A DNA stretch of 64,000 bases, from NCBI GenBank assembly GCA_900659855.1, contig CAACVI010000034.1:248001-312000 (forward strand). Reading direction: 5' to 3'. Of this stretch, positions 1 through 64,000 are shown in pieces. Position 1 is the stretch's first letter. Every line of letters begins with the position of its first letter. Origin of the DNA: Candidatus Desulfarcum epimagneticum (lineage in GTDB: Bacteria; Desulfobacterota; Desulfobacteria; Desulfobacterales; CR-1). The position numbers were made by a program, and so were the translations under genes. The notes under the pieces were generated by a model. The model saw nothing but the letters and a program-made list of their open reading frames with translations, was not told the DNA's origin and made no database searches.

Positions 1-41
1 TAAACCCGCTTTTGGAAAAAACCGCCAGCTCATCTTCCCTG

Positions 42-70
42 TTTACAAACATTATGTTCTCCTTCATTAT
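42..70 (+). promoter_or_regulatory. Putative promoter of the hepT-mntA pair
   Basis: TTTACA, 17-nt spacer, CATTAT reads as a sigma-70-like promoter facing the HEPN gene. The -35 is a 5/6 match and the -10 only 4/6. It overlaps the repeated CATTATGTT motif, which would suit autoregulation by the toxin-antitoxin complex. Sequence-only prediction. Confidence 0.35.
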
Positions 71-100
71 GTTTTGAAACATTATGTTTGAAAACATAAT
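50..100. repeat. Three CATTATGTT iterons with 15-bp period plus one inverted copy
   Basis: CATTATGTT occurs at 50-58, 65-73 and 80-88, exactly 15 bp apart. An inverted copy follows, so ATTATGTTT (81-89) and AAACATAAT (92-100) form a 9-bp palindrome. The array overlaps the putative hepT-mntA promoter and probably is an operator. The rest of 1-291 shows no credible gene. Confidence 0.55.
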
Positions 101-135
101 AATGAAAAAGTTGAGCGCCGTCAAAAGCAAAAATC

Positions 136-230
136 CCCAGGGCTTTTTATCCTTTCAAAATAAAAGGATATCTGGTAAGAAAATGAATCGCAAACCAACC
201 CGAAAACCCTTAAAAAACGGCCTGGACATG
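136..230 (+). repeat. Direct repeat copy 1 (95 bp) flanking the hepT/IS/mntA island
   Basis: The stretch from CCCAGGGCTTTTTATCC to GGACATG recurs at 2545-2639 at the same length, with about 12 mismatches by eye (about 87% identity). Copy 2 leads directly into gltB. The two copies enclose the toxin-antitoxin locus and the IS element. This suggests that the module arrived by, or generated, a duplication of the gltB leader. Alternatively the repeat may be a dispersed family. Confidence 0.75.
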
Positions 231-291
231 GAGGCTCTCTTTATTGCCGCCCTGGACATGGGACACATGGCGGACGAATGGAGAACTGAAA

Positions 292-699
292 ATGGGGAGA
301 AAAGACATTCGATGGAAACAGAGATTTGACAATCTTGAAAGAGCGTATGAAATATTTTGGCGTATTCTGGATATTAAAGCGCCCAATGAAGCTGAAAAAA
401 TGGGTCTGATTCAAGCTTTTGAGATTGTTTTTGAACTTTCCTGGAAAACCATGAAAGATTATCTGTTTGAGCAGGGGTTTAATGAAAAATCCCCCAGGGG
501 AGTATTAAAACAGGCATTTCAAAATGAAATCATCGCGGACGGGCATCATTGGATAGAAGCGCTGGAAAACAGAAATGAAACCACGCATACCTATGATGAT
601 GACATGGCCGAAAAAATAGACGGAAAAATCAGGGAAATATACGCGCCGATGATACGAGATATGTATGTCTATTTAAAAAAAGAATACCACCATGAATAG
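292..699 (+). CDS. HepT-like HEPN toxin (HI0074 / nucleotidyltransferase substrate-binding family)
   Basis: The 135-residue protein is a helical HEPN protein of the HI0074 type. It carries the RX4HXY motif at R94, H99 and Y101 (RNETTHTY), which is the RNase signature of HepT toxins. In HepT/MntA systems the partner nucleotidyltransferase AMPylates the tyrosine and silences the toxin. ATG 292 is chosen because GGAG lies 8 nt upstream and family members begin near this point; an in-frame ATG at 244 is less likely. Its stop (TAG, 697-699) overlaps the original mntA start (ATG, 692-694), so the two were translationally coupled before the IS insertion. The toxin frame looks intact. Confidence 0.85.
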   Translation: MGRKDIRWKQRFDNLERAYEIFWRILDIKAPNEAEKMGLIQAFEIVFELSWKTMKDYLFEQGFNEKSPRGVLKQAFQNEIIADGHHWIEALENRNETTHTYDDDMAEKIDGKIREIYAPMIRDMYVYLKKEYHHE

Positions 700-704
700 C
701 GGCT

Positions 705-2177
705 CAATGTCATTAACTTAAGCAATGGGTTTGTAGTTTTGGTAAAAGGCCCTGGGCCTGATTTTATGTTTTCGCGGAAAACTTCTTCCGGGGCGAATGG
801 GTTCGATTGTCTCAACGAAAATATGGTGAATGCCGGATATTAGTTTTTCGACCGCCTTGGCCGGCTGATTGAACAATAAAACCATGGCGATTTTCATCTT
901 GGAAAGGGCTTGGGTAAAGTTGATCTGATAAGGATGTTTTCGGCCCCTGGTTTTATTCCTGATCTGTTTTTTGACCGGATGCGCCGTCATAGCAGTGAGA
1001 TTTTTGGATAAAACCTTTGAATGGAAGTCCTGATAAACAGACAAAACGGACTTTCCGGAGAAATTTTGAACCTCGATCCGGCATTTTAAAGCTTTGTAAT
1101 CTTCTTCGACGGGCCATCGCAAATGGTACAGATCTTTGAATATATGAACGGGAAAGGCTTGACCGTCGGTTAAGGATGTGATCAGAATTTCCGTTTCGCC
1201 GTTTTTCAGTTCCACCCGGATCAACCTTAATTTCAAAGGCTTGATGTCCAGGCCCATCTCTTTGCACTGGGAGATTGAGGAGGACGGGGCCTTTAAGCGG
1301 ATAATCTTTTCCTTTTTGCCGGATTTGGAGAACTTTTGGATTATTTTCCATTTTTTTGATATTCGGGCGCAGAAATTGGCGTTGAGCGATAATATCAAAT
1401 TGAAAAGCCAGTAGGCTGGATAGCCGCGATCCAGAAGAATCAGGTCCTGGGGCAGGAGATTCAGAAAATGATCCGCCGCCAGCTCCCTTTCACCGTTCTC
1501 AAGCGGGCTGATAGCGGCGTGGATTGTGGTTTTATTGATGACATCGAACATCTGGGAAATTCTGGCCATGGGGCGGGGTTTGCCTTTTGTGGGTTTCAGG
1601 ACCCCGAAATGATCGGTGATCTCTTTTTCATGGGGAAGGGCCAAGGTAGAGCCGTCAATGGCCAGCAGGTTAAATCCGCGCCATGTTTCAGGCGACATGT
1701 TTTCATAAAAGAAGCGGTTGGAGAGCCGATTGAGTTCTATAAAAGCCTCGTGTTTAAGTTTTTTTCGGGCCTTGCACAATGCGGCTTTTGAGACCATGCG
1801 TTCAAAACCGTCCAGATGAAGCATGGTTTTATAAAAACGATCCAGTTCATCCTGATAGGATCCTTTGGGCAGGCTTAAGAAATAATGGATCAGTGTGGGG
1901 AATGTGAGAAGTCTGTTTCTCTGGAAATCTTTTTCAGAAAATCTGTGTTTTTGAAGAAAATCATGAGAATGAATGATTTTATTGAGATTTTTGAAAAGGT
2001 TGGCACAGATTTTGCAAAGCAATATCCGTGCCGTGGCGACGTGACTTTTCAACTTTTCTTGACATTTTTTTCTCCTTTTAGCAAAAGAATGGTTTGAAAA
2101 CTTTAAAACAGAAATATCATAACTGCCTGAAAAATCAATAAAAATATTCATTTTAATCGCTTAAGTTAATGACATTG
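705..2177 (-). mobile_element. Complete IS4-family insertion sequence (1,473 bp)
   Basis: The element is bounded by a perfect 19-bp terminal inverted repeat, CAATGTCATTAACTTAAGC (705-723, complement at 2159-2177). It is flanked by a 10-bp target duplication, AATAGCGGCT (695-704 and 2178-2187). It carries one transposase gene. All parts are intact, so the insertion is probably recent. It lies 13 nt inside the original mntA reading frame. Confidence 0.95.
718..2151 (-). CDS. IS4-family DDE transposase
   Basis: This 477-residue protein has the DDE triad of IS4 transposases. The first Asp is D166 (LLAIDGST), the second is D241 (LILLDRGYP), and the Glu is E349. E349 sits in a complete YREK signature, Y342-(2)-R345-(3)-E349-(6)-K356, which defines the family. 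It cuts and pastes the surrounding element. The gene fills almost the whole IS and has no stop codons or frameshifts, so the copy is probably active. Its AT-rich composition differs from the GC-rich host genes to the right. Confidence 0.95.
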   Translation of the reverse strand: MNIFIDFSGSYDISVLKFSNHSFAKRRKKCQEKLKSHVATARILLCKICANLFKNLNKIIHSHDFLQKHRFSEKDFQRNRLLTFPTLIHYFLSLPKGSYQDELDRFYKTMLHLDGFERMVSKAALCKARKKLKHEAFIELNRLSNRFFYENMSPETWRGFNLLAIDGSTLALPHEKEITDHFGVLKPTKGKPRPMARISQMFDVINKTTIHAAISPLENGERELAADHFLNLLPQDLILLDRGYPAYWLFNLILSLNANFCARISKKWKIIQKFSKSGKKEKIIRLKAPSSSISQCKEMGLDIKPLKLRLIRVELKNGETEILITSLTDGQAFPVHIFKDLYHLRWPVEEDYKALKCRIEVQNFSGKSVLSVYQDFHSKVLSKNLTAMTAHPVKKQIRNKTRGRKHPYQINFTQALSKMKIAMVLLFNQPAKAVEKLISGIHHIFVETIEPIRPGRSFPRKHKIRPRAFYQNYKPIA

Positions 2178-2513
2178 AATAGCGGCTTGACAAAACTGGA
2201 TATGGAAACCATTATCCGGGTTTTCGAGAAATACCCGGAAATTGAAACGGCTGTTCTGTACGGCTCCCGCGCTATGGGCGCGTATCAGAAAGGCTCCGAC
2301 ATTGATATTGCGTTAAAGGGAAAAAAGCTTACCTCCGGCATCTGTTCGCACGTCCATTTTGAGTTGGAAGAAGAGACCCTTCTGCCTTATTTTTTTGATA
2401 TCACGGATTATCAGAACATTAAAAATGAAAAACTTAAGGATCATATTGACCGGGTTGGGAAAGTGATTTATGGGATTGGCGGTGGTGATCAAATTTTCAC
2501 GCAGACGCCTTGA
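2169..2513 (+). CDS. MntA-like minimal nucleotidyltransferase antitoxin, 5' end replaced by the IS
   Basis: The 114-residue protein has the minimal nucleotidyltransferase motif GSX10DXD (G32-S33, D44, D46) and a later FDITDY strand expected to carry the third carboxylate. In HepT/MntA pairs it AMPylates and neutralises the HEPN toxin. The original start (ATG at 692) was cut off by the IS. The right inverted repeat of the IS supplies a new in-frame ATG (2169) followed by two codons, after which the duplicated target restores the native sequence from residue 2. No Shine-Dalgarno sequence precedes 2169, and an internal ATG at 2202 is an alternative. Expression would need readthrough or a promoter in the IS end. 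Confidence 0.8.
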   Translation: MTLNSGLTKLDMETIIRVFEKYPEIETAVLYGSRAMGAYQKGSDIDIALKGKKLTSGICSHVHFELEEETLLPYFFDITDYQNIKNEKLKDHIDRVGKVIYGIGGGDQIFTQTP

Positions 2514-2544
2514 CCAGCGGCTGAAAGCGAATCCTTCCCCGCCT

Positions 2545-2639
2545 CCCAGGGCTTTTTATCCTTCCAAAACAAAAGAATATCTGCTAAGAAAATGGATTGC
2601 AGACAAACTCGAAAACCCTTAAAAAACGGCTCAGACATG
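2545..2639 (+). repeat. Direct repeat copy 2 (95 bp), leader of gltB
   Basis: Partner of the 136-230 repeat, with equal length and about 12 mismatches. It ends at the proposed gltB start, so the repeat probably is the ancestral gltB leader duplicated around the inserted module. Confidence 0.75.
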
Positions 2640-5600
2640 ACAGATTCAAAAAAAACGCATCCATCTTTTCCCCCGGCCCGGGGGCTGTATGACCCCCAAA
2701 ACGAGCATGATTCCTGCGGGGTGGCCTTTGTGGCCGATATCAACGGAAAAAAAAGCCGCAAAATCGTCAAAAACGGGTTAAAGATACTTGAAAATCTCAT
2801 GCACCGGGGGGCCATCGGCGGGGATATGTCCACCGGCGACGGGGCGGGCCTTCTGACCCAGGTTCCCCACGGTTTTTTCCAAAAAACCTGCGCCGGGCTG
2901 GGAATCGACCTGCCCCCCGGGGGGGAGTTCGGCGTGGGCTTCGCCTTTATGCCCCGGGACAAAAAAGCCTTTGAGGCGTGCGCGGCCATCGTGGAGGACC
3001 AGGCGGCCGAAGCCGGCCTTTCATTTTTGGGATGGCGGGACGTTCCGGTGAAAACCGGCGTCATAAAAGGCCAGGCCCTGGCCGAGCGGCCCCATATGAG
3101 GCAGTTTTTTGTGAAAAAAGAGGGCCTCAAAGACGCCGCGCTTGAGCGAAAGCTCTACGTGGCCCGAAGGCTCATGGAAAAAGCCGCCGACCGGGTGAAG
3201 ATCAAAAAAGGATGTTTTTACCTTCCCAGTTTCTCATGCCGCACCATCGTGTACAAGGGCCTGTTCACCGCGCCCCAGCTCTCCGGGTTTTACCCGGACC
3301 TTCACGATCCGGACTTTCAAAGCGCCGTGGCCGTGGCGCATCAGCGCTACAGCACCAACACCTTTCCGTCGTGGGAGCTGGCCCAGCCTTTCCGCTACAT
3401 GGCCCACAACGGCGAGATCAACACCATCCGGGGCAACCTCAATCACATCCGGTCCCGGGAGCAGTCCCTTGACTCGGCCCTTTTCGGGGCGGACATCAAA
3501 AAAATCCTGCCGGTGATCAATGAAAACGGAAGCGACTCGTCGTGCCTGGACAACACCCTGGAGCTTCTGGTCAACGCCGGCCGCTCCATTTCCCACTCCA
3601 TGCTCATGCTCGTCCCCGAGGCGTGGGGGGTGAAATACCCCATGGGGCCGGATCTGAGGGGATTTTTTGAATACCACGCCGGGATGATGGAGCCCTGGGA
3701 CGGCCCCGCCGCCGTGGCGTTTTCCGACGGCGCCGGCGCCGGCGCGCTCCTGGACCGAAACGGCCTCCGCCCGGCCCGCTACACCATCACCACAAACGAC
3801 ATGATCGTCTTTGCCTCCGAGGCCGGGGTTCTGGACGTGGCGCCCGGGGAAATCCGGGAAAAAGGGGCGCTGGGGCCCGGAGAGATTCTCATGGTGGACT
3901 TTGAGAAAAAACGGGTCCTGAAAAACGCCGAGGTCAAGACCCGGAACGCCCGGAAACATCCCTACCGGAGGTGGGTGGAGGAAAACCGCATCTCCCTGAG
4001 GGGATTTTATTCCGATGTCCGCGATGTGACGCCCGAGACCTCCACGCTGCTTTTCCGCCAGAGACTGTTCGGCTACTCAAGGGAAGACCTTCATCTGATC
4101 CTGGCCAAAATGGCCCGGACGGGCCAGGAGCCGGTGGGCTCCATGGGAATGGACGCGCCCCTGGCCGTGTTTTCGGAAAAAAGCCAGCTTCTGTTCAACT
4201 ACTTCAAGCAGCTGTTCGCCCAGGTCACCAATCCCCCCATCGACTCGGTGCGGGAGGAGCTGGTGATGTCGCTGATGACCTTCATCGGAAATCCCGGGAA
4301 CATTTTAAAAGAGATTCCCCAGAACAGCCACCTGATCAAGCTGGCCCATCCCATCCTGGGCAACGACGATCTCACTTTGATCAAACGCTTGAGCATCAAA
4401 GGGTTTTCCAGCGCGCTGATCCCCATGTTCTTTCCCCGGGGGGGCGACGGAAAAGACCTGGAGGCCGCCCTGACCCGAATGGGGGACATGGCCGACGAGG
4501 CCCTTGAAAACGGGGCCTCCCTTCTGATCCTTTCCGACCGGAACCCGACCGAAGACCAGACCCCCATCCCGTCTCTCCTGGCCGCCTCAGCCATGAACCG
4601 CCACCTGGTGGACAAAGGGGCGAGAACCGGCGCCGGCGTCATTGTGGAGACCGGGGAGGCCCGGGAAGTGATGCACATCGCCCTTCTTTTGGGATACGGG
4701 GCCACCACCGTGAACCCCTACCTGGCCTTTGAAACCGTGGCCCACATGGCGGAAACCGGTTTGATTCCCGGGGTCCGGGGCTCGGCCGACGCCATTGAGA
4801 AATACATCAAGGCGCTTTGCAAGGGCCTTTTAAAAATTATGTCCAAAATGGGCATCTCCACCCTGAGGAGCTACCGCGGGGCCCAGGTGTTCCAGGCCAT
4901 CGGGCTCAACCGGGGCCTGGTGGAGCGCTATTTCAGGGGGACCGCGTCCCAGATCGAGGGGATCGGACTGGATGAGATCGCCCGGGAAACCGCCCGGAGG
5001 CATGAGGACGCCGTCCGGGACTCGCGCTCCCCGTCCCCCCTTCTTCCCTCCGGCGGGAATTACCGCCTTCGGGCCGACGGAGAGCGGCATCTCTGGACCC
5101 CGGAGTCCATCTCCCTTCTCCAGCGCTCGGTGAGGGAAAATGATCCCGGTCTGTACGAAAAGTACGCGAAAACCGTCAACGACCAGTCCGAAAAATTCTC
5201 CACCATCCGAGGGCTGTTCCGGTTCAAAAAAACGGACCCCGTTCCCGTTGAGGAGGTGGAGCCGGCCTCTGAAATCGTCAAACGCTTTGTCACCGGGGCC
5301 ATGTCCTTCGGCTCCATCAGCAGAGAGGCCCACGAGACCATCGCCATCGCCATGAATCGCATCGGCGGAAAAAGCAACAGCGGCGAAGGGGGCGAGGACC
5401 CGGCCCGGTATGTTCCGCTTGAAAACGGGGACAGCCGATGCAGCGCCATCAAGCAGATCGCCAGCGGGCGCTTCGGGGTGACCGCCGAGTACCTGGTCAA
5501 CGCCTCGGAGCTTCAGATCAAAATGGCCCAGGGCGCCAAGCCGGGCGAGGGGGGGCAGCTTCCCGGCCACAAGGTCAACGATGAGATCGCCCGGGTTCGC

Positions 5601-7190
5601 CACTCCACCCCGGGGGTGACGCTGATCTCGCCGCCGCCCCACCACGACATCTACTCCATCGAGGACCTGGCACAGCTCATTTTCGATTTGAAAAACATCA
5701 ACCCGAGCGCCCGGGTGTCCGTGAAACTCGTGTCTGAAAACGGGGTGGGCGCCGTGGCCGCCGGGGTGTCCAAGGCCCACGCGGACCTGGTTTTGATCAG
5801 CGGCTACGACGGCGGGACCGGGGCGTCTCCCCTGTCCTCCATCCGCCACGCCGGTGCGCCCTGGGAGCTGGGGCTCGCGGAGACCCAGCAGACCCTGATG
5901 CTCAACGGGCTCAGAAGCCGGATCCGGGTCCAGGTGGACGGACGGATGAAAACCGGCCGGGACGTGGCCGTGGCCGCGCTCCTGGGCGCCGAGGAGTTCG
6001 GTTTCGCCACCTCCATTCTGATGACCCTGGGATGCGTGATGATGCGAAAATGCCACGAAAACACATGCCCCGCGGGCATCGCCACCCAGGACCCCCGGCT
6101 TCGGAAACTCTTTAACGGAAAACCCGAGTATGTGACCCGCTTTTTGACCATGATCGCCGAAGAGACCCGGACCCACATGGCCCGGCTGGGGTTTCGGACC
6201 ATGGACGAGATGGTCGGGCGCTCGGACCTTCTGGAAATGGACCGGGCCATCGACTTCTGGAAATCCCGGGGGGTGGATCTGTCCCGGACCCTGGTCAACG
6301 ACGCCCTTTCCGGAGACTCTCCCAGGCGAAAAACCGAAAGCCAGCCCGACGACACCCGGGACATCCTGGACCGGACGCTCATCAAACGCTGCAAAAAATC
6401 CATTCAAAACAAAAAGCCCGTGACCCTTAAGACGCCCATCCGGAACGTCAACCGGACCACCGGCGCCATGCTTTCGGGCGAGATCGTCAAAACACACGGG
6501 GGAGACGGGCTTCCCGACGACGCCATCACCTGCCGGCTCACCGGCGCGGCGGGCCAGAGCTTCGGCGCCTTCGCCGCGAAGGGCCTGACCCTTGAGCTGC
6601 ATGGCGAGGCCAACGACTACCTGGGCAAGGGCCTTTCAGGGGGAAAAATCATCGTCAACCCCTACCCCGGCGCCTCCTTTGACCCTTGCGAAAACGTCAT
6701 CGCCGGAAACGTCATCCTTTACGGCGCCGTCTCCGGCGAGGTGTATATCCACGGCAAGGCGGGCCAGCGCTTCGCCATTCGGAACAGCGGCGCCTGGGCC
6801 GTGGTGGAGGGCGTGGGGGACCACGCCTGCGAATACATGACCGGGGGACGGGTGACGATCCTGGGGGAGACCGGCATCAACTTCGCCGCCGGAATGAGCG
6901 GGGGCATCGCCTATGTCTATGACCCCCATCAGCAGTTTGACAAAAGATGCAATCTGGACATGGTGGACCTGGAGTCGGTGACCGATCCCCAGGATGAGAA
7001 AGAGCTGAAAACCATGATTGAAAAACACTTTCAACACACAAAAAGCGTCCGGGCTGAAAAGATTCTCAATTCCTGGGAATCGGAGCTGCCCTTTTTCACG
7101 AAAATTTTTCCCATGGAATATCGAAAGGCCCTTGGCAAGATGATCCGGGAAGACGAAGAGACGGAAAGACAAGAGGTGTGGCATGGGTAA
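2637..7190 (+). CDS. gltB: Glutamate synthase (GOGAT) large subunit
   Basis: The protein transfers the glutamine amide to 2-oxoglutarate, giving two glutamates, with electrons from the GltD-type subunit. The N-terminal Ntn glutaminase domain starts at the Cys of HDSCGV (residue 27 from ATG 2637), normally exposed by removal of a propeptide. The central and FMN/2-oxoglutarate domains follow, with the 3Fe-4S cysteine set CVMMRKCHENTCP. The C-terminal beta-helix GXGXG region is near residues 1280-1400. Length (about 1,517 residues) fits the family. An in-frame ATG at 2592 lies inside the direct repeat; neither start has a convincing ribosome-binding site. The end overlaps gltD by 8 nt, so they form an operon. 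Confidence 0.96.
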   Translation: MTDSKKTHPSFPPARGLYDPQNEHDSCGVAFVADINGKKSRKIVKNGLKILENLMHRGAIGGDMSTGDGAGLLTQVPHGFFQKTCAGLGIDLPPGGEFGVGFAFMPRDKKAFEACAAIVEDQAAEAGLSFLGWRDVPVKTGVIKGQALAERPHMRQFFVKKEGLKDAALERKLYVARRLMEKAADRVKIKKGCFYLPSFSCRTIVYKGLFTAPQLSGFYPDLHDPDFQSAVAVAHQRYSTNTFPSWELAQPFRYMAHNGEINTIRGNLNHIRSREQSLDSALFGADIKKILPVINENGSDSSCLDNTLELLVNAGRSISHSMLMLVPEAWGVKYPMGPDLRGFFEYHAGMMEPWDGPAAVAFSDGAGAGALLDRNGLRPARYTITTNDMIVFASEAGVLDVAPGEIREKGALGPGEILMVDFEKKRVLKNAEVKTRNARKHPYRRWVEENRISLRGFYSDVRDVTPETSTLLFRQRLFGYSREDLHLILAKMARTGQEPVGSMGMDAPLAVFSEKSQLLFNYFKQLFAQVTNPPIDSVREELVMSLMTFIGNPGNILKEIPQNSHLIKLAHPILGNDDLTLIKRLSIKGFSSALIPMFFPRGGDGKDLEAALTRMGDMADEALENGASLLILSDRNPTEDQTPIPSLLAASAMNRHLVDKGARTGAGVIVETGEAREVMHIALLLGYGATTVNPYLAFETVAHMAETGLIPGVRGSADAIEKYIKALCKGLLKIMSKMGISTLRSYRGAQVFQAIGLNRGLVERYFRGTASQIEGIGLDEIARETARRHEDAVRDSRSPSPLLPSGGNYRLRADGERHLWTPESISLLQRSVRENDPGLYEKYAKTVNDQSEKFSTIRGLFRFKKTDPVPVEEVEPASEIVKRFVTGAMSFGSISREAHETIAIAMNRIGGKSNSGEGGEDPARYVPLENGDSRCSAIKQIASGRFGVTAEYLVNASELQIKMAQGAKPGEGGQLPGHKVNDEIARVRHSTPGVTLISPPPHHDIYSIEDLAQLIFDLKNINPSARVSVKLVSENGVGAVAAGVSKAHADLVLISGYDGGTGASPLSSIRHAGAPWELGLAETQQTLMLNGLRSRIRVQVDGRMKTGRDVAVAALLGAEEFGFATSILMTLGCVMMRKCHENTCPAGIATQDPRLRKLFNGKPEYVTRFLTMIAEETRTHMARLGFRTMDEMVGRSDLLEMDRAIDFWKSRGVDLSRTLVNDALSGDSPRRKTESQPDDTRDILDRTLIKRCKKSIQNKKPVTLKTPIRNVNRTTGAMLSGEIVKTHGGDGLPDDAITCRLTGAAGQSFGAFAAKGLTLELHGEANDYLGKGLSGGKIIVNPYPGASFDPCENVIAGNVILYGAVSGEVYIHGKAGQRFAIRNSGAWAVVEGVGDHACEYMTGGRVTILGETGINFAAGMSGGIAYVYDPHQQFDKRCNLDMVDLESVTDPQDEKELKTMIEKHFQHTKSVRAEKILNSWESELPFFTKIFPMEYRKALGKMIREDEETERQEVWHG

Positions 7191-8607
7191 ACCAGGCGGA
7201 ATCATGGAATACGACCGGAAAGAGCCCTCTTACCGGCCGGTGGAGGAGCGCCTGAAAGACCACCGGGAGGTGGAGATCAAAGCCGGCGAAAACGAAATTC
7301 TGGAACAGGCGGCCCGGTGCATGGACTGCGGGGTTCCTTTCTGCCACGCTTACGGATGTCCGGCGGCGAACCATATCCCGGAACTCAACGAATTCATCCA
7401 CCGGGGGCTGTGGAAAGAGGCCCTGGACATGCTGCTTTCCACCAATAATTTTCCCGAGTTCACCGGCCGCCTGTGCCCGGCCCTGTGCGAGTCCGCCTGC
7501 GTGGGCGGAATCCACCAGGGCCCGGTGTCCGTCCGGGAGATTGAGCTGGCGGTGATTGAAAAAGCCTTTGAGACCGGTCTGATGAAACCCAGTCCCCCCG
7601 AAAGGAGGGACGGAACATCCGCGGCGATCATCGGGTCGGGCCCCGCCGGGCTGGCCGCCGCCGACACCCTGAACCGCGCCGGCGTCCTTGTGACGGTGTT
7701 TGACGAGGCCGATAAGCCGGGCGGCCTTCTTCGCTACGGAATCCCGGATTTCAAAATGGAAAAACGGGTCATCGACCGGCGCGTCCAACTGATGAAAGAC
7801 GAAGGGGTGATCTTTGAGACCGGGATCGTGGCCGGGGAAGACATCTCCTTGAAGTATCTTTTGAAACATTTCAACGCCGTGTGCCTGGCCTGCGGGGCCC
7901 GGGCCTACCGGGATCTGCCGATCCCGGGGCGGGACCTGGACGGCGTTCATTTCGCCATGGACTACCTGGTTCAGCAGAACATCAAAAACCGGGGAAACGC
8001 CATCGACCCCTCCCTGGAAATAGACGCCCGGGGGAAAAAAGTCGTGGTCATCGGCGGCGGCGACACCGGCTCGGACTGCGTGGGCACGGCCCTGAGGCAG
8101 GGGGCCCAGAGCGTGACGCAGCTGGAGATCATGCCCAAACCCCCGGAGGAAAGGCCGGATGAGACCCCCTGGCCCATGTGGCCCCAAGTCTTAAGAACCT
8201 CCCACGCTCACAAGGAGGGCGGGGAGCGGCGGTGGTCCACCGCCACCCAGGCGTTTGAGGGAGAGTTCGGGCAGGTGAAAAAGCTCAAATGCGTCGAAGT
8301 GGAATGGACGGCCGGCGAGCCCCCGGTCCCCAAAGAGATCCCGGGCTCTGAATTTGAAATCGAGGCGGACCTGGTCATCCTGGCCATGGGATTCACCGGC
8401 CCCGGGAACAAACCCCTCATCCAGGCGTTTAACCTGGAGACCGACTCCAGGGGAAATGTCAAGGCAGACCCTCACCGCATGACCAGCGTGGACGGGGTCT
8501 TCGTGGCCGGGGACATGACCATCGGGCAGTCTTTGATCGTGCGGGCCATCTCCTCGGGACGCGAGGCGGCCCAGGGGGTTTTGTCTTATCTGAAAAAAAA
8601 GGTGTGA
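7183..8607 (+). CDS. gltD: Glutamate synthase small subunit (NAD(P)H, FAD, Fe-S)
   Basis: The 474-residue protein feeds NAD(P)H electrons to GltB. The N-terminal Fe-S domain has CMDCGVPFCH and the following GCP, then CPALCESAC. The FAD-binding motif GSGPAGLAAA and the nucleotide-binding motif GGGDTGSDC follow. The ATG at 7183 lies within the gltB end (ATGGGTAA), indicating coupling; ATG 7204 is a less likely start. Together with GltB it assimilates ammonia with glutamine synthetase. Confidence 0.96.
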   Translation: MGKPGGIMEYDRKEPSYRPVEERLKDHREVEIKAGENEILEQAARCMDCGVPFCHAYGCPAANHIPELNEFIHRGLWKEALDMLLSTNNFPEFTGRLCPALCESACVGGIHQGPVSVREIELAVIEKAFETGLMKPSPPERRDGTSAAIIGSGPAGLAAADTLNRAGVLVTVFDEADKPGGLLRYGIPDFKMEKRVIDRRVQLMKDEGVIFETGIVAGEDISLKYLLKHFNAVCLACGARAYRDLPIPGRDLDGVHFAMDYLVQQNIKNRGNAIDPSLEIDARGKKVVVIGGGDTGSDCVGTALRQGAQSVTQLEIMPKPPEERPDETPWPMWPQVLRTSHAHKEGGERRWSTATQAFEGEFGQVKKLKCVEVEWTAGEPPVPKEIPGSEFEIEADLVILAMGFTGPGNKPLIQAFNLETDSRGNVKADPHRMTSVDGVFVAGDMTIGQSLIVRAISSGREAAQGVLSYLKKKV

Positions 8608-8653
8608 GATGGTTGGGAGGTCAAGCTTTTCAGAACCCGACCGTCAATAGTTG

Positions 8654-8800
8654 ATAAACTCGTAAAAAAGCTTGGGATGGCTAAGTCAAAAATTCGATAT
8701 ACAAGGCGTAGTGGTTATTTTTAATCAAGGCAATACATGTAGTATGCCTTGATTAAAAATAAGCGCTGCAACGCCGTAGATCGGATTTTTTACGACGCCA
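8654..8800. mobile_element. MITE-like non-autonomous palindromic element (147 bp)
   Basis: A long inverted repeat pairs TTATTTTTAATCAAGGCA (8715-8732) with its complement (8745-8762). Weaker pairing extends outward through AAATTCGATATACAAGGCG. Both ends carry TCGTAAAAAA-type termini. It is flanked by an identical 10-mer, TCAATAGTTG (8644-8653 and 8801-8810), a plausible target-site duplication. No coding capacity. It occupies most of the gap between gltD and the next gene, and both converging transcripts would run into it. Confidence 0.7.
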
Positions 8801-8855
8801 TCAATAGTTGTGACAGCCTCAATCCGTGACGGCCTCCTAAAAAAACTGCCATGCC

Positions 8856-8868
8856 TTTTTTTACGAGT
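8856..8868 (-). repeat. Dispersed ACTCGTAAAAAA motif
   Basis: The 12-mer ACTCGTAAAAAA occurs at 8658-8669 (+), 8857-8868 (-), 15534-15545 (-) and 19055-19066 (+), always in intergenic DNA. The copy at 15534-15552 extends to a 19-nt match with the left end of the 8.65-kb MITE (TTGATAAACTCGTAAAAAA). The copies look like termini or remnants of the same element family. Confidence 0.5.
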
Positions 8869-8887
8869 CCGTCTAAACGGAGGGATG

Positions 8888-10129
8888 TCAACGGTTTGTG
8901 GCGGAGAAAACAGTCAGCAGGAGTTCCGCGTTGTCAATCAATTGATAGACCGGTTTTTTACCGGACAAACGCTCGCTCTCATCCATGATAATGGGAACGC
9001 CCTCCCCCCGCTTTTCCATATAAAAACCACGTCCCACATCGCCAATCGATTCCGTCACCGGCGTTTCGGCCAGCAGACTCGTAATCAGCTCATTCCGGGT
9101 GGCCTGGCGAAGCGCTATGTTGTCCAAAGTCACTGTGTTCGGGAGGGGGCCCGGCGAATAAATTTCCAGGCGGTCATCAAACATAAAAAACCGGATCTTT
9201 GAACCGAAAATTGAATAATCACGGTGCGCCACAGCGTTGACCACAGCCTCAAAGACAGCCCGTTCGCTGAACTGCGTTTTTTCAATCCGATGGGGTTTCT
9301 TTACGGCCATGACCGTTTGATTTCTTTTTAAAAACGCCATGGTCTGATGAATCTGCCGATCCAGCGGGCCGCGAATTTTTTGAGCGTCCATTTGATAATT
9401 GGAGTCCCGCTTCTTTCCCCGGTAGCGAACGGCTTCCACATAAGCGCTTGACAAGAAGCGCTCCGGGCGCTCGCAGCAAAACAGGACGCCGGCCACCGAA
9501 GCGCGAACCACTCCGCTTTCTTCTTTTGACAGCAGGTTTCTTTTCAGCAGCAAAGTCTCGGCCGGCTCATTTGAACGGGCCGAATATTTGCGCCACAAGC
9601 CCTCGGACAAATCGTCAAGGCTCGATTGGGGAACCGACTGTTCTTCGAATCTGATCAACCTGGCCTGGCTGCGCTGTTGAAACAAACGGGCAAGATAGTC
9701 CGGCGGCATTTTTCGTTTCGAACTCCCCTGGCGATGAAAATATCCCCCCGGACTTTCATGAACAAACAGACTGCGCGGGATATCGACTTTAAGCGCCGGC
9801 CGGGAAACGCCTGTTTTATCGGGAAGCCGCATACGAAAAGATAAAAACAAAACCGGTGGCTTAATGCTCTCGTTGCAGATTTCATACACATAACGTTCGA
9901 CGGCTTCAAGACGCTCCAAAGGAATGCCCTCAATGTCCCGGGTTTTATCGTCCACACCCAGAACAAGCGCGCCGTCATGGGTGTTGGCCATCGCCGCGAT
10001 TTCATCGGCCAAATCTTCGCGCTTCGGCTCCGCGACCCGCTGTCCCTTAAAACGAACGGATTTCAGCTCAAGAGAAGTGTCTTCCCCGAGACGTATTTTT
10101 TCCAGCAGTTCTTCCGGTGTGTCAAACAT
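8888..10129 (-). CDS. AlbA_2 (Schlafen-like/AAA_4) and HATPase_c_4 domain protein
   Basis: The 413-residue protein has an N-terminal AlbA_2 nucleic-acid-binding domain (about residues 12-125; E-L-K in LELKSVRF, then DEIAAMANTHDGALVLGV). A GHKL-type ATP-binding domain follows (about 285-375; EAVVNAVAHRDY and DRLEIYSPGPLP). Such proteins are often annotated as transcriptional regulators or RecG-like ATPases and recur in defence islands. ATG 10129 is chosen because GGAGGA precedes it by 5 nt and it overlaps the stop of the upstream ATPase gene by 8 nt (ATGTTTGA). The 5' extension to 10249 lies inside that gene. The coupling suggests that the two act together. Its biochemical role is unknown. Confidence 0.85.
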   Translation of the reverse strand: MFDTPEELLEKIRLGEDTSLELKSVRFKGQRVAEPKREDLADEIAAMANTHDGALVLGVDDKTRDIEGIPLERLEAVERYVYEICNESIKPPVLFLSFRMRLPDKTGVSRPALKVDIPRSLFVHESPGGYFHRQGSSKRKMPPDYLARLFQQRSQARLIRFEEQSVPQSSLDDLSEGLWRKYSARSNEPAETLLLKRNLLSKEESGVVRASVAGVLFCCERPERFLSSAYVEAVRYRGKKRDSNYQMDAQKIRGPLDRQIHQTMAFLKRNQTVMAVKKPHRIEKTQFSERAVFEAVVNAVAHRDYSIFGSKIRFFMFDDRLEIYSPGPLPNTVTLDNIALRQATRNELITSLLAETPVTESIGDVGRGFYMEKRGEGVPIIMDESERLSGKKPVYQLIDNAELLLTVFSATNR

Positions 10130-12875
10130 GGCGGTCCTCCAGGGCAATGCGGCGATAACGATCTTCAAAGGCTTTGCGGCCGCCTTCCATAACCGCGCAA
10201 ACAGCGTGGCGAACGATTTTCTCCTGAAGACCGCCCTGAGACTCCACACGCGTTTCCCCGCCTTTCACGGAAAGGGCGACCACCAGCTCCGCGTCGCCGT
10301 TGACCACAATGTTTGCGTTGTGCGTGACCACGATCACCTGTCTATGGCGTTTAACCTCCCGCAACCGGTTTACGATCAAATCATAAATAAGGCGGTTGTC
10401 CAGGTCATCTTCCGGCTGGTCCAGGATCAGGGGCTCTTCGCCGTAGGAAAGCAGAAAGGCCAAAAGCGCGGCGGTCTTCTGGCCCGGCGAGCCTTGCTGA
10501 ATGGACCGAAAGCCCCGCCCATCCCCCGTCGCGCTATACCGGACGTGAAGTGAATCCTCCGGAAACCACAACTCAAGGCGGTCCATGGCCTCTGGGGGAA
10601 GCTTTCTGATATGGGCCGCGAAACGCTGATCTTTGAACAACGAATTTGAATCGGATCGCCCCGATATGATGGCTCTGACCCTGTCCTTGATGTCCGCGAG
10701 ATTCTTTTCGATATCCTCTGGACCATCCACGTTTGCATGAAGTTTTCCAAGCAGGGAATCAACATCCTTTTCAAATCCGCCGCCTTCTCTTTGAATCAAA
10801 CGGCGAAATTCCTCTTTGGCGGTTTCTCCGGAACCGTATGGGGCGACCTCTATCCGGATATGCCGGTTTTCACCCAAAACATGATCCAGAAATTTTCGTC
10901 GGGATTCGGTCCGTTCCCGGCGAATCTTCAGCAATCGCCTAAGAGATTCATCGGCCTGCGTCTTCAGCTCTGAAACTTGTTTTCTTCGGCCCTCCAGTTC
11001 CCTCAGCCGCCGCTCCACAGCCTGCCGGCGCTGAACCAGCTCCCCATAAGCGTCGGGGGCGCCCGCTCCTTCGCCGGCCAGTTTTTCCCGCAAGTCTTCG
11101 TACGCCTTTTCGGAGGCGTTGACGCCGCGCATCCAGGAGGATTCAACTTTTTTTGTCAACCACCTTGAGATCGCTTCATTCGCTTGAGATGACAGAGCCT
11201 CTAGGGCCTTGCGAATTTCTTCTAAACGGCTGAGCGCCTCGGCGGCCAGACACAGCAGTCCGGAATCTTCCGCCGAATCAGGATCAAAGTCGGTTTTATC
11301 CAGATGGTCCGGAACAATTTCAGACGCGATTTTTCGCAGCTGATCCCCGGCGGCGTTCCAGCTTTCCTCCCATGCTTCGACTGTTCGTTTCTGGCGGCTT
11401 CTTTTTTGAAACAGTTGAAGGACATCGGCATGTCCCGCCTCTTCAAAGACGGCCAGTTTTCGTTTCACGTCATCCAGTTCCCCCAAGAATCGCGGCTCAT
11501 CGGCAAGACCGGTCTCCATCTCCCTGGCCCTGGCGCGAAGCGACAGGAATCTGGCTTGCTCCGCGTCCCATTTTTCGGACCAGGAGCGAAGATTCACCTC
11601 CGGCGCGTCGTCCACAACCCCCAGCAATGCAAGCGGCGTTTTGGCAAGCTGGAATATCTGCTTCTGGCTGTAAATCCGAACCGGAAACCGCTGACGAATG
11701 TCGCCTTCCGCCGGGCGCCACTCTCCGCCGGATTCCTGTTCAATCGGTTCAAGATCTCCGGAATCATTCCACTGGACACGAAACCGGTCGCCGTTCTTTC
11801 GGTAAATCACCCTGATTGAGGACTCTTCTGTAAGCAGCCCGGTGTCTTCCCGATTCGAATAGACCCTGCCGTATTTTTCAAAGTCCGATTCCAGCTCAGG
11901 CGGCAGTTCATCCCCGCGTCGAAGGGCAATGCGAAGAAACTCCACCCCGGTTGACTTGCCTGTCCCTCTCCCGCCGATGACGGCGTTCAGCCAGGGATTG
12001 AGCCCGAGGGAAAATTTTTCGGATCGTCCTAAAAAACGAGCCCTGGAAATTTCCATGGATTCCAACGCCAGCGGGGCGTGATCATTGGGGTCCCCGCTTT
12101 CCTGATCGGAGCGCCGCGCGGAAAGAGATCCGTCCAGAAGAGCCAGACGCAGTCCCTCGATATTGGGGACGCCCATCTTGACCCAGGTGAAATGACTGCC
12201 CGGGTATCGCTGTCCCGGACTTCCGGAAGGATGATGGGAATCCGATCCCAGCAATTCGGTCCAGCGCGGGTTTTTTTCATTGTATAATTGTGGTTTTTGT
12301 AAGGCGGGATTCACCACCTCCATGGCGAAGATCGGGTCACAGTCCAGCGCCTGAGACAATGTCTGCCCTTTCCACGTAAACAAACCATTTCTCTTATCCG
12401 CGTGGGCGGGAATCGCGATGCCCCCCCTCTCAACGATTGCGCCGACGACCTCTGCGAACGATTTATGTGTGACGCCGTCGCTTTCTCCAGGAGCCCCTTT
12501 ATACCCCACAGCCCCGCGAAGGGCCTCAAGGTCCGAGCCGCTCTTTGAAGGATCGAATATGGCCAGGAGATGGATTCCGCCATGGACGGAAATCTCCATT
12601 CCCGGGAACAGATAAAGTTGACGGAACCCATCGGTTTTTTTCCGTTTCAGGCGCTCCAACGCGGCTTTAAGCGGATCAATCCAGGCGGCGGTGTTATGAT
12701 CGGTAATCGCCACGCAATCAATGCCCGCGCGCATGTGATCCAGCAGCCATTCTTCTTTCTCGCGTTTTTTCAGACTCGCCTGATTCGGGCCTTTTCCGTA
12801 ATCGCTGGAAGCGGGCGTGTGGGCATGAAAATCAAATTTCCACCACCTGGAGCCATTCCATTTCCATTCCGTCAT
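10122..12875 (-). CDS. TrlF/Ppl-type PHP-domain SMC-like ATPase
   Basis: The 917-residue protein has an N-terminal PHP phosphoesterase/nuclease domain with a full metal site: H17/H19 (DFHAHT), D59-H60, E94, H98/H102, H158 and D212-S-H214. An ABC/SMC-type ATPase follows: Walker A GGRGTGKST (301-309), a long helical, probably coiled-coil middle (about 420-720), signature SPGQKTAALLAFLL and Walker B LILDQPEDDLD (816-826). A GAGGA ribosome-binding site lies 7 nt before the ATG. The same PHP plus ATPase architecture is known from the single-gene antiphage system Ppl. Here it is coupled to an AlbA_2 ATPase, which makes defence likely but unproven. It lies 88 nt downstream of moaA on the same strand. 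Confidence 0.88.
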   Translation of the reverse strand: MTEWKWNGSRWWKFDFHAHTPASSDYGKGPNQASLKKREKEEWLLDHMRAGIDCVAITDHNTAAWIDPLKAALERLKRKKTDGFRQLYLFPGMEISVHGGIHLLAIFDPSKSGSDLEALRGAVGYKGAPGESDGVTHKSFAEVVGAIVERGGIAIPAHADKRNGLFTWKGQTLSQALDCDPIFAMEVVNPALQKPQLYNEKNPRWTELLGSDSHHPSGSPGQRYPGSHFTWVKMGVPNIEGLRLALLDGSLSARRSDQESGDPNDHAPLALESMEISRARFLGRSEKFSLGLNPWLNAVIGGRGTGKSTGVEFLRIALRRGDELPPELESDFEKYGRVYSNREDTGLLTEESSIRVIYRKNGDRFRVQWNDSGDLEPIEQESGGEWRPAEGDIRQRFPVRIYSQKQIFQLAKTPLALLGVVDDAPEVNLRSWSEKWDAEQARFLSLRARAREMETGLADEPRFLGELDDVKRKLAVFEEAGHADVLQLFQKRSRQKRTVEAWEESWNAAGDQLRKIASEIVPDHLDKTDFDPDSAEDSGLLCLAAEALSRLEEIRKALEALSSQANEAISRWLTKKVESSWMRGVNASEKAYEDLREKLAGEGAGAPDAYGELVQRRQAVERRLRELEGRRKQVSELKTQADESLRRLLKIRRERTESRRKFLDHVLGENRHIRIEVAPYGSGETAKEEFRRLIQREGGGFEKDVDSLLGKLHANVDGPEDIEKNLADIKDRVRAIISGRSDSNSLFKDQRFAAHIRKLPPEAMDRLELWFPEDSLHVRYSATGDGRGFRSIQQGSPGQKTAALLAFLLSYGEEPLILDQPEDDLDNRLIYDLIVNRLREVKRHRQVIVVTHNANIVVNGDAELVVALSVKGGETRVESQGGLQEKIVRHAVCAVMEGGRKAFEDRYRRIALEDRHV

Positions 12876-12963
12876 GTGTTTTTCCTCAATGTCGCCAGCG
12901 TGTTCATGTCGTCAAATTTACGTCATCCGGGACGCAAAGTCAACAAAGGGAAAAAGACGACTT

Positions 12964-13956
12964 TCACCCCCCAATGGCGGACATGCGGCAAGGGGCCGCC
13001 TCGGCCGGGGCCTCGGTCAAATGGTGGCGCGAGGGTTTTTGCTCCACCGCCGAGATAAAAAGCCTTTCCAGGTCCTCGCCGGAGCAGCCCGAGCGCATGG
13101 GACCCTTTAAATCCACCTCTTTGTCCGACAGCAGGCAGGGCCGAAGGGCGCCCGACGCCGTGAGCCTCAGGCGGTCGCAGGCGTGGCAGAAATGCCGGCT
13201 CACCGGGCTGATGAGGCCGATTTCCCCTTTGGCCCCGGGAAAGGCGTATCGCTTCGCCGGGCCGTCGTTTTTTCCCTTTTCAATGGGGATCAGCTCCCCG
13301 ATTCGTCCGAGATTCCGCCGGATTTCCCCGGACATGACGCCGACCCCGTCTTCAAGGGGCGCGGCGCCCATGGGCATGTATTCGATAAAACGGACATGAA
13401 AGGGATAGTCAAAGGTGAGCCGGGCGAAGTCCTCCAGCTCATCGTCGTTGATTCCGCGCATGGGCACCACGTTGATCTTAATGGGCGCCATTCCGGCCGC
13501 GTGGGCGGCCTGTATGCCGTCCCACACCTCTTTGAAAGCGTCAACGCCGGCGATTCGTTTGAATTTCCCGGGGTCCAGGGTGTCCAGGCTGACATTGATC
13601 CGCCGAATCCCGGCGGATCGAATCTTTTCCACGCGGGATTTGAGCAAAACCCCGTTGGTGGTCAAAGACACATCCTCGATCCCCTCCCAGGGCGCCATGG
13701 TCTTTAAAAAACCCGAAAACCCCTTTCGCACAAGGGGCTCTCCCCCGGTGAGCCGAATTTTGGAAACGCCCAGCGCCCGGCCCGCGCGGATGACCCGGGC
13801 GATCTCCTCATAGGTGAGGATGCGGTCGTGGGACATTTTGGGGTCAAGCCCTTCGGGCATGCAGTACAGGCATCTTAAGTTGCACCGGTCGGTGACGGAC
13901 ACGCGCAGGTAGCGAATCCGCCGGCCGCGGGCGTCCATCAGGTTCTGGGTCAGCAT
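12964..13956 (-). CDS. moaA: GTP 3',8-cyclase (molybdenum cofactor biosynthesis)
   Basis: This radical SAM enzyme makes 3',8-cH2GTP, the first step of molybdopterin synthesis. The N-terminal SAM-cluster motif is CNLRCLYC. The second Fe-S site, CHACDRLRLTASGALRPC, is near the C-terminus. The protein ends in GG, the conserved MoaA tail needed for activity. Start ATG 13956 overlaps the stop of cobA-hemD (ATGCTGA); a GTG at 13980 is possible. It is the last gene of the tetrapyrrole operon. Molybdopterin serves formate dehydrogenases and related enzymes. moaC is not in the window. Confidence 0.95.
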   Translation of the reverse strand: MLTQNLMDARGRRIRYLRVSVTDRCNLRCLYCMPEGLDPKMSHDRILTYEEIARVIRAGRALGVSKIRLTGGEPLVRKGFSGFLKTMAPWEGIEDVSLTTNGVLLKSRVEKIRSAGIRRINVSLDTLDPGKFKRIAGVDAFKEVWDGIQAAHAAGMAPIKINVVPMRGINDDELEDFARLTFDYPFHVRFIEYMPMGAAPLEDGVGVMSGEIRRNLGRIGELIPIEKGKNDGPAKRYAFPGAKGEIGLISPVSRHFCHACDRLRLTASGALRPCLLSDKEVDLKGPMRSGCSGEDLERLFISAVEQKPSRHHLTEAPAEAAPCRMSAIGG

Positions 13957-15503
13957 GGGGAGGCGGCCCCTTCGGCCCACTTTAAAATGGCGCGGGTCAG
14001 CCCCTCCATGGTGTACTCATCGGCGCTGACATCCACCTGAAAGCCCAGATCCAGCGCGGTCCGGGCGGTGATGGGGCCGATGACGGCCACGGTCACAGAT
14101 TCCATCAGCTCATCCATTCGCCCGGGGGGCAGAAGGGCCGCGAAGTTTCGCGCGGTGGAGGAGCTGGTGAAAACGACCATGTCGATCTCCTTTTTTTCCA
14201 GAAGCGAGACCAGCTCCCCGGCGCCCTTTGACACCGGCCTGGCCCGGTAGGCCGGGACCTCGTCCACATGGGCGCCCATCTTTCGCAATTCCACCGGCAG
14301 GATGGGCCGGGCGTCCTTTGCCCTTGGAAGCAGGACCCGCTTCCCTTCAATATCCGTTTTCTCAAAGGCCGCCACGATGGATTCCGCCCGGTAGGTCTCG
14401 GGGACGATGTCGCTTCTCACCCCGAAATCCAGGAGGCGCTGTTCCGTGGCCGGGCCGATGACGGCGGTTTTCACCGGGGCCAGCGCCCGGGCGTCTTTGT
14501 TTTTTTCAAAAAGGGCCTCAAAGAAGCGCTGAACCCCGTTGACGCTGGTGAACACCAGCCAGTCATAAGAGGCGATGTCATCCACCGCCTTTGACAGGGG
14601 AATGGGGTCCTCGGGCGGGGCGATTTCAATGGTCGGAAACTCCAGCGCCCGCGCGCCCAGGCTCTCAAGCATCCTGGAAAATTCCCCGGCCTGGGCCCGG
14701 GCCCGGGTCGTCACGATGGTTTTTCCCATCAGGGGACGGTTCTCAAACCATTTCATGGACTTTCGCAAACCCGCCACTTTTCCCACCACAATCACGGCCG
14801 GGGCCTTCATGCCGGCGTCTGTCGCGCGCTGGAAAATGGTTTCAAGGGTTCCGGAAACGGTTCTTTGCTCCCCGGTGGTTCCCCGCCGCACAATGGCGGC
14901 CGGGGTGTCTTCGCTTTTCCCGTGTTTCATCAAAAGAGAGGCGATATCGGCCAGGTTTTTCATGCCCATCAAAAAAACCAGGGTCCCGGGGTTTTTGGCC
15001 AGAACCTCCCAGTCAATGTCCGAGCCTTCTTTCAGGGGGTCCTCGTGTCCGGTCACAAAAGTGACCGAAGAGGCCGCGCCCCGGTGGGTCAAAGGAATTC
15101 CGGCGTAAGCCGGGGCCGCGATGGCCGAAGTGACGCCCGGGACCACCTCAAAAGAAACGCCCGCCCCGGCCAGGGTCTCCACCTCCTCGCCCCCGCGCCC
15201 GAAAATAAACGGGTCCCCGCCTTTCAGGCGCGTCACGCGCGCGCCGGTTTTGGCCTTTTGAACAATCAGCGCGTTGATGCCCTCCTGGGACATGGTGTGG
15301 TCCCCGCCTTTTTTGCCCACATAAATCAGCTCGGCGTCTTTGGCGGCATGCCGCAGAAACGCCGGGTTGGCCAGGTAATCGTAGATGACGACATCGGCTT
15401 TGGCGACACATTCCAAGCCCTTGACGGTGATGAGCCCCGGATCTCCCGGTCCGGCTCCCACCAGAAAGACCTTTCCTTTTTTTTCGGTTGTTTTTTTCTT
15501 CAT
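13950..15503 (-). CDS. cobA-hemD: Fused uroporphyrinogen-III C-methyltransferase / uroporphyrinogen-III synthase
   Basis: Residues 1-250 are a SUMT methyltransferase (VGAGPGDPGLIT, then GGDPFIFGRGGEE) that methylates uroporphyrinogen III to precorrin-2. Residues 255-517 are a HemD-type uroporphyrinogen-III synthase (TRARAQAGEFSRML, FTSVNGVQRFF, FTSSSTARNF). The fusion is common in anaerobes and channels hydroxymethylbilane from HemC to precorrin-2 for siroheme, B12 and heme d1-type routes. Siroheme is needed by sulfite reductases, fitting a sulfate reducer. It is followed with overlap by moaA and preceded by a metallo-beta-lactamase gene. Confidence 0.95.
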   Translation of the reverse strand: MKKKTTEKKGKVFLVGAGPGDPGLITVKGLECVAKADVVIYDYLANPAFLRHAAKDAELIYVGKKGGDHTMSQEGINALIVQKAKTGARVTRLKGGDPFIFGRGGEEVETLAGAGVSFEVVPGVTSAIAAPAYAGIPLTHRGAASSVTFVTGHEDPLKEGSDIDWEVLAKNPGTLVFLMGMKNLADIASLLMKHGKSEDTPAAIVRRGTTGEQRTVSGTLETIFQRATDAGMKAPAVIVVGKVAGLRKSMKWFENRPLMGKTIVTTRARAQAGEFSRMLESLGARALEFPTIEIAPPEDPIPLSKAVDDIASYDWLVFTSVNGVQRFFEALFEKNKDARALAPVKTAVIGPATEQRLLDFGVRSDIVPETYRAESIVAAFEKTDIEGKRVLLPRAKDARPILPVELRKMGAHVDEVPAYRARPVSKGAGELVSLLEKKEIDMVVFTSSSTARNFAALLPPGRMDELMESVTVAVIGPITARTALDLGFQVDVSADEYTMEGLTRAILKWAEGAASPC

Positions 15504-15566
15504 GAATGAATTGCTGGTCCTTATTCAGTTGATTTTTTTACGAGTTTATCAAAATTATCAAAGGGT

Positions 15567-16391
15567 TTACCCGGCGCGACGGCGTTCGATGGCGTTAAGA
15601 CACGAGCGCGCCATCATTTTCCGGGACACATTTCCCATGGAAAGAAGGCGGATGAACCAGTCTTCCCGAAACGCGCCGCTTTTCATGATGGCCTTCAAAT
15701 CCATCCCCTTGTCCCGCATGCGCGCCACCCTTCCCAAAAAATCCTCCAGAAAGGCCAGTTTGGCCTTAAGCTTCGCCTTTCCGTTTTTCAAAACCGGGTG
15801 GTGGCCGCAGAGCAGCGCGTCAAAGTCCAGGGCCAGCGCCTTTTTAAGAGAAAGTATCTGGGCGTCGATTTTTTCATCGGACCTGAAAAATTTGATCCTC
15901 TCCCCCAAAAACAGGTCCCCGGAAAAAAGACGGCCATGGTCTTTGTCCAGCCACACGGTCATGTCCGGCGAATGGCCGGGGCAGTGAGACGGCTCAAGAC
16001 ATACCGGGCCGAACTCCATCCGGTCCTTTGCCGGGCGGACCCGGGCATTTGCGGCGGGCCCCCACACCAGGCGCTGGTAAGGCATGATTTTTCTCTTCGA
16101 CTTGAGCTTTTCGGCGGTGATCGAATGGCCGAAAATCGGGATGGAAAACCGTTCGGCGATGGCGGCGGCGTTTCCGCAGTGGTCTTCGTGGTGGTGGGTG
16201 AGGACCAGAGCGCGAAGGTTTCGGCCCGCCAGGTAGTCCAGGACCGCTTTTTCCATCATGCTGTGGCCCGTGTCGATGAGGACATCCCCGATCAGATACA
16301 GGCGCGTGGTCATCAGAACCCGGCCCAGGGGGTTGGACCCCACCTCAAGGGACCTCACATCCCCGTGTCTATGCTCTTTGGCGACCCGCAT
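15567..16391 (-). CDS. MBL-fold metallo-hydrolase
   Basis: The 274-residue metallo-beta-lactamase-fold hydrolase has the metal motif HHHEDHCGN near residue 85, a later histidine in EPSHCPGHS, a Zn-site Asp in FSGDLFLGE, and CGHHPV. It resembles glyoxalase-II/LACTB2-like hydrolases, whose substrates range from thioesters to RNA. It sits between hemC and cobA-hemD, which points to a housekeeping association with tetrapyrrole synthesis but gives no specific reaction. No signal peptide. ATG 16391 follows hemC by 23 nt. Confidence 0.85.
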   Translation of the reverse strand: MRVAKEHRHGDVRSLEVGSNPLGRVLMTTRLYLIGDVLIDTGHSMMEKAVLDYLAGRNLRALVLTHHHEDHCGNAAAIAERFSIPIFGHSITAEKLKSKRKIMPYQRLVWGPAANARVRPAKDRMEFGPVCLEPSHCPGHSPDMTVWLDKDHGRLFSGDLFLGERIKFFRSDEKIDAQILSLKKALALDFDALLCGHHPVLKNGKAKLKAKLAFLEDFLGRVARMRDKGMDLKAIMKSGAFREDWFIRLLSMGNVSRKMMARSCLNAIERRRAG

Positions 16392-16414
16392 GTCTCTTTA
16401 AGCGCTTCCTTTTC

Positions 16415-17338
16415 TTATTCCCTGAAATCCTTAAGGATTTCGTCCGCGCCCCGGGAGATCAGCGCCTCGGCCAGACACACGCCGATTTCACCGGCGGATT
16501 CAGGCCTTCCCGTCTCCAGATGTCTGGCTATTTTTTTTCCTGAAACGTCCGCCACCAGGCCGGTGAGAGTGAGGACCCCGCCCTCCATGCGGCCATGGGC
16601 CGCCACCGGGACATGGCAGTCCCCGCCCAGGCGCTTTAAAAAGGCCCGCTCCCCCTCCACGGCGGCGCGGGACGCGTCGTGGTTCAACGGACGTGTCAGG
16701 GCGTCGGTCTCAGGGTCGTTTTCCCGAATTTCCAGGCAAAGCGCCCCCTGTCCCACGGCCGGAAGCATGGCGTCCGCGTCCAGACGCTGGGTGATCCGGT
16801 CCTCCAGACCCAGACGCCGGATCCCGGCCACCGCCAGCACAATGGCGTCCAGGTTTTCTTTCTCAAGCTTTTCCAGGCGCGTGTTTAAATTGCCTCTTAA
16901 AGGGGCGATCTCAATGTCCGGACGCCGGTGAAGAAGCTGGGCCGCCCGGCGCAGACTCCCCGTTCCCACGCGGGCGCCCGCGGGCAGATCCTGAAAACCG
17001 AGCCCGTCCCGGGACACAAGCGCGTCGCGGGGGTCTTCCCTCTCGGGAACCGCCCCGATCACAAGGCCCGGGGGAATGTCGCCCGGCATGTCCTTCATGC
17101 TGTGGACCGCGATGTCGATCCGTTGATCCATCAGCGCCTGCTCGATCTCTTTGACAAAAAGACCCTTTCCCCCGATCTCCGCCAGGGGGGCCTTCAAAAA
17201 CCGGTCGCCCTTTGTCTTGATGATCTCAAGCTTCGCCGAAACAGAAGGGAATCTTTTTTCAATGGCCGATTTCACCCAGTTGGCCTGCCAAAGCGCCAGG
17301 GCGCTTCCCCTTGTGCCGATTTTGATGTTTGATTTCAT
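16415..17338 (-). CDS. hemC: Hydroxymethylbilane synthase (porphobilinogen deaminase)
   Basis: The enzyme condenses four porphobilinogens to hydroxymethylbilane. Typical blocks are IGTRGSALALWQAN at the N-terminus, HSMKDMPGDIPPGL, and LRRAAQLLHRRPD. The dipyrromethane cofactor cysteine is expected in the C-terminal part (GGDCHVPVAAHG). The start ATG 17338 overlaps the FmdB stop (TGATG), so a longer GTG start at 17350 is disfavoured. Its product goes to the HemD half of the fusion two genes downstream. Confidence 0.96.
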   Translation of the reverse strand: MKSNIKIGTRGSALALWQANWVKSAIEKRFPSVSAKLEIIKTKGDRFLKAPLAEIGGKGLFVKEIEQALMDQRIDIAVHSMKDMPGDIPPGLVIGAVPEREDPRDALVSRDGLGFQDLPAGARVGTGSLRRAAQLLHRRPDIEIAPLRGNLNTRLEKLEKENLDAIVLAVAGIRRLGLEDRITQRLDADAMLPAVGQGALCLEIRENDPETDALTRPLNHDASRAAVEGERAFLKRLGGDCHVPVAAHGRMEGGVLTLTGLVADVSGKKIARHLETGRPESAGEIGVCLAEALISRGADEILKDFRE

Positions 17339-17571
17339 CAGTGGCCGCACGACGCGCAGCTTCCCGCCGAGCAGCTCCCGCAGGCCGAGGCGGCCGAGGC
17401 CGACGAGGCGACGGTCTCTCCCCCGGCGCCCTTGCTTAAAAATCCGCAGGCCGACATCATTTTTTTCACTTTTTTCCCGTCACAGTCCGGGCAGTCCGGA
17501 ATCTCGCTTCCGAAAACCAGCCGCTCAAAATTCTTTCCGCAGTCATCGCATGTGTATTCGTATATAGGCAT
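17338..17571 (-). CDS. FmdB-family zinc-ribbon protein
   Basis: The 77-residue protein has the family start MPIYEYTCDDCGKNFE and a second pair, CPDCDGKK, giving a CxxC...CxxC zinc ribbon. The C-terminal tail is rich in Ala, Ser, Gly and Cys (CGSCSAGSCASCGH), a variable feature of the family. The function of FmdB proteins is unsettled; a regulatory or metal-handling role has been proposed. It is the first gene of the hemC-cobA/hemD-moaA operon. A second FmdB gene is at 41.0-41.3 kb. Confidence 0.9.
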   Translation of the reverse strand: MPIYEYTCDDCGKNFERLVFGSEIPDCPDCDGKKVKKMMSACGFLSKGAGGETVASSASAASACGSCSAGSCASCGH

Positions 17572-17668
17572 GGTATGCGCGCCTCCTTGATGGTTTGGTG
17601 GTTTGATTGGATCGGATTCGCGTTCCGTCCTTTTTTAAAAGGGAGTCGGGGCGCTCATCCAATTCCTT

Positions 17669-17696
17669 AATATAAGATGAATTCAGAGATTTTCAA
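17669..17696 (-). promoter_or_regulatory. Putative promoter of the fmdB-hemC-cobA/hemD-moaA operon
   Basis: Read on the minus strand: TTGAAA, 16-nt spacer, TATATT. It lies about 100 nt before the FmdB ATG, between the TPR gene end and the operon. Confidence 0.45.
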
Positions 17697-17712
17697 GCGA
17701 ATTCCGCAGGAG

Positions 17713-19044
17713 TCATCCGCGTCCGGCCCCTTTGATTTTTTCAATATCCGCGCGGGAATCGTGCCCCAGCTCCCCGGCTTTTTTGAACTCCGCCAGGGCC
17801 TGGGGAAAACGTTTCTGCTTGAAGTAAACCCGTCCCAGCCGGTGTCGGAACAGGCCGTTTTCCGGAACCAGCTTCACGCTTTCCCGGCAAAACATCTCGG
17901 CGATTTCCAGGTTTTTCCCGGAGGTCTCATACAGATGGCCCAGGGCGGAAAGGGACAGCGCGTCATTGGGATTGTTTTTCACCGCTTTTTTATAGCAGAA
18001 CTCGGCCTCTTCGATCATTCCCGCCGCAACGCGGCACTCGCCTAAGAAAAAGGCCGTCGGGGCGTTTTCAGGCCTGATGTCAGCCGCCTTTTCGAAGTAT
18101 TCGGCGGCCTTTTCAGGGTTGTCCATCTCCAAAAGCAGCTTCCCGGTCTGAAATGAGACCTCGAACACGTTCTCTCCTATTTCCTCGGCTTTCCGGAAAT
18201 ACCCAAACGCCTGGTCATGCCGCCCCAGGCACGCGCTCACGAACCCGGCGTTGTAAATGGGCATCACCTGGGACGGATCGATTTCAATGGCCCTTTTGAA
18301 TTCGGCCAGGGCTTCCTCGTGGCGCCCCAAAACCCCGTGGCACACCCCCAGGCTGTTGATGACATTGAGATTCAGGGGGTCCATGACCAGGGCCATCTTG
18401 AACTCTTCCACGGCCCAGTCCACCTCTCCTTTTTCATACAGCTCATCTCCGCTGACATTCAAACTCACGGCGTTGAAGGTCACGATGCTTCCCGGCCCGG
18501 TCATCAGGGCTTCGGCCAGGGCCTTTCGGGCGTTGTCCAGAACCTGGCCCCTTAAAAAGCCGTGGCGGGGATAATCGGCCACGCCGATGAAAACCCCCTC
18601 TTTCCCCAGGGCCGAGAGATCATACCTCATCTGGGCGGCCGCGGCTTCGCAGATATTTCGATCCTTTCCCGGGAAAAAGCACACCAGGGTAAAGGGATCC
18701 AGAGGGCCCCACATTCCCTTTTTGCTCTGAACCAGGGGATCAATGATTTTCCCGGCCTTAAAAAGCCTTTCAATGGCCTTTGCCTCGTTTTCGTCCTCGC
18801 CATCATCTTTTGACACGGGCATTCGAATCGCCACGGCGCCGAATTTGGGCGCGGATTTCATGGCGGCCATGGCCAGACCGATGAACGCTTTGCCGGATCG
18901 AATGTCCGGGAAGTCCCGCATGAACCGGTCGTTGATCTCGGAAAGATGTCTGGACGGAACCTGGGTTCCGGAGCCGAAATCGCTTCCGTGATCCAAAAAA
19001 TCCCGAACCGCGCTTAACGGATTTAACAATCTTTTTTTGACCAT
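17713..19044 (-). CDS. TPR-repeat protein with N-terminal degenerate GGDEF-like domain
   Basis: The 443-residue soluble protein has two parts. Residues 1-195 resemble a nucleotide-cyclase/GGDEF fold without a GGDEF signature (IRMPVSKDDGEDENEA, GVFIGVADYPRHGF, DNARKALAEA). Residues 200-435 are about six tetratricopeptide repeats (for example NVINSLGVCHGVLGRHEEAL, ALSLSALGHLYETSG). TPRs bind partner proteins; the N-terminal part may be a non-catalytic ligand sensor. This assignment is inference from pattern, and the function is unknown. It is a stand-alone gene between selA and the hemC operon. Confidence 0.75.
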   Translation of the reverse strand: MVKKRLLNPLSAVRDFLDHGSDFGSGTQVPSRHLSEINDRFMRDFPDIRSGKAFIGLAMAAMKSAPKFGAVAIRMPVSKDDGEDENEAKAIERLFKAGKIIDPLVQSKKGMWGPLDPFTLVCFFPGKDRNICEAAAAQMRYDLSALGKEGVFIGVADYPRHGFLRGQVLDNARKALAEALMTGPGSIVTFNAVSLNVSGDELYEKGEVDWAVEEFKMALVMDPLNLNVINSLGVCHGVLGRHEEALAEFKRAIEIDPSQVMPIYNAGFVSACLGRHDQAFGYFRKAEEIGENVFEVSFQTGKLLLEMDNPEKAAEYFEKAADIRPENAPTAFFLGECRVAAGMIEEAEFCYKKAVKNNPNDALSLSALGHLYETSGKNLEIAEMFCRESVKLVPENGLFRHRLGRVYFKQKRFPQALAEFKKAGELGHDSRADIEKIKGAGRG

Positions 19045-19098
19045 ATTTTAATCAACTCGTAAAAAACCGCTCAGGCGGCATTGTGAAAAATAGATTTT

Positions 19099-20532
19099 TT
19101 ACAGCCTTCTCAGCATGTCCAGCGCCGCCCGGGCGATGACCGGGGGCTCGTCATCCCGGATGGTCCTGGCGTCCAGGATCAGCCGGTCGCGCTCGATTCG
19201 GCCGATGACCGGGGGGGAGAACGCGCGCATCATTTTTTCCGCCCGGTTGGCCGAGACCCCCGACACCCTCATGGCCACGCATTTCGTGGAAAGCCTCAAA
19301 AGGGGAAGAGAGCCGCCGCCGGCTTTTGAAAAACCGTCCAGCTCCGTGATCTCCAGCCGGGGATCGTCTATTTGTCTGAGCCGGGCCGCCAGGTCCCCGG
19401 CCCGTTTTTCGATGGTCCCCATGGGAAGGGTGAGCATGTCCAGGACCGGAATCCGGCGAACGGCCTTTTCAGGGGGGTCGCGGTAAATCCGAAGGGTCGC
19501 CTCCAGGGCCGCCAGGGTCAGTTTATCCACGCGCATGGCCCGGGCCAGGGGATTTTGTTTGATTTGATCCACCACCCGCTTCCGGCCCACGATGACCCCG
19601 GCCTGGGGGCCGCCCAAAAGCTTGTCTCCACTGAATGTCACCACATCGGCTCCCGACGCCACCGATTCCTGGACGGTGGGCTCCTTTTCCAGTCCGAACC
19701 GGGAAAAATCGATGAAGGTCCCGCTTCCCAAATCCTCCATCACCGGCGCGCTTCGGGCCGCGCCCAGGGCGACCAGGTCCTTGAGGGGCACATCGGAGGC
19801 GAATCCCACCACGCTGTAATTGCTGGTGTGCACCTTGAGCAGAAGCGCCACGTCCTCATCGTCCAGCGCCTCCCCGTAGTCCCGAAGATGGGTCCGGTTG
19901 GTGGTTCCCACCTCTTTTAACCGGCAGCCGCTTTTTTTCATCACATCCGGGATTCTGAAGGAGCCGCCGATCTCCACCAGCTCTCCCCTGGAGACCGCCA
20001 CCCTGCGTCCCCGGGCCAGGGTGTCCAGGCAGATGAGCACGGCCGCCGCGTTGTTGTTGACGGCCATGGCCGACTCGGCCCCGGATATCTCGCATAAAAG
20101 CTCCTCGACAATGGCGTGCCGGGACCCCCGGGCGCCCGCCTCCAGGTCGAATTCGAGGTTGGAATACCGGGAGGATATGCCGGATATGCGTTCCAGCGCC
20201 TCTTCGGCCAGAAGGGAGCGGCCGAGGTTGGTGTGGATGATCACCCCGGTGGCGTTGATCACCGGGACCAGCTTAAAGGCCATGTCCGCCTCCGCCTCCG
20301 CCTCCGCCCGCTCCAGGATCCGGTCGTCGGATATCCCGCCTTTGTCCCAAAGCCCGTCCCCCCGGATAATGTCGGCCCTGAAACCCTGGATGGCCCGTCG
20401 GACGCTTCGGACGGCAACGGCATGGGGGATATTTTTTCGGGCAAACCCGCCGGAGGATATCTCAAGGATATGGTCCACCCCCGGAAGCGACTTCAGCGCC
20501 TGTTTCTGTTCTTCCCCCAATGTTTTTTTCAT
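19099..20532 (-). CDS. selA: L-seryl-tRNA(Sec) selenium transferase
   Basis: This PLP enzyme converts Ser-tRNA(Sec) to Sec-tRNA(Sec) using selenophosphate from SelD. The PLP lysine lies in FSGDKLLGGPQAG, and the family block NNNAAAVLI is present. The protein has 477 residues from ATG 20532, close to the family norm. A TTG-started 11-residue extension to 20565 is disfavoured. selB, selD and tRNA-Sec are not in the window, so the rest of the machinery must lie elsewhere. No in-frame TGA selenocysteine candidate was recognised in neighbouring genes. Confidence 0.95.
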   Translation of the reverse strand: MKKTLGEEQKQALKSLPGVDHILEISSGGFARKNIPHAVAVRSVRRAIQGFRADIIRGDGLWDKGGISDDRILERAEAEAEADMAFKLVPVINATGVIIHTNLGRSLLAEEALERISGISSRYSNLEFDLEAGARGSRHAIVEELLCEISGAESAMAVNNNAAAVLICLDTLARGRRVAVSRGELVEIGGSFRIPDVMKKSGCRLKEVGTTNRTHLRDYGEALDDEDVALLLKVHTSNYSVVGFASDVPLKDLVALGAARSAPVMEDLGSGTFIDFSRFGLEKEPTVQESVASGADVVTFSGDKLLGGPQAGVIVGRKRVVDQIKQNPLARAMRVDKLTLAALEATLRIYRDPPEKAVRRIPVLDMLTLPMGTIEKRAGDLAARLRQIDDPRLEITELDGFSKAGGGSLPLLRLSTKCVAMRVSGVSANRAEKMMRAFSPPVIGRIERDRLILDARTIRDDEPPVIARAALDMLRRL

Positions 20533-20641
20533 CTCTTCCCGCCCTTGCCGGCCGTTAAAAACCAAATTATAGACGCTAACATTTTTTAAAGGGTTTTTTC
20601 AATCTTTTTTTAAAACAAACGGTTTTACGGCGCTTTGGGCC

Positions 20642-20670
20642 TTGACACACGACTCTTCGGAATTTACTAT
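20642..20670 (+). promoter_or_regulatory. Sigma-70-like promoter for the PP-loop gene
   Basis: TTGACA, 17-nt spacer, TACTAT. The leader downstream contains a hairpin with perfect 8-bp arms (AAACGGCG 20687-20694, CGCCGTTT 20702-20709) followed by TTTT-like sequence, which could act as an attenuator. Confidence 0.6.
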
Positions 20671-20744
20671 ATCAAAGCGGCTCCGGAAACGGCGGGTGTG
20701 GCGCCGTTTTAAAAAACCCGATAACCGATTGAAAGTATGAGATT

Positions 20745-21746
20745 ATGAATTCAAATAAAAAAAAAAGCAGGGCGCTGGGCCTTTGCTCGGGAGGGCTTGA
20801 CAGCATCCTTTCGGCCCTTGTTCTGCGACAGGCGGGAGTCGAGGTGGAGTGGATCACTTTTGAGACCCCGTTCTTTTCATCTGAAAAAGCGAAAAAAGCG
20901 GCGCGGATGACCGGAATTCCCATCACCGTCCGAAACATCTTTCCCGATTATATGGAGATGCTTCAAAACCCGCCATGCGGATACGGGAAACACATGAATC
21001 CCTGCATGGACTGCCACGCCCTGATGTTCCGGCTGGCCGGGGAGGAGATGAAAACCCAAAAGTTCGATTTTCTTTTCAGCGGGGAGGTTTTGGGCCAGCG
21101 CCCCATGTCCCAGACCCGTCCCTCGTTGAGATACGTGGAAAAGCATTCCGGGTTTGACGGCCATATCCTTCGGCCCTTAAGCGCCGGCAGGCTTCCTGAG
21201 ACCATTCCGGAAAAAGAGGGTCTTGTGAGCCGGGAGTCTTTGCTCAGCCTGACGGGACGGTCGCGAAAACCCCAGATCGAGCTGGCGAAAAAATACGGAG
21301 TGACGGACTACCCGGCGCCCGCCGGGGGGTGTCTGCTCACTGACAAGGGGTATTCCGCCCGGCTTAAAGATCTCTTTGAGCGCCAGGACCGTTTCACCGA
21401 AGAAGAGTTGCGTCTGCTCAAATACGGCCGGCATTTTCGAATCAGCGACGGGATGAAGATCATTGTGGGCCGGAGCCGGGGCGACAACCGGAACATGGAG
21501 CGGCTTCGGGACCCGGACAGGGATATTTTACTCAAAACGGAGACAGTCCCAGGCCCGGTGGCGCTTCTGAGGGGAGACGAAAAAGACATGGACATCGATT
21601 TCGCGGCGTCCATCTGCGTGGGCTACAGCAAGGCGCCCGCGGGGTCCGTTCAGCCGGTCCGGGTGTCGCTTCCCGAAGGAAAAAGCCGGACCGTCATGGC
21701 CAAAGGGATTTCGCCCGGGGAGGTCAGGAACCGGATGATCCTTTGA
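20745..21746 (+). CDS. PP-loop ATP pyrophosphatase, tRNA-thiolation-like
   Basis: The 333-residue protein begins with the PP-loop SGGLDS (LCSGGLDSILSA, residues 13-24), which adenylates a substrate with release of PPi, as in MnmA, ThiI and related tRNA thiolases. Cysteines in PPCGYGKHMNPCMDCHAL may hold a metal or sulfur. The C-terminal third (AGGCLLTDKGYSARLKDL onward) is characteristic of a delta-proteobacterial group annotated as thiouridylase-like. The exact nucleoside is not known. Its last 23 nt overlap tail-to-tail with bamD on the other strand. Confidence 0.75.
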   Translation: MNSNKKKSRALGLCSGGLDSILSALVLRQAGVEVEWITFETPFFSSEKAKKAARMTGIPITVRNIFPDYMEMLQNPPCGYGKHMNPCMDCHALMFRLAGEEMKTQKFDFLFSGEVLGQRPMSQTRPSLRYVEKHSGFDGHILRPLSAGRLPETIPEKEGLVSRESLLSLTGRSRKPQIELAKKYGVTDYPAPAGGCLLTDKGYSARLKDLFERQDRFTEEELRLLKYGRHFRISDGMKIIVGRSRGDNRNMERLRDPDRDILLKTETVPGPVALLRGDEKDMDIDFAASICVGYSKAPAGSVQPVRVSLPEGKSRTVMAKGISPGEVRNRMIL

Positions 21747-22443
21747 CCTTTTCCTTCTCTTCCTTTTTTTTCAGGGCCTCTTCGGCGTCCCTTTCCTTGA
21801 TCAGGCTTTTGGACACATTGATGAAGTGCCGGGCCTTTCCAAGCGTCGGAAGGATGTCCTTATAGTCGTCAAGGATGGATTGAAACCGGACCATGGCGGC
21901 CTCGTAGCGTTTGGCCTTGAAATAATGCGACCCGATGTAAAAAATATTTTCCGCCATGTCGCTTCTGCATTTCCGGATATATTTGCCCACGTCCCGGTAC
22001 GGATGATCAGGGAACCGGCGGTTCAGCTCCTCAAAAGACTCAATGGCCAGCTTCGTGGAGCCCTGGTCCCGGTCCACAGTTCTGATCTGCCGGTAATAAG
22101 ACAGGGCGATCCGGTAAAACACATGGGGCATGGCCCTGTTCCGGGGATGAAGGCTTTTGAACGACTCATACTCGGCGATGGCCTCCGGGTATTGCTTTCG
22201 CTGGAAATACGAGTCGGCGATTTTTAATTCCGCCAGCTCCGCGAGATCGCTGAAAGGGTACCAGTCTCTCAAATTCTCAAAGGCCGCGATGGCTTTTTTG
22301 TAATCGCCATTGGCGAAATGCGTCATGCCCGCGTCCGCCAGCTCATGGGCCGTTCTTTCCTCCCGGGTATTTTTAAGCGATCCGCCGCACCCCGCCAGAA
22401 AAACCATACAAACCAAAACGGTGATTGTTTTTTTCATCGTCAT
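21724..22443 (-). CDS. bamD: Outer-membrane assembly lipoprotein BamD
   Basis: The 239-residue lipoprotein has signal peptide MTMKKTITVLVCMVF and lipobox LAGC (Cys 19). TPR-like repeats follow (AAFENLRDWYPFSDLAELAE, AIAEYESFKSLHP). BamD is the essential lipoprotein partner of BamA in beta-barrel insertion at the outer membrane, which confirms a Gram-negative envelope. The C-terminal tail is charged (KKKEEKEKVKG). ATG 22443 overlaps the trxB stop (ATGA), placing it in a trxA-trxB-bamD transcript. Confidence 0.9.
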   Translation of the reverse strand: MTMKKTITVLVCMVFLAGCGGSLKNTREERTAHELADAGMTHFANGDYKKAIAAFENLRDWYPFSDLAELAELKIADSYFQRKQYPEAIAEYESFKSLHPRNRAMPHVFYRIALSYYRQIRTVDRDQGSTKLAIESFEELNRRFPDHPYRDVGKYIRKCRSDMAENIFYIGSHYFKAKRYEAAMVRFQSILDDYKDILPTLGKARHFINVSKSLIKERDAEEALKKKEEKEKVKGSSGS

Positions 22444-23363
22444 AGACTCTCAATATAATGTTCCGCTGAAAAAGCAGCTGTGGCGGCGTCTCCCACGGCG
22501 GTTGAAATCTGCCGCAGGGGTTTGCTTCTCACATCCCCCGCCGCAAAGACGCCGGGGGCGGAGGTTTCCATTTTTTCATCCGTCATCACAAACCCGGACG
22601 GATCAAGCCGGAGAGAATCGCCCAGAAAGCCGGTGTTGGGCAAAATGCCGATCCATACAAAAAGGCCGTCCACCGACAGTTGTCTCTCCTCGCCGGTCTT
22701 GACGTTTTCAACCGTCACGTTCTCGATGTTGGAAAGACCCCCCACGCCTTTGACCACCGAATCCCAGACGAATTCGATCCGGTCGTTGGCAAGGGCCCGC
22801 TCCTGAAGGATTCGGGTGGCCCGGAGCTGGTCTCTTCGGTGAACGAGATAGACTTTTTTGGCGAACCGGGTCAAAAACACCGTCTCCTGAACGGCGGTGT
22901 CCCCTCCCCCCACGGCGGCCAGGACCCTGTCTTTGTAAAAGGGCCCGTCGCATGTGGCGCAGAATGAAAGCCCCCTGCCGAAAAAGCGCTCCTCTCCCGG
23001 GACCCCCAGGTTCCGGGGGGCGGCGCCTGTGGCGATGATGACACTGGAGGCGGTCAGGGTTTTTCCGGAAAGCGAGAGGGTTTTTCGGTCGGAATCCAGA
23101 TCCATGGACATCGCCTCGTCGCTTTCGATCTCCAGGCCGAACTTCCGGGCCTGGTCGGTCATCTTCTCCACCAGGTCCATCCCTGAGACGCCCTCGGGGA
23201 AACCGGGGTAATTCTCAATCCAGTCCGTGATCAGCGCCTGGCCCCCGGGCGCGGCTTTTTCCACAAGAAGGGTTCTGAGCCGGGCCCGGGACGCGTAAAG
23301 ACCCGCCGTGAGTCCGGCGGGCCCGCCTCCGATGATCACCACATCATAATCGTTTTTTTCCAT
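22440..23363 (-). CDS. trxB: Thioredoxin-disulfide reductase
   Basis: This FAD/NADPH enzyme reduces thioredoxin. Motifs are GGGPAGLTAG (FAD), the redox-active CATC in FCATCDGPFY, GGGDTAVQE (NADPH) and the C-terminal GVFAAGDVR. ATG 23363 lies 13 nt after the trxA stop; a TTG-started 3-codon extension to 23372 is possible. It forms an operon with its substrate gene trxA. Confidence 0.96.
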   Translation of the reverse strand: MEKNDYDVVIIGGGPAGLTAGLYASRARLRTLLVEKAAPGGQALITDWIENYPGFPEGVSGMDLVEKMTDQARKFGLEIESDEAMSMDLDSDRKTLSLSGKTLTASSVIIATGAAPRNLGVPGEERFFGRGLSFCATCDGPFYKDRVLAAVGGGDTAVQETVFLTRFAKKVYLVHRRDQLRATRILQERALANDRIEFVWDSVVKGVGGLSNIENVTVENVKTGEERQLSVDGLFVWIGILPNTGFLGDSLRLDPSGFVMTDEKMETSAPGVFAAGDVRSKPLRQISTAVGDAATAAFSAEHYIESL

Positions 23364-23376
23364 AGCTGACAAATCT

Positions 23377-23703
23377 TTAAAGCGCCTGTTTGATTAATTC
23401 TTCAAGCTTGGGTTTGGCCATCATCCCTGTGGCCTGCTCCACCGCCTGTCCGTCCTTAAAGAGAATCAGGGTGGGAATGGCCCGGATTTCATATTGGCTC
23501 GGGGTGGCGGGATTGTCGTCCACGTTCATCTTGGCGAACTTGACCTTGCCGTTGTAATCGGCGGCCAGAGACTCCACAATGGGGCCGATGGCCTTGCAGG
23601 GGCCGCACCAGGGCGCCCAGAAATCGACAAGCGCGGGCTTGTCGGACTTTAAAATCTCTTTCTCGAAATCGTCGTCATTGATTTCCAAAATATTTTCCGA
23701 CAT
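23377..23703 (-). CDS. trxA: Thioredoxin
   Basis: The 108-residue thioredoxin has the active site WAPWCGPCK and the cis-proline region AIPTLILFKDG. It is cytoplasmic and reduced by the adjacent TrxB. AAAGGAAA-type purine-rich sequence precedes the ATG. It is the first gene of trxA-trxB-bamD. Confidence 0.97.
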   Translation of the reverse strand: MSENILEINDDDFEKEILKSDKPALVDFWAPWCGPCKAIGPIVESLAADYNGKVKFAKMNVDDNPATPSQYEIRAIPTLILFKDGQAVEQATGMMAKPKLEELIKQAL

Positions 23704-23773
23704 GATTCACACATTTCCTTTCCATAGGGTTTCAATCAAAAAACGCTGTTTATCTTTTTTGCGTCGAACCTTT

Positions 23774-23802
23774 ATCATAATAACCGGGCCGGAAATTGTC
23801 AA
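23774..23802 (-). promoter_or_regulatory. Sigma-70 promoter of trxA-trxB-bamD
   Basis: On the minus strand: TTGACA, 17-nt spacer, TATGAT, placed about 70 nt before the trxA ATG. Strong consensus match. Confidence 0.7.
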
Positions 23803-23854
23803 CCCGAAAAACCCCCGAAAAATCCATTGAACCCCGTCGCCGCCCGAAAGGGCC

Positions 23855-24361
23855 TCACAAATCCGGCGGCGCCGGCGGGGCCTCTCCCAGGCATTTTTCG
23901 CATTCTTTACGGTCCGGCTTTTCAGCGACGCAGAATTCCTCAAAGGCGCGGATCCAGCGGGACCCCGTCCGGGGGCAGCGCTCAATAAACTCCATGAACC
24001 GAAGCAGGGTTTCAATGGTCTTCGTGTCGATGACATGCTCCATGCGGCAGGCCGCGGCGTCGGCCTCAGCGTCGCCGAGTTGAAGAATATTTGAAAGAAA
24101 ATCTTTGATGATGACGTGGCGCCGCCGGATCTCCCCGGCGGTCTTTTCGCCTTCCGGGGTCAGGGTGATGAATCCGTAGGCCTCATAGTTGATGAGCCCC
24201 TTCTCCGCCAGGCTCTTGAGCCGGCCCGTCACCGATCCCCGCTGAACCCCCAGTTTCTCGGCGATATCCTTGGACCTGGCCACATGGCGCGTTTCCTGCA
24301 ACTCCAGTATGGCTTCCAGGTAGTCTTCCAGGCTCTCCGAAAGCCCGGTCTGTGTCTTCAT
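23855..24361 (-). CDS. DtxR-family iron-dependent regulator
   Basis: The 168-residue protein has a winged-helix domain (ARSKDIAEKLGVQRGSVTGR) and a metal-binding dimer domain. The primary metal site reads ACRMEH (C105, E108, H109). A Cys at the first position is typical of iron-sensing DtxR/IdeR rather than manganese-sensing MntR. It lacks an SH3 domain. It has an unusual cysteine-rich C-terminus (C129, C144, C154, C157). It is divergent from feoAB, so repression of ferrous iron uptake when iron is replete is the natural inference. Confidence 0.88.
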   Translation of the reverse strand: MKTQTGLSESLEDYLEAILELQETRHVARSKDIAEKLGVQRGSVTGRLKSLAEKGLINYEAYGFITLTPEGEKTAGEIRRRHVIIKDFLSNILQLGDAEADAAACRMEHVIDTKTIETLLRFMEFIERCPRTGSRWIRAFEEFCVAEKPDRKECEKCLGEAPPAPPDL

Positions 24362-24455
24362 GCCCCCTCCCTGTGAAATTTGAAATTCGCTTTATGTTAT
24401 CTGGGCATAAATGTTAAGTCAAGACATATAAAAAAAGTATCGGTAAATCTTTTTA

Positions 24456-24489
24456 TTGACAGAAAAGAAAGTTAGGTGTATAAAACTTT
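24456..24489 (+). promoter_or_regulatory. feoAB promoter with overlapping inverted repeat
   Basis: TTGACA (24456-24461), 17-nt spacer, TATAAA (24479-24484) is a near-perfect sigma-70 promoter. AAAGTT (24468-24473) and AACTTT (24484-24489) form an inverted repeat over the -10, containing a TTAGGT half like iron-box sequences. A second inverted repeat, TTTATG/CATAAA, lies at 24391-24411. Either could be the DtxR operator. Confidence 0.65.
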
Positions 24490-24540
24490 ATCATTGAAAC
24501 AAAACCTCATCACGTCCAGCGGAAAGGAGCCTTTGACCCC

Positions 24541-24774
24541 ATGAGCATCATCAACATGCGCCGAATGAAGGCGGGCCAGACCGGAACCATTTCCTCCATC
24601 AACGCCAACGGAGAGCTCGGAAGACGCATCCGGGACATGGGCCTGATTCCCGGCGCGAAAATCCGAGTCCAGGGCCGCGCCCCCCTCTACGACCCCCTGT
24701 CCCTCAAAGTGATGGGTTTCACCCTCACCCTGAGAAACAGCGAGGCGGACTATATCAACGTGGAGGCGGACTGA
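24541..24774 (+). CDS. feoA: Ferrous iron transport protein A
   Basis: The 77-residue SH3-like protein has the FeoA core (ELGRRIRDMGLIPGAKIRV, then LSLKVMGFTLTLRNSEA). FeoA is a small cytoplasmic partner needed for FeoB-dependent Fe(II) uptake. GAAAGGAG precedes the ATG. The gene is one base upstream of feoB. Confidence 0.95.
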   Translation: MSIINMRRMKAGQTGTISSINANGELGRRIRDMGLIPGAKIRVQGRAPLYDPLSLKVMGFTLTLRNSEADYINVEAD

Positions 24775-24775
24775 G

Positions 24776-26989
24776 ATGCCCCATCCCATCATCGCCCTGG
24801 CGGGCAACCCCAATGCCGGGAAAACCACCCTTTTCAACGCGCTCACCGGCTCCCGGCAGCGCGTGGGCAACTACCCGGGAATCACAGTGGAGCGCAAACA
24901 GGGGGAATTCGTCTCCAGACACGGGGTTCTGGACGTGACAGACCTTCCCGGAACTTACTCCCTGACGGCCTACTCCCTGGAAGAGGTGGTGGCCCGGGAT
25001 TTCCTGGTGAACGAAAAGCCCGACATGGTCATCAACATCGTGGACGCCTCCAACCTGGAGCGCAACCTGTACCTTTCCATTCAGTTCCTGGAGATGGGCG
25101 CGCCGGTGACCCTCGCCCTCAACATGATGGACATGGCCGAGTCCTACGGCATCGAAATCGATGTGAAAAAGCTTTCAAAGCTTCTGGGGATCGCCGTGGT
25201 TCCCACCGTGGCCCGGACCGGGCGGGGAAAAAACGCGCTCATCGACGCCGCGGTCAAAAGCATGGAAACCCCCAAACCCGCGCCGCTGGACATCTCTTAC
25301 GGCAACGACATCGACGGCGCCCTGGATGAAATGGAGGCGGTCATCGAACAGGACGGCTTTCTCACCGAAACCTACCCGGCCCGGTGGATCGCCCTGAAAT
25401 ACCTGGAAAATGACGAGCAGATCCTGGACCTGGGCCGAAAAAAAAGCCCGGCGCTCTCCCGGCGCCTGGAGGGTCTGGTGGAAAAGGTCTCCGCCCATCT
25501 GAAAAACACCTTCGACGCCTATCCCGAGGCGCTGATCGCGGACCAGCGCTACGGCTACATCAACTCCCTCATCAAGCAGGGGGTGGTCAAACATACTCTG
25601 GACCAGAACCGGCTCCAGCCGTCGGACAAAATCGACCAGTTCCTGACCAACCGTTTCCTGGGCCCCATCATCATGGCCGGGGTGGTCATGGGCCTTTACC
25701 ATTTCACCTTTTCCTACAGCGAGATCCCGGTGGCCTGGCTGGAGTCTTTTTTCGCCTGGCTGGGGGGGCTGGGGGAGGCGTATCTTCCCGAGGGCCATCT
25801 CAAGTCTCTTCTGATATCCGGGGTCATCAACGGCGTGGGCGGGGTGATGGGGTTTATGCCCCTGATCGTTTTCATGTTTTTCGGCATTTCCCTGCTGGAG
25901 GATTCCGGCTACCTGGCCCGGGTGTCGTACATGATGGACCGGGTGTTCCGGTATTTCGGCCTCCACGGGGCCTCGGTCATGGCCTTTGTCACCTCCGGGG
26001 GGATCGCCGGCGGCTGCGCCGTCCCCGGGGTCATGGCGGCCCGGACCCTCAAATCCAGGCGCGAGCGTCTGGCCACCCTTCTCACCGTGCCCTTTATGAA
26101 CTGCGGGGCCAAACTGCCGGTGTTCGCCCTGCTCATCGCCGCGTTTTTTGAAAAAAACGAGGCCGTCGTCATGTTCTCCATCACCGTCATCTCCTGGATC
26201 GGGGCGCTTTTGTCGGCCAAACTTCTGCGAACCGTCATCATCAGGGGGGAATCCACCCCCTTTGTGATGGAGCTTCCCCCTTATCGTCTCCCCACTTTCA
26301 AGGGGCTGCTCATCCACACCTGGGAACGGGCGTGGCAGTATATCAAAAAAGCGGGAACCGTGATCCTGGGAATCTCCGTGATCCTGTGGGCCATGATGAC
26401 CTTTCCGGGGCTTCCGGAATCCGGACGGAAAAAATTTGATGAAAAAAAGCTCGCCATTCTGGCCGCCGCCCCCAAAGGCGTGTCCGAAGAGATCGCCGGG
26501 CGCGCCGGGCTTTCCCCCCGGGCGCTGGAATTGGAAAAGGCCCTGGCCCGGGTCGAGGCCGAGCGGGCCGAGGCCGGGCTTCAGAATTCCATCGCCGGAC
26601 GCGTGGGCGGGGCCATGGAAAAAGTCACCCGTCTGGCCGGATTTGACTGGCGGACCAACATCGCCCTCCTGGGGGGATTCGCGGCCAAGGAGGTGATCGT
26701 CTCCACACTGGGGACCGCCTATTCCATGGGCGCCGAGCCGCCCGGGGACGGCGGGGACGGGGCCTCGCTTTCCCGGAGGCTTAAAAACGCGCCCGGCTGG
26801 AGCCCGGCGGTGGCGTTTGCCCTGATTCTTTTCACCATCTTCTACGCGCCGTGTTTTGTGACGGTGGTGTGCATCTCCCAGGAGGCCGGATCCTGGAAGT
26901 GGGGGGCGTTTTCCATGGTCTTCAACACCACCCTGGCGTTTTCTCTTGCCGTGGCGGCGTTTCAGATCGGGTCCCTGTGGATGGGGTAG
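24776..26989 (+). CDS. feoB: Ferrous iron transporter B (GTPase-permease)
   Basis: The 737-residue inner-membrane Fe(II) transporter has an N-terminal G domain with G1 GNPNAGKTT (8-16), G3 DLPGTYSL, and G4 NMMD in place of the usual NKxD form, as in many FeoBs. A helical GDI region follows, and then two Gate domains with the conserved CAVPGVMAAR and FMNCGAKLPVF. The insert near residues 545-600 is charged (SGRKKFDEKK). It is co-transcribed with feoA. It converges on the oxidoreductase gene with a 9-nt gap. Confidence 0.97.
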   Translation: MPHPIIALAGNPNAGKTTLFNALTGSRQRVGNYPGITVERKQGEFVSRHGVLDVTDLPGTYSLTAYSLEEVVARDFLVNEKPDMVINIVDASNLERNLYLSIQFLEMGAPVTLALNMMDMAESYGIEIDVKKLSKLLGIAVVPTVARTGRGKNALIDAAVKSMETPKPAPLDISYGNDIDGALDEMEAVIEQDGFLTETYPARWIALKYLENDEQILDLGRKKSPALSRRLEGLVEKVSAHLKNTFDAYPEALIADQRYGYINSLIKQGVVKHTLDQNRLQPSDKIDQFLTNRFLGPIIMAGVVMGLYHFTFSYSEIPVAWLESFFAWLGGLGEAYLPEGHLKSLLISGVINGVGGVMGFMPLIVFMFFGISLLEDSGYLARVSYMMDRVFRYFGLHGASVMAFVTSGGIAGGCAVPGVMAARTLKSRRERLATLLTVPFMNCGAKLPVFALLIAAFFEKNEAVVMFSITVISWIGALLSAKLLRTVIIRGESTPFVMELPPYRLPTFKGLLIHTWERAWQYIKKAGTVILGISVILWAMMTFPGLPESGRKKFDEKKLAILAAAPKGVSEEIAGRAGLSPRALELEKALARVEAERAEAGLQNSIAGRVGGAMEKVTRLAGFDWRTNIALLGGFAAKEVIVSTLGTAYSMGAEPPGDGGDGASLSRRLKNAPGWSPAVAFALILFTIFYAPCFVTVVCISQEAGSWKWGAFSMVFNTTLAFSLAVAAFQIGSLWMG

Positions 26990-26998
26990 GGGCCCGGC

Positions 26999-28342
26999 TC
27001 ACATCTTTTTCATGAGCTGACCGGCCGTCGTGAGAAGGGGGTCCCAGACCGGTCCGAAGGGCGGCGCGTAGGCGAAATCGACCTGGGAAAACGCCTCCAC
27101 GGTCATGCGGGCGGACAGGGCCGCGGACACGGCGTTGATCCGATGGGCGCAGCCTTCCCGCCCCGCCATCTGGGCGCCCAGAAGACGCCCGTTTTTCCTG
27201 TCCCCGACCATATGAATCCATATTTCCGACGCCCCGGGATGGGCGTGGGCCCGGGACCGGGCCTTGATGGTGACGGACGCCGGGTCAAACCCCTCCTTTA
27301 CGGCTTCCCTTTGGGTGACGCCCGCCTGGGCCGCCTCGAAATCAAACACCTTGAACACGGCGGCCCCGGCCACGCCCGGGAGCCGGACGTCTTTGCCCGC
27401 CAAATGGTCGGCCACGGCCCACCCGGCCCGGTTGGCCCGAAGCGCCAGGGGAATCCATGTCTTTTTGCCGGTCACCACATGAAAGGCGTCGGCGCAGTCC
27501 CCGGCCGCGTAAATATGGGGATCGGAGGTTCGCATGGCCCGGTCCGCGGCGACGGCGCCGGCCACGTCGGTTTTAAGGCCCGCCGAAAGGGCGAAGGCGC
27601 TGTTGGGGACGACCCCCATGGCCGCCAGAACCATGTCCGCCTCCATGTCGGGGCTGTCTTCGCACACGATTTTCAAAGCATTCCCCGTCGGCTCAATCCG
27701 CTTCATTTCAACGCCCATGCGAAGGACCGCGCCATGGGACTCCGTCTCTTTTCGAATGGCCTCCGACAGCTCTTTGGCCATGCGGGGAAGGAAAACAGGA
27801 CCGGGCTTGGCCATCTCCACCTCGATGGCGCGGGACCGCAGGGCCTCACACATTTCCAAAGCGATGTATCCCATGCCCATGATCACCACTTTTCGGACGT
27901 TTCGCTCCCGGAGCCACGCCTTTATTTTCCGGCCGTCCCCCAGGCTTTTGAGCCCCATGACCCCGGGCAGGTCCGCGCCTTCCATGTCCGGCATAACGGG
28001 CGAGGCGCCGGTGGCGATCAGAAGCTTGTCGTAGGGCTCCTCAAACGCCCGCCCCGACGAGTCCTTTCCAAAAACCCGCCTGGCCTCCGGATCAATGGAC
28101 GTGGCCTCATGGCCGGTCAGCAGACGGATGCCCTGCTTTTCCCTGAACGTCCGGGCGTCGCGAACCACCAGGTCGTCTATGTCCCGATTCGGGTCGGCGA
28201 TGTTGTAGGGCATCCCGCAGGCGCTGTAGGACACGTCCCGGGTTTTCTCCAGAACCGTGATCTCAATGCCCGGGATGTTTCGCCCGGCCCGGCTGGCCGC
28301 GCTCATTCCGGCGGCGTCGGCGCCGATGATCAGAAATTTCAT
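26999..28342 (-). CDS. FAD-dependent pyridine nucleotide-disulfide oxidoreductase (CoA-disulfide reductase/NADH oxidase type)
   Basis: The 447-residue flavoprotein resembles CoA-disulfide reductases, NADH oxidases and Npsr. The conserved redox cysteine lies in SYSACGMPYN (about residue 43). The GADAAGMSAA FAD motif, GMGYIALEM NAD motif and IYAAGDCADA are present. Candidate reactions are NAD(P)H-dependent reduction of CoA-disulfide, polysulfide/persulfide or O2; sequence alone does not choose. It would suit oxidative or sulfur stress in an anaerobe. A stand-alone gene. Confidence 0.85.
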   Translation of the reverse strand: MKFLIIGADAAGMSAASRAGRNIPGIEITVLEKTRDVSYSACGMPYNIADPNRDIDDLVVRDARTFREKQGIRLLTGHEATSIDPEARRVFGKDSSGRAFEEPYDKLLIATGASPVMPDMEGADLPGVMGLKSLGDGRKIKAWLRERNVRKVVIMGMGYIALEMCEALRSRAIEVEMAKPGPVFLPRMAKELSEAIRKETESHGAVLRMGVEMKRIEPTGNALKIVCEDSPDMEADMVLAAMGVVPNSAFALSAGLKTDVAGAVAADRAMRTSDPHIYAAGDCADAFHVVTGKKTWIPLALRANRAGWAVADHLAGKDVRLPGVAGAAVFKVFDFEAAQAGVTQREAVKEGFDPASVTIKARSRAHAHPGASEIWIHMVGDRKNGRLLGAQMAGREGCAHRINAVSAALSARMTVEAFSQVDFAYAPPFGPVWDPLLTTAGQLMKKM

Positions 28343-28486
28343 AAATGAACCTCCTTAAATGTGTCCCCGGTGGGCATGACAGGCATAATGAAAAATTGAA
28401 TCATACCCGCCATTTTTTATGGCTGTCAATCATTTTCCCACCCCTGTTTTCCGGTTTCAGGTTTCCTTTTAAACCATAGAAAACCA

Positions 28487-28515
28487 TTGACCTGCCTTTT
28501 ACCCTCTATTACAAT
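28487..28515 (+). promoter_or_regulatory. Promoter of the relB/relE-like pair
   Basis: TTGACC, 17-nt spacer, TACAAT, about 60 nt before the antitoxin ATG. Good sigma-70 match. Confidence 0.6.
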
Positions 28516-28574
28516 AAGCGTAAAATAATCAAAACCATCCATTTGACTTTTTTTTCAAATCAAAGGGGCCCGCT

Positions 28575-28826
28575 ATGCTGAGCAAAATCACCACCGCCGA
28601 CGCAAGAAAAAAATTCGCGAATGTCATTAATCGGGTGGCGTCTGGAAACGAATCATTTGTCTTGACCCGGAGGGGAGAGGCCATGGCCGCCCTGGTTTCC
28701 ATTAAGGACCTCGAACTGCTTCGGGAAATGGAGGACCGTTTTGATATTGAAGACGCATGGAAGGCCAAATCCGAGCCCGGTGAGCCCATTCCATGGGAGA
28801 CGCTGAAAAAGGAGCTGGAAGCTTGA
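28575..28826 (+). CDS. Phd/YefM-type antitoxin
   Basis: The 83-residue protein starts with the Phd/YefM DNA-binding fold (ITTADARKKFANVINRVASG, then FVLTRRGEAMAALVSI). It has an acidic C-terminal tail that would wrap the toxin. It should repress its own promoter and neutralise the RelE-like protein encoded next. It looks more AT-rich than the flanking genes, suggesting transfer. Confidence 0.88.
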   Translation: MLSKITTADARKKFANVINRVASGNESFVLTRRGEAMAALVSIKDLELLREMEDRFDIEDAWKAKSEPGEPIPWETLKKELEA

Positions 28827-29089
28827 AATACCGGATAGAGGTCCAGCGATCCGCCGCCAAAGCCCTTAAAAAAATCCCAAAATCTGATCAAAACCGAATC
28901 ATAAAAAAAATTGACGGCCTTTCCGGGCGACTCCCAAATCCCAATTCCACCAAAATGAAAGGGAACAATCCCTTTCATAAAATTCGCGTCGGACACTACC
29001 GCGTGATATACGAAATTCAAGATGAAGTCCTTTTGATCCTGATTGTGAAAATCGGCCACCGCAAAGACATTTACCGGAATCTCAAATAA
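28823..29089 (+). CDS. RelE/ParE-family toxin
   Basis: The 88-residue protein (KYRIEVQRSAAKALKKIPK, PFHKIRVGHYRVIYEI, VKIGHRKDIYRN) is a RelE-superfamily mRNA interferase. The conserved basic residues are present in RVGHYR and GHRKDIY. The preferred start is TTG 28823, because it overlaps the antitoxin stop (TTGA) and has AAGGAG 8-12 nt upstream. The ATG at 28793 lies inside the antitoxin gene. Confidence 0.87.
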   Translation: MKYRIEVQRSAAKALKKIPKSDQNRIIKKIDGLSGRLPNPNSTKMKGNNPFHKIRVGHYRVIYEIQDEVLLILIVKIGHRKDIYRNLK

Positions 29090-29138
29090 TCAATAATCCC
29101 GGACTCATATAAATCGGGATACAATCCGCCCCGTCCCC

Positions 29139-29855
29139 TCACCGCCCAAGCCGGCAGAACCGTCTCAGGTTCAATATCACGGCCGCCGCTGAAATGGTGA
29201 CGCCGTAAAACACAACCGGTCTGCCCCGGTCCAGAAAATCCCCGATGGTCCCGTTGACAAGGGTCGATCCGGTGGCGAATATCAGATCGCTCCATTCGAT
29301 GGCGTCCGGGGTGGCCTCCGGCGGCTCGATGGTCACGCCGCAAAACCCGGACCCGATATGGCCCTCGTCCAGATCAACGGCCCTGACCCGGCCATGCGAC
29401 GAAAGAATTTCAAGAAATCTCGGCTGATGTCCCGCGAGCAAAACCTTTTTCCCGGGCTCGATGAGGTCTGGCAGACAGTCCGCGCATCGCGCGGGCTCGT
29501 CGTCTTTGCAGTGGATGGTCCGGCCGCAAAGCCCCAGGCGCCTGAAAACCGCGTTGAGCGCCGCGACAAAGACGGCCCTTTTCCGGTTTGAGTCCAGGCG
29601 CATGTCCAAAAGATCGTCCACCGCGAGGTCCGTGTTTTCAAAATCGTCCGAAAACGCCTGCCCCCGGGCGCCTTCAAAAACCGCCTCCACCATGACCTCC
29701 CGGCCCCTGACAATGGGATAATCATCATGCTCCGGCCTTCCAATGGCCTCTTCGGCGGAAAGGGCCTCGCACCGGACGCTTACACCGCGTCCCGAAAGAC
29801 CGCGACGTTGGATTTGCTCTTTTAAACTTTCTTTCAACGCCTCATACACATTCAT
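29139..29855 (-). CDS. DUF364 (Rossmann-like, putative heavy-metal chelation) protein
   Basis: The 238-residue protein has an enolase-like N-terminal half and a Rossmann-like C-terminal half (KVLLAGHQPRFLEILSS, DLIFATGSTLVNGTI). Conserved DUF364 members are proposed to bind metals or tetrapyrroles. A cysteine/histidine group (CGRTIHCKDDEPARCADC) in the middle could bind metal. The actual function is unknown. The 90-nt gap to the signalling operon upstream leaves it unclear whether they are co-transcribed. Confidence 0.75.
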   Translation of the reverse strand: MNVYEALKESLKEQIQRRGLSGRGVSVRCEALSAEEAIGRPEHDDYPIVRGREVMVEAVFEGARGQAFSDDFENTDLAVDDLLDMRLDSNRKRAVFVAALNAVFRRLGLCGRTIHCKDDEPARCADCLPDLIEPGKKVLLAGHQPRFLEILSSHGRVRAVDLDEGHIGSGFCGVTIEPPEATPDAIEWSDLIFATGSTLVNGTIGDFLDRGRPVVFYGVTISAAAVILNLRRFCRLGR

Positions 29856-29945
29856 GGCCCTGGTTTTCTCCCTTTTATTCGGTTGGCGAACGCTGTTCCC
29901 TCGAAGATCTGGGCGCCACCCCTCCCGAATCTTTCGGGCCCCCTC

Positions 29946-31418
29946 TCACATGTTCCGGGCCAGGGGAATATAAAAAGAAAACTCGCTTCCCTCGTCCGGG
30001 CGGCTCGCGGCCTCTATTTTCCCGTTATGCGCCTCCACAATGCTTCTGGCGATCCCCAGCCCCAGGCCCGAGCCCGTGATCCACCGGGCGCGCTCGTTTT
30101 TCACCCGGAAAAATTTATCGAAAATTTTCTTCATATCCGCCTCCTCAATGCCGAAGCCGTTGTCCGTCACACTGACGCGCAGATTGTTTCCAGCCCTCCG
30201 GGCCGACACCGTCACCTCGCCCCCTGCGGGCGTGTACTTGATGGCGTTTGAGATCAAATTGGAAAGGACCTCCTCCATGCCGCGCCGGTTGGCCAGGACC
30301 TGGGGAAGCGGGCCGGTTTTTTTGGCGTTCGGGTGAAAATTCAGGCCGATGTTTTTGGCCTGGGCGCTCGCTTTGAAAAAAGCGACCTGATCCTCAATGA
30401 CCTCGCCCATGTCCAGACTCTTTTTTTCCTGGACAATCAGTCCGGATTCGATGCGGGCCAGGTCCAGAAGATCGGAGGTGAAATCCCCCAGCGCCCCGAT
30501 TCTTTCCCGGGCGCGTTTTAAAACGCCTTTCTGCTTTTCATTGACATCGCCGGCCAGACCTTCCATGAGGGTCTGAAGCTGCATGCTGATGGAATTGAGC
30601 GGGCTTCTGATCTCATGGGCCACCATGGAGACGAAATCGGACTTCATCCGGTCCATTTCCCGGGCCGCCGTGATGTCGTGGGTCAGCGCGATGGCCCCCA
30701 GGTTTCGGTCCAGCCGGTCCCGGAAGGGCACGCACCGGACGCTGAAAATTTTTTTCCCCACGTTGAATTCACCGGCCGGAAAGGCGTTTTTTTCAGGATC
30801 GTCGGACAGGGCCTCATCGATCATTTCCGAAACCGCGTCAATGCTCACCACCTCGGACGCCGGCCGGCCGATCACATCCTCCTCAAAACGGTCGGCGGTT
30901 TTCAAAAAAGCCGGGTTGGCCAGAACCACGTTTTTGCTCGCGTCCGTGGCCAGGATGCCGTCGGAGATGTGGCTGATCAAGGCGCCCATCCTGGATTTTT
31001 CCTCCCGGATGTCCTGGAGCGCGCCGATGAATTCAGCGGCCTTGGCGATGACCGCGTCCAGCTCCTTGGGGGAAAAGGGTTTGGCGATGAAATCAAAGGC
31101 GCCTTTTTTGATGGCTTCAATGGAGTGCTCAATGGTGGCGTATCCGGTGATGACGATGACCACCGTGTGCGGGTGCCGGGCCTTTAAACGCGTCAGAACG
31201 CTCAGGCCGGACATCCCGGGCATCATGAGATCCAGCAGAATAATGTCAAAATGCCGGTCCTCGATCATCTCCATGCCCGTCTCGCCGCTTTCGGCCGCGG
31301 CCACCTCAAACCCGGCCCTGGACAAAGAGACGCGGATCACGTCCCGAATGTGTTTTTCGTCGTCAATCACAAGGATGCTTCGTTTTAAAGCGTCGCTCAA
31401 ACCGCTGTTTCCTTTCAT
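29946..31418 (-). CDS. Receiver-PAS-histidine kinase hybrid
   Basis: The 490-residue cytoplasmic protein has an N-terminal receiver (phospho-Asp in [14 protein letters not shown], near residue 61), a PAS domain (about 155-270), a HisKA dimerisation domain with the phospho-His in [11 protein letters not shown], and an HATPase domain (N-box [14 protein letters not shown] boxes DNGFGIEE and GSGLGLGIA). No membrane segment is visible. The receiver-first order suggests that it is itself switched by an upstream kinase, probably the PAS kinase encoded just before it (14-nt gap). Confidence 0.9.
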
Positions 31419-31431
31419 GGGTTCTGGTTCC

Positions 31432-32988
31432 TCAAAGCCCCGGGGCTCCCTCGTCTCCCGGGGAGCGGAGAGGAAGCTCGATTAAAAAGGTCGTGCCCCC
31501 GGGGCCCGTGTGTTTCACTGAAATGCCGCCTTCGTTTTTTTCGATGATGCCATACACCACGCTCAAACCCAGACCGGAGCCCTTGCCCATTTCCTTGGTG
31601 GTGAAAAACGGCTCAAAAATTTTATGGATGTCGTCCTCGGGTATCCCGGGGCCGGTGTCCGAGACCTCGATAAAGACCCTTTTTTCCTCCCGGTCCGGAA
31701 AGGTGGACAGCTCAAGGGTCCCGACGCCCTCCATGGCGTCCATGGCGTTGATCACCAGGTTGATCATCACCTGGCTCATCTGGTTTTGATCCACGCTGAC
31801 CAGCATGGGAGCGGGCCACATGTTTTTTTTCACGCGAATGTTCTGCATGAAGTGGATGTCCCGTATCAGGTAAAGGCTTTGCTCCACCAGATCGTTGACC
31901 CGGATCAGCTCCCTGGATATCCGGGTCTGGCGGCTGTAAACCAGAAGATCCTTGACGATTTTTTTGCACCGGTCCACATCCTCGATGACGCGCCTGAGAT
32001 TTTCCTTTTCATCGTCGGGCACGTCCTCATTTTCCATCGCCATGCCGGCGTAAAACAGGATGCTGGTCAACGGGTTGTTGATCTCATGGGCCACCCCGGC
32101 CGCCAGCCGGCCGATGGAGGCCAGTTTTTCCGACTGCGCCAGGTTCCTGCGGGTGATCCGAAGCTGCCTTTCCATTTCGATCTTGTCCCGGCAGTCGGTG
32201 TAGATGCCCATGGAGCCGATCTCCTTTTCCCCCTCGTACAGGATGGAGGCCGCGATCTCCCCGGGAATGGTCTCGCCCTTTGAATTGACGATCTCAATCT
32301 CTGTGTTCAGCAGTTTGCCCTTTCCGCCGTAATCGTCGCTTCGCAGCATTTTCATGATCTTTTCCGCCACCCCCGGGGGATAAAAATCCCGCACGGTGCA
32401 CTTTTCGCTGCACTCCTTTAAGGAAAACCCGAAAAGCGTCTCAGCGGCTTTGTTCATCAAAAGAATATTTCCCCGGATGTCCCCCACCACAATGCCGGCG
32501 CTGGAGCTTTGAATCACCTTGGACATCAGGCTCCGCATCTCCTGGAACCGCTCCCTTAAGGAATGAATATCCGTGGCGTCCCGGAAACTTTCCCGGACAT
32601 AGGACACTTCCCCCCTTTCATTGAATATGGGGGAAAAGACCCGCTCTTCCCAGACGTCCCCGTCCCGGCCCGACACCCGGACCAGTATGGAGGTCTCTTT
32701 CCCGGAGGTGAAAATGTCGGACAGCGGGCAGTCGTCTCCGGCGCAAAAGGGGCTGTCGTTGGAAAAACACTCAAAACATGTCTGTCCCTCGATGCCCTTT
32801 TCGCGGCCGAACTGTTTGAAAAATTTGGCGTTCGCCGCCACGATCTTGAAACCCGGGTTTAAAATAACGGTGGGAAAAGACAGGGACTCAAAAATCATAT
32901 GCCCCCAGTCCTTTCCGTCCGGGACGTCTTCGCAAGGTTTTCCGGCGCCCATGAGCGCCCGGGACCCGTCCGGGATCGGCTTGGTCAT
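31432..32988 (-). CDS. PAS-PAS histidine kinase with cysteine-rich first PAS
   Basis: The 518-residue soluble kinase has two PAS domains (about 30-150 and 160-280), HisKA with [11 protein letters not shown], and HATPase with DTGPGIPED and GSGLGLSVV. The first PAS contains C71, C74, C82 and C87 ([14 protein letters not shown]), a pattern that could bind an Fe-S cluster or sense redox. ATG 32988 overlaps the stop of the ACT-like gene (ATGA). It lies in one operon with a receiver protein and a receiver-kinase, so a phosphorelay is likely. Confidence 0.9.
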
Positions 32989-33956
32989 TTGGGGGCCTCA
33001 AAGGAGGCGGCGACGGCGGGAAGGGCTTTTTCAAGCCCCCCCCCGGGCATGGCCGCGTAAAGGGTGGACTCCGAGCACGAGCCGGCCAGCAGGCGAACGC
33101 CGGATTTTTTCAACACGTCAAAGGCCGCCTGGGCCACGCCGTGCCGGTCTTTGAAATGGGGCCCGTGAAAAAACAGCAGGTCCGCGCCGGACGCCGATTC
33201 TGAAAGGCCGCTGAAATCCCCGGCGCCGCGCCCCTCCATCCGGCGCCGCGCCTCGCGGGCCCATCGCTCTTTCAAAAAAACAAACAGGCGGGGCTCCCGG
33301 CCCGGGAGAGACTGGATAAAAGCCATTTCAAAATCCGCGCCCATCTCCCCAAGTTCGGACAGACATGGGCCCGGCCCGGACGCCATGCCCATCTCAAACA
33401 AAGACAGGCGCCTGGCCTCGCGCGCCCCGTAAATCCGAATCCGGGGCTCCATGTAAACGGCCTCGGTCTCCATGCCCCCCTCCGGCGGCCCGATGGCCGG
33501 GGCGTCGAAACATTCCCGGACGGCGCCCACGGCCGCCTCCATCTCATGGACATGAAAACCCCATGTGAGAGATGCCAGGGAAGACGACATGAAAAGCGGC
33601 GCGGCCCCGGCCCGTTCCAGGGCCGACACAAAGGCCCCCAGGATCTCAAGGCGGCCCCGGTGGGGAAAAAGGGACAGAATGCCCGCCCGGCCCGCCATTT
33701 TGACCCGGCCCTTCAACTCCGGACGGGCCGCCGCGGCGCGCGCCGCCTCTTCGTCTTTTTCCGAAAAGCATAAATGGGAAAAGCACGGCCCGCCCGACGC
33801 TGATCTCGAAAGAGAGCGGATGGGGATTCGCCTCTCCTTTAAAATATCCAGGAAAAGACAAAGCCCCGGCGCCGAGGGGTCCGGGTCCGGACAGTCAAAA
33901 CGGACGGCCTCAGACTCCAGCCTCGCGCCGCGAATATGAATTTTCTCAATGGCCAT
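32985..33956 (-). CDS. Uncharacterised tandem ACT-like protein
   Basis: No named family was recognised for this 323-residue soluble protein. Two segments look like ACT-type ligand-binding folds: about 95-150 (HRGRLEILGAFVSALERAG) and about 265-320 (DRHGVAQAAFDVLKKSGV, then CSESTLYAAMP), as in aspartokinase regulatory regions. Further strand/helix units occur near residue 5 and around 200. It could bind an amino acid and inform the kinase whose gene overlaps it (ATGA). That role is inference from position. Confidence 0.55.
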   Translation of the reverse strand: MAIEKIHIRGARLESEAVRFDCPDPDPSAPGLCLFLDILKERRIPIRSLSRSASGGPCFSHLCFSEKDEEAARAAAARPELKGRVKMAGRAGILSLFPHRGRLEILGAFVSALERAGAAPLFMSSSLASLTWGFHVHEMEAAVGAVRECFDAPAIGPPEGGMETEAVYMEPRIRIYGAREARRLSLFEMGMASGPGPCLSELGEMGADFEMAFIQSLPGREPRLFVFLKERWAREARRRMEGRGAGDFSGLSESASGADLLFFHGPHFKDRHGVAQAAFDVLKKSGVRLLAGSCSESTLYAAMPGGGLEKALPAVAASFEAPK

Positions 33957-33987
33957 GGGCGCCCCGCCGGGCCTCCTTTCCCCCGCG

Positions 33988-34374
33988 CTATTCCAGGTTT
34001 TCGCGGATGATTTCCATCAGGCGGCCCAGATCAATGGGCTTGGGGATGAAATCGTCGGCCATGTTGGTTTTGCCGTCCGTGTGGGTGTAGTGGGTGGAGG
34101 TCACGGCGTCTCCCACCGCCGTGAGAAGAACCACGGGCGTGTCCTTGTATTTGGGGTCATTTTTGATCTCGTCACACAGCTCATAGCCGTTTTTTTTGGG
34201 CATCATGACATCCAGAAGAACCAGATCAGGCCGGTTCGCCTTGATTTTTTCCCACGCCTCCTCGCCGTCATAGGCCTTTTCCACCCCGAAATCCTCGCTT
34301 TCCAGCTTCATCGAGACCGACTCCACCAGATCGGGATCGTCGTCCACCACCAAAATCAATCGTTTATCCGTCAT
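33988..34374 (-). CDS. Single-domain response regulator
   Basis: The 128-residue CheY-like receiver has acidic pocket VVDDDPD, phospho-Asp in LVLLDVMMPKKNG (near residue 54), Thr in LLTAVGD and Lys in FIPKPIDLG. The insert THYTHTDGKTNMADD between beta-4 and beta-5 is characteristic of one receiver subfamily. ATG 34374 is chosen for the AAGGAG 7-12 nt upstream; the upstream extension runs through a terminator and is not coding. It is the first gene of the four-gene signalling operon. Confidence 0.9.
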   Translation of the reverse strand: MTDKRLILVVDDDPDLVESVSMKLESEDFGVEKAYDGEEAWEKIKANRPDLVLLDVMMPKKNGYELCDEIKNDPKYKDTPVVLLTAVGDAVTSTHYTHTDGKTNMADDFIPKPIDLGRLMEIIRENLE

Positions 34375-34440
34375 GTCGTTTTTCTCCTTTGATTCATGGG
34401 GGCTGTCGCCCCGCTTGTTTTTCCGGCTCAAAATCCGGTT

Positions 34441-34464
34441 AAAAAAAACCGGCCTTCCGGCCGG
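34441..34464 (-). terminator. Intrinsic terminator of the metal-cluster/HdrA/MetF operon
   Basis: On the minus strand CCGGCC, loop GGAA, GGCCGG, then eight T. It begins 5 nt after the metF stop and separates that operon from the signalling operon. Confidence 0.9.
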
Positions 34465-34468
34465 CCTC

Positions 34469-35392
34469 TCACACTTCCGGCCGGGGGAAAAGCCCGGCTT
34501 TTTCCACGATTTCAGGGACTTTTTCCTCCCATTCAATGGCCATGATGTGGAAACCCGACACGCCCTCCACTTCCTTTAAACGCTCAATGGATTCCACCGC
34601 GATTTTAATCCCCTCATCGGCCTGCTTCTCCTTGGGGGTTTTGGCCATTCTGTCCACCAGCTCGTCCGGGACGTCCATGCCCGGCACCCGGTTTTTCATG
34701 TACCGGGCCATGCCCACCGTTTTCATGGGGGTGATGCCGGGCATGATGGCGACCTTTTCATGCAGGCCCCGGTCCCGGACCCCCTGCATCCACGTCTCGA
34801 ATTTATCCAGATTGTACACGCACTGGGTCTGGATAAAATCCGCGCCGGCCTTCACTTTTTTGGCCAGCCGGGCCACCCGAAGCTCAAAGGGGTCGGCGAA
34901 GGGGTTGGCGGCGGCCCCGATGAACATTTTGGGCGGGCCGTCAATGTCCGCGCCGCCGTTGAACTTGCCCTCGTCCCGCATTTTTTTCACCATCTGGAGA
35001 GACTGAATGGAGTCCAGATCGTGCACATTGGCCGCCATGGGATGGTCCCCGAAATGGGTGTGGTCCCCGGACAGGCACAGCATGGCGTGAATGCCGTGGG
35101 CATAGGCCCCGATGATGTCGCTTTGCATGGCCAGTCGGTTCCGGTCCCGCGACACCATCTGGAGAACGGGATCCATTCCCATCTCCCGGATGATGACGCA
35201 GGCGGACAGGCTGGACATGCGGACCATGGCCGTCTGGTTGTCCGTGACATTGACGGCGTCCACATATCCCCTGAGCATCTCGGCCTTGGCCTTGACCACA
35301 TCGGGACGGGCGCCCCTGGGGGGACCGCACTCGGAGGTCACCGCCAGTTCTCCCGACGCCAAAACTTTTTCCAGAACGCTTTCGGTCTTCAT
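34469..35392 (-). CDS. metF: Methylenetetrahydrofolate reductase, short MetF
   Basis: The 307-residue TIM-barrel flavoprotein interconverts methylene-H4F and methyl-H4F. Family blocks are SECGPPRGARPD, VNVTDNQTAMVRMS, LQMVSRDRNRLAMQSD, LCLSGDHTHFGDHP and GADFIQTQCVYNLDKF. It lacks a C-terminal regulatory domain. It overlaps metV (ATGA), the partner of short MetFs in acetogens, where MetFV links to HdrA-type and MvhD subunits. In a sulfate reducer it probably works in the methyl branch of the Wood-Ljungdahl pathway, in either direction. Confidence 0.93.
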   Translation of the reverse strand: MKTESVLEKVLASGELAVTSECGPPRGARPDVVKAKAEMLRGYVDAVNVTDNQTAMVRMSSLSACVIIREMGMDPVLQMVSRDRNRLAMQSDIIGAYAHGIHAMLCLSGDHTHFGDHPMAANVHDLDSIQSLQMVKKMRDEGKFNGGADIDGPPKMFIGAAANPFADPFELRVARLAKKVKAGADFIQTQCVYNLDKFETWMQGVRDRGLHEKVAIMPGITPMKTVGMARYMKNRVPGMDVPDELVDRMAKTPKEKQADEGIKIAVESIERLKEVEGVSGFHIMAIEWEEKVPEIVEKAGLFPRPEV

Positions 35393-36057
35393 TGCGCCAA
35401 ATCCTTTCTTATGATTTTTCGGGGCCCGCCATGCCGGCTGGACTTCCAGTTCTTTCCTTCAATGATGGTTTCGTAGCGGTCCTCCAGGCCCAGGGCCTTG
35501 AGGCGATGCCAGATCAGGTGCCAGGCGCAGTCCACTTCCGGGTCGATTTCGCATTTTCCGTTGGTGGAGCCCCCGCACGGCCCGTTCATGATGCGCTTGG
35601 CGCACCGGGCGATGGGACAAATCCCGCCGGTGAGGCCGATGAGGCAGTCGCCGCAGCCCTGGCAACGCTCGGCCCACACCCCCTGGCGCTCCGAGGCGCC
35701 CATGAACTGGGTGTTCAGGGCGGGAAACACCGGGGTTTCGGGAAACCGACTGGCCACCTCCTGAACCCCGCAGCCGCAGGCCATGGACAAAATGGCGTCC
35801 ACATCCCCGGCCAGGGGGACCAGCTCCTCCACATATTCGGGATCGCACTGTCTTTCCAGGGTCTCCTCCCGGATGTCCAGGGTGTCGCCGGCTTTCATAA
35901 AGGCGATCTGAAGCGCGGAGGACAAAATCCCCACCTCCTTCTTTCCCCCGGCGGCGCACACCGTCACGCACTCATTGCAGCCCACCAGAAGAACGCGTCT
36001 GCAATGGCCGATGTATCCCATGATCTCTTCCATTGGTTTTCTTTCTGCTGTGATCAT
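35389..36057 (-). CDS. metV: MetV-type methylenetetrahydrofolate reductase partner (Fe-S/zinc)
   Basis: The 222-residue protein is rich in cysteines: VGCNECVTVC, MACGCGVQE, CQGCGDC, CPIARCAK and GPCGG...GKCE. This matches the MTHFR C-terminal/MetV family, which carries metal centres and docks MetF to electron-transfer subunits. ATG 36057 has GGAGAG 8 nt upstream; ATG 36033 is an alternative. It lies between mvhD and metF. Confidence 0.88.
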   Translation of the reverse strand: MITAERKPMEEIMGYIGHCRRVLLVGCNECVTVCAAGGKKEVGILSSALQIAFMKAGDTLDIREETLERQCDPEYVEELVPLAGDVDAILSMACGCGVQEVASRFPETPVFPALNTQFMGASERQGVWAERCQGCGDCLIGLTGGICPIARCAKRIMNGPCGGSTNGKCEIDPEVDCAWHLIWHRLKALGLEDRYETIIEGKNWKSSRHGGPRKIIRKDLAQ

Positions 36058-36109
36058 TCGTATTGACTCTCCATAGGGGCCCTCCCCGTCAAGGGGGACG
36101 GGCGTTTTT

Positions 36110-36520
36110 TCACACGGATTTGAAATTCGGGCCGAGAAGGCGAATTTCTTCCGTGATATCGGCGGCGGTCCGGGCGAATCGCTCGCCCATGCCCGCCGAC
36201 ATGGCGATCATTTTCACGCGGTCCTCTTCCACTCCGATCTCGCTTAGAATCTTTTTCGCCAGTTTCACCCGGCTCCCGGCCCTTGCGTTTCCATTTTTAA
36301 AATGGCAGTCTCCCTCCAGGCACCCGGCCACATACACGCCGTCCGCGCCTTTGAGAAACGCCTGCAAAATATGTTTCACATCCACCCTGCCGGCGCAGGG
36401 CACTCTGACGATTTTGATGTTCGCCGGATAGGCCAGCTTCATGCTGCCCGCCATGTCCGCCGCCGTGTAGGCGCAATAATTGCAGCAAAACGCCACAATC
36501 ACAGGTTCAAATGATTTCAT
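36110..36520 (-). CDS. mvhD: MvhD-type hydrogenase/heterodisulfide reductase delta subunit
   Basis: The 136-residue protein has the [2Fe-2S]-binding cysteines of MvhD (FCCNYCAYTAAD, RVPCAGRVD, GCLEGDCHFKNGN). MvhD passes electrons between a partner enzyme and HdrA. No hydrogenase subunit is nearby, so here MetF/MetV is the likely partner. The ATG overlaps the hdrA stop (ATGA), which supports a stable HdrA-MvhD complex. Some delta-proteobacterial homologues use selenocysteine; this one has cysteines throughout. Confidence 0.93.
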   Translation of the reverse strand: MKSFEPVIVAFCCNYCAYTAADMAGSMKLAYPANIKIVRVPCAGRVDVKHILQAFLKGADGVYVAGCLEGDCHFKNGNARAGSRVKLAKKILSEIGVEEDRVKMIAMSAGMGERFARTAADITEEIRLLGPNFKSV

Positions 36521-39500
36521 TTCATTGGCCTTTCGCTGAAAAGTCCGTTAAGTTCAGCGGATATCATGTCATCATCGCACTGGACCAGTTGAATGGCTTT
36601 GGCGGGGCACTCGGAGGCGCAAATCCCGCATCCATGACACTTGGCGGGGTCGATTTCCGAGCGGCCGTCCGCGTTGATAAAGGGAACGCCGTAGGGGCAT
36701 GCCCGAACGCAGATCAGACAGGCCGCGCAGCGCCGGGAATCGACCTGGGCGAATGACGACCCCAGTTCGATGAAATCCTCGGACAGAAACGTCATGGCCC
36801 GGCCCGCCGCGGCCTGGGCCTGGGCGACGCTCTCCCGAATGGTTTTGGGGCCATGCGCCGTCCCCGCCGTCATGAAGCCGGGCTTCGACAGATCCGAGGG
36901 TCTGAGCTTGGTATGCTCCTCCAGGAAAAACCCGTCCGCCGTCCGGTTCAAACTGAAGATAGCGGCCAAATCCTCCGTGGCCTCGTCGTCGGCCTTCATG
37001 CCGCAGCTTAAAACCAGGCGGTCGGCCGATATCTCGATGTTCCTTCCCAGGACCCGGTCTCTTCCGCCCACCACGATTTTATCCCCTTCGGCCCGGGCTT
37101 CGGGGGGATTTTCAGGATCGTATCGAAAAAACAAAATCCCCTTTTCCCTGGCCTTGATGTAAAAGTCCTCCTGGAATCCCAGGGTCCGGATGTCTTTGTG
37201 AAACACATAAATCCGGGCGTCCGGACTGGCGTCGGCGATCCTGAGCGCGTTTTTAATGGCGGTCTGGCAGCATATCCGGGAGCAGTTGGGATGGTCCTTG
37301 TCCCGGGACCCCACGCACTGGATCATGACCACGCTTTCCCAGTCTTTCACGGAGTCGGGATCGTCCTCGATGATGGAGTCCAGGTCGTACTGGGTGATGG
37401 ACGCCTCATGCCCGTTCAAGAGATAGGCGTCGGGCGTGTGGTGAAGGGCGCCGGTGGCGATGATCGCGGCGCCGTGGTCGATGCGCCGGTAATACATCCG
37501 GGGCGCCACCTGGACGCCGGTGGAAAACATGCCGGGCATGCCCTGGTGGTCCACAATGGTGGACCCGGTCAAAACCTCGATCCCCCCGCAGGAAAGGGTT
37601 CGCTCAATCAGGTCCGCCACAAACTCCCGGACGTCTTGTCCCGAAAGGGTCCGGCGGATATTCCGGGCCATTCCCCCGAGCTGGGGAGACTGCTCCACCA
37701 AAAAAACTTTGAATCCTTGCTCCGCCAGGGTCAAAGCCGCCGTCATGCCGGCCACGCCGCCGCCGGCCACCAGTATGTCCTTGTTGACGGGAAGGGAATG
37801 GTCTTCCATGGGACGGCGGAGCCTGACCCTTTCCACGGCCATGTGAATCTGCTCAAGGGCCTTGTCCGAAGACGCCTGGGGCTGGTCCATGTGCGCCCAG
37901 GTGTTCTGGTCCCGGATGTTGGCCATCTCCAGGAGATAGCGGTTCAGGCCCGCGCCGCGAATGGCGTCCTGGAATTTGGCCTCATGGGTCCGGGGAGAGC
38001 AGCCCGCGATGACCACCCGGTTCAGCTTTTGCTCCTGAATGACCGACTGGACGAGCCGGATGGATTCAGCGGAGCACCCATGCCCCGCCGACTGAGACAC
38101 GGCCACGCCGGGAATGTCGCCGGCCCGCTCCGCGACGCGCGCCACATCAATGACCCCGCCGATATTCGAGCCGCAGTCGCAGACAAACACCCCGACCCGG
38201 GGGGACTCGTCTCTCACATCCCGCTCAGGGACAGGCGCCCCGTCGTCCCCCTCCCCTTTCCGGGGATCGCCCAGGTCCCGGCAGGCCAGGGACATGGCGG
38301 CGGCGGACTGGATCATGGTCTCGGGAATATCCTTGGGGCCCTCGCACACCCCGCACGCGTAAACGCCGGGCCGGGAGGTCTCCACCGGGGAAAAATCCGG
38401 TGTCTCCACAAAACGATGCCGGTTCAGCTCGATCCCCAAAACTTCGGCCGCGCCCTTCATGCTCTCCGGCATTCTGAAACCGGTGGACAAAACGATCATG
38501 TCAAAAAGCTCGGTCTCAAGAGCGCTTTCTTCCCCCGAGATGTAGGACAGCTCCAGGTCCTTTGTGTCGTCCTTCTCCATGATGGAGTGGGGGCGGCTTT
38601 GAATCAGGCGAACCCCGTAATCCTGTTCGGCCCGGTTCCGGTAAAGCTCATAGTCTTTCCCGGATGTTCGCATGTCCATGTAAAAAACCGCGGCCTCAAT
38701 GTCGTCCTTGAATCTTTCCTTGGTGACGATGGCCTCTTTCAGGGCGTACATGCAGCACACCCCGGAGCAGTAGGACACGTCGTTTTGGTTGATGCCCCGG
38801 GACCCCACGCACTGGAGCCACGCGACCTTTCTGGGCATTTTGCCGTCCGAGGGCCGGGCCAGCTCTCCCGATGTGGGGCCGGAGGCGGACATGATCCGCT
38901 CATATTCCAGACCCGAGACCACGTTGGGGAACTCGCCGCCGCCGAAGTTGTCTAAAATTCGATAATCAAACAGCTCCGCGCCTGTGGCCAGAATAACGGC
39001 GCCGAAGGTCATTTTGGAAAAAGTCTCCCGGTCATCCGGGAAAATGGCCCCGGCGGGGCACACCGCCGCCACCTCCTCAATGTCCCGGCATTTGTCCATG
39101 TCGATGGAATAGGCGTGGGGGGTGGACTGGGGATAGCGCATGCAGGCGGGCGCCCCGTGGAGAAGACCCGGGGTGAAACCCACGCATTCGCTGAAATGTT
39201 TGACGCATTCCCCGCACGCCGTGCATTTGTCGGGATCGATATAACGGGGACGGGTTTTCAGAACCGCCTCGAAACGGCCCGCCTCTCCGGAGAATTCCGA
39301 AAGCTCGGTCATGGCCATGAGGCGGATATGCTCCCGGCGGCCGGTTTCCGACAGATCCGGGGAAAGGGAGCATAAATCGCAATTGTTGGTGGGGAAGGTC
39401 CGGTCCAGGCGGGTCACAAGCCCGCCGATTGAAACGGCCTTGTCGATCAGGACCACGTCCCGCCCCGTTTTCGCCAGATCCAGAGCCGTCTGGATCCCGG

Positions 39501-39561
39501 CGATTCCGGCGCCGATCACCAGCGCTTTTTGATGGTTTTCAGTCATATTTTGATCTCGCAT
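36517..39561 (-). CDS. hdrA: Double-length HdrA-like FAD/iron-sulfur protein
   Basis: This protein of about 1,014 residues is a fusion of two HdrA-type units. The N-terminal unit has FAD motif GAGIAG (17-22), the HdrA cysteines NNCDLCSL (C61, C64) and a ferredoxin set (C113, C116, C119, C126). The C-terminal unit begins near 455 with the HdrA leader VFVCDCGSNIGG, and has a second FAD motif AGGGVAGMT (about 600) and two C-terminal 4Fe-4S sets (CAACLICVRACP near 942, CHGCGICASECP near 974). The second unit lacks the CxxC next to its FAD. HdrA proteins perform flavin-based electron bifurcation. HdrB and HdrC are absent. ATG 39561 or 39546 may be the start. Confidence 0.9.
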   Translation of the reverse strand: MRDQNMTENHQKALVIGAGIAGIQTALDLAKTGRDVVLIDKAVSIGGLVTRLDRTFPTNNCDLCSLSPDLSETGRREHIRLMAMTELSEFSGEAGRFEAVLKTRPRYIDPDKCTACGECVKHFSECVGFTPGLLHGAPACMRYPQSTPHAYSIDMDKCRDIEEVAAVCPAGAIFPDDRETFSKMTFGAVILATGAELFDYRILDNFGGGEFPNVVSGLEYERIMSASGPTSGELARPSDGKMPRKVAWLQCVGSRGINQNDVSYCSGVCCMYALKEAIVTKERFKDDIEAAVFYMDMRTSGKDYELYRNRAEQDYGVRLIQSRPHSIMEKDDTKDLELSYISGEESALETELFDMIVLSTGFRMPESMKGAAEVLGIELNRHRFVETPDFSPVETSRPGVYACGVCEGPKDIPETMIQSAAAMSLACRDLGDPRKGEGDDGAPVPERDVRDESPRVGVFVCDCGSNIGGVIDVARVAERAGDIPGVAVSQSAGHGCSAESIRLVQSVIQEQKLNRVVIAGCSPRTHEAKFQDAIRGAGLNRYLLEMANIRDQNTWAHMDQPQASSDKALEQIHMAVERVRLRRPMEDHSLPVNKDILVAGGGVAGMTAALTLAEQGFKVFLVEQSPQLGGMARNIRRTLSGQDVREFVADLIERTLSCGGIEVLTGSTIVDHQGMPGMFSTGVQVAPRMYYRRIDHGAAIIATGALHHTPDAYLLNGHEASITQYDLDSIIEDDPDSVKDWESVVMIQCVGSRDKDHPNCSRICCQTAIKNALRIADASPDARIYVFHKDIRTLGFQEDFYIKAREKGILFFRYDPENPPEARAEGDKIVVGGRDRVLGRNIEISADRLVLSCGMKADDEATEDLAAIFSLNRTADGFFLEEHTKLRPSDLSKPGFMTAGTAHGPKTIRESVAQAQAAAGRAMTFLSEDFIELGSSFAQVDSRRCAACLICVRACPYGVPFINADGRSEIDPAKCHGCGICASECPAKAIQLVQCDDDMISAELNGLFSERPMK

Positions 39562-39643
39562 GTGTTTCCCAATCAATCTCTTTGTAAATGGGGGTTCTCT
39601 TTTAAATGGGCGCTCAAAAAACGGGTCATCCCGCTTCCGGCGG

Positions 39644-40516
39644 CTAAATTCCCGCCCAGCGAAGGATGGCGGGCAGATGGCTTTCCCATCCAAGCGTCTG
39701 AATCTTGACGCCCTGGGCCACGTCCCTTAAGGCGGCGATGGTCTCGCCGGCGATCTTGAGGCATTCCTGCTCCCGGTCCGGGGCCTTTCGAATGCGCCGG
39801 ATCATGTCTTCTGAAATATGGGCGCCCGGCTCGTAATTGGCCATGTACCGGGCGATGCCCACGGATTTTAAAAGAAAAACCGTGGGAATGACGGGAACCC
39901 CCAGCAGTTTGGCGTTCTCAAAAAACGACTTGAAACGCTCCAGGTCAAACACAGGCGGGGTGATGACAAACTCGGCCCCGGCCCGGACTTTCTCATTGGC
40001 GAGCTTGAGCTGCCGGGCCATCTCTTTTTCATTCCCGAAAGGAGAGATGGCGCATCCGATGGTCATCCCGGGGCGGCCATTAAGCTCAAACCCGGACATG
40101 TCCGTCCCGCTGTTCAAAGAGCGGATGGCCCGGACCAGCTCCGTCTCATCCAGGTCATCGGAGGGTTTGGCGTCCCGGTGGTCTCCCTTTTCCATGCTTT
40201 CGGCCGGAACCACCACCACGTTGCGGATCCCCAGGGCATGGGCGGCCAGGATGTCGCCCTGCAAAGCCATCCGGTTCCGGTCCCGGCAGCAGACATGGAT
40301 CACGGCCTCCATTCCCTCGCGGCGCGTCAGCGCGCCCCCGCCGATGGCGCTCATTCTCATCACCCCGCTGTCCATGCCGGGAATGACCACGGCGTCCACA
40401 CGACCCTGGATGCGGCGGACGTTGATGATCAACTCCGAGATGTCCACTCCCTTGGGCGTGTCCATCTCGGCCAGGACCACAAACTCGCCTGACGATATTT
40501 TTTTTTGAAAATTCAT
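39644..40516 (-). CDS. MetF paralogue (methylenetetrahydrofolate reductase-like)
   Basis: The 290-residue protein has MetF-fold blocks (GEFVVLAEMDTPKGVD, CCRDRNRMALQGDI, AGAEFVITPPVFDLERF, IPTVFLLKSVGIARYM). It differs from the 34.5-kb MetF at several active-site stretches: VTDNQTAMVRMS is replaced by IPGMDSGVMRMS, and the SGDHTHFGD loop by ESMEKGDHRDA. It may be a second reductase, a specialised subunit, or act on another C1 carrier. ATG 40516 overlaps the IscU-like stop (ATGA); hdrA follows after 82 nt. Confidence 0.85.
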   Translation of the reverse strand: MNFQKKISSGEFVVLAEMDTPKGVDISELIINVRRIQGRVDAVVIPGMDSGVMRMSAIGGGALTRREGMEAVIHVCCRDRNRMALQGDILAAHALGIRNVVVVPAESMEKGDHRDAKPSDDLDETELVRAIRSLNSGTDMSGFELNGRPGMTIGCAISPFGNEKEMARQLKLANEKVRAGAEFVITPPVFDLERFKSFFENAKLLGVPVIPTVFLLKSVGIARYMANYEPGAHISEDMIRRIRKAPDREQECLKIAGETIAALRDVAQGVKIQTLGWESHLPAILRWAGI

Positions 40517-40962
40517 TCAGTCCCCTTTTTGTTCAAATTCGGTTCCTCTTGGCCCCCCGATGGGGAGGGCGCGGTCTTTTTTTCATAATCGGACAAAGCC
40601 AGGTAAAGGGCCCCCACGGCCAGCTCGGCGCAGTGAATGTGATCCGCCGGAAGGGTTTCCAGCTCCCCGGCCACCTGCTCGGAGGTGATGGACCAGGCGT
40701 CGGGCGCCCGGCGGCCCTCGGCCAGGGAAGCGGCCATGTTCGCGCACGCCCGGGTGTTCAGGCATCCCCGGGCGTCAAAGGACACCCGGCTGATTTTTCC
40801 TCTTGAAACCTCCAGAAACATCTCAATGGTGTCGCCGCACTCCCCGGTGCGGGAGCCGTGTCCGTCCGCATGCTCCGGACGCTCGATCCGCCGGGTGTCA
40901 TGGGCCATTTCAAGATACTTCAGGGAATGGTCCCGCCAGAAGTCAAATGTCTGATCGCTCAT
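40513..40962 (-). CDS. IscU/NifU-like iron-sulfur scaffold protein
   Basis: The 149-residue protein has the three-cysteine pattern of IscU-like scaffolds: GECGDTIEMFLEV, DARGCLNTRACANM, and HIHCAELAVGAL (the HC pair). The N-terminal extension and Pro-rich tail are specific to anaerobe versions. It probably assembles or delivers Fe-S or mixed-metal clusters for HdrA, MvhD, MetV and the ORP-like proteins of the same operon. ATG 40962 is preferred over TTG 40971. Confidence 0.85.
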   Translation of the reverse strand: MSDQTFDFWRDHSLKYLEMAHDTRRIERPEHADGHGSRTGECGDTIEMFLEVSRGKISRVSFDARGCLNTRACANMAASLAEGRRAPDAWSITSEQVAGELETLPADHIHCAELAVGALYLALSDYEKKTAPSPSGGQEEPNLNKKGTE

Positions 40963-40972
40963 TTTTTCCAAT

Positions 40973-40991
40973 ATCCGGGCTCGGCCCGGAT
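40973..40991 (-). promoter_or_regulatory. Hairpin just upstream of the IscU-like start
   Basis: ATCCGGGC, loop CGA, GCCCGGAT (minus strand) is a perfect 8-bp stem ending 10 nt before the ATG. No T-run follows. It could limit ribosome access or mark an mRNA processing site. Confidence 0.45.
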
Positions 40992-41012
40992 CCTCGATCT
41001 GTTTCTATTTTT

Positions 41013-41270
41013 TCACTTCCATGTTTTCCCGCAGCACGACCCCGGCCCCGCGCATCCCGAGGCTTCCCCGGGCGACGACCCGCAGCACGCCGTGTCGCCG
41101 GGCCCCGGAAGGGCGCCGCTTGAGGGGCCCGACATGGAGGAGTGGGGGGAAAGACATTTCTTCATATTCTTTCCCCCGCAAAAACCGCAAACCGGCGGTT
41201 TTTCATTTCCGAAGGAAATTGTTTCGCTGATTTTTCCGCAATCCGGACACTGGCACTCAAAAATCGGCAT
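41013..41270 (-). CDS. FmdB-family zinc-ribbon protein (second copy)
   Basis: The 85-residue protein starts MPIFECQCPDCGKISE and has the second pair CGFCGGKNMKKC, a zinc ribbon. The tail is Gly/Ser/Pro/Cys-rich (DTACCGSSPGEASGCAG). The N-terminal ribbon resembles the protein at 17.4 kb, but the tail differs. Its place between the CGGC and IscU-like genes hints at a role in metal-cluster assembly. Confidence 0.87.
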   Translation of the reverse strand: MPIFECQCPDCGKISETISFGNEKPPVCGFCGGKNMKKCLSPHSSMSGPSSGALPGPGDTACCGSSPGEASGCAGPGSCCGKTWK

Positions 41271-41287
41271 TCAAAAAAATCTCCTTT

Positions 41288-41653
41288 TCAGGCAAAAATA
41301 CGGTCGGGTTTATAAGGATGGGTCCCCTCGATCACCTCAACGCCGGACTTGGCCTTGATCTTCCCGATGATGGCCTCGCTGTGGGGACAATGATCCACGA
41401 GGCACGGGCCGATGTGAATCCGGGTGGGTTTGTCGCCCAGGGGTTTGTTCCAGAGGCTGACCTGGGCCAGCCGGGTCACGATGGCCGCGCCGGGGCAGTC
41501 CCCGCAGTTGATAAGCCCCATGATCTCGGCCTCCTCGTTGGCGTAGCGCTCAAACTCCCCTTCTCTTCTGTTAAATCCCACCAGGCATCGGGAACAACCG
41601 ACGCACACATCGTCCATGGCCTTTTTGCAGCCGACAATCAAAATTTTTTCCAT
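41288..41653 (-). CDS. CGGC-domain protein
   Basis: The 121-residue protein has cysteine motifs VGCKKAMDDVCVGCSRC, NCGDCPGAA and GPCLVDHCPH. This layout fits the CGGC domain family, putative metal-binding proteins of anaerobes with no established reaction. It lies between the ORP-like and FmdB genes with gaps of 21 and 17 nt, clearly in the same operon. Confidence 0.8.
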   Translation of the reverse strand: MEKILIVGCKKAMDDVCVGCSRCLVGFNRREGEFERYANEEAEIMGLINCGDCPGAAIVTRLAQVSLWNKPLGDKPTRIHIGPCLVDHCPHSEAIIGKIKAKSGVEVIEGTHPYKPDRIFA

Positions 41654-41674
41654 CGTTTCCCCCTTTTTTCCTCC

Positions 41675-42037
41675 TTACGCCCCTCCCCCGGAGGAGTTGG
41701 GTGAGTCAGAAAAAGACACCCGGCCCTCGTTAAAGGCCTCCAGGGCGTCCCGGACGGTCCCGGTGATGTCCACCGCCACCTTGACGCCCGCGGCTTCCAG
41801 GGTCTTAAAGGCGTTGGGGCCGCAAAACCCCGTCAAAAGGGCCTCGGCCTTTTTTTCGCTCAGCCGGGCCGCCGCCTGTATGCCGGCGCCCTTGAAAGCG
41901 TTGACGTTTTCCGAATTGTCCAGCGCCTCCACGGACTGGGTGAATGTGTCCACGATCAGGATGTGGGCCGCCCGTCCGAACCGGGGGTCCATGGGCGAGT
42001 CGATATCCGTTCCGGTTGATGTGATGGCGATCTTCAT
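41675..42037 (-). CDS. ORP/NifX-like dinitrogenase iron-molybdenum cofactor family protein
   Basis: The 120-residue protein has the family start MKIAITSTGTDIDSPMDPRF and the block LLTGFCGPNAFKTLEAAGV. It is close in plan to the Desulfovibrio orange protein (ORP), which binds a Mo-Cu sulfide cluster. GAGGAGGGG precedes ATG 42037; the longer upstream frame overlaps the previous gene. The tail is SSGGGA. Confidence 0.9.
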   Translation of the reverse strand: MKIAITSTGTDIDSPMDPRFGRAAHILIVDTFTQSVEALDNSENVNAFKGAGIQAAARLSEKKAEALLTGFCGPNAFKTLEAAGVKVAVDITGTVRDALEAFNEGRVSFSDSPNSSGGGA

Positions 42038-42057
42038 TTTCCCCTCCTCATTTAGAC

Positions 42058-42447
42058 CTACTCCATGCGGCCGCCTCCGCCGCCGCATACCTGGTCGTCC
42101 GTGATCATAGCCAGTTTTCCCGCGATGAGATCCTCCACCACAGGCCTGATATCGGGTCTCTGATCGTCGTGATACACCTCGATTCCCACCTGCCTGAATC
42201 CCGCGAGGGGACGCATGCCGATGCCGCCCACGATGAGCGCGCTCACGTCGTGTCCGGCCAGGAGGTTCACCGGAACCATGCATCCCCCCTGGACGTGCCC
42301 GCCGTTTTCGACAGTGGAGACGCTCTTAATCCGCCCGTCCTCCACATCCACAAAGGTAAAGACATCGCAATGTCCGAAGTGGCCCGATCGTGTTCCGTCC
42401 AGCCCGCCTTCTCCGTTTGACGGAATGGCGATTCTTCCTTTTTTCAT
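42058..42447 (-). CDS. NifX/NifB-like dinitrogenase iron-molybdenum cofactor family protein
   Basis: The 129-residue protein has the pattern MKKGRIAIPSNGEGGLDG, GHFGHCDVFTFVD, HVQGGCMVPVNLL, and a C-terminal CGGGGG motif (DDQVCGGGGGRME). The CGGGGG tail is typical of ATPase-associated members of this family in anaerobes. It is probably a metal-cluster carrier. Start ATG 42447 has AAGGTGA upstream. Confidence 0.88.
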   Translation of the reverse strand: MKKGRIAIPSNGEGGLDGTRSGHFGHCDVFTFVDVEDGRIKSVSTVENGGHVQGGCMVPVNLLAGHDVSALIVGGIGMRPLAGFRQVGIEVYHDDQRPDIRPVVEDLIAGKLAMITDDQVCGGGGGRME

Positions 42448-42474
42448 GACTGTCACCTTCCTTCATTCCTTCAT

Positions 42475-43344
42475 TTATATGTTCTTAAACGCGGTTCGGA
42501 TTTGATCCCATATGCCCCGGACAACCGTTTTGACATTCAAATCCCCGGGACGCTCCATCACCGTCCGCCCCTGGACCATGGATTGGGTCCAGACCGGGTC
42601 AAAGGGAATTTTTCCCAAAAACCCCAAACTGTTCTCCCGGCAAAAGGTCTCAATGGCCTCGGTCTGGCCGGGATTTAAGTCGAATTTGTTCACGCAGGCC
42701 ATGGCCGGGACTTTGAAATGCCGGGCCAGCTCCGCCACCCGTTTCATGTCGTGCAGGCCCGACACCGTGGGCTCGGCCACGATCAGAACGGCCGACGCGC
42801 CTCCCAGGCAGGCGATGACCGGGCATCCCACCCCGGGCGGTCCGTCCGTGAGGATGAAATCCATGCCCTTTGCCTCGGCCAGATCCCGGGCCTCCTTTCG
42901 GACCAGGGCCGCCAGCTTTCCGGAATTTTCCTGGGCGATGCCCAGACGGGCGTGGACCATGGAGCCCAGGCGCGAGTCGGACACAAACCACTGGCCGCAG
43001 GTCTGAATGGGAAAATCAATGGCTTTTTCCGGGCACAGATCCACGCAGACCCCGCATCCCTCGCAGGAAATGCCATCCACCCGGAAATCTTCGTCAATGG
43101 CCTCGAAACGGCAAAGCTCTCGGCAAAGGCCGCATTGGGAGCACCGGTCCGGGTCGATGACGGCCAGGCCCCCGCCCGTGAAGTCGGTCGTCCGGCCGAA
43201 GTCCGGCGCCGCCAGAAGATGAAGATCCGCCGCGTCCACATCGGCGTCGCATATGACCTTGTTTTCGGCGATGGAGGCCAGCGCCGCCGTCAGGCTGGTC
43301 TTGCCGGTCCCCCCTTTTCCGCTCAATACGACGATTTCTTTCAT
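42475..43344 (-). CDS. MinD-type P-loop ATPase with inserted ferredoxin domain (Orp4-like)
   Basis: The 289-residue protein has a deviant Walker A, SGKGGTGKTS, and DADVDAADLH. Inserted 4Fe-4S cysteines follow (CSQCGLCRELC, CEGCGVCVDLC), then TDGPPGVGCP. Such ATPases pair with a second copy in ORP clusters and are related to Mrp/NBP35 carriers that load Fe-S or mixed clusters. It overlaps the next ATPase gene by 4 nt. Confidence 0.92.
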   Translation of the reverse strand: MKEIVVLSGKGGTGKTSLTAALASIAENKVICDADVDAADLHLLAAPDFGRTTDFTGGGLAVIDPDRCSQCGLCRELCRFEAIDEDFRVDGISCEGCGVCVDLCPEKAIDFPIQTCGQWFVSDSRLGSMVHARLGIAQENSGKLAALVRKEARDLAEAKGMDFILTDGPPGVGCPVIACLGGASAVLIVAEPTVSGLHDMKRVAELARHFKVPAMACVNKFDLNPGQTEAIETFCRENSLGFLGKIPFDPVWTQSMVQGRTVMERPGDLNVKTVVRGIWDQIRTAFKNI

Positions 43345-44192
43345 TTTTTGATAATCCCCGCGATCTTTTCAAAAAGCGCCACGAATTTTTCTCTCCACAG
43401 GGGCGCCTTTTCCGCCGCCATTTCCCCCCTGGAATACATGCGGGCGATGTCCCGGTCAAAGGGGATCTCCATCAGAACGGGAATGCCTTCCTTTCGGGCA
43501 TATTCCCGGACATCGTCGTTTCCCACGTCGCACCGGTTGATGACCAGCCCGCAGGGAAGATCCAACTCCCTCACGGCCTCCACCCCCAGTTTCAAGTCAT
43601 GCAGCCCGAAGGGGGTGGGCTCGGTCGCCATCAGGACGAAATCCGAGCCCCGGGTCGCCGCAATCACCGGGCAGGAGGTTCCCGGGGGCGCGTCAATGAT
43701 GGAAACAGCGTCCGGGTCCGTGAGGGAGCGGACCTTTTTGATCAAAGGAGGCGACATGGCCTCCCCCACCCTGAGTTTGCCATGGACAAAGGCCATCTTT
43801 CCTCTTGATCCCGACTCCAGAATCCCCAGTTCCCGGCCGGTTTCCGACACGGCCCCTTCCGGGCATACCTCCACGCATCCCCCGCAGCTGTGGCACAGCT
43901 CGGGAAAGGAAAGGATGGTTTTCCCGACCATGGCGATGGCGTTGAACCGGCAGATTTCGGCGCACTTGCCGCAGAACACGCATTTGTCCTCGTCAATCTC
44001 GGGAACCGGGGCGTAAACGGTCTCGGTTTTTTCCATCCGGGGTTTGATGAAAAGATGGGCGTTGGGCTCCTCCACGTCGCAGTCCAGAATCTGAACCCGG
44101 CCCTTCAACTCGCCGGCCAGGGAGAAGACCAGGTTGGTCGCCACCGTGGTTTTTCCCGTTCCCCCTTTTCCGCTCGCCACGCTGATAATCAT
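43341..44192 (-). CDS. MinD-type P-loop ATPase with inserted ferredoxin domain (Orp3-like)
   Basis: The 283-residue paralogue of the downstream ATPase has Walker A SGKGGTGKTT, LDCDVEEPNAHLF, inserted clusters CVFCGKCAEIC and CHSCGGCVEVC, and IIDAPPGTSCP. The two would form a heterodimeric ATPase. The stop overlaps the partner's start, and the start overlaps the receiver-like gene, so expression is tightly coupled. Confidence 0.92.
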   Translation of the reverse strand: MIISVASGKGGTGKTTVATNLVFSLAGELKGRVQILDCDVEEPNAHLFIKPRMEKTETVYAPVPEIDEDKCVFCGKCAEICRFNAIAMVGKTILSFPELCHSCGGCVEVCPEGAVSETGRELGILESGSRGKMAFVHGKLRVGEAMSPPLIKKVRSLTDPDAVSIIDAPPGTSCPVIAATRGSDFVLMATEPTPFGLHDLKLGVEAVRELDLPCGLVINRCDVGNDDVREYARKEGIPVLMEIPFDRDIARMYSRGEMAAEKAPLWREKFVALFEKIAGIIKK

Positions 44193-44578
44193 TGGATTGA
44201 TTTCCCCGTCATGGTTAAAATTTTCTCAAGAGCCTCGATAAGCTTCAGGGCGTCCTCTTTCCCTGGATTTTTCGGAAGACCCGCCAAAACCCCGAAACCC
44301 TCGGAGGCGTCGTGAAAGTCTTCTTCGGACAGCCCGGTGACGGCCGCGCAGTTTAAAAAAGGATTGATCCGGGTCAGGGTCTCGACGGCCTCCAGGCCCC
44401 CGGGCCCATCGGACAGATTCTCGTCCACAATGGCAAGGTCCGGCGGCTCTTTTTCGGCCTTTTCCATCAAATCCTTTTGGCGGTCCGTCCATAAAACCCG
44501 GGCGCCTTTTTCTTCCAGGGCCTTTTCAAAGCCCGAAAAATCGTCTCTTCTTGAACTCGCCACAAGTATCTGAATCAT
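44189..44578 (-). CDS. Receiver-like protein
   Basis: The 129-residue protein resembles a CheY-like receiver. A candidate phospho-Asp lies in LAIVDENLSDGPGG, but the usual acidic pair after beta-1 is replaced by SSRRDD and the conserved Lys is not clear. It may be a degenerate receiver used for protein contact. ATG 44578 overlaps the NifX-like stop (ATGA). Confidence 0.7.
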   Translation of the reverse strand: MIQILVASSRRDDFSGFEKALEEKGARVLWTDRQKDLMEKAEKEPPDLAIVDENLSDGPGGLEAVETLTRINPFLNCAAVTGLSEEDFHDASEGFGVLAGLPKNPGKEDALKLIEALEKILTMTGKSIQ

Positions 44579-44973
44579 TTTAAACGCCTTTCCCTGTCTG
44601 TTTCTTTGACTTCCACACCCCGAAACCCGCTGTTTAAAAAACGGCATCCGGGCATTCGCATCTTAAGAACCAGGGAAGAGTCCCCGGCGCACAGCTCCAG
44701 CGCGCGGCTCACGCGGCCGCAGATGAAAGGAATCAGCCGGACCCCGCCCGATTCAATCACCGACGCGGGCCTCTGGCTGATGGCCCCGGTGATCAGAATC
44801 TCCACCTCCAGCTCAATCAGCCTCTCCACCAGACGAACAGGAGCCTCGGGATTAAACATCTCGTATTTTTTCTCACTCACCTTTTGATTCCGAATATCCG
44901 CCAGAAGCAGGGTTCCGGCGGCGTCAAAGACCGGGGATATCCGGTTTCCCCATACCGTGAGAGCGATTTTCAT
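44575..44973 (-). CDS. NifX-like dinitrogenase iron-molybdenum cofactor family protein
   Basis: The 132-residue protein starts MKIALTVWGNRISPVFDAAG, with the family core EVEILITGAISQRPASVIE. It is the first gene behind the predicted sigma-54 promoter. GGGAGG lies about 11 nt before the ATG. Probably a cluster carrier or sensor related to ORP accessory proteins. Confidence 0.87.
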   Translation of the reverse strand: MKIALTVWGNRISPVFDAAGTLLLADIRNQKVSEKKYEMFNPEAPVRLVERLIELEVEILITGAISQRPASVIESGGVRLIPFICGRVSRALELCAGDSSLVLKMRMPGCRFLNSGFRGVEVKETDRERRLK

Positions 44974-45026
44974 ATCCCAGAATGCCTCCCGTTTTTCAGG
45001 CCGCGCGCTTTTTGTATATATAAGTA

Positions 45027-45042
45027 TGCAAATTCGGCGCCG
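45027..45042 (-). promoter_or_regulatory. Predicted sigma-54 promoter (-24/-12)
   Basis: On the minus strand CGGCGCCGAATTTGCA matches the consensus TGGCACGNNNNTTGCW, with GG-N10-GC spacing exact. It lies about 54 nt before the first gene of the 14-gene operon and about 150 nt downstream of a sigma-54 activator gene. Confidence 0.75.
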
Positions 45043-45128
45043 TTTGGGATAATCCGGGAGATTTATTTTTGAAAGGCTGATATTTCAGTAAGTTGAAAAG
45101 ATAAAAAAATAAAAAGGAAAGGGGGCGC

Positions 45129-45168
45129 GGGGTCGCGCCGGAATGAGAATTCGCAAAAACGCGACCCC
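45129..45168. promoter_or_regulatory. Candidate upstream activator site
   Basis: GGGGTCGCG (45129-45137) and CGCGACCCC (45160-45168) form a perfect 9-bp inverted repeat. ACGCGACTTT follows at about 45182. The centre is about 120 nt upstream of the -12 element, a usual distance for an enhancer-binding protein. It could instead be a terminator stem for the activator gene, but no T-run follows. Confidence 0.5.
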
Positions 45169-45190
45169 GAAAGACGCAGAAACGCGACTT

Positions 45191-46546
45191 TTATCCGGAA
45201 GAGGGGGGGGCCTTGGGCAGATCCAGGCCCAGTCGTTTGATTTTTCTGAAAAGGGTGCTTTTATGGATGCCCATATCCCGGGCCGCCGCCGCCCGGTTGT
45301 ATCGGTTTTTTCTCATGGCGTCCATGATCACCTTGACTTCAGCGGCTTTCACCAGGTCGCCGGAGGGCTCATGTCCGTTGGTCTTTGGAGGGGCGCCGGA
45401 CAGGGCGGCCGGAAGATGCCGAAGGCCGATCCGTCCCTCCCGGCAAAGGGCGAATCCGTGCTCAATGATGTTTTCAAGCTCCCGGATATTGCCCGGAAAA
45501 TCATGGGACATCAACATCTCCAGGGCCTTTTCATCCACCCCGGCCAGATGTTTGCCCCGAATCCGGTTGAGCTTTTCCACAAAATGGTCGATGAGCATGG
45601 GAATGTCCTCCATGCGCTCCCTCAAGGGGGGGATATCCAGGGCCACCACGTTGATCCGGTAAAACAAATCCGCCCGAAACTCGCCGGATTGGATCATCTC
45701 CCCCAGGTTTCGGTGGGTGGCGGCGATGATCCGAAAATCGGCTTTGACCTTTTCCACGGCCCCCAGGGGTCTGAACTCCCGGCTCTCCAGCGCCCTTAGA
45801 AGCCGGACCTGGAACGCCGGGCTGGTCTCGCCGATCTCGTCTAAGAAAATGGTCCCATCGGCGGCGGCCTGAAAGATTCCGGGCTTGTCTTTCACGGCAT
45901 GGGTGAAGGCCCCTTTTTTATATCCGAAAAGCTCGGATTCCAGAAGAGAGTCGGGAAGCGCCCCGCAGTTGACCGGCACGAAGGGATTGTCTTTGCGAAG
46001 GCTCAAATTGTGAATGGCCCGGGCCGCCAGCTCCTTTCCCACCCCGGTCTCCCCTTCGATCAATGTCGCGCTTTCGCTCTCCGCGATCCGGGGAAGGTTC
46101 TCAAACATCCTTTGCATGGCCGGGCTTTTGCTCACCATGTCCCCCATGCGAAAGCGCGTGGTCAGCTCTTTTCGCAGTTCCTCCACCAAGGTGTGGTCCC
46201 GGAATATCTCCACCCCGCCCACGACCTTCCCGGTCTCATCCTTTAAAAGGGAGGCGCAGGCGGTGACCGGAATCCGTTTTTTTTCGCTGTTGACGATATA
46301 GGTGGAGTCGCTGACAAAGGGCCGGCCCTCTCTCATGGTTTTTTTCAGGGCGCAGTCGCTCTCGCACATATTGGAGCGAAACACGTCCCAGCACTTCTTT
46401 CCCAAAGCCTCGCCCCGGGGAATGCCGGTGATTTCCTCCGCCGAACGGTTGAACATGGTGATTTCCCAATGGTGGTTCACCGTGAAAACGCCGTCGGAAA
46501 TGCTCTCCAGTATAATTTCATTAATATTTTCAGATAGCTTTTTCAT
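45191..46546 (-). CDS. Sigma-54-dependent transcriptional activator (PAS-AAA-HTH)
   Basis: The 451-residue protein has a PAS domain (1-120) with C52, C61 and C65 (KKCWDVF, NMCESDCAL). The AAA+ domain (about 138-370) has Walker A GETGVGKE (165-172) and Walker B GTIFLDEIGE (231-240). The Fis-type HTH is at the C-terminus (NRAAAARDMGIHKSTLFRKI). The sigma-54-contacting loop reads GAFTHA (212-217) instead of GAFTGA. The PAS cysteines suggest redox or metal sensing. It is encoded directly upstream of the -24/-12 promoter, as the cognate regulator is with the Desulfovibrio ORP operons. Confidence 0.92.
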   Translation of the reverse strand: MKKLSENINEIILESISDGVFTVNHHWEITMFNRSAEEITGIPRGEALGKKCWDVFRSNMCESDCALKKTMREGRPFVSDSTYIVNSEKKRIPVTACASLLKDETGKVVGGVEIFRDHTLVEELRKELTTRFRMGDMVSKSPAMQRMFENLPRIAESESATLIEGETGVGKELAARAIHNLSLRKDNPFVPVNCGALPDSLLESELFGYKKGAFTHAVKDKPGIFQAAADGTIFLDEIGETSPAFQVRLLRALESREFRPLGAVEKVKADFRIIAATHRNLGEMIQSGEFRADLFYRINVVALDIPPLRERMEDIPMLIDHFVEKLNRIRGKHLAGVDEKALEMLMSHDFPGNIRELENIIEHGFALCREGRIGLRHLPAALSGAPPKTNGHEPSGDLVKAAEVKVIMDAMRKNRYNRAAAARDMGIHKSTLFRKIKRLGLDLPKAPPSSG

Positions 46547-46561
46547 TTTTCCGCGCCGTTT

Positions 46562-47722
46562 TCAGATATACCGGTCCGCCAGGCCGTTGATTAAATCCTC
46601 CACACCCGAAGGGCCGCCCTCCTCCATCGTTCTGGAAACCAGGTCTTCGATTTTCCCATAAACCTCGGTGTGGCTGTGAAGGTCGTCTATGGAGCGAAAG
46701 GCCCCGCCCCTTCTGCCCACCCGGTAAATCAGGCGGTCCCGGTCCGAAAGGGCCTGGTATTTTTCCACGACATCCAGCATCTTTTCCTTGTCTTCCGGAA
46801 GCTTTCCGGACACCTCTTCCAGAAGGTTCATGATGTGATCGCTGGTCACGCGGCTTTCAATCCCGTCCAGGGTCTGAATAAACGTCTTGATCTCCTCGGC
46901 CAGCATGTCGTCGGTCTGCATGACGAACTCCCCGCTTAAGACCTTTTCATGCAAAGGAATTCTTCCCGGAATCCGCAGGCTTCTCAAGCGGATGAAATGG
47001 GGATTGATCCGATTGATCACGCGGGCGGTCTCAACGGCGTGCTCTTTCCACATTCCCTGGCCCCCGAGCCCGGGCATCACATATTCGGACAGCTCCATCC
47101 CGGCTTCGATGAGCTTTCGGCCCGCCTCCACGTGGCCGTCGCCGGTCACCCCTTTTTTCATGAGCTTTAAAAGGGGGTCGTATCCCGTCTCCAGGCCGAT
47201 GTGCACCCGGTCCAGGCCCGCCTTCCTGATTTTCTTAAGGGACTCAAGGGATTTTTTGGCCACGGTCCGGGACCGGGAATAGGTGGTGATCCGGCTGATC
47301 TCGGGAAACTGTTCCTTCAAAAACTCCAGGGCCGGGACCAGGTCGCCGGTTTTCATGATCAGGTTGTCGGCGTCCTGGAGAAAACAGGAATAGTCACCGT
47401 TGTGGAGCCAGAACGCCATAGAGCGGTGGGCGTTCCCGTATTCAAAATCGTTTAAAACCGCGCTTAAGACCGCTTCGGTGATCTCGCCGTCAGATCCCAT
47501 GCGTTTGGACAGATCCCGGACATCATCGGCGATCTCCCGGGCCGCGGAGATGTCCTGTTTAATCTCATCCAGCGGCCTTAAGGAAAAGGACTTTCCCTTG
47601 TACACCGGGCAGAACAGGCACATGTTCCAGGGGCAGTTCCGGGTCAGGCGAATCAAAAGGCTCCCCGCCTCATTGGGGGGCCGGATGGGTCCTTGCTCAA
47701 AACTCACATTTTTTTTGCTCAT
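46562..47722 (-). CDS. Radical SAM protein
   Basis: The 386-residue protein has an N-terminal cluster motif NCPWNMCLFCPVYKG, which reads as CX4CX2C. The SAM-barrel blocks RVHIGLETGYDPLLKLMKKG and MPGLGGQGMWKEHA follow. It belongs to a delta-proteobacterial group annotated only as radical SAM; the substrate is unknown. It ends 15 nt before the sigma-54 activator gene on the same strand, so both may be transcribed together. Confidence 0.85.
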   Translation of the reverse strand: MSKKNVSFEQGPIRPPNEAGSLLIRLTRNCPWNMCLFCPVYKGKSFSLRPLDEIKQDISAAREIADDVRDLSKRMGSDGEITEAVLSAVLNDFEYGNAHRSMAFWLHNGDYSCFLQDADNLIMKTGDLVPALEFLKEQFPEISRITTYSRSRTVAKKSLESLKKIRKAGLDRVHIGLETGYDPLLKLMKKGVTGDGHVEAGRKLIEAGMELSEYVMPGLGGQGMWKEHAVETARVINRINPHFIRLRSLRIPGRIPLHEKVLSGEFVMQTDDMLAEEIKTFIQTLDGIESRVTSDHIMNLLEEVSGKLPEDKEKMLDVVEKYQALSDRDRLIYRVGRRGGAFRSIDDLHSHTEVYGKIEDLVSRTMEEGGPSGVEDLINGLADRYI

Positions 47723-47795
47723 ATCAAACTCCGTGACACGCGGCTTCGGGCGCCGCGCTTTTTTGTTTTGGGTTTCAACCGGACTTCCGGCGCCG

Positions 47796-48770
47796 TCACG
47801 GCGTCCGAATGACGACTTTCAGCAGCATGTCGCCCCTTTGGCCGTCGGGCATGGTTTTTCCCATGCCCTTGAGGCGAAGGGTCTGGTCCCCGGTGATTCC
47901 GGCCGGCGCATGCACGCGGAACAGCCGCTTGTGAAATCCCCAGGGGATGTTGACGATTTTTTTCGATCCGGCCAGGGCCTCAAACGGGGAGATGTGAATC
48001 TCCCCCCGCAGATGGGGGTCGTCCCCATGGGCCGCCGGGCGTATGACCTGAAAGGTCTCGGTCTTTTTTTTCCGGGTCGCGGCCCGGATCCTGTCCGACG
48101 CCCCGGACGAGGGCAGACGCCCGGCCAGCTTTAAAAGCGCCATCCCGATGACAAAACCGCCGGCGTGGGCCTGCCAGGCCACCCCGGCCGCGTCGGCCTG
48201 GACCGAGATGGACTGGACGAACTGAATGACGAACCAGACGCCCAAAAAGAAAAACGCCGGAATTTCTATAAAATAGGGAATGAAAATAATGGGGATCAGG
48301 GTCAGTATCCGGGCCCGGGGGTGTAAAATCAAATACGCCCCCATCACCCCGGCGATGGCCCCGCTGGCCCCGATCACCGGGATGGGGGAGGACGGGTTGA
48401 AAAAAATATGAGCCAGACCCGACCCCACGCCGCAGGCCAGGTAAAAAACCAGGTAGCGAAGGGGGCCCAGGTGGTCCTCCACATTGTCCCCGAAGATATG
48501 CAAAAACCACATGTTTCCCGCGATGTGCCAGAACCCGCCGTGGATAAACATAAAGGACAGAAACGAAAAAAGCCCCGCGCCCTCCGGAAAATAATGGGCC
48601 GCGAAAGGCGAGGCATGCCGGGCCGGAACCAGGCCGAAGACATAGACAAAGGCGTCCATTCCCGGCCCCATGGCCAGCTGGGCCAGATACACGGCCGCGT
48701 TGAGCCCGATGATGACCCGGGTGACCATGGGATGGCCGGCGGAGGGAACCGTGTCCCGGAGCGGTATCAT
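47796..48770 (-). CDS. Rhomboid-family intramembrane protease fused to a DnaJ C-terminal-like domain
   Basis: The 324-residue protein has about six membrane segments between residues 17 and 215. The rhomboid signature includes FIHGGFWHIAGNMWFLHIFG, catalytic Ser136 in GASG and His202 in AHAGGFVIGM. Residues 255-324 (RGEIHISPFEALAGSKK, HAPAGITGDQTLRLKGMG, GDMLLKVVI) look like the client-binding C-terminal domain of DnaJ/CbpA. The fusion suggests substrate capture next to a membrane protease. ATG 48770 lies 4 nt after the EamA stop. Confidence 0.8.
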   Translation of the reverse strand: MIPLRDTVPSAGHPMVTRVIIGLNAAVYLAQLAMGPGMDAFVYVFGLVPARHASPFAAHYFPEGAGLFSFLSFMFIHGGFWHIAGNMWFLHIFGDNVEDHLGPLRYLVFYLACGVGSGLAHIFFNPSSPIPVIGASGAIAGVMGAYLILHPRARILTLIPIIFIPYFIEIPAFFFLGVWFVIQFVQSISVQADAAGVAWQAHAGGFVIGMALLKLAGRLPSSGASDRIRAATRKKKTETFQVIRPAAHGDDPHLRGEIHISPFEALAGSKKIVNIPWGFHKRLFRVHAPAGITGDQTLRLKGMGKTMPDGQRGDMLLKVVIRTP

Positions 48771-48774
48771 GCCT

Positions 48775-49701
48775 TTACCTTTCCATGCCCCGGGACCGGA
48801 TGGCCTCCGGGGTCCGGTCGTCATGGACCTTTTTCAAAACCAGGGCCGCCACAGACCCGATGACCAGCGCGCCCCCGGCGATCTGGGCCGGGGTCGGGGC
48901 CTCGTTTAAAAACATCCAGGACAATATCCCGGCCACAATGGGCTCCAGGGTGGCCGCGGCGCCGGCCCGGGAGGCCCGGATGAGATTGACGCCTTTAAAA
49001 TAAAGCGCAAAGGCCGTCAAAGTCCCCAGAACGCCGATATACAAAACGACTCCCCACTGGGCCGGGGACCGGACCTGGAAAAAAGACTCCAGGGGAAAAC
49101 AGATCACATTCCACACCACCGCCGCCGTCGCCAGGGCGTAAAACAGAACCGTCCAGGGGGGATAGCGCCGCATGCCGTATTCGCCGTGGATGGAATACCA
49201 GGCAAAGGCCAGGCCCGCGCACACCCCGGCGATCACGCCGCTGATTTTCATGGCCGACACATCCGAGCCCCAGACCCCGCTCACCAGAAGGACCCCCGCG
49301 AACGATCCCAGGATGGCCAGAAGGGTCAACGTGTCGATCCTCTCCCCGGCGAAAACGGTCATGTAAATGGCGATGAACACCGGCGCCAGGTACTCCAGGA
49401 GAATGGCCGGGGCCACATGAATTCTGCTGATGGCGAACAGATAGAAAAACTGAACAGCGGCCATGCCCACAGTTCCCAGGACCGCGAAATAAAAAATGTC
49501 TTTTTTTTCAATACGCAAAAGCGCCGGGCGCCGGGCGGCCAGCCAGACGAACAGGCACGCCGAGGAGATGGTGAGCCTGAGCTGAACCAGCTCAAAGGGA
49601 GACATCCCCTGGTTGAACAGAAATTTCGCCGCCGATCCCGACGACGCCCATAAAAAAGCCGCGGCGATCACATAAAGATACCCGCGTTTTGAAACCGACA
49701 T
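48775..49701 (-). CDS. EamA-family (DMT) transporter
   Basis: The 308-residue protein has ten predicted membrane helices in two EamA repeats (AAFLWASSGSAAKFLF, AGVCAGLAFAWYSIHGEY, GTLTAFALYFKGVNLI). It is a probable exporter of amino acids or related metabolites; the substrate cannot be read from sequence. The C-terminal tail is cytoplasmic and basic. It precedes the rhomboid fusion gene in one transcript. Confidence 0.87.
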   Translation of the reverse strand: MSVSKRGYLYVIAAAFLWASSGSAAKFLFNQGMSPFELVQLRLTISSACLFVWLAARRPALLRIEKKDIFYFAVLGTVGMAAVQFFYLFAISRIHVAPAILLEYLAPVFIAIYMTVFAGERIDTLTLLAILGSFAGVLLVSGVWGSDVSAMKISGVIAGVCAGLAFAWYSIHGEYGMRRYPPWTVLFYALATAAVVWNVICFPLESFFQVRSPAQWGVVLYIGVLGTLTAFALYFKGVNLIRASRAGAAATLEPIVAGILSWMFLNEAPTPAQIAGGALVIGSVAALVLKKVHDDRTPEAIRSRGMER

Positions 49702-49774
49702 GCTCCGGTCCTTTGAATTCTTTCGGCGTTTTCACCGCCGAAAGGGTCCTGACGGCGGTTTTGTTTTCATTTTA

Positions 49775-49803
49775 TTGACAAAGCCGACTTTTTATAGTAT
49801 GAT
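49775..49803 (+). promoter_or_regulatory. Dodecin promoter
   Basis: TTGACA, 17-nt spacer, TATGAT. The predicted transcript has a leader of about 158 nt. Confidence 0.7.
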
Positions 49804-49873
49804 TCATTTTAAAAACGATGTTTCACTTTTCAAGCATCGGCGCTTTGCGCAATGTCATGACATACTATAACGC

Positions 49874-49909
49874 TTTTTTTAAAAAACGCCATAGCGGCGT
49901 TTAAAAAAA
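49874..49909. promoter_or_regulatory. Leader hairpin upstream of dodecin
   Basis: AAACGCC (49884-49890) pairs with GGCGTTT (49896-49902). Flanking T-run and A-run extend the stem. Read on the minus strand it is followed by TTTTTT and so is terminator-like; on the plus strand it lies in the dodecin leader. Confidence 0.5.
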
Positions 49910-49967
49910 GGCCTTATATCATGTTTCGGAAACACAACACAAACATTTTATCGAAAGGGGGCGAAGG

Positions 49968-50177
49968 ATGTCTGAAAGCGTTTACAAAATCATCGAGTTG
50001 GTGGGAACAAGTGAAAAATCATGGGAAGAGGCGGCGCAAAACGCTGTGGAAAGGGCCGGGAAAAACCTTAAAAACTTAAGGATCGCCGAAATCAACAAGC
50101 TGGACATGAAGGTGGATGACGGGAAAGTCGCGGCCTATCGGGCCAGGGTGGCGCTGTCCTTCAAGTACGAGGGATAG
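49968..50177 (+). CDS. Dodecin (flavin-storage protein)
   Basis: The 69-residue protein matches dodecin throughout (YKIIELVGTSEKSWEEAAQN, AEINKLDMKVDDGKVAAYRA). Dodecins form hollow 12-mers that bind flavins, stacking them on the Trp in KSWEEA. They buffer free flavin, which fits a cell full of flavoproteins. GAAAGGGGG and GAAGG precede the ATG. Monocistronic, with its own promoter and terminator. Confidence 0.95.
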   Translation: MSESVYKIIELVGTSEKSWEEAAQNAVERAGKNLKNLRIAEINKLDMKVDDGKVAAYRARVALSFKYEG

Positions 50178-50210
50178 GACCGGACAAGCGCGAGGAATAG
50201 AAAATTTGAA

Positions 50211-50261
50211 GGGGACGGCCGCGCCGGGGAAGTCTTGCCCGGGGCCGTTCCCTGTTTTTTT
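50211..50261 (+). terminator. Intrinsic terminator of dodecin
   Basis: GGGGACGGCC (50211-50220) pairs with GGCCGTTCCC (50243-50252), with inner GGG/CCC pairing, followed by TGTTTTTTT. Confidence 0.85.
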
Positions 50262-50285
50262 ATTTTGAATGGTTTTGTGCAGATT

Positions 50286-50795
50286 TTATCCGGCCCGTCT
50301 CTTTTTCTTCTTTTTCAAAAACGCGGCCGCCTTCACCGCAAAGTCGGCGATCCGCCGGATGAAAAAAAGAGCGCCGCCGCCCAGGGCCGCGACCCACGCC
50401 CAGACGCCCGCCTCCCCCTTGGCTATCATCCAGCCCCCCAGGGCCATCAGGACGGCGCTTAAAACAAGCGAGAGCCCATTCAGGAGCCTGACGGCCCGGT
50501 CCAATATCCGAATCCATCCGGTCTGACGGGACACCCGCGCGAAATGTTTTTTTACTATCTTTCGGGCCCGTTTCCCGTCTTTGAGGAGATCCGGGGACAC
50601 ATACACCATAAAATCGGCGTCGGGCTGGATCACGGAGCGGATCATCGCGGGCCCCGGTTTTTTACCCCGGGCGGCGGGGGTTGAAATTTCCAGGGACCCC
50701 TCCTTCCATAACGTCCGCAGCGCGAAAAAGCGGTCTTTGAAGCCGTCTTCAGCGAGGATGTCCTCAGTCAATGGGGGGCTCATATCGGTTTTCAC
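50286..50795 (-). CDS. Uncharacterised membrane-anchored protein (third gene of a three-gene operon)
   Basis: No family was recognised for this 169-residue protein. Residues 1-95 are soluble (contains DADFMVYVSPDLLKDGKRAR). Two hydrophobic segments lie near 103-123 and 131-150 (LLNGLSLVLSAVLMALGGW, WAWVAALGGGALFFI). A very basic tail (KKKKKRR) follows and should face the cytoplasm. The start may be GTG 50795 (AGGA upstream) or ATG 50783. It lies 9 nt after the preceding gene. Confidence 0.6.
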   Translation of the reverse strand: MKTDMSPPLTEDILAEDGFKDRFFALRTLWKEGSLEISTPAARGKKPGPAMIRSVIQPDADFMVYVSPDLLKDGKRARKIVKKHFARVSRQTGWIRILDRAVRLLNGLSLVLSAVLMALGGWMIAKGEAGVWAWVAALGGGALFFIRRIADFAVKAAAFLKKKKKRRAG

Positions 50796-50804
50796 GGGCG
50801 GGTC

Positions 50805-51482
50805 CTATTTAAAAAAAAGGCCGAGAATGTCCTTCAGAATCCGGACAAGCTGTCCCCAGAATTTCAGGGAGACCGACACGCTCTGGTTGTGGATGCTGTG
50901 AATGACCTTGCTGTCCTTGTCGGCGTACCGGGCCTGGATCCGGGTGATGACATCCCCGTCCATCTGGATGACGGTCTGCATGGCGATGTGCTCCAGGCCC
51001 ATGTCCCAGATTTTGCGGATCAAAACCAGCTCTTCGGTGGCCAGGGGCAGATCAGGCGCCTGGTTTTCAATGTCCGCCCGGGAGATGTCGTTGTTCCACA
51101 CCGCCACGCCCCTTTTCTCAAAAGACTTCATCAGGCCTTTGATCTGGTCCGACATGCGTTTGATCCGGTGAAGCAGAACCAGGTCGGATTCCTGCTCGTC
51201 GTCCAGGGGCTTTCGGGACGCCTTTTTCTTAAACTTGAGGATGCCCTCGGCGGCCTTTTCCCGAATTTGGTCAAAGGAGTCGAAACTCCCGGGTCTGACC
51301 GACCCGGTCTCCACGGGAAACCCCATGTCGGCGAGCTTGATCAGGTAGCTTTCGGCGATGTCGATCAGGGCATGGCGCGGCTTGGGCATCTTGCGGCCGG
51401 TCATGTCATGCTTGATGATGGTGTTGACCTCCAGGGAGGTCAGATCCTGGGCGATGGCCTTGACGCTCTCTGAAAATCCCAT
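50805..51482 (-). CDS. Uncharacterised helical protein (second gene of a three-gene operon)
   Basis: The 225-residue, mostly helical protein belongs to no family recognised here. The N-terminus (SVKAIAQDLTSLEVNTIIKH) resembles the N-terminus of the 107-residue protein encoded before it. The region 80-125 is charged and helical (KKKASRKPLDDEQESD). The C-terminal end is hydrophobic and amphipathic (LKFWGQLVRILKDILGLFF), suggesting membrane contact. It starts 3 nt after the upstream stop. Confidence 0.6.
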   Translation of the reverse strand: MGFSESVKAIAQDLTSLEVNTIIKHDMTGRKMPKPRHALIDIAESYLIKLADMGFPVETGSVRPGSFDSFDQIREKAAEGILKFKKKASRKPLDDEQESDLVLLHRIKRMSDQIKGLMKSFEKRGVAVWNNDISRADIENQAPDLPLATEELVLIRKIWDMGLEHIAMQTVIQMDGDVITRIQARYADKDSKVIHSIHNQSVSVSLKFWGQLVRILKDILGLFFK

Positions 51483-51485
51483 TTC

Positions 51486-51809
51486 TTAGTCCTCTGATTC
51501 GCCCATGGCCAGTTTCAGGAGTTTTTCCAGCGCCGCGATATTCTGCATCACGATCTGGTAGCCCTCTTTTTCCTTTTCCGTGTGAAAGGCCCGAAGCGCC
51601 TGGTATTTGCCCGTCACAAACTCCTCGTCATACAGGGTCTTGATGTCGCCCTGGAGCAGATCGATCCGGGTCGTCATTTTTCTGGAGCCGTCAAAGGGGT
51701 CCGCGGCCCCTTTTTCCCCGGCGTCCGGGTGGGACACCGCCGTGATGATCTCCAGAGTCACCAGGTTTTCAATGGAATCCATGATTTTTTGCTTAAGATC
51801 GATTGTCAT
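51486..51809 (-). CDS. Uncharacterised small helical protein (first gene of a three-gene operon)
   Basis: The 107-residue acidic protein has the N-terminal motif KIMDSIENLVTLEIITAVSH, shared in outline with the next protein (L..LE..T...H). The remainder is helical (VMQNIAALEKLLKLAMG). GGAG lies 8 nt before the ATG. It is the first gene behind a promoter with a prominent inverted repeat. The function is unknown. Confidence 0.6.
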   Translation of the reverse strand: MTIDLKQKIMDSIENLVTLEIITAVSHPDAGEKGAADPFDGSRKMTTRIDLLQGDIKTLYDEEFVTGKYQALRAFHTEKEKEGYQIVMQNIAALEKLLKLAMGESED

Positions 51810-51845
51810 AAAGCCCGCTCCTTTTTTTCTTGAAAAAAAAAGTTT

Positions 51846-51885
51846 CGCCCGGATAATATACCATCAACCGCCGGGCGCCTGTCAA
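51846..51885 (-). promoter_or_regulatory. Promoter with inverted-repeat operator for the three-gene operon
   Basis: Minus strand: TTGACA (51880-51885), 19-nt spacer, extended -10 TGGTATATT (51855-51863). CGCCCGG/CCGGGCG arms (51846-51852 and 51871-51877) enclose the -10, a good repressor-site arrangement. Confidence 0.55.
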
Positions 51886-51913
51886 ATTGTTTTTTATTCC
51901 GGCGTCTTTTCCC

Positions 51914-51935
51914 CGCCATCCTGGCGCTTTTTTTT
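51914..51935 (+). terminator. Plus-strand intrinsic terminator-like hairpin
   Basis: CGCCA, loop TCC, TGGCG, then C and eight T. No plus-strand gene ends here, so it may end an antisense or small RNA, or insulate dsbA. Confidence 0.55.
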
Positions 51936-51940
51936 AAAAA

Positions 51941-51978
51941 AAGCCATTTCAAAAAACAACGTTTTTTTGAAATGGCTT
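51941..51978. repeat. Long perfect hairpin in the divergent intergenic region
   Basis: AAGCCATTTCAAAAAA (51941-51956) is perfectly complementary to 51963-51978 (16 bp). On the minus strand a T-run follows, so it can act as a terminator in that direction. Confidence 0.7.
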
Positions 51979-52025
51979 CGCGCTTTCTCCCCTTCTCCTC
52001 GCCCCAGGCGGGTGAAAATCTTCCC

Positions 52026-52054
52026 TTGATTTATTGAATGGGCGGCGATATAAT
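52026..52054 (+). promoter_or_regulatory. Promoter of the dsbA-VKOR pair
   Basis: TTGATT, 17-nt spacer, TATAAT, with a leader of about 35 nt to the ATG. Strong sigma-70 match. Confidence 0.7.
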
Positions 52055-52093
52055 ATTTTTTTTTTAACAGAATTACGGGAGAAATTTTCGCTC

Positions 52094-53038
52094 ATGAAAA
52101 AAGCAGGTCTTCTTTGTTTGCCCCTTTTGTGTTTGCTTCTGATGTGTTCGTTTCCGGCCGCGGCCGCTGAAAACCCGACGCTGGACGAGGCGCGGCTCAA
52201 ACTCAACGTGTTTAAAATGATTCAAAAGGTGTCGGAGGCGGACCAGACCCCCCTCAAGGGCCTTTCGCCCGAGTCCATCCAGGTGGAAAGCCTCATTCCC
52301 ATCCAGGCGGGGGAGATCGTCCTGTTCGCGGTGAAAATCCGGATTCCCCAGGCAAGCGGCCGAATTCCGCCCGAGCTGGTTTTTGTGACGGACGCCGCCG
52401 GCTCCCTCCAGTTTCCCGACATTCGAAGACTGGATTCGGGCCAAAGCCTGGTCTCCCCGGCGATTCGCCGCCTGTCCGGGAAAAAGACGCCGCCCGCGCC
52501 CAAACCCGTGAAGATTCCGCCGGATATGGGAACGCTTTTTTTCAAAGGAACCGGGGCGCATGAGATCGTCATGGTGTCGGACCCGTTCTGCCGGTTTTGC
52601 GGAAAGGCCTACGCGTACCTGATGACCCGAAAGGCGGCCATCAAAACCATCCGCCTGGCCCATTTCCCCCTGCCCATGCATCCGGGCGCGGCCGAGGCCT
52701 GCTGGGCCATCAAACATGCGGAAAAGAAGGGAATGGCGGCCCCGGTCATTGATTTCGCCTATTCCGCATTAAAACCCTCCCGTGAAGAGATGGAACAGGG
52801 CCTTGAAAAAACCCGGCTGGGCGTGTGCGAAAAAATCGCCCGAAAATTCCCGGACCTGGCCGACGGCATGGACCCCCGGGCATTTTGCGACTATCTGAAA
52901 AAAAACCACCAGGCCGGGGTGGAGTCGGAGCGAAAGGCCCTGGCCGGGCTGGGGATCCAAAGCGTTCCCCAAATCTCCATCAACGGCGAGACCATCCGGG
53001 GATTCAAACCCTCTGAAATGGACAGGCTGCTGAAATGA
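52094..53038 (+). CDS. DsbA-like periplasmic thiol:disulfide oxidoreductase
   Basis: The 314-residue protein has a signal peptide (MKKAGLLCLPLLCLLLMC, cleavage after AAAA). An N-terminal domain of about 120 residues is of the DsbC-like type. A thioredoxin fold follows, with the active site DPFCRFCGKAY (CRFC, near residue 165) and cis-Pro in QSVPQISINGE. It would form or isomerise disulfides in the periplasm. ATG 52094 is supported by GGGAGA upstream and the signal peptide. Its stop overlaps the VKOR-like gene (ATGATGG). Confidence 0.87.
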   Translation: MKKAGLLCLPLLCLLLMCSFPAAAAENPTLDEARLKLNVFKMIQKVSEADQTPLKGLSPESIQVESLIPIQAGEIVLFAVKIRIPQASGRIPPELVFVTDAAGSLQFPDIRRLDSGQSLVSPAIRRLSGKKTPPAPKPVKIPPDMGTLFFKGTGAHEIVMVSDPFCRFCGKAYAYLMTRKAAIKTIRLAHFPLPMHPGAAEACWAIKHAEKKGMAAPVIDFAYSALKPSREEMEQGLEKTRLGVCEKIARKFPDLADGMDPRAFCDYLKKNHQAGVESERKALAGLGIQSVPQISINGETIRGFKPSEMDRLLK

Positions 53039-53997
53039 TGGAGGCCCCCGCGCGATTCAGACTGGCGGCGCTTCTGCTCTCCATGGCCGGGGCCCTTTAC
53101 TGTCTGGCCTCTAAGCTGGGCCTGGCCGACCGGGTCTGTTTTTCAGAAGGATGCGGGGTTTACACGGAATTTGAGGTTTTGGGATTTTCCCTCTACCTGT
53201 GGGGGGCCGGGGCCTTTTTCCTCCTGGCCCTTTTGTCCGCCTTTAAAAAAGACGTCTGGGCCTGGCGGCTGTCCCTGGCCTTTGTGATCGCGGACTGCGG
53301 GCTTCTGACATGGCTGGCCTTCGGCCCCCCCTGCTCGGGATGCATGATGGCCGGGCTTTTTTTTATCCTGGTCTTTTGCGCCCAGTCGCTTTTGCGAAAG
53401 GCGCTTTTTCCCTGGGCCTCTTTCGCTGTTCCGGCCGTTGTCGCGGCGCTGTGGATATTCGCCTTTTCGCCCAGCGTGTTTTCCATGGCCCGGGACGGCC
53501 TGATGCAGCCCTGGCCCATCTACGGGGGCGGGCCGGTGAAGGTCTTTTTCTCCCCCACATGCCCGTCGTGCGTGGAAATCATAAATGACATCGCGGACAT
53601 GGGGGAAAGCGAGGCCGGTTTTTATCCGATCGCCAAAAACCCGGCCGATGGGCGTCTCATCGCCCGGATGGACGCCCTGATCCGTCAGGGCCAAAACATC
53701 CAAACGGCCCTTTCGGGCGCCGGATCCCCATCCGACTCCACACACGGGGAGGCCCCGGACGCCGCGCCGCCCGAAACCCCGCCCAAAACCCTGATGGACG
53801 CGCTGAAACTGAAGTGGCGGCTTTTAAAAAACAAAGCGCGTCTTTTTCAAATGGGGTTTAAAACCGTGCCGGCCGTCATCGGGAGCCGAATCGTCTCCCC
53901 GAAACAGACAGCGCCCCGGGACCTGAACGATTTTTTCAAACACCCCGGCGCGCATTCCGGGGAATGCGACATTTTCTCAAACACCCCGTGCCGGTAA
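53035..53997 (+). CDS. VKOR-family disulfide-forming membrane protein with C-terminal thioredoxin-like domain
   Basis: The 320-residue protein has four to five membrane helices in residues 8-150. VKOR cysteines are present as the loop pair C35/C40 (VCFSEGC) and the active-site pair C100-SG-C103 (PPCSGCMM). A thioredoxin-like domain with CPSC (C176, C179 in FFSPTCPSCVE) follows. VKOR homologues replace DsbB by passing electrons from DsbA-type partners to quinone. Overlap with the DsbA-like gene makes the pair a complete disulfide-forming unit. The insert at 223-250 is Pro/Ser-rich. Confidence 0.88.
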   Translation: MMEAPARFRLAALLLSMAGALYCLASKLGLADRVCFSEGCGVYTEFEVLGFSLYLWGAGAFFLLALLSAFKKDVWAWRLSLAFVIADCGLLTWLAFGPPCSGCMMAGLFFILVFCAQSLLRKALFPWASFAVPAVVAALWIFAFSPSVFSMARDGLMQPWPIYGGGPVKVFFSPTCPSCVEIINDIADMGESEAGFYPIAKNPADGRLIARMDALIRQGQNIQTALSGAGSPSDSTHGEAPDAAPPETPPKTLMDALKLKWRLLKNKARLFQMGFKTVPAVIGSRIVSPKQTAPRDLNDFFKHPGAHSGECDIFSNTPCR

Positions 53998-54021
53998 AAA
54001 AACCGCGTGAAAGCATCGTCT

Positions 54022-54807
54022 ATGCCCATGCCGATTCTGACACTTGAACATATCTCCATGAGCTTTGGAGGCCTCAAGGCCCTGAGCCGGCTGAGCCTGG
54101 AGGTGGACAAGGGCTCCATCTCAAGCCTCATCGGCCCCAATGGAGCCGGGAAAACCACGGTGTTCAACATCATCACCGGGATCTATCGCCAGGACCGGGG
54201 CCGCGTGATCTACCGGGGGAAAGACATCTCCCGCCTGCCCGGCTCCCGGGTCACGGCCCTGGGGATCGCCCGGACCTTTCAAAACATCCGGCTGTTTCAG
54301 TCCATGACCGCGCTGGAAAACGTGATGGTGGGCATGCACTCCAAAACCCGAAGCGGCCCCCTTCAGGCGCTTTTCAAAACCCCCTTCCAGGTTCGGGAGG
54401 AAAAAGAAAGCGCCCGAAGGGCCTTTGAAATCCTGGAATTCCTGGGCCTGGCCGATCTTTATGACGACCCCGCCTCCAGCCTGCCCTACGGGGGCCAGCG
54501 GCGCCTGGAAATCGCCCGGGCCATGGCCGCCGACCCCGGCGTCCTTCTCCTGGACGAGCCCGCCGCCGGCATGAACCCCCTGGAGACCCGGGAGCTGATG
54601 GACCTCATCTTGAAGCTGCGGGAAAGGGGTCTGACCATCGTTCTGGTGGAGCATGACATGAAGCTGGTCATGGGCATATCCGAATCCATCACGGTTCTGG
54701 ACCACGGCGCCAAAATCGCCCAGGGGACCCCGGACGAAATCCGGACCAACGAAAAGGTGATCGAGGCTTATATCGGCTCGCCCATGAAGCTCCAAAAGCG
54801 GCGTTAA
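54022..54807 (+). CDS. livG: Branched-chain amino-acid ABC transporter ATP-binding protein LivG
   Basis: The 261-residue ABC ATPase has Walker A GPNGAGKTT, Q-loop TFQNIRLF, a signature of the form LPYGGQRRLEIARAMA and Walker B LLLDEPAAGMNP. The Liv-type C-terminus (EAYIGSP) is present. The true start may be ATG 54022 or 54028; the upstream GTG (54007) lacks support. It is the first gene of a liv operon whose order is G-K-H-(island)-M-F. Confidence 0.95.
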   Translation: MPMPILTLEHISMSFGGLKALSRLSLEVDKGSISSLIGPNGAGKTTVFNIITGIYRQDRGRVIYRGKDISRLPGSRVTALGIARTFQNIRLFQSMTALENVMVGMHSKTRSGPLQALFKTPFQVREEKESARRAFEILEFLGLADLYDDPASSLPYGGQRRLEIARAMAADPGVLLLDEPAAGMNPLETRELMDLILKLRERGLTIVLVEHDMKLVMGISESITVLDHGAKIAQGTPDEIRTNEKVIEAYIGSPMKLQKRR

Positions 54808-54843
54808 ATTTTTTTAAAAAACCACTATCATCAAGGAGGCAGC

Positions 54844-55980
54844 ATGAAAAGAATTCAAATCGCGTTGTTTTTCTCCCTGGCCCTGATTCTGGCCATGGCC
54901 GGACCCGCCATGTCCCAAACCCTTAAAATCGGGACCTTAAGCCCCTTGACCGGCCCCTACGCCCAGGACGGCCAGGACATTTTGCAGGGTGTGAAAACCG
55001 CTGTGATGGAATTTCAAAAAACCGATTCCCTGCCCGGATTCGACAAAATCAAAATCATGGCCGGGGACACCGCCTGCGACGGCGGGAAAGCCACCCTGGC
55101 GGCCAACAAGCTCATCCACACCGGCGCCCGCGCCGTGGTGGGGGCCTACTGCTCCTCGGCCACCATCCCGGCCTCGGCGCCCCTGAACGAGGCCGGCATC
55201 GTCCAGATCACCCCGGCCTCCACCCACACCGACGTGACCGGACGCGGGTACCAAAAGATTTTCAGAATGTGTCCCAGGGACGACGTCCAGGCCTGGTCGT
55301 CGGTGAAATTCTTTGAAAATTCCCTCAAAATCAAGACCATCGCCCTGGTGGACGACAAACAGACCTACACCGCCGGGCTCACCGAAAACATCACGAACTT
55401 CATTAAAGAAAACAACCTCATCCGAATCGTGGCGCATGAGCACATCACCCCGGGCGACAAGGACTTCACCGCGATTTTGACCAAGCTCAAAAAGGCCGAC
55501 CCGGACGTCATCTACATGGGCGTGTACCAGCCCGAAGGCTCGCTTATGGCGCGCCAGGCCAAGGCCCTGGGGCTTCGCTCCACGCTGTTTTCCGAAGACG
55601 CGGTGTTTCACCCCAAATTCCTCGAGGTGGCCGGAAAGGCGGCGGAAGGCGCCTACCTGACCTTCGCCAAATCCCCTGAGAGCGACGCGAAAAAAAATTT
55701 TGAGGCCGCGTACAAAAAAATGTGGGGTGTGGAAAAACTGGGCTCCTACGCCTATTACGCCTATGACTCGGCCATGGTTTTTCTAAAGGCCCTCAAAAAA
55801 GCCGGCTCCGCCGATTCGGACAAACTGGCGGCCGCCATCCGGGGAAACGAATGGAACGGCGTCACCGGAAAAATTAAGTTTGACGAAAAGGGAGACCGCA
55901 AGCTGGCCCACATCGTGTGGGTGGTCAAAGGCGGCGAGTTTGTGCCGTTCTGGGACCCCATGACCGGAAAGTATTTCTAA
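54844..55980 (+). CDS. livK: Branched-chain amino-acid (Liv) periplasmic binding protein
   Basis: The 378-residue type I periplasmic binding protein has signal peptide MKRIQIALFFSLALILAMAG. Hallmarks are LKIGTLSPLTGPYAQDGQD, ARAVVGAYCSSATIPASAPL and VIYMGVYQPEGSLMARQA. It probably binds leucine/isoleucine/valine or a related compound; sequence does not settle the ligand. AAGGAGG precedes the ATG. It is placed between livG and livH. Confidence 0.94.
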   Translation: MKRIQIALFFSLALILAMAGPAMSQTLKIGTLSPLTGPYAQDGQDILQGVKTAVMEFQKTDSLPGFDKIKIMAGDTACDGGKATLAANKLIHTGARAVVGAYCSSATIPASAPLNEAGIVQITPASTHTDVTGRGYQKIFRMCPRDDVQAWSSVKFFENSLKIKTIALVDDKQTYTAGLTENITNFIKENNLIRIVAHEHITPGDKDFTAILTKLKKADPDVIYMGVYQPEGSLMARQAKALGLRSTLFSEDAVFHPKFLEVAGKAAEGAYLTFAKSPESDAKKNFEAAYKKMWGVEKLGSYAYYAYDSAMVFLKALKKAGSADSDKLAAAIRGNEWNGVTGKIKFDEKGDRKLAHIVWVVKGGEFVPFWDPMTGKYF

Positions 55981-55987
55981 AAAATTC

Positions 55988-56908
55988 ATGGACACCCAGT
56001 CTTTCATCATCCAGCAGATCATCAACGCCTTGTTCCTGGGGGGGATTTTCTCCCTGGTGGCGCTGGGCTACACCATGGTGTACGGCATCATCGAGCTGAT
56101 CAACTTCGCCCACGGCGAAATGTTCACCGCCGGGGCCTTCGCCGGGGTCATCGTTCTGACGGGGCTTCAGAGCTTCGGATTCGTGGAGTCCCATTTCGCG
56201 CTGTCCATGGTCCTGGTGTTCGCCCTGTCCATGTCCTACGCGGCCGTTTTAGGCTCGGCCATTGAGCACGCGGCCTACCGGCCCCTGAGAAATTCTTCCC
56301 GGCTCTCCGCCATTTTGAGCGCCCTGGGCATGTCCATTTTTCTATCCAACGGCATGATGCTCAGCCAGGGCGTCTCGGACCGGGCCTACCCCCAGATATT
56401 AAGCCTGGAGGGCCTCTCCATCATGGACGCCCGGATCACCTACGGCCAGATATTCATCATCCTGCTGGCCCTGGCGCTCATGATCGCGCTGAACCTGTTC
56501 GTCAAATGGACCCGCCTGGGAAAAGCCATGCGGGCCACGGCCCAGAACCGGACCATGTCCCGGATGCTGGGCATTGACGTGAACCGGACCATCCGCCTCA
56601 CCTTCATGATCGGCCCGGCGCTGGGCGCCGCCGCCGGCGTCATGGTGGGGCTGTACTACGGCTCGGTCCGCTTCGACATGGGATTCATGTACATGATCAA
56701 AGCCTTTGCCGCCGCCATCCTGGGCGGCATCGGCTCCATCCCCGGCGCCATGCTCGGGGGCATGATCATCGGCTCGGTGGAGGTGATGTGGTCGGCCTTT
56801 CTGCCCAGCGAGTGGAAGGATGTGACCACCTTTTTGGTCTTGATCCTGGTTCTTTATTTCAAGCCCAATGGTATTCTGGGGGCTAAAATCACTGAAAGCA
56901 AGGTGTGA
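55988..56908 (+). CDS. livH: Branched-chain amino-acid ABC transporter permease LivH
   Basis: The 306-residue inner-membrane permease has about eight helices and the LivH block YGIIELINFAHGEMFTAGAF. The EAA-like loop is GKAMRATAQNRTMSRMLGID. The end LILVLYFKPNGILG is typical. It pairs with LivM. The toxin-antitoxin island begins 48 nt after its stop, cutting the operon. Confidence 0.95.
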   Translation: MDTQSFIIQQIINALFLGGIFSLVALGYTMVYGIIELINFAHGEMFTAGAFAGVIVLTGLQSFGFVESHFALSMVLVFALSMSYAAVLGSAIEHAAYRPLRNSSRLSAILSALGMSIFLSNGMMLSQGVSDRAYPQILSLEGLSIMDARITYGQIFIILLALALMIALNLFVKWTRLGKAMRATAQNRTMSRMLGIDVNRTIRLTFMIGPALGAAAGVMVGLYYGSVRFDMGFMYMIKAFAAAILGGIGSIPGAMLGGMIIGSVEVMWSAFLPSEWKDVTTFLVLILVLYFKPNGILGAKITESKV

Positions 56909-56956
56909 GGGGAAACCGGTCGGGATGGCATATGATCGGATAAAAAGGAGAAAAGC

Positions 56957-57238
56957 ATGCATGATCGTATTTTAAAAACCATGCGGGAGGCGATCCGAAA
57001 TAGACAATACATCATGACCTTGCATGCGGAAGAAGAAATGAACGATGACAATCTGTCCATTTTTGATATTGAAAATATTGTTCTTACCGGGGAAATCATT
57101 GAAAGGCAAAGAGACATCATCACCAAAGAATCGAAATACCTTATTGAGGGAAAAAGTTTTTCAGGAGTCCTGATAATCGTTGTGGCCAAGCTGAGCATAA
57201 CCGGAAAATTGGTGATTATCACCGTATACAAAATATGA
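56957..57238 (+). CDS. DUF4258 toxin-like protein
   Basis: The 93-residue protein (YIMTLHAEEEMNDDNLSIFD, IENIVLTGEIIERQR, KLVIITVYKI) matches DUF4258. This RelE-like small family is usually found beside YgiT-type zinc-finger antitoxins. GGAG lies a few nt before the ATG. The gene is AT-rich relative to liv genes. It is the first gene of the island interrupting the liv operon. Confidence 0.8.
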   Translation: MHDRILKTMREAIRNRQYIMTLHAEEEMNDDNLSIFDIENIVLTGEIIERQRDIITKESKYLIEGKSFSGVLIIVVAKLSITGKLVIITVYKI

Positions 57239-57246
57239 GGAAAAAA

Positions 57247-57546
57247 ATGATCTGCGATATGTGCGCAAAAGACAAAGCCAGAATTCAACACGTCACCAGG
57301 AGCTATGGCAAAGAGGACAATCTGCTTATCATCGAAAACATTCCGGTGATCCATTGCTCTCATTGCAGGGAAAGCTATCTGACATCGGACACTCTGCATG
57401 AGATCGAGCGCATCAAATTGCATCGTAAAAATTTTGCAAAAGAGCGCCCTGTTCCGGTGGCGGCATTCAGCGAAATCGCTGTGAATAAAAATTCTCCCCC
57501 CCCCTCATTCGTGATGGAGAAAAGAGAAAAAAGGCAAGCGCCATGA
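57247..57546 (+). CDS. YgiT/MqsA-type zinc-finger antitoxin
   Basis: The protein of about 99 residues has MICDMC and IHCSHCRESYLTSDT (CxxC...CxxC), the YgiT zinc finger. It lacks the HTH domain of full MqsA. ATG 57247 has GAGGA upstream; ATG 57235 overlaps the DUF4258 stop and is an alternative. It should neutralise the DUF4258 protein. The Pro/Lys-rich C-terminal tail is unusual. Confidence 0.8.
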   Translation: MICDMCAKDKARIQHVTRSYGKEDNLLIIENIPVIHCSHCRESYLTSDTLHEIERIKLHRKNFAKERPVPVAAFSEIAVNKNSPPPSFVMEKREKRQAP

Positions 57547-58016
57547 CCCACACTGATCCGAACCCGAACGACGCCATCCAGGCAAGGGGAATTCCCCTGT
57601 CCAGAGGCGAAAAAATTTTAAAGGAAAAATTTTACGAGGACATCGCGGCCCAAAGCGACCGCATGGACCGCCTGGGCCATCGGCTCGTGACCCTGGAGCT
57701 GGCGATCCCCGGCCTTTACGCCGCCGCCTTTCGGCTGGCCAAAGGCAGGGACGCCACACTTTGCGTCGGACCCGCTGTCTGGATGGCCTTTGGTTTATGG
57801 TTTTTGGCCCTGGTCGCCACTCTTTGGGCGCTGTTTCCAAAAAAATGGCTCGTGGATGAACGGTTCATGAAAAAAAAACCAACCGCCAAAAATCCTAAAA
57901 TAGGCATCCGGGATTTTTTCGGCCTGTCCGCTTTGCATAAACGCCGTTTTCTCATGGCGTCCTGCCTGTTTTTTTTCGGCGGCATTTTTTTCGCATTTTT
58001 AGCGATCTTTTTTTAA
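57543..58016 (+). CDS. Uncharacterised membrane protein with two hydrophobic segments
   Basis: The 157-residue protein has hydrophobic segments near 72-101 (AVWMAFGLWFLALVATLWAL) and 136-157 (LMASCLFFFGGIFFAFLAIF). The N-terminal cytoplasmic part is charged. The ATG overlaps the YgiT stop (ATGA), so it is cotranscribed with the toxin-antitoxin pair. Not recognised; the role is unknown. Confidence 0.6.
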   Translation: MTHTDPNPNDAIQARGIPLSRGEKILKEKFYEDIAAQSDRMDRLGHRLVTLELAIPGLYAAAFRLAKGRDATLCVGPAVWMAFGLWFLALVATLWALFPKKWLVDERFMKKKPTAKNPKIGIRDFFGLSALHKRRFLMASCLFFFGGIFFAFLAIFF

Positions 58017-58026
58017 GGAGGATGTG

Positions 58027-58221
58027 ATGGCCGGCAAAAGATATGATTTTTTCTGCCCCAACCCGGAGTGCGAAGGAAAATACACCCTTCACATTGAAAT
58101 GGAAGAAGGGGCTGTTTTGAGCCTCGAATGCCCATATTGTGGAGAAGAATACAAAGACAAAATCCAGGAGCAAAGCGCTGATCCAATCCTCTACAGTATC
58201 CCGGACGATCGATTCGGTTGA
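58027..58221 (+). CDS. Small zinc-ribbon protein
   Basis: The 64-residue protein has FFCPNPECEGKY and LECPYCGEEY, two cysteine pairs forming a zinc ribbon. AAGGAGG ends 5 nt before ATG 58027 (a GTG one codon earlier is less likely). No family name was recognised. It follows the membrane protein by 10 nt. Confidence 0.65.
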   Translation: MAGKRYDFFCPNPECEGKYTLHIEMEEGAVLSLECPYCGEEYKDKIQEQSADPILYSIPDDRFG

Positions 58222-58258
58222 CCGCCGCCCAAATTCTCCGGCGTCGGCACGACCGGAA

Positions 58259-58279
58259 GGGCGACCGCAAGGGTCGCCC
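58259..58279. repeat. REP-like palindrome (GGGCGACC / GGTCGCCC), copy 1
   Basis: GGGCGACC, loop GCAAG, GGTCGCCC, followed by CCTACG. Similar palindromes lie at 59023-59043, 61333-61354 and (partial) 63428-63472. This copy is just before the VapBC-like pair. Confidence 0.75.
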
Positions 58280-58329
58280 CTACGCTTGGAATCAACTCCC
58301 TAAACAAACCAAGAAAAAGGACAAACAAA

Positions 58330-58548
58330 ATGCATTCTCAGGAAAGGGTGATTGAAACCTTAAAACTTCTGGACGAAGAATCCGCCTTGAAATTGTATAA
58401 CCTGGCGTTGACTTTAAAGAAAAAAGAGCGCCCAAAAAATATCAAAAAATTTAACCTGAACAACATTCAACGATCTCGTGAAATATTGTCTTCAATCAAG
58501 GGATCGCTTTCCGAAGACATACAGATAGAGAGGGAGGATAGATGCTGA
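58330..58548 (+). CDS. VapB-like antitoxin (small helical)
   Basis: The 72-residue protein (ERVIETLKLLDEESALKLYN, NNIQRSREILSSIKGS) has no clear DNA-binding fold visible. It precedes and overlaps (7 nt) a PIN toxin gene, the usual place of a VapB-type antitoxin. The assignment is from position. Confidence 0.7.
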   Translation: MHSQERVIETLKLLDEESALKLYNLALTLKKKERPKNIKKFNLNNIQRSREILSSIKGSLSEDIQIEREDRC

Positions 58549-59000
58549 ATTTATTTTTTGACACTTCCGCCCTGGCAAAAATATTTCATAAGGAGGCCGG
58601 ATCCGAGGCTGTCATAGGCTTAATTCAAAATCAAAACGCTGAACTGTGGATTTCGGAGCTGGCCAGGGTTGAGCTTGTCAGCGCTTTGCACAGAAGATTC
58701 AGAATGCATGAAATCAACGCAGAACAATTAAAAACCGTCTTAGGCATTTTAGGCAAGGAATTAAAAAACTTTCACAGCGAGCCCCTGGGAAGCGGGGTTT
58801 TGGCGGAAGCCGAAAAATTAATAAGAGACTATGCCGGAACAATAGGGCTGAGGACTTTAGACGCTTTGCATCTGGCCACTTTTTTGTTGATATCTGAAAC
58901 GGACTGGAAATTTGTCGTCGCCGACAATGCTCTTTTAAAAGCAGCCGCTCAATTAAACATACAGATTTTCAACCCGTTGAAAAATGAGGATCAGGGGTAA
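58542..59000 (+). CDS. VapC-like PIN-domain ribonuclease toxin
   Basis: The 152-residue PIN protein has the acidic residues FFDTSALAK (Asp7), ELARVELVSAL (Glu), LRTLDALHLA (Asp) and VVADNALL (Asp), a complete set for metal-dependent RNase activity. GGGAGG precedes the ATG. It is bracketed by REP-like palindromes at 58.26 and 59.02 kb. Confidence 0.88.
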   Translation: MLNLFFDTSALAKIFHKEAGSEAVIGLIQNQNAELWISELARVELVSALHRRFRMHEINAEQLKTVLGILGKELKNFHSEPLGSGVLAEAEKLIRDYAGTIGLRTLDALHLATFLLISETDWKFVVADNALLKAAAQLNIQIFNPLKNEDQG

Positions 59001-59022
59001 AATCGTGTTTATCAGCCCGAAA

Positions 59023-59043
59023 GGGCGACCCAGGGGGTCGCCC
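59023..59043. repeat. REP-like palindrome, copy 2
   Basis: GGGCGACC (59023-59030) and GGTCGCCC (59036-59043), 23 nt after the VapC-like stop. The remaining gap to livM (about 250 nt) shows no gene. Confidence 0.72.
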
Positions 59044-59292
59044 CCACACCCGGAACCAGACAGGGGTAAATTCGAATATGTTTTGAACAATATGAAAAGA
59101 AAAACGAAATCAATCACCCCCGGGATCAACGCCCCGGTCATGCAGAGGGGCCCTTGCAGTTCACGGCCGCCCTCAAAACGCAAACCCACGCAAAAATACA
59201 ATGCCGCCACCCATTGGACCCATCGTGGGAGGGAGTTGAACCCGTATGGATGTTGACAATCTGAAAAAATCAAAAACACATTAAAACCAGAC

Positions 59293-60572
<1,280 letters not shown>

Positions 60573-60573
<1 letters not shown>

Positions 60574-61298
60574 TGAACACGCAAAACCCCCTGCTGGAGC
60601 TTAAAGACATCCACACCTTCTACGGCCACATTCACGCCCTCAAGGGCGTTTCGCTGTCCATCCATGACGGGGAGATCATGTGCCTGATCGGGGCCAACGG
60701 CGCGGGCAAATCCACCACGCTCATGACCATCTCCGGGGTGGAGAAGGCGGCGCGGGGACGGATATTTTTCGACTCCAACCCCATTGAAGAGATGGAGCCG
60801 GAAAAAATCGCGGCCCTGGGGGTGTCCCAGGCGCCCGAGGGCCGGCAGATTTTCCCCCGCATGACGGTTTTTGAAAACCTGGAAATGGGGGCCTATCTTC
60901 GCAAAGACCGGGACAAAATCAAAGAAGACATGGAGTGGGTCTTTTCCCTTTTCCCGGTTTTAAAAGACCGAACCGGTCAGCTGGGCGGCACTTTAAGCGG
61001 CGGGGAGCAGCAGATGCTGGCCATCGCCCGGGCGCTGATGTCCCGACCCCGGCTTCTTCTTCTGGACGAGCCGTCCCTGGGCCTGGCGCCCCGGCTGGTG
61101 GAGACCATCTTTGAAACCATCATGGAAATCAACCGGGCCGGCGCCGCCATATTCCTGGTGGAGCAAAACGCCCGGATGGCCCTGGCCGTGTCCGACTCCG
61201 GCTGCGTGATGGAGACGGGCAGCATTGTTCTGGCCGACCGGGCGTCCAGGCTTCTGGAAAACGAAAAAGTGAGACAGGCGTACCTCGGGGAATCGTAA
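60573..61298 (+). CDS. livF: Branched-chain amino-acid ABC transporter ATP-binding protein LivF
   Basis: The 241-residue ABC ATPase has Walker A GANGAGKSTT, Q-loop VSQAPEGRQIFPRMTV, signature LSGGEQQMLAIARALM, Walker B LLLDEPSLGLAP and the H-loop region FLVEQNARMAL. It completes the five-gene liv transporter with LivG. Confidence 0.96.
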
Positions 61299-61332
61299 AA
61301 CCCCCCACACGGCAAACGCAATGAACACGAGA

Positions 61333-61354
61333 GGGCGGCCACAGGGGGCCGCCC
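61333..61354. repeat. REP-like palindrome, copy 3
   Basis: GGGCGGCC (61333-61340) and GGCCGCCC (61347-61354), followed by CTACGA as at copy 1. Lies between livF and the lipoprotein gene. Confidence 0.7.
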
Positions 61355-61397
61355 CTACGACAATCAACGCAATAAACCCAAAAGGATCGATGAAACC

Positions 61398-61934
61398 ATG
61401 AAAATTTCATTTTACCCAAAAACCATCGTTTTCATTATCTTTTCGCTTATTTTTTTCGCCTGCGCCGCTCCCGAGCCGGAGTGGGAAAAGGTCGCCCATC
61501 CCATCCCCGGAGGCGAGCTGACCGTGGAGGGGGACCGCATTTTCCATAACGGCCGGCTGTTCGCCGAATTGCGGTACTTTATCCACGACACGGACGTGGT
61601 ATATTACAAAGACGATGTTCCGGAGGTGGTCAACGGGTTTTCGATTTTTTACCACCCCTATGGAAAAGAGATCTGGATATTCCCGGTCTGGTCGGTTCAA
61701 ACCGACGGCGGGGAGGTTCGCGGCGCCCGGGACGTTCAGCGGGTCTGGGACGCGTACAGAAAAAATCCGGCGGGCCCCTCCCCTCTTCGGCTCAAGGGCA
61801 TGACGCCCAACCGGGAGTTGCTCGAAAAAACCCTGGCCACGGACATTCAAATTTCCCCGGACGGAAGAAACGTGACCTACCGGGCCGCCGGCCGGACGTT
61901 TCGATACGATGTGGAAAAGGGGCTTTCATTTTAA
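61398..61934 (+). CDS. Putative lipoprotein
   Basis: The 178-residue protein has an N-terminal lipoprotein signal (residues 1-22, lipobox FFAC, Cys 22). The soluble part is beta-rich (LRYFIHDTDVVYYKDDVPEV, KEIWIFPVWSVQTDGGEVRG). No family was recognised. The TAATG overlap with the DUF2889 gene suggests a shared role. Confidence 0.6.
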   Translation: MKISFYPKTIVFIIFSLIFFACAAPEPEWEKVAHPIPGGELTVEGDRIFHNGRLFAELRYFIHDTDVVYYKDDVPEVVNGFSIFYHPYGKEIWIFPVWSVQTDGGEVRGARDVQRVWDAYRKNPAGPSPLRLKGMTPNRELLEKTLATDIQISPDGRNVTYRAAGRTFRYDVEKGLSF

Positions 61935-62503
61935 TGGACACAAAAAAAACGTCCCAAAGCCCCCTTGAAAGTGAAAAGGGAACCGAAATTCACTCCAGAC
62001 ACATTCACGTGTCCACATTTGAATGCGACGGGGACGCCGTCATCGTGGAGGGACGCCTCACCGACCGGCGTTTCGTGGAAATAAAGCTCATCACCGGGGA
62101 AAAATCCCCGCCCGCCGCCATTCACGACATGATCATCCGTCTCAAGGCGCGGGTCTCCTGGCCCCCCGTCATCCTGGATGTGGAAGTGGAGATGCCCCAA
62201 ATTCCCCATGAAGACTGCCTGGAGACGCGAAAAAGCCTGGTGTTTCTAAAAGGAAAAACCATCTCAAAAGGATTTTCGGCCATGGTTCAGGAAGAGACCC
62301 GGGGCATAAAAGGATGCCGCCATCTTTCCGGGCTTCTTCTGGCCATGGCGCCCGCCGCGCTCCAGGGCATTTTCACCGGCCGGGCTGAAGACGGAATTCC
62401 CAAAAAGGAAGTGGCCGGTCTTTTAAACACATTTTTTTCAGACACATGCCGGGCGTGGCGCAAAGATGGCGAGGTCATGAAACGGGTTTTGAAGACCCTG
62501 TAG
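61934..62503 (+). CDS. DUF2889 protein
   Basis: The 189-residue protein (HSRHIHVSTFECDGDAVIVEG, GEKSPPAAIHDMIIRL, GIKGCRHLSGLLLAMAPAAL) matches DUF2889, a family of unknown function found in proteobacteria. The conserved Cys in IKGCRHL is typical. The ATG overlaps the lipoprotein stop (TAATG). Confidence 0.8.
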   Translation: MDTKKTSQSPLESEKGTEIHSRHIHVSTFECDGDAVIVEGRLTDRRFVEIKLITGEKSPPAAIHDMIIRLKARVSWPPVILDVEVEMPQIPHEDCLETRKSLVFLKGKTISKGFSAMVQEETRGIKGCRHLSGLLLAMAPAALQGIFTGRAEDGIPKKEVAGLLNTFFSDTCRAWRKDGEVMKRVLKTL

Positions 62504-62522
62504 GATTTTTTCTGATCCGAAT

Positions 62523-63416
62523 TCATCCGGTTGGCCCCCCGGCGCCCCGGGAGGCGGCCGGACCGACCGAGCCCATGTAAATGGCCCCCAGCGCCAGGGC
62601 CACGCCCGTCCAGTTCCAAAGACCGGCGGGCCTTTCAAAAATCCACACATCCCACACAAAGGCCAGCGCCGGCTGGAGCAGAAGAATCAGCCCGGATAAA
62701 GACGCCCTCATGCCGGGCAGGGCCCTGGAGATGAGAATCCATCCCGCCGTCTGGCTCAAAGCCCCCAGGGCCAGAAGCGCCCAAAGCGTCTGCATGTCCG
62801 GTATTTGAAACGAATCTCCTCTCCGAAACGCCTCGCCCCCCAAAAACACGGACGAAACCAGGGAGATGAACATCAACGCGTAAAAAAAAGAAACGCCTGA
62901 AACCGGGGACACGATCCTTCTGAGCAGAAGCAGAAACACCGAGTAGCACAACGCCGTGGCCAGGCCCAGCCACACGCCTGTTTTATACGAGGCCTCCAGT
63001 GGGCTTCCGTTCAGGCCCACAATCAGAAAAAGGCCGAAAAACGCCAGCGGAACGGACAGAAAAAGCAGCGGCGAGACCTTTTCCTTTAAAAAAACCACGC
63101 CCGCGCCCATGAGGACAAACACCTGGAAGTTGGGCAGGATGGTGCCCAGGCCCGGCCCCACGTATTGGATGCTGTAATGGTAAAAGATGAGGTCCAGCGC
63201 GAACACGACCCCGCAGACCAGCAGCAGCGCGGTCTCGCGGCGGCCGTGCCAAAGCGTCTCCCGACGAATCAAAACCGCCCCGACCAGGATGATCCCCCCG
63301 AAAAGAACCCGGTAGAACGCCGACACGGCGGGCGCCACGTTGCAGATTTTCACCCACACCCCGGAGAAGCTGATCATCACGGCGCCGATTAACAGGCCTG
63401 TCATTTTTGGGTTCAT
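62523..63416 (-). CDS. EamA-family (DMT) transporter
   Basis: The 297-residue protein has ten membrane helices in two EamA repeats (GLLIGAVMISFSGVWVKICN, FYHYSIQYVGPGLGTILPNF, GALSQTAGWILISRALPG). A probable metabolite exporter with unknown substrate. It converges on the DUF2889 gene with a 19-nt gap. Confidence 0.87.
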   Translation of the reverse strand: MNPKMTGLLIGAVMISFSGVWVKICNVAPAVSAFYRVLFGGIILVGAVLIRRETLWHGRRETALLLVCGVVFALDLIFYHYSIQYVGPGLGTILPNFQVFVLMGAGVVFLKEKVSPLLFLSVPLAFFGLFLIVGLNGSPLEASYKTGVWLGLATALCYSVFLLLLRRIVSPVSGVSFFYALMFISLVSSVFLGGEAFRRGDSFQIPDMQTLWALLALGALSQTAGWILISRALPGMRASLSGLILLLQPALAFVWDVWIFERPAGLWNWTGVALALGAIYMGSVGPAASRGAGGPTG

Positions 63417-63427
63417 CGGATTTGCCT

Positions 63428-63472
63428 CGCAGGGGCGGCCCTGTTTTGGGTTTTATTCCGCAGGGGCGGCCC
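63428..63472. repeat. Direct repeat CGCAGGGGCGGCCC (two copies) upstream of the EamA gene
   Basis: The 14-mer occurs at 63428-63441 and 63459-63472. It shares its GGGCGGCC core with the REP-like palindromes of the liv region. Confidence 0.6.
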
Positions 63473-63601
63473 GCCCTCGTGTTGATTGGGTGATGGAATT
63501 CACGGCGTCCCCGCGCCTCGAAAAAAGCCGACAAAAAAGCTTGTCAAACCGTTCAAATTGGGGTAAAAGGTTGTCTTCTCGTCGGTCCTCGTGGCCCATC
63601 G

Positions 63602-63677
63602 GCCCCCGTAGCTCAGTGGATAGAGCAATGGATTCCTAATCCATGCGCCGCAAGTTCGATTCTTGCCGGGGGCGCCA
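63602..63677 (+). tRNA. tRNA-Arg (anticodon CCT)
   Basis: Cloverleaf fits: acceptor GCCCCCG/CGGGGGC, D-stem GCTC/GAGC, anticodon stem ATGGA/TCCAT with loop TTCCTAA (anticodon CCT), T-arm GCAAG-TTCGATT-CTTGC. Discriminator G is followed by an encoded CCA. It reads AGG codons. Confidence 0.95.
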
Positions 63678-63699
63678 CCCCTTTCCTTTCCAGAAAAAC

Positions 63700-63723
63700 A
63701 AAAAACCCCAGCGTTCGCCGGGG
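63700..63723 (-). terminator. Minus-strand terminator after the tRNA
   Basis: On the minus strand CCCCGGCGAACGCTGGGG followed by TTTTTT. It would stop transcription entering from the right. The rest of 63.72-63.90 kb shows no gene. Confidence 0.6.
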
Positions 63724-63906
63724 CCGGACATGTTTCAAACAACCCGTAAAAAAAGACGCCATGCTATCCATTTGCCGGAAGTTTGTCAACCGGTTTTGTG
63801 GGATCGTTTTTTTAAAACAGACGGCGCGTTTACTTTCAAATTTTTTGTTTGCGTTTTCATTCGTTTCTTCTTATACTTTCGCATGATATCAAACCATTGT
63901 GGAGCC

Positions 63907-63990
63907 GTAGGCTGGGTTGAGGAACGAAACCCAACATTGCATGTAAATGGATGAAATATATTGGGTTACGCTTCGCTTGACCCAACCTGC
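63907..63990. repeat. Dispersed palindromic repeat (GGCTGGGTTGAGGAACG type)
   Basis: Left arm GGCTGGGTTGAGGAACG with AAACCCAACA, and right arm TTGGGTTACGCTTCGC with TTGACCCAACC, form an imperfect long inverted repeat. I recognise this sequence type as a widespread non-coding repeat in many bacteria; the name and mobility mechanism are not certain. Confidence 0.65.
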
Positions 63991-64000
63991 GAGCTGATTG

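What the first reader, a model, noticed from the sequence alone, without database searches (positions are those of the whole stretch)
8888..12875. Coupled PHP-SMC ATPase (TrlF/Ppl-like) and AlbA_2/HATPase pair: candidate two-gene defence system
Both proteins look catalytically complete: a PHP metal site plus ABC-type ATPase in one, AlbA_2 plus GHKL ATP site in the other. The second gene's ATG and ribosome-binding site lie inside the end of the first. Known Ppl defence is a single gene, so a dedicated AlbA_2 partner would be a new variant. A MITE sits at the downstream edge and a housekeeping operon upstream, as is common for inserted defence modules.
Basis: partly seen in the sequence, partly recalled or inferred. 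Interest (0 to 1): 0.78.

Follow-up and report, generated by a model that had tools for sequence, protein, structure and literature searches.

The report
TrlF–TrlG two-gene defence module
Two overlapping genes encode a DNA-handling nuclease/ATPase and a partner resembling the human antiviral RNase Schlafen; the pair recurs across many phyla, often lodged inside known anti-phage operons, so it is most likely a transferable two-part defence unit whose only studied relative was described as a bacterial 'temperature restriction' locus.

Summary
The two genes are real, complete and translationally coupled (8-nt overlap). Gene 1 (917 aa) belongs to NCBI's TrlF family: an Endonuclease-Q-like PHP domain followed by an SMC/Rad50 head with coiled coil; it scores below the curated Ppl cut-off. 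Gene 2 (413 aa) has TrlG's architecture: a Schlafen-type AlbA_2 domain plus a GHKL-like domain; its E16/E21/D61 align with SLFN13's catalytic triad. The pair is not new in itself: trlF–trlG was published in 2020 as the Photorhabdus 'temperature restriction locus', where TrlG loss lifts growth arrest. Added here: (i) 61 of the 80 nearest TrlF loci, and 15 of 27 loci in an even phylum sample, carry the partner next door, and the two genes co-diverge; (ii) the pair is repeatedly nested in or beside BREX, Hma and restriction-modification operons, and moves between phyla; (iii) the window lineage keeps both putative active sites complete, unlike the TRL lineage; (iv) phage copies and many plasmid copies of TrlF are single-gene. 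Best reading: a DNA-sensing SMC–nuclease that licenses a Schlafen-like RNase to arrest infected cells. A defence role is likely; the biochemical steps are inferred. New variant of a known kind.

The parts
10122..12875 (-). trlF-like gene, 917 aa: PHP domain plus SMC/Rad50-type ATPase
   Evidence: NF045780 TrlF 626 bits (cut-off 350); PADLOC Ppl 458 bits; AlphaFold model pLDDT 89
12093..12848 (-). PHP domain of TrlF (residues 10-261), metal-ligand set H17 H19 H60 E94 H102 H158 D212 H214
   Evidence: Fold match to Endonuclease Q 7k30/5zb8, Z 20.6, 225 residues, rmsd 3.2; ligand set complete in 57 of 76 paired TrlFs
10182..12074 (-). SMC/Rad50 head with coiled coil (residues 268-898)
   Evidence: Fold matches to Smc, RecN, Rad50 and JetC heads, Z 17-20; G304, K307, S308, S796, G798, D819, E822 and D826 invariant in 82 rows
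8888..10129 (-). trlG-like gene, 413 aa: Schlafen AlbA_2 domain plus HATPase_c_4
   Evidence: Pfam SLFN_AlbA_2 and HATPase_c_4; model pLDDT 90; whole-length match to 3lmm, Z 22.9
9707..10084 (-). AlbA_2/Schlafen domain with E16, E21, K23, D61
   Evidence: Aligns with the SLFN13 N-domain and SAMD9 tRNase domain, Z about 10; SLFN13 triad E205/E210/D248 from PMC5862951
8936..9205 (-). HATPase_c_4 (GHKL-like) domain; N-box E294/N298 conserved, G1-box Asp absent
10122..10129 (-). 8-nt overlap of trlF end and trlG start
   Evidence: gap or overlap of -11 to +15 nt in 60 of 61 related loci
10136..10140 (-). GGAGG ribosome-binding site of trlG, inside trlF
12915..12943 (-). promoter-like TTGACT-17-TAAATT in the moaA-trlF gap (suggestive only: the number of hits in the region equals chance)

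Best explanation
A horizontally spread two-gene defence module of the TrlF-TrlG kind. TrlF, a fusion of an EndoQ-like PHP phosphodiesterase/nuclease with an SMC/Rad50-type ATPase and coiled coil, would survey DNA and recognise foreign or damaged ends or structures. On recognition, an ATP-dependent rearrangement would activate TrlG, which is made in a coupled ratio from the overlapping gene. TrlG would act as a Schlafen-like RNase (tRNA or rRNA), controlled through its GHKL-like domain, stopping translation and growth so that the phage or plasmid cannot spread. Shown here: gene structure, predicted folds, conserved active-site residues, conserved pairing and co-divergence, nesting in defence operons, signs of horizontal transfer. 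From the literature: the homologous TrlG is what stops growth in Photorhabdus, because TrlG mutations lift the arrest. Inferred: the DNA trigger, the TrlF-TrlG contact, RNA as substrate, and protection against phage.
For: Partner next door in 61 of 80 nearest loci and 15 of 27 loci of an even phylum sample; junction -11 to +15 nt in 60 of 61; distance matrices correlated, r = 0.93 over 76 pairs and 0.77 within the window type, at most 0.26 in 2000 permutations. Defence operons: PglX-[FG]-PglZ-BrxL (L030, L034; with a second Schlafen gene in L050, L066), HmaB-[FG]-HmaC (L075, L077; homologous genes in L063), type III-like methylase-[FG]-helicase (L013, L038, L046), beside a type I restriction subunit (L054, L060), inside type I R-M operons on IncC plasmids (L091, L095). 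Phyla mixed in both trees; GC3 0.58-0.60 against 0.75-0.79 in neighbours; absent beside moaA in 29 relatives. TrlG's AlbA_2 matches Schlafen and SAMD9 tRNase folds, Z 10-11, with the SLFN13 triad conserved. Photorhabdus TrlG mutants regain growth, none in trlF (PMC7554251). BREX-linked Schlafen-histidine-kinase proteins were independently proposed as backup suicidal RNase effectors (PMC12839542).
Against: I found no phage assay for any TrlFG pair. The published TrlG phenotype is temperature-dependent growth arrest. TRL-type TrlGs have Q in place of E21 (10 of 76 pairs), so growth arrest there may not need the full RNase triad. The AlbA_2 consensus residues are shared widely in the Pfam family, including proteins annotated as regulators. 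The window copy has no defence neighbours. TrlF also occurs alone (20 of 21 viral copies lack TrlG), so it can act without this partner. The complex was not modelled.
Confidence: 0.55

Rival explanations
1. TrlF is the effector: a DNA-cutting SMC-nuclease like Ppl, or a Wadjet/Mre11-Rad50-like machine; TrlG is a nucleic-acid-binding regulator or safety partner, not an RNase.
For: Single-gene TrlF/Ppl forms exist on phages and plasmids; PHP fold closest to Endonuclease Q, head closest to Smc/Rad50/JetC; PHP ligands complete in the window type.
Against: In Photorhabdus the arrest is lifted by TrlG, not TrlF, mutations (PMC7554251); one paired lineage has lost the PHP HxH motif (QxN: L095, L106, L127, L129, L130) but keeps TrlG E-E-K-D.
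Confidence: 0.2
2. TrlFG is a guard of modification-based defence: it sits in BREX, Hma and R-M operons and fires when a phage inhibits the host methylase or restriction enzyme, as PrrC and PARIS do (those two from general knowledge).
For: Repeated nesting beside the methylase genes of BREX, Hma, type I and type III-like operons; PARIS and Schlafen proteins occur as backup effectors in BREX (PMC12839542).
Against: Many copies, including the window's, stand alone beside housekeeping genes, so a resident R-M partner is not required.
Confidence: 0.15
3. A stress or temperature growth-control operon, as described for Photorhabdus, without a defence role.
For: Published growth restriction at 36 deg C and induction by temperature up-shift (PMC7554251).
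Against: Patchy distribution (27 of 395 genomes of the phylum over the cut-off), mixing of phyla in the trees, plasmid carriage, nesting in defence operons.
Confidence: 0.08

Closest known systems
Photorhabdus temperature restriction locus trlR-trlF-trlG (PMC7554251)
   Same: Gene order trlF-trlG, TrlG with AlbA_2 then HATPase_c_4; NCBI's TrlF family model, which bears the same name, recognises the window protein
   Different: No trlR in the window (88-nt gap to moaA). TRL-type relatives on plasmids are only about 20% (TrlF) and 28% (TrlG) identical, with Q for E21 in TrlG and K for H214 in TrlF
Ppl, single-gene anti-phage protein (PADLOC PDLC02208, NCBIfam NF042955)
   Same: PHP plus ATPase over the whole length, 458 and 548 bits
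   Different: Below NCBI's Ppl cut-off of 1000; here with a Schlafen-type partner gene
Schlafen-histidine kinase-wHTH proteins of BREX loci (PMC12839542)
   Same: Schlafen/AlbA_2 fused to a minimal GHKL domain; found in BREX operons, as TrlFG also is in L030, L034, L050, L066
   Different: TrlG ends after the GHKL domain (413 aa; orphan relatives L094-L099 are 461-484 aa) and is coupled to TrlF
Vertebrate Schlafens and SAMD9 (SLFN13, SLFN11, SLFN14, SAMD9 tRNase domain)
   Same: AlbA_2 core fold, Z 10-11, and E-E-D triad
   Different: TrlG has one AlbA_2 lobe and a GHKL domain instead of the second lobe or helicase
Endonuclease Q; Rad50/SMC and Wadjet JetC heads
   Same: PHP nuclease fold and SMC/Rad50 head of TrlF
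   Different: Both are fused in one 917-aa chain

Membership tests
TrlF family (NCBIfam NF045780) | Score over the curated cut-off of 350 bits, whole length | tested here: met
   626 bits, residues 7-910 on positions 1-943 of 944
Ppl (NCBIfam NF042955) | Score over the curated cut-off of 1000 bits | tested here: not met
   547.9 bits
TRL operon trlR-trlF-trlG | trlF followed by trlG (AlbA_2 + HATPase_c_4) | tested here: met
TRL operon trlR-trlF-trlG | trlR regulator gene upstream | tested here: not met
   moaA ends 88 nt upstream of trlF, leaving no room for a gene
TRL operon trlR-trlF-trlG | Temperature-dependent growth arrest through TrlG | not testable with these tools
   Needs expression experiments
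Schlafen RNases | AlbA_2 core fold with E-E-D triad | tested here: met
   Z 10-11 to SLFN and SAMD9; E16 62/62, E21 57/62, D61 59/62
Schlafen RNases | tRNA or rRNA cleavage | not testable with these tools
   Biochemistry needed
GHKL ATP-binding domain | N-box E and N | tested here: met
   E294 and N298 in all 76 pairs
GHKL ATP-binding domain | G1-box Asp (DxGxG) | tested here: not met
   S/V/T/N at position 325 in all 76
SMC/Rad50-type ABC ATPase | Walker A, signature, Walker B with catalytic E | tested here: met
   GGRGTGKS, SPGQ and DQPEDDLD; G304, K307, S308, S796, G798, D819, E822 and D826 invariant in 82 rows

The most novel reading that the evidence does not exclude
TrlFG is a bacterial checkpoint for damaged or foreign DNA in which an EndoQ-type nuclease fused to an SMC ATPase licenses a Schlafen tRNase: a prokaryotic counterpart of SLFN11, which couples DNA damage to tRNA cleavage. 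The 'temperature restriction' of Photorhabdus would be a sister module firing at raised temperature.
Probability: 0.3. Interest if true: 0.75.

Novelty: new variant of a known kind. Interest (0 to 1): 0.52.

Why it matters
It links three things treated apart: Ppl-type single-gene defence, the unexplained Photorhabdus temperature restriction locus, and Schlafen-GHKL proteins in defence operons. It gives direct predictions about what TrlG cuts and what TrlF senses. It shows a cassette found inside BREX, Hma and R-M operons, which suggests that annotation tools should treat TrlF-TrlG as a two-gene system apart from Ppl.

Tried and rejected
MITE as a sign of insertion: rejected, about 40 copies genome-wide. 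Empty-site test beside moaA: 29 relatives lack the pair there, but they are of other families and gltD was not found next to moaA in them, so it shows patchiness only. Single origin of all TrlF-linked TrlGs against solo relatives: rejected (AU p 8e-36; long branches are a caveat). Type I R-M as the general partner: markers in only 4 of 80 genome loci. Phage carriage of the pair: one of 21 viral TrlF loci has TrlG. TrlF by sequence against solved structures: no match. Mapping the Photorhabdus mutations onto TrlG beyond Ser16: the Photorhabdus sequence was not at hand and the numbering of the Yersinia relative drifts. Scoring further TrlFs against NCBIfam failed on coordinates and was not repeated. 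A prior description of the pair as a defence system was not found in the held papers, which hold no bioRxiv collection and few subscription journals. [quoted passage not shown]
Full report
WHAT IS THERE. The window lies in a 3.26-Mb genome of 52 contigs. On the minus strand, 10122-12875 encodes a 917-aa protein and 8888-10129 a 413-aa protein; the second start codon overlaps the end of the first gene by 8 nt and has GGAGG 6 nt upstream. Upstream are moaA, cobA-hemD and hemC; downstream and convergent are gltD and gltB. The pair has lower GC3 (0.60, 0.58) than its neighbours (0.75-0.79), and none of 29 relatives of the same order has TrlF beside moaA, so it looks acquired. The hairpin repeat at 8655-8806 is one of about 40 genomic copies and says nothing about the pair.

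THE FIRST PROTEIN. It scores 626 bits with NCBI's TrlF model (cut-off 350) and 548 with the Ppl model (cut-off 1000), so it is TrlF, not strict Ppl. A model of high confidence (pLDDT 89) matches Endonuclease Q over residues 10-261 (Z 20.6, rmsd 3.2, 225 residues) and SMC/Rad50/RecN heads over 268-898 (Z 17-20). PHP metal ligands, Walker A, signature and Walker B are conserved.

THE SECOND PROTEIN. AlbA_2 (Schlafen) plus HATPase_c_4, model pLDDT 90. Residues 1-127 match the Schlafen core and the SAMD9 tRNase domain (Z 10-11), 226-413 match GHKL kinases (Z 9-10), and the whole chain matches the uncharacterised DIP2311 (3lmm, Z 22.9). E16, E21 and D61 align with rat SLFN13 E205, E210 and D248, the residues needed for tRNA cleavage. 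The GHKL N-box is invariant, but the G1 Asp is absent in all 76 TrlGs, so ATP binding is not assured.

CONSERVATION OF THE PAIR. Of the 80 nearest TrlF loci in GTDB genomes, 61 have TrlG directly downstream, 60 of them with a junction of -11 to +15 nt. In an even sample of 395 genomes of the phylum, 27 carry TrlF over the cut-off; of 29 loci fetched, 27 have room downstream and 15 of these have an AlbA_2/HATPase partner there. TrlF and TrlG distances correlate (r 0.93 over 76 pairs; 0.77 within the window type; permutations at most 0.26). Nearly identical pairs occur in Comamonadaceae, Novispirillum and Thauera (L054, L058, L060), and both trees mix phyla. TrlF also occurs alone: in a clade on Klebsiella and Citrobacter plasmids and in 20 of 21 viral-contig loci (one of the 20 has too little sequence downstream to tell).

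DEFENCE CONTEXT. In at least ten genome loci the pair lies inside a known kind of defence operon, mostly with tight junctions: BREX (PglX-[FG]-PglZ-BrxL: L030, L034; with a second Schlafen gene in L050, L066), Hma (HmaB-[FG]-HmaC: L075, L077, homologous genes in L063) and type III-like methylase-[FG]-helicase (L013, L038, L046); in L054 and L060 it follows a type I restriction subunit. On IncC plasmids it lies inside type I R-M operons (hsdR-trlF-trlG-hsdS-AAA-hsdM in pNDM102337; hsdM-hsdS-trlF-trlG-hsdR in pCFR-0b27). The genome loci were chosen by similarity to the window protein, and no formal background rate was computed. Labels in L013, L030, L038, L050, L063 and L066 rest on clustering with an annotated representative. 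Many other copies, the window's among them, have no defence gene next to them.

LINEAGES. At least three kinds of TrlF-linked TrlG exist. Over 76 pairs, the PHP ligand set is complete in 57 and the TrlG E-E-K-D set in 61; the window type has both. The TRL type (Yersinia, Pseudomonas and IncC plasmids, several relatives in the phylum) has Q at E21 of TrlG and K or E at the last PHP histidine. A third type (pCFR-0b27 and others) has lost the PHP HxH but keeps the TrlG triad. The TrlF-linked TrlGs are not one clade against solo Schlafen-HATPase proteins, so recruitment of the partner, or loss of TrlF, happened more than once.

LITERATURE. The Photorhabdus locus trlR-trlF-trlG stops growth at 36 deg C; 20 of 29 sequenced tolerant isolates carried trlG lesions and none was seen in trlF (PMC7554251). 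One substitution, Ser16Asn, lies two residues from the catalytic Glu equivalent if numbering follows the Yersinia relative. Schlafen-histidine kinase proteins in BREX loci have been proposed as RNase effectors, citing a 2025 preprint on bacterial Schlafens (PMC12839542). No held paper that I found describes TrlF-TrlG as a defence system.

VERDICT. The best mechanism is DNA sensing by TrlF and RNA cleavage by TrlG; both are inferences from fold, motifs, context and the Photorhabdus genetics.

Noticed in passing
L113 (own genome contig C2) 8391-9632: An AlbA_2/HATPase_c_4 protein of 413 aa sits inside a type I-B cas operon, after cas3b, cas8b and cas7b and before cas1.
   Followed up: partly
L050 10094-11338; L066 4201-5439: Two BREX operons carry a second Schlafen-HATPase gene, of the pCFR-0b27 type, in addition to TrlF-TrlG.
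   Followed up: partly
L115 (own genome contig C6) 9470-11446: A 658-aa Ppl-like PHP protein (PADLOC Ppl 75 bits) beside ShlB-type secretion and peptidoglycan-binding genes.
   Followed up: no
window 8655-8806: A hairpin repeat of about 150 bp with about 40 copies at 85-100% identity in the genome.
   Followed up: partly
L054, L058, L060 10129-11838: Nearly identical TrlF-TrlG pairs in Comamonadaceae, Novispirillum and Thauera are followed by the same 570-aa gene, which matches the PADLOC candidate model HEC-05.
   Followed up: no
viral contigs L175-L195: TrlF on viral contigs is almost always the single-gene form; only L190 has TrlG next to it.
   Followed up: partly
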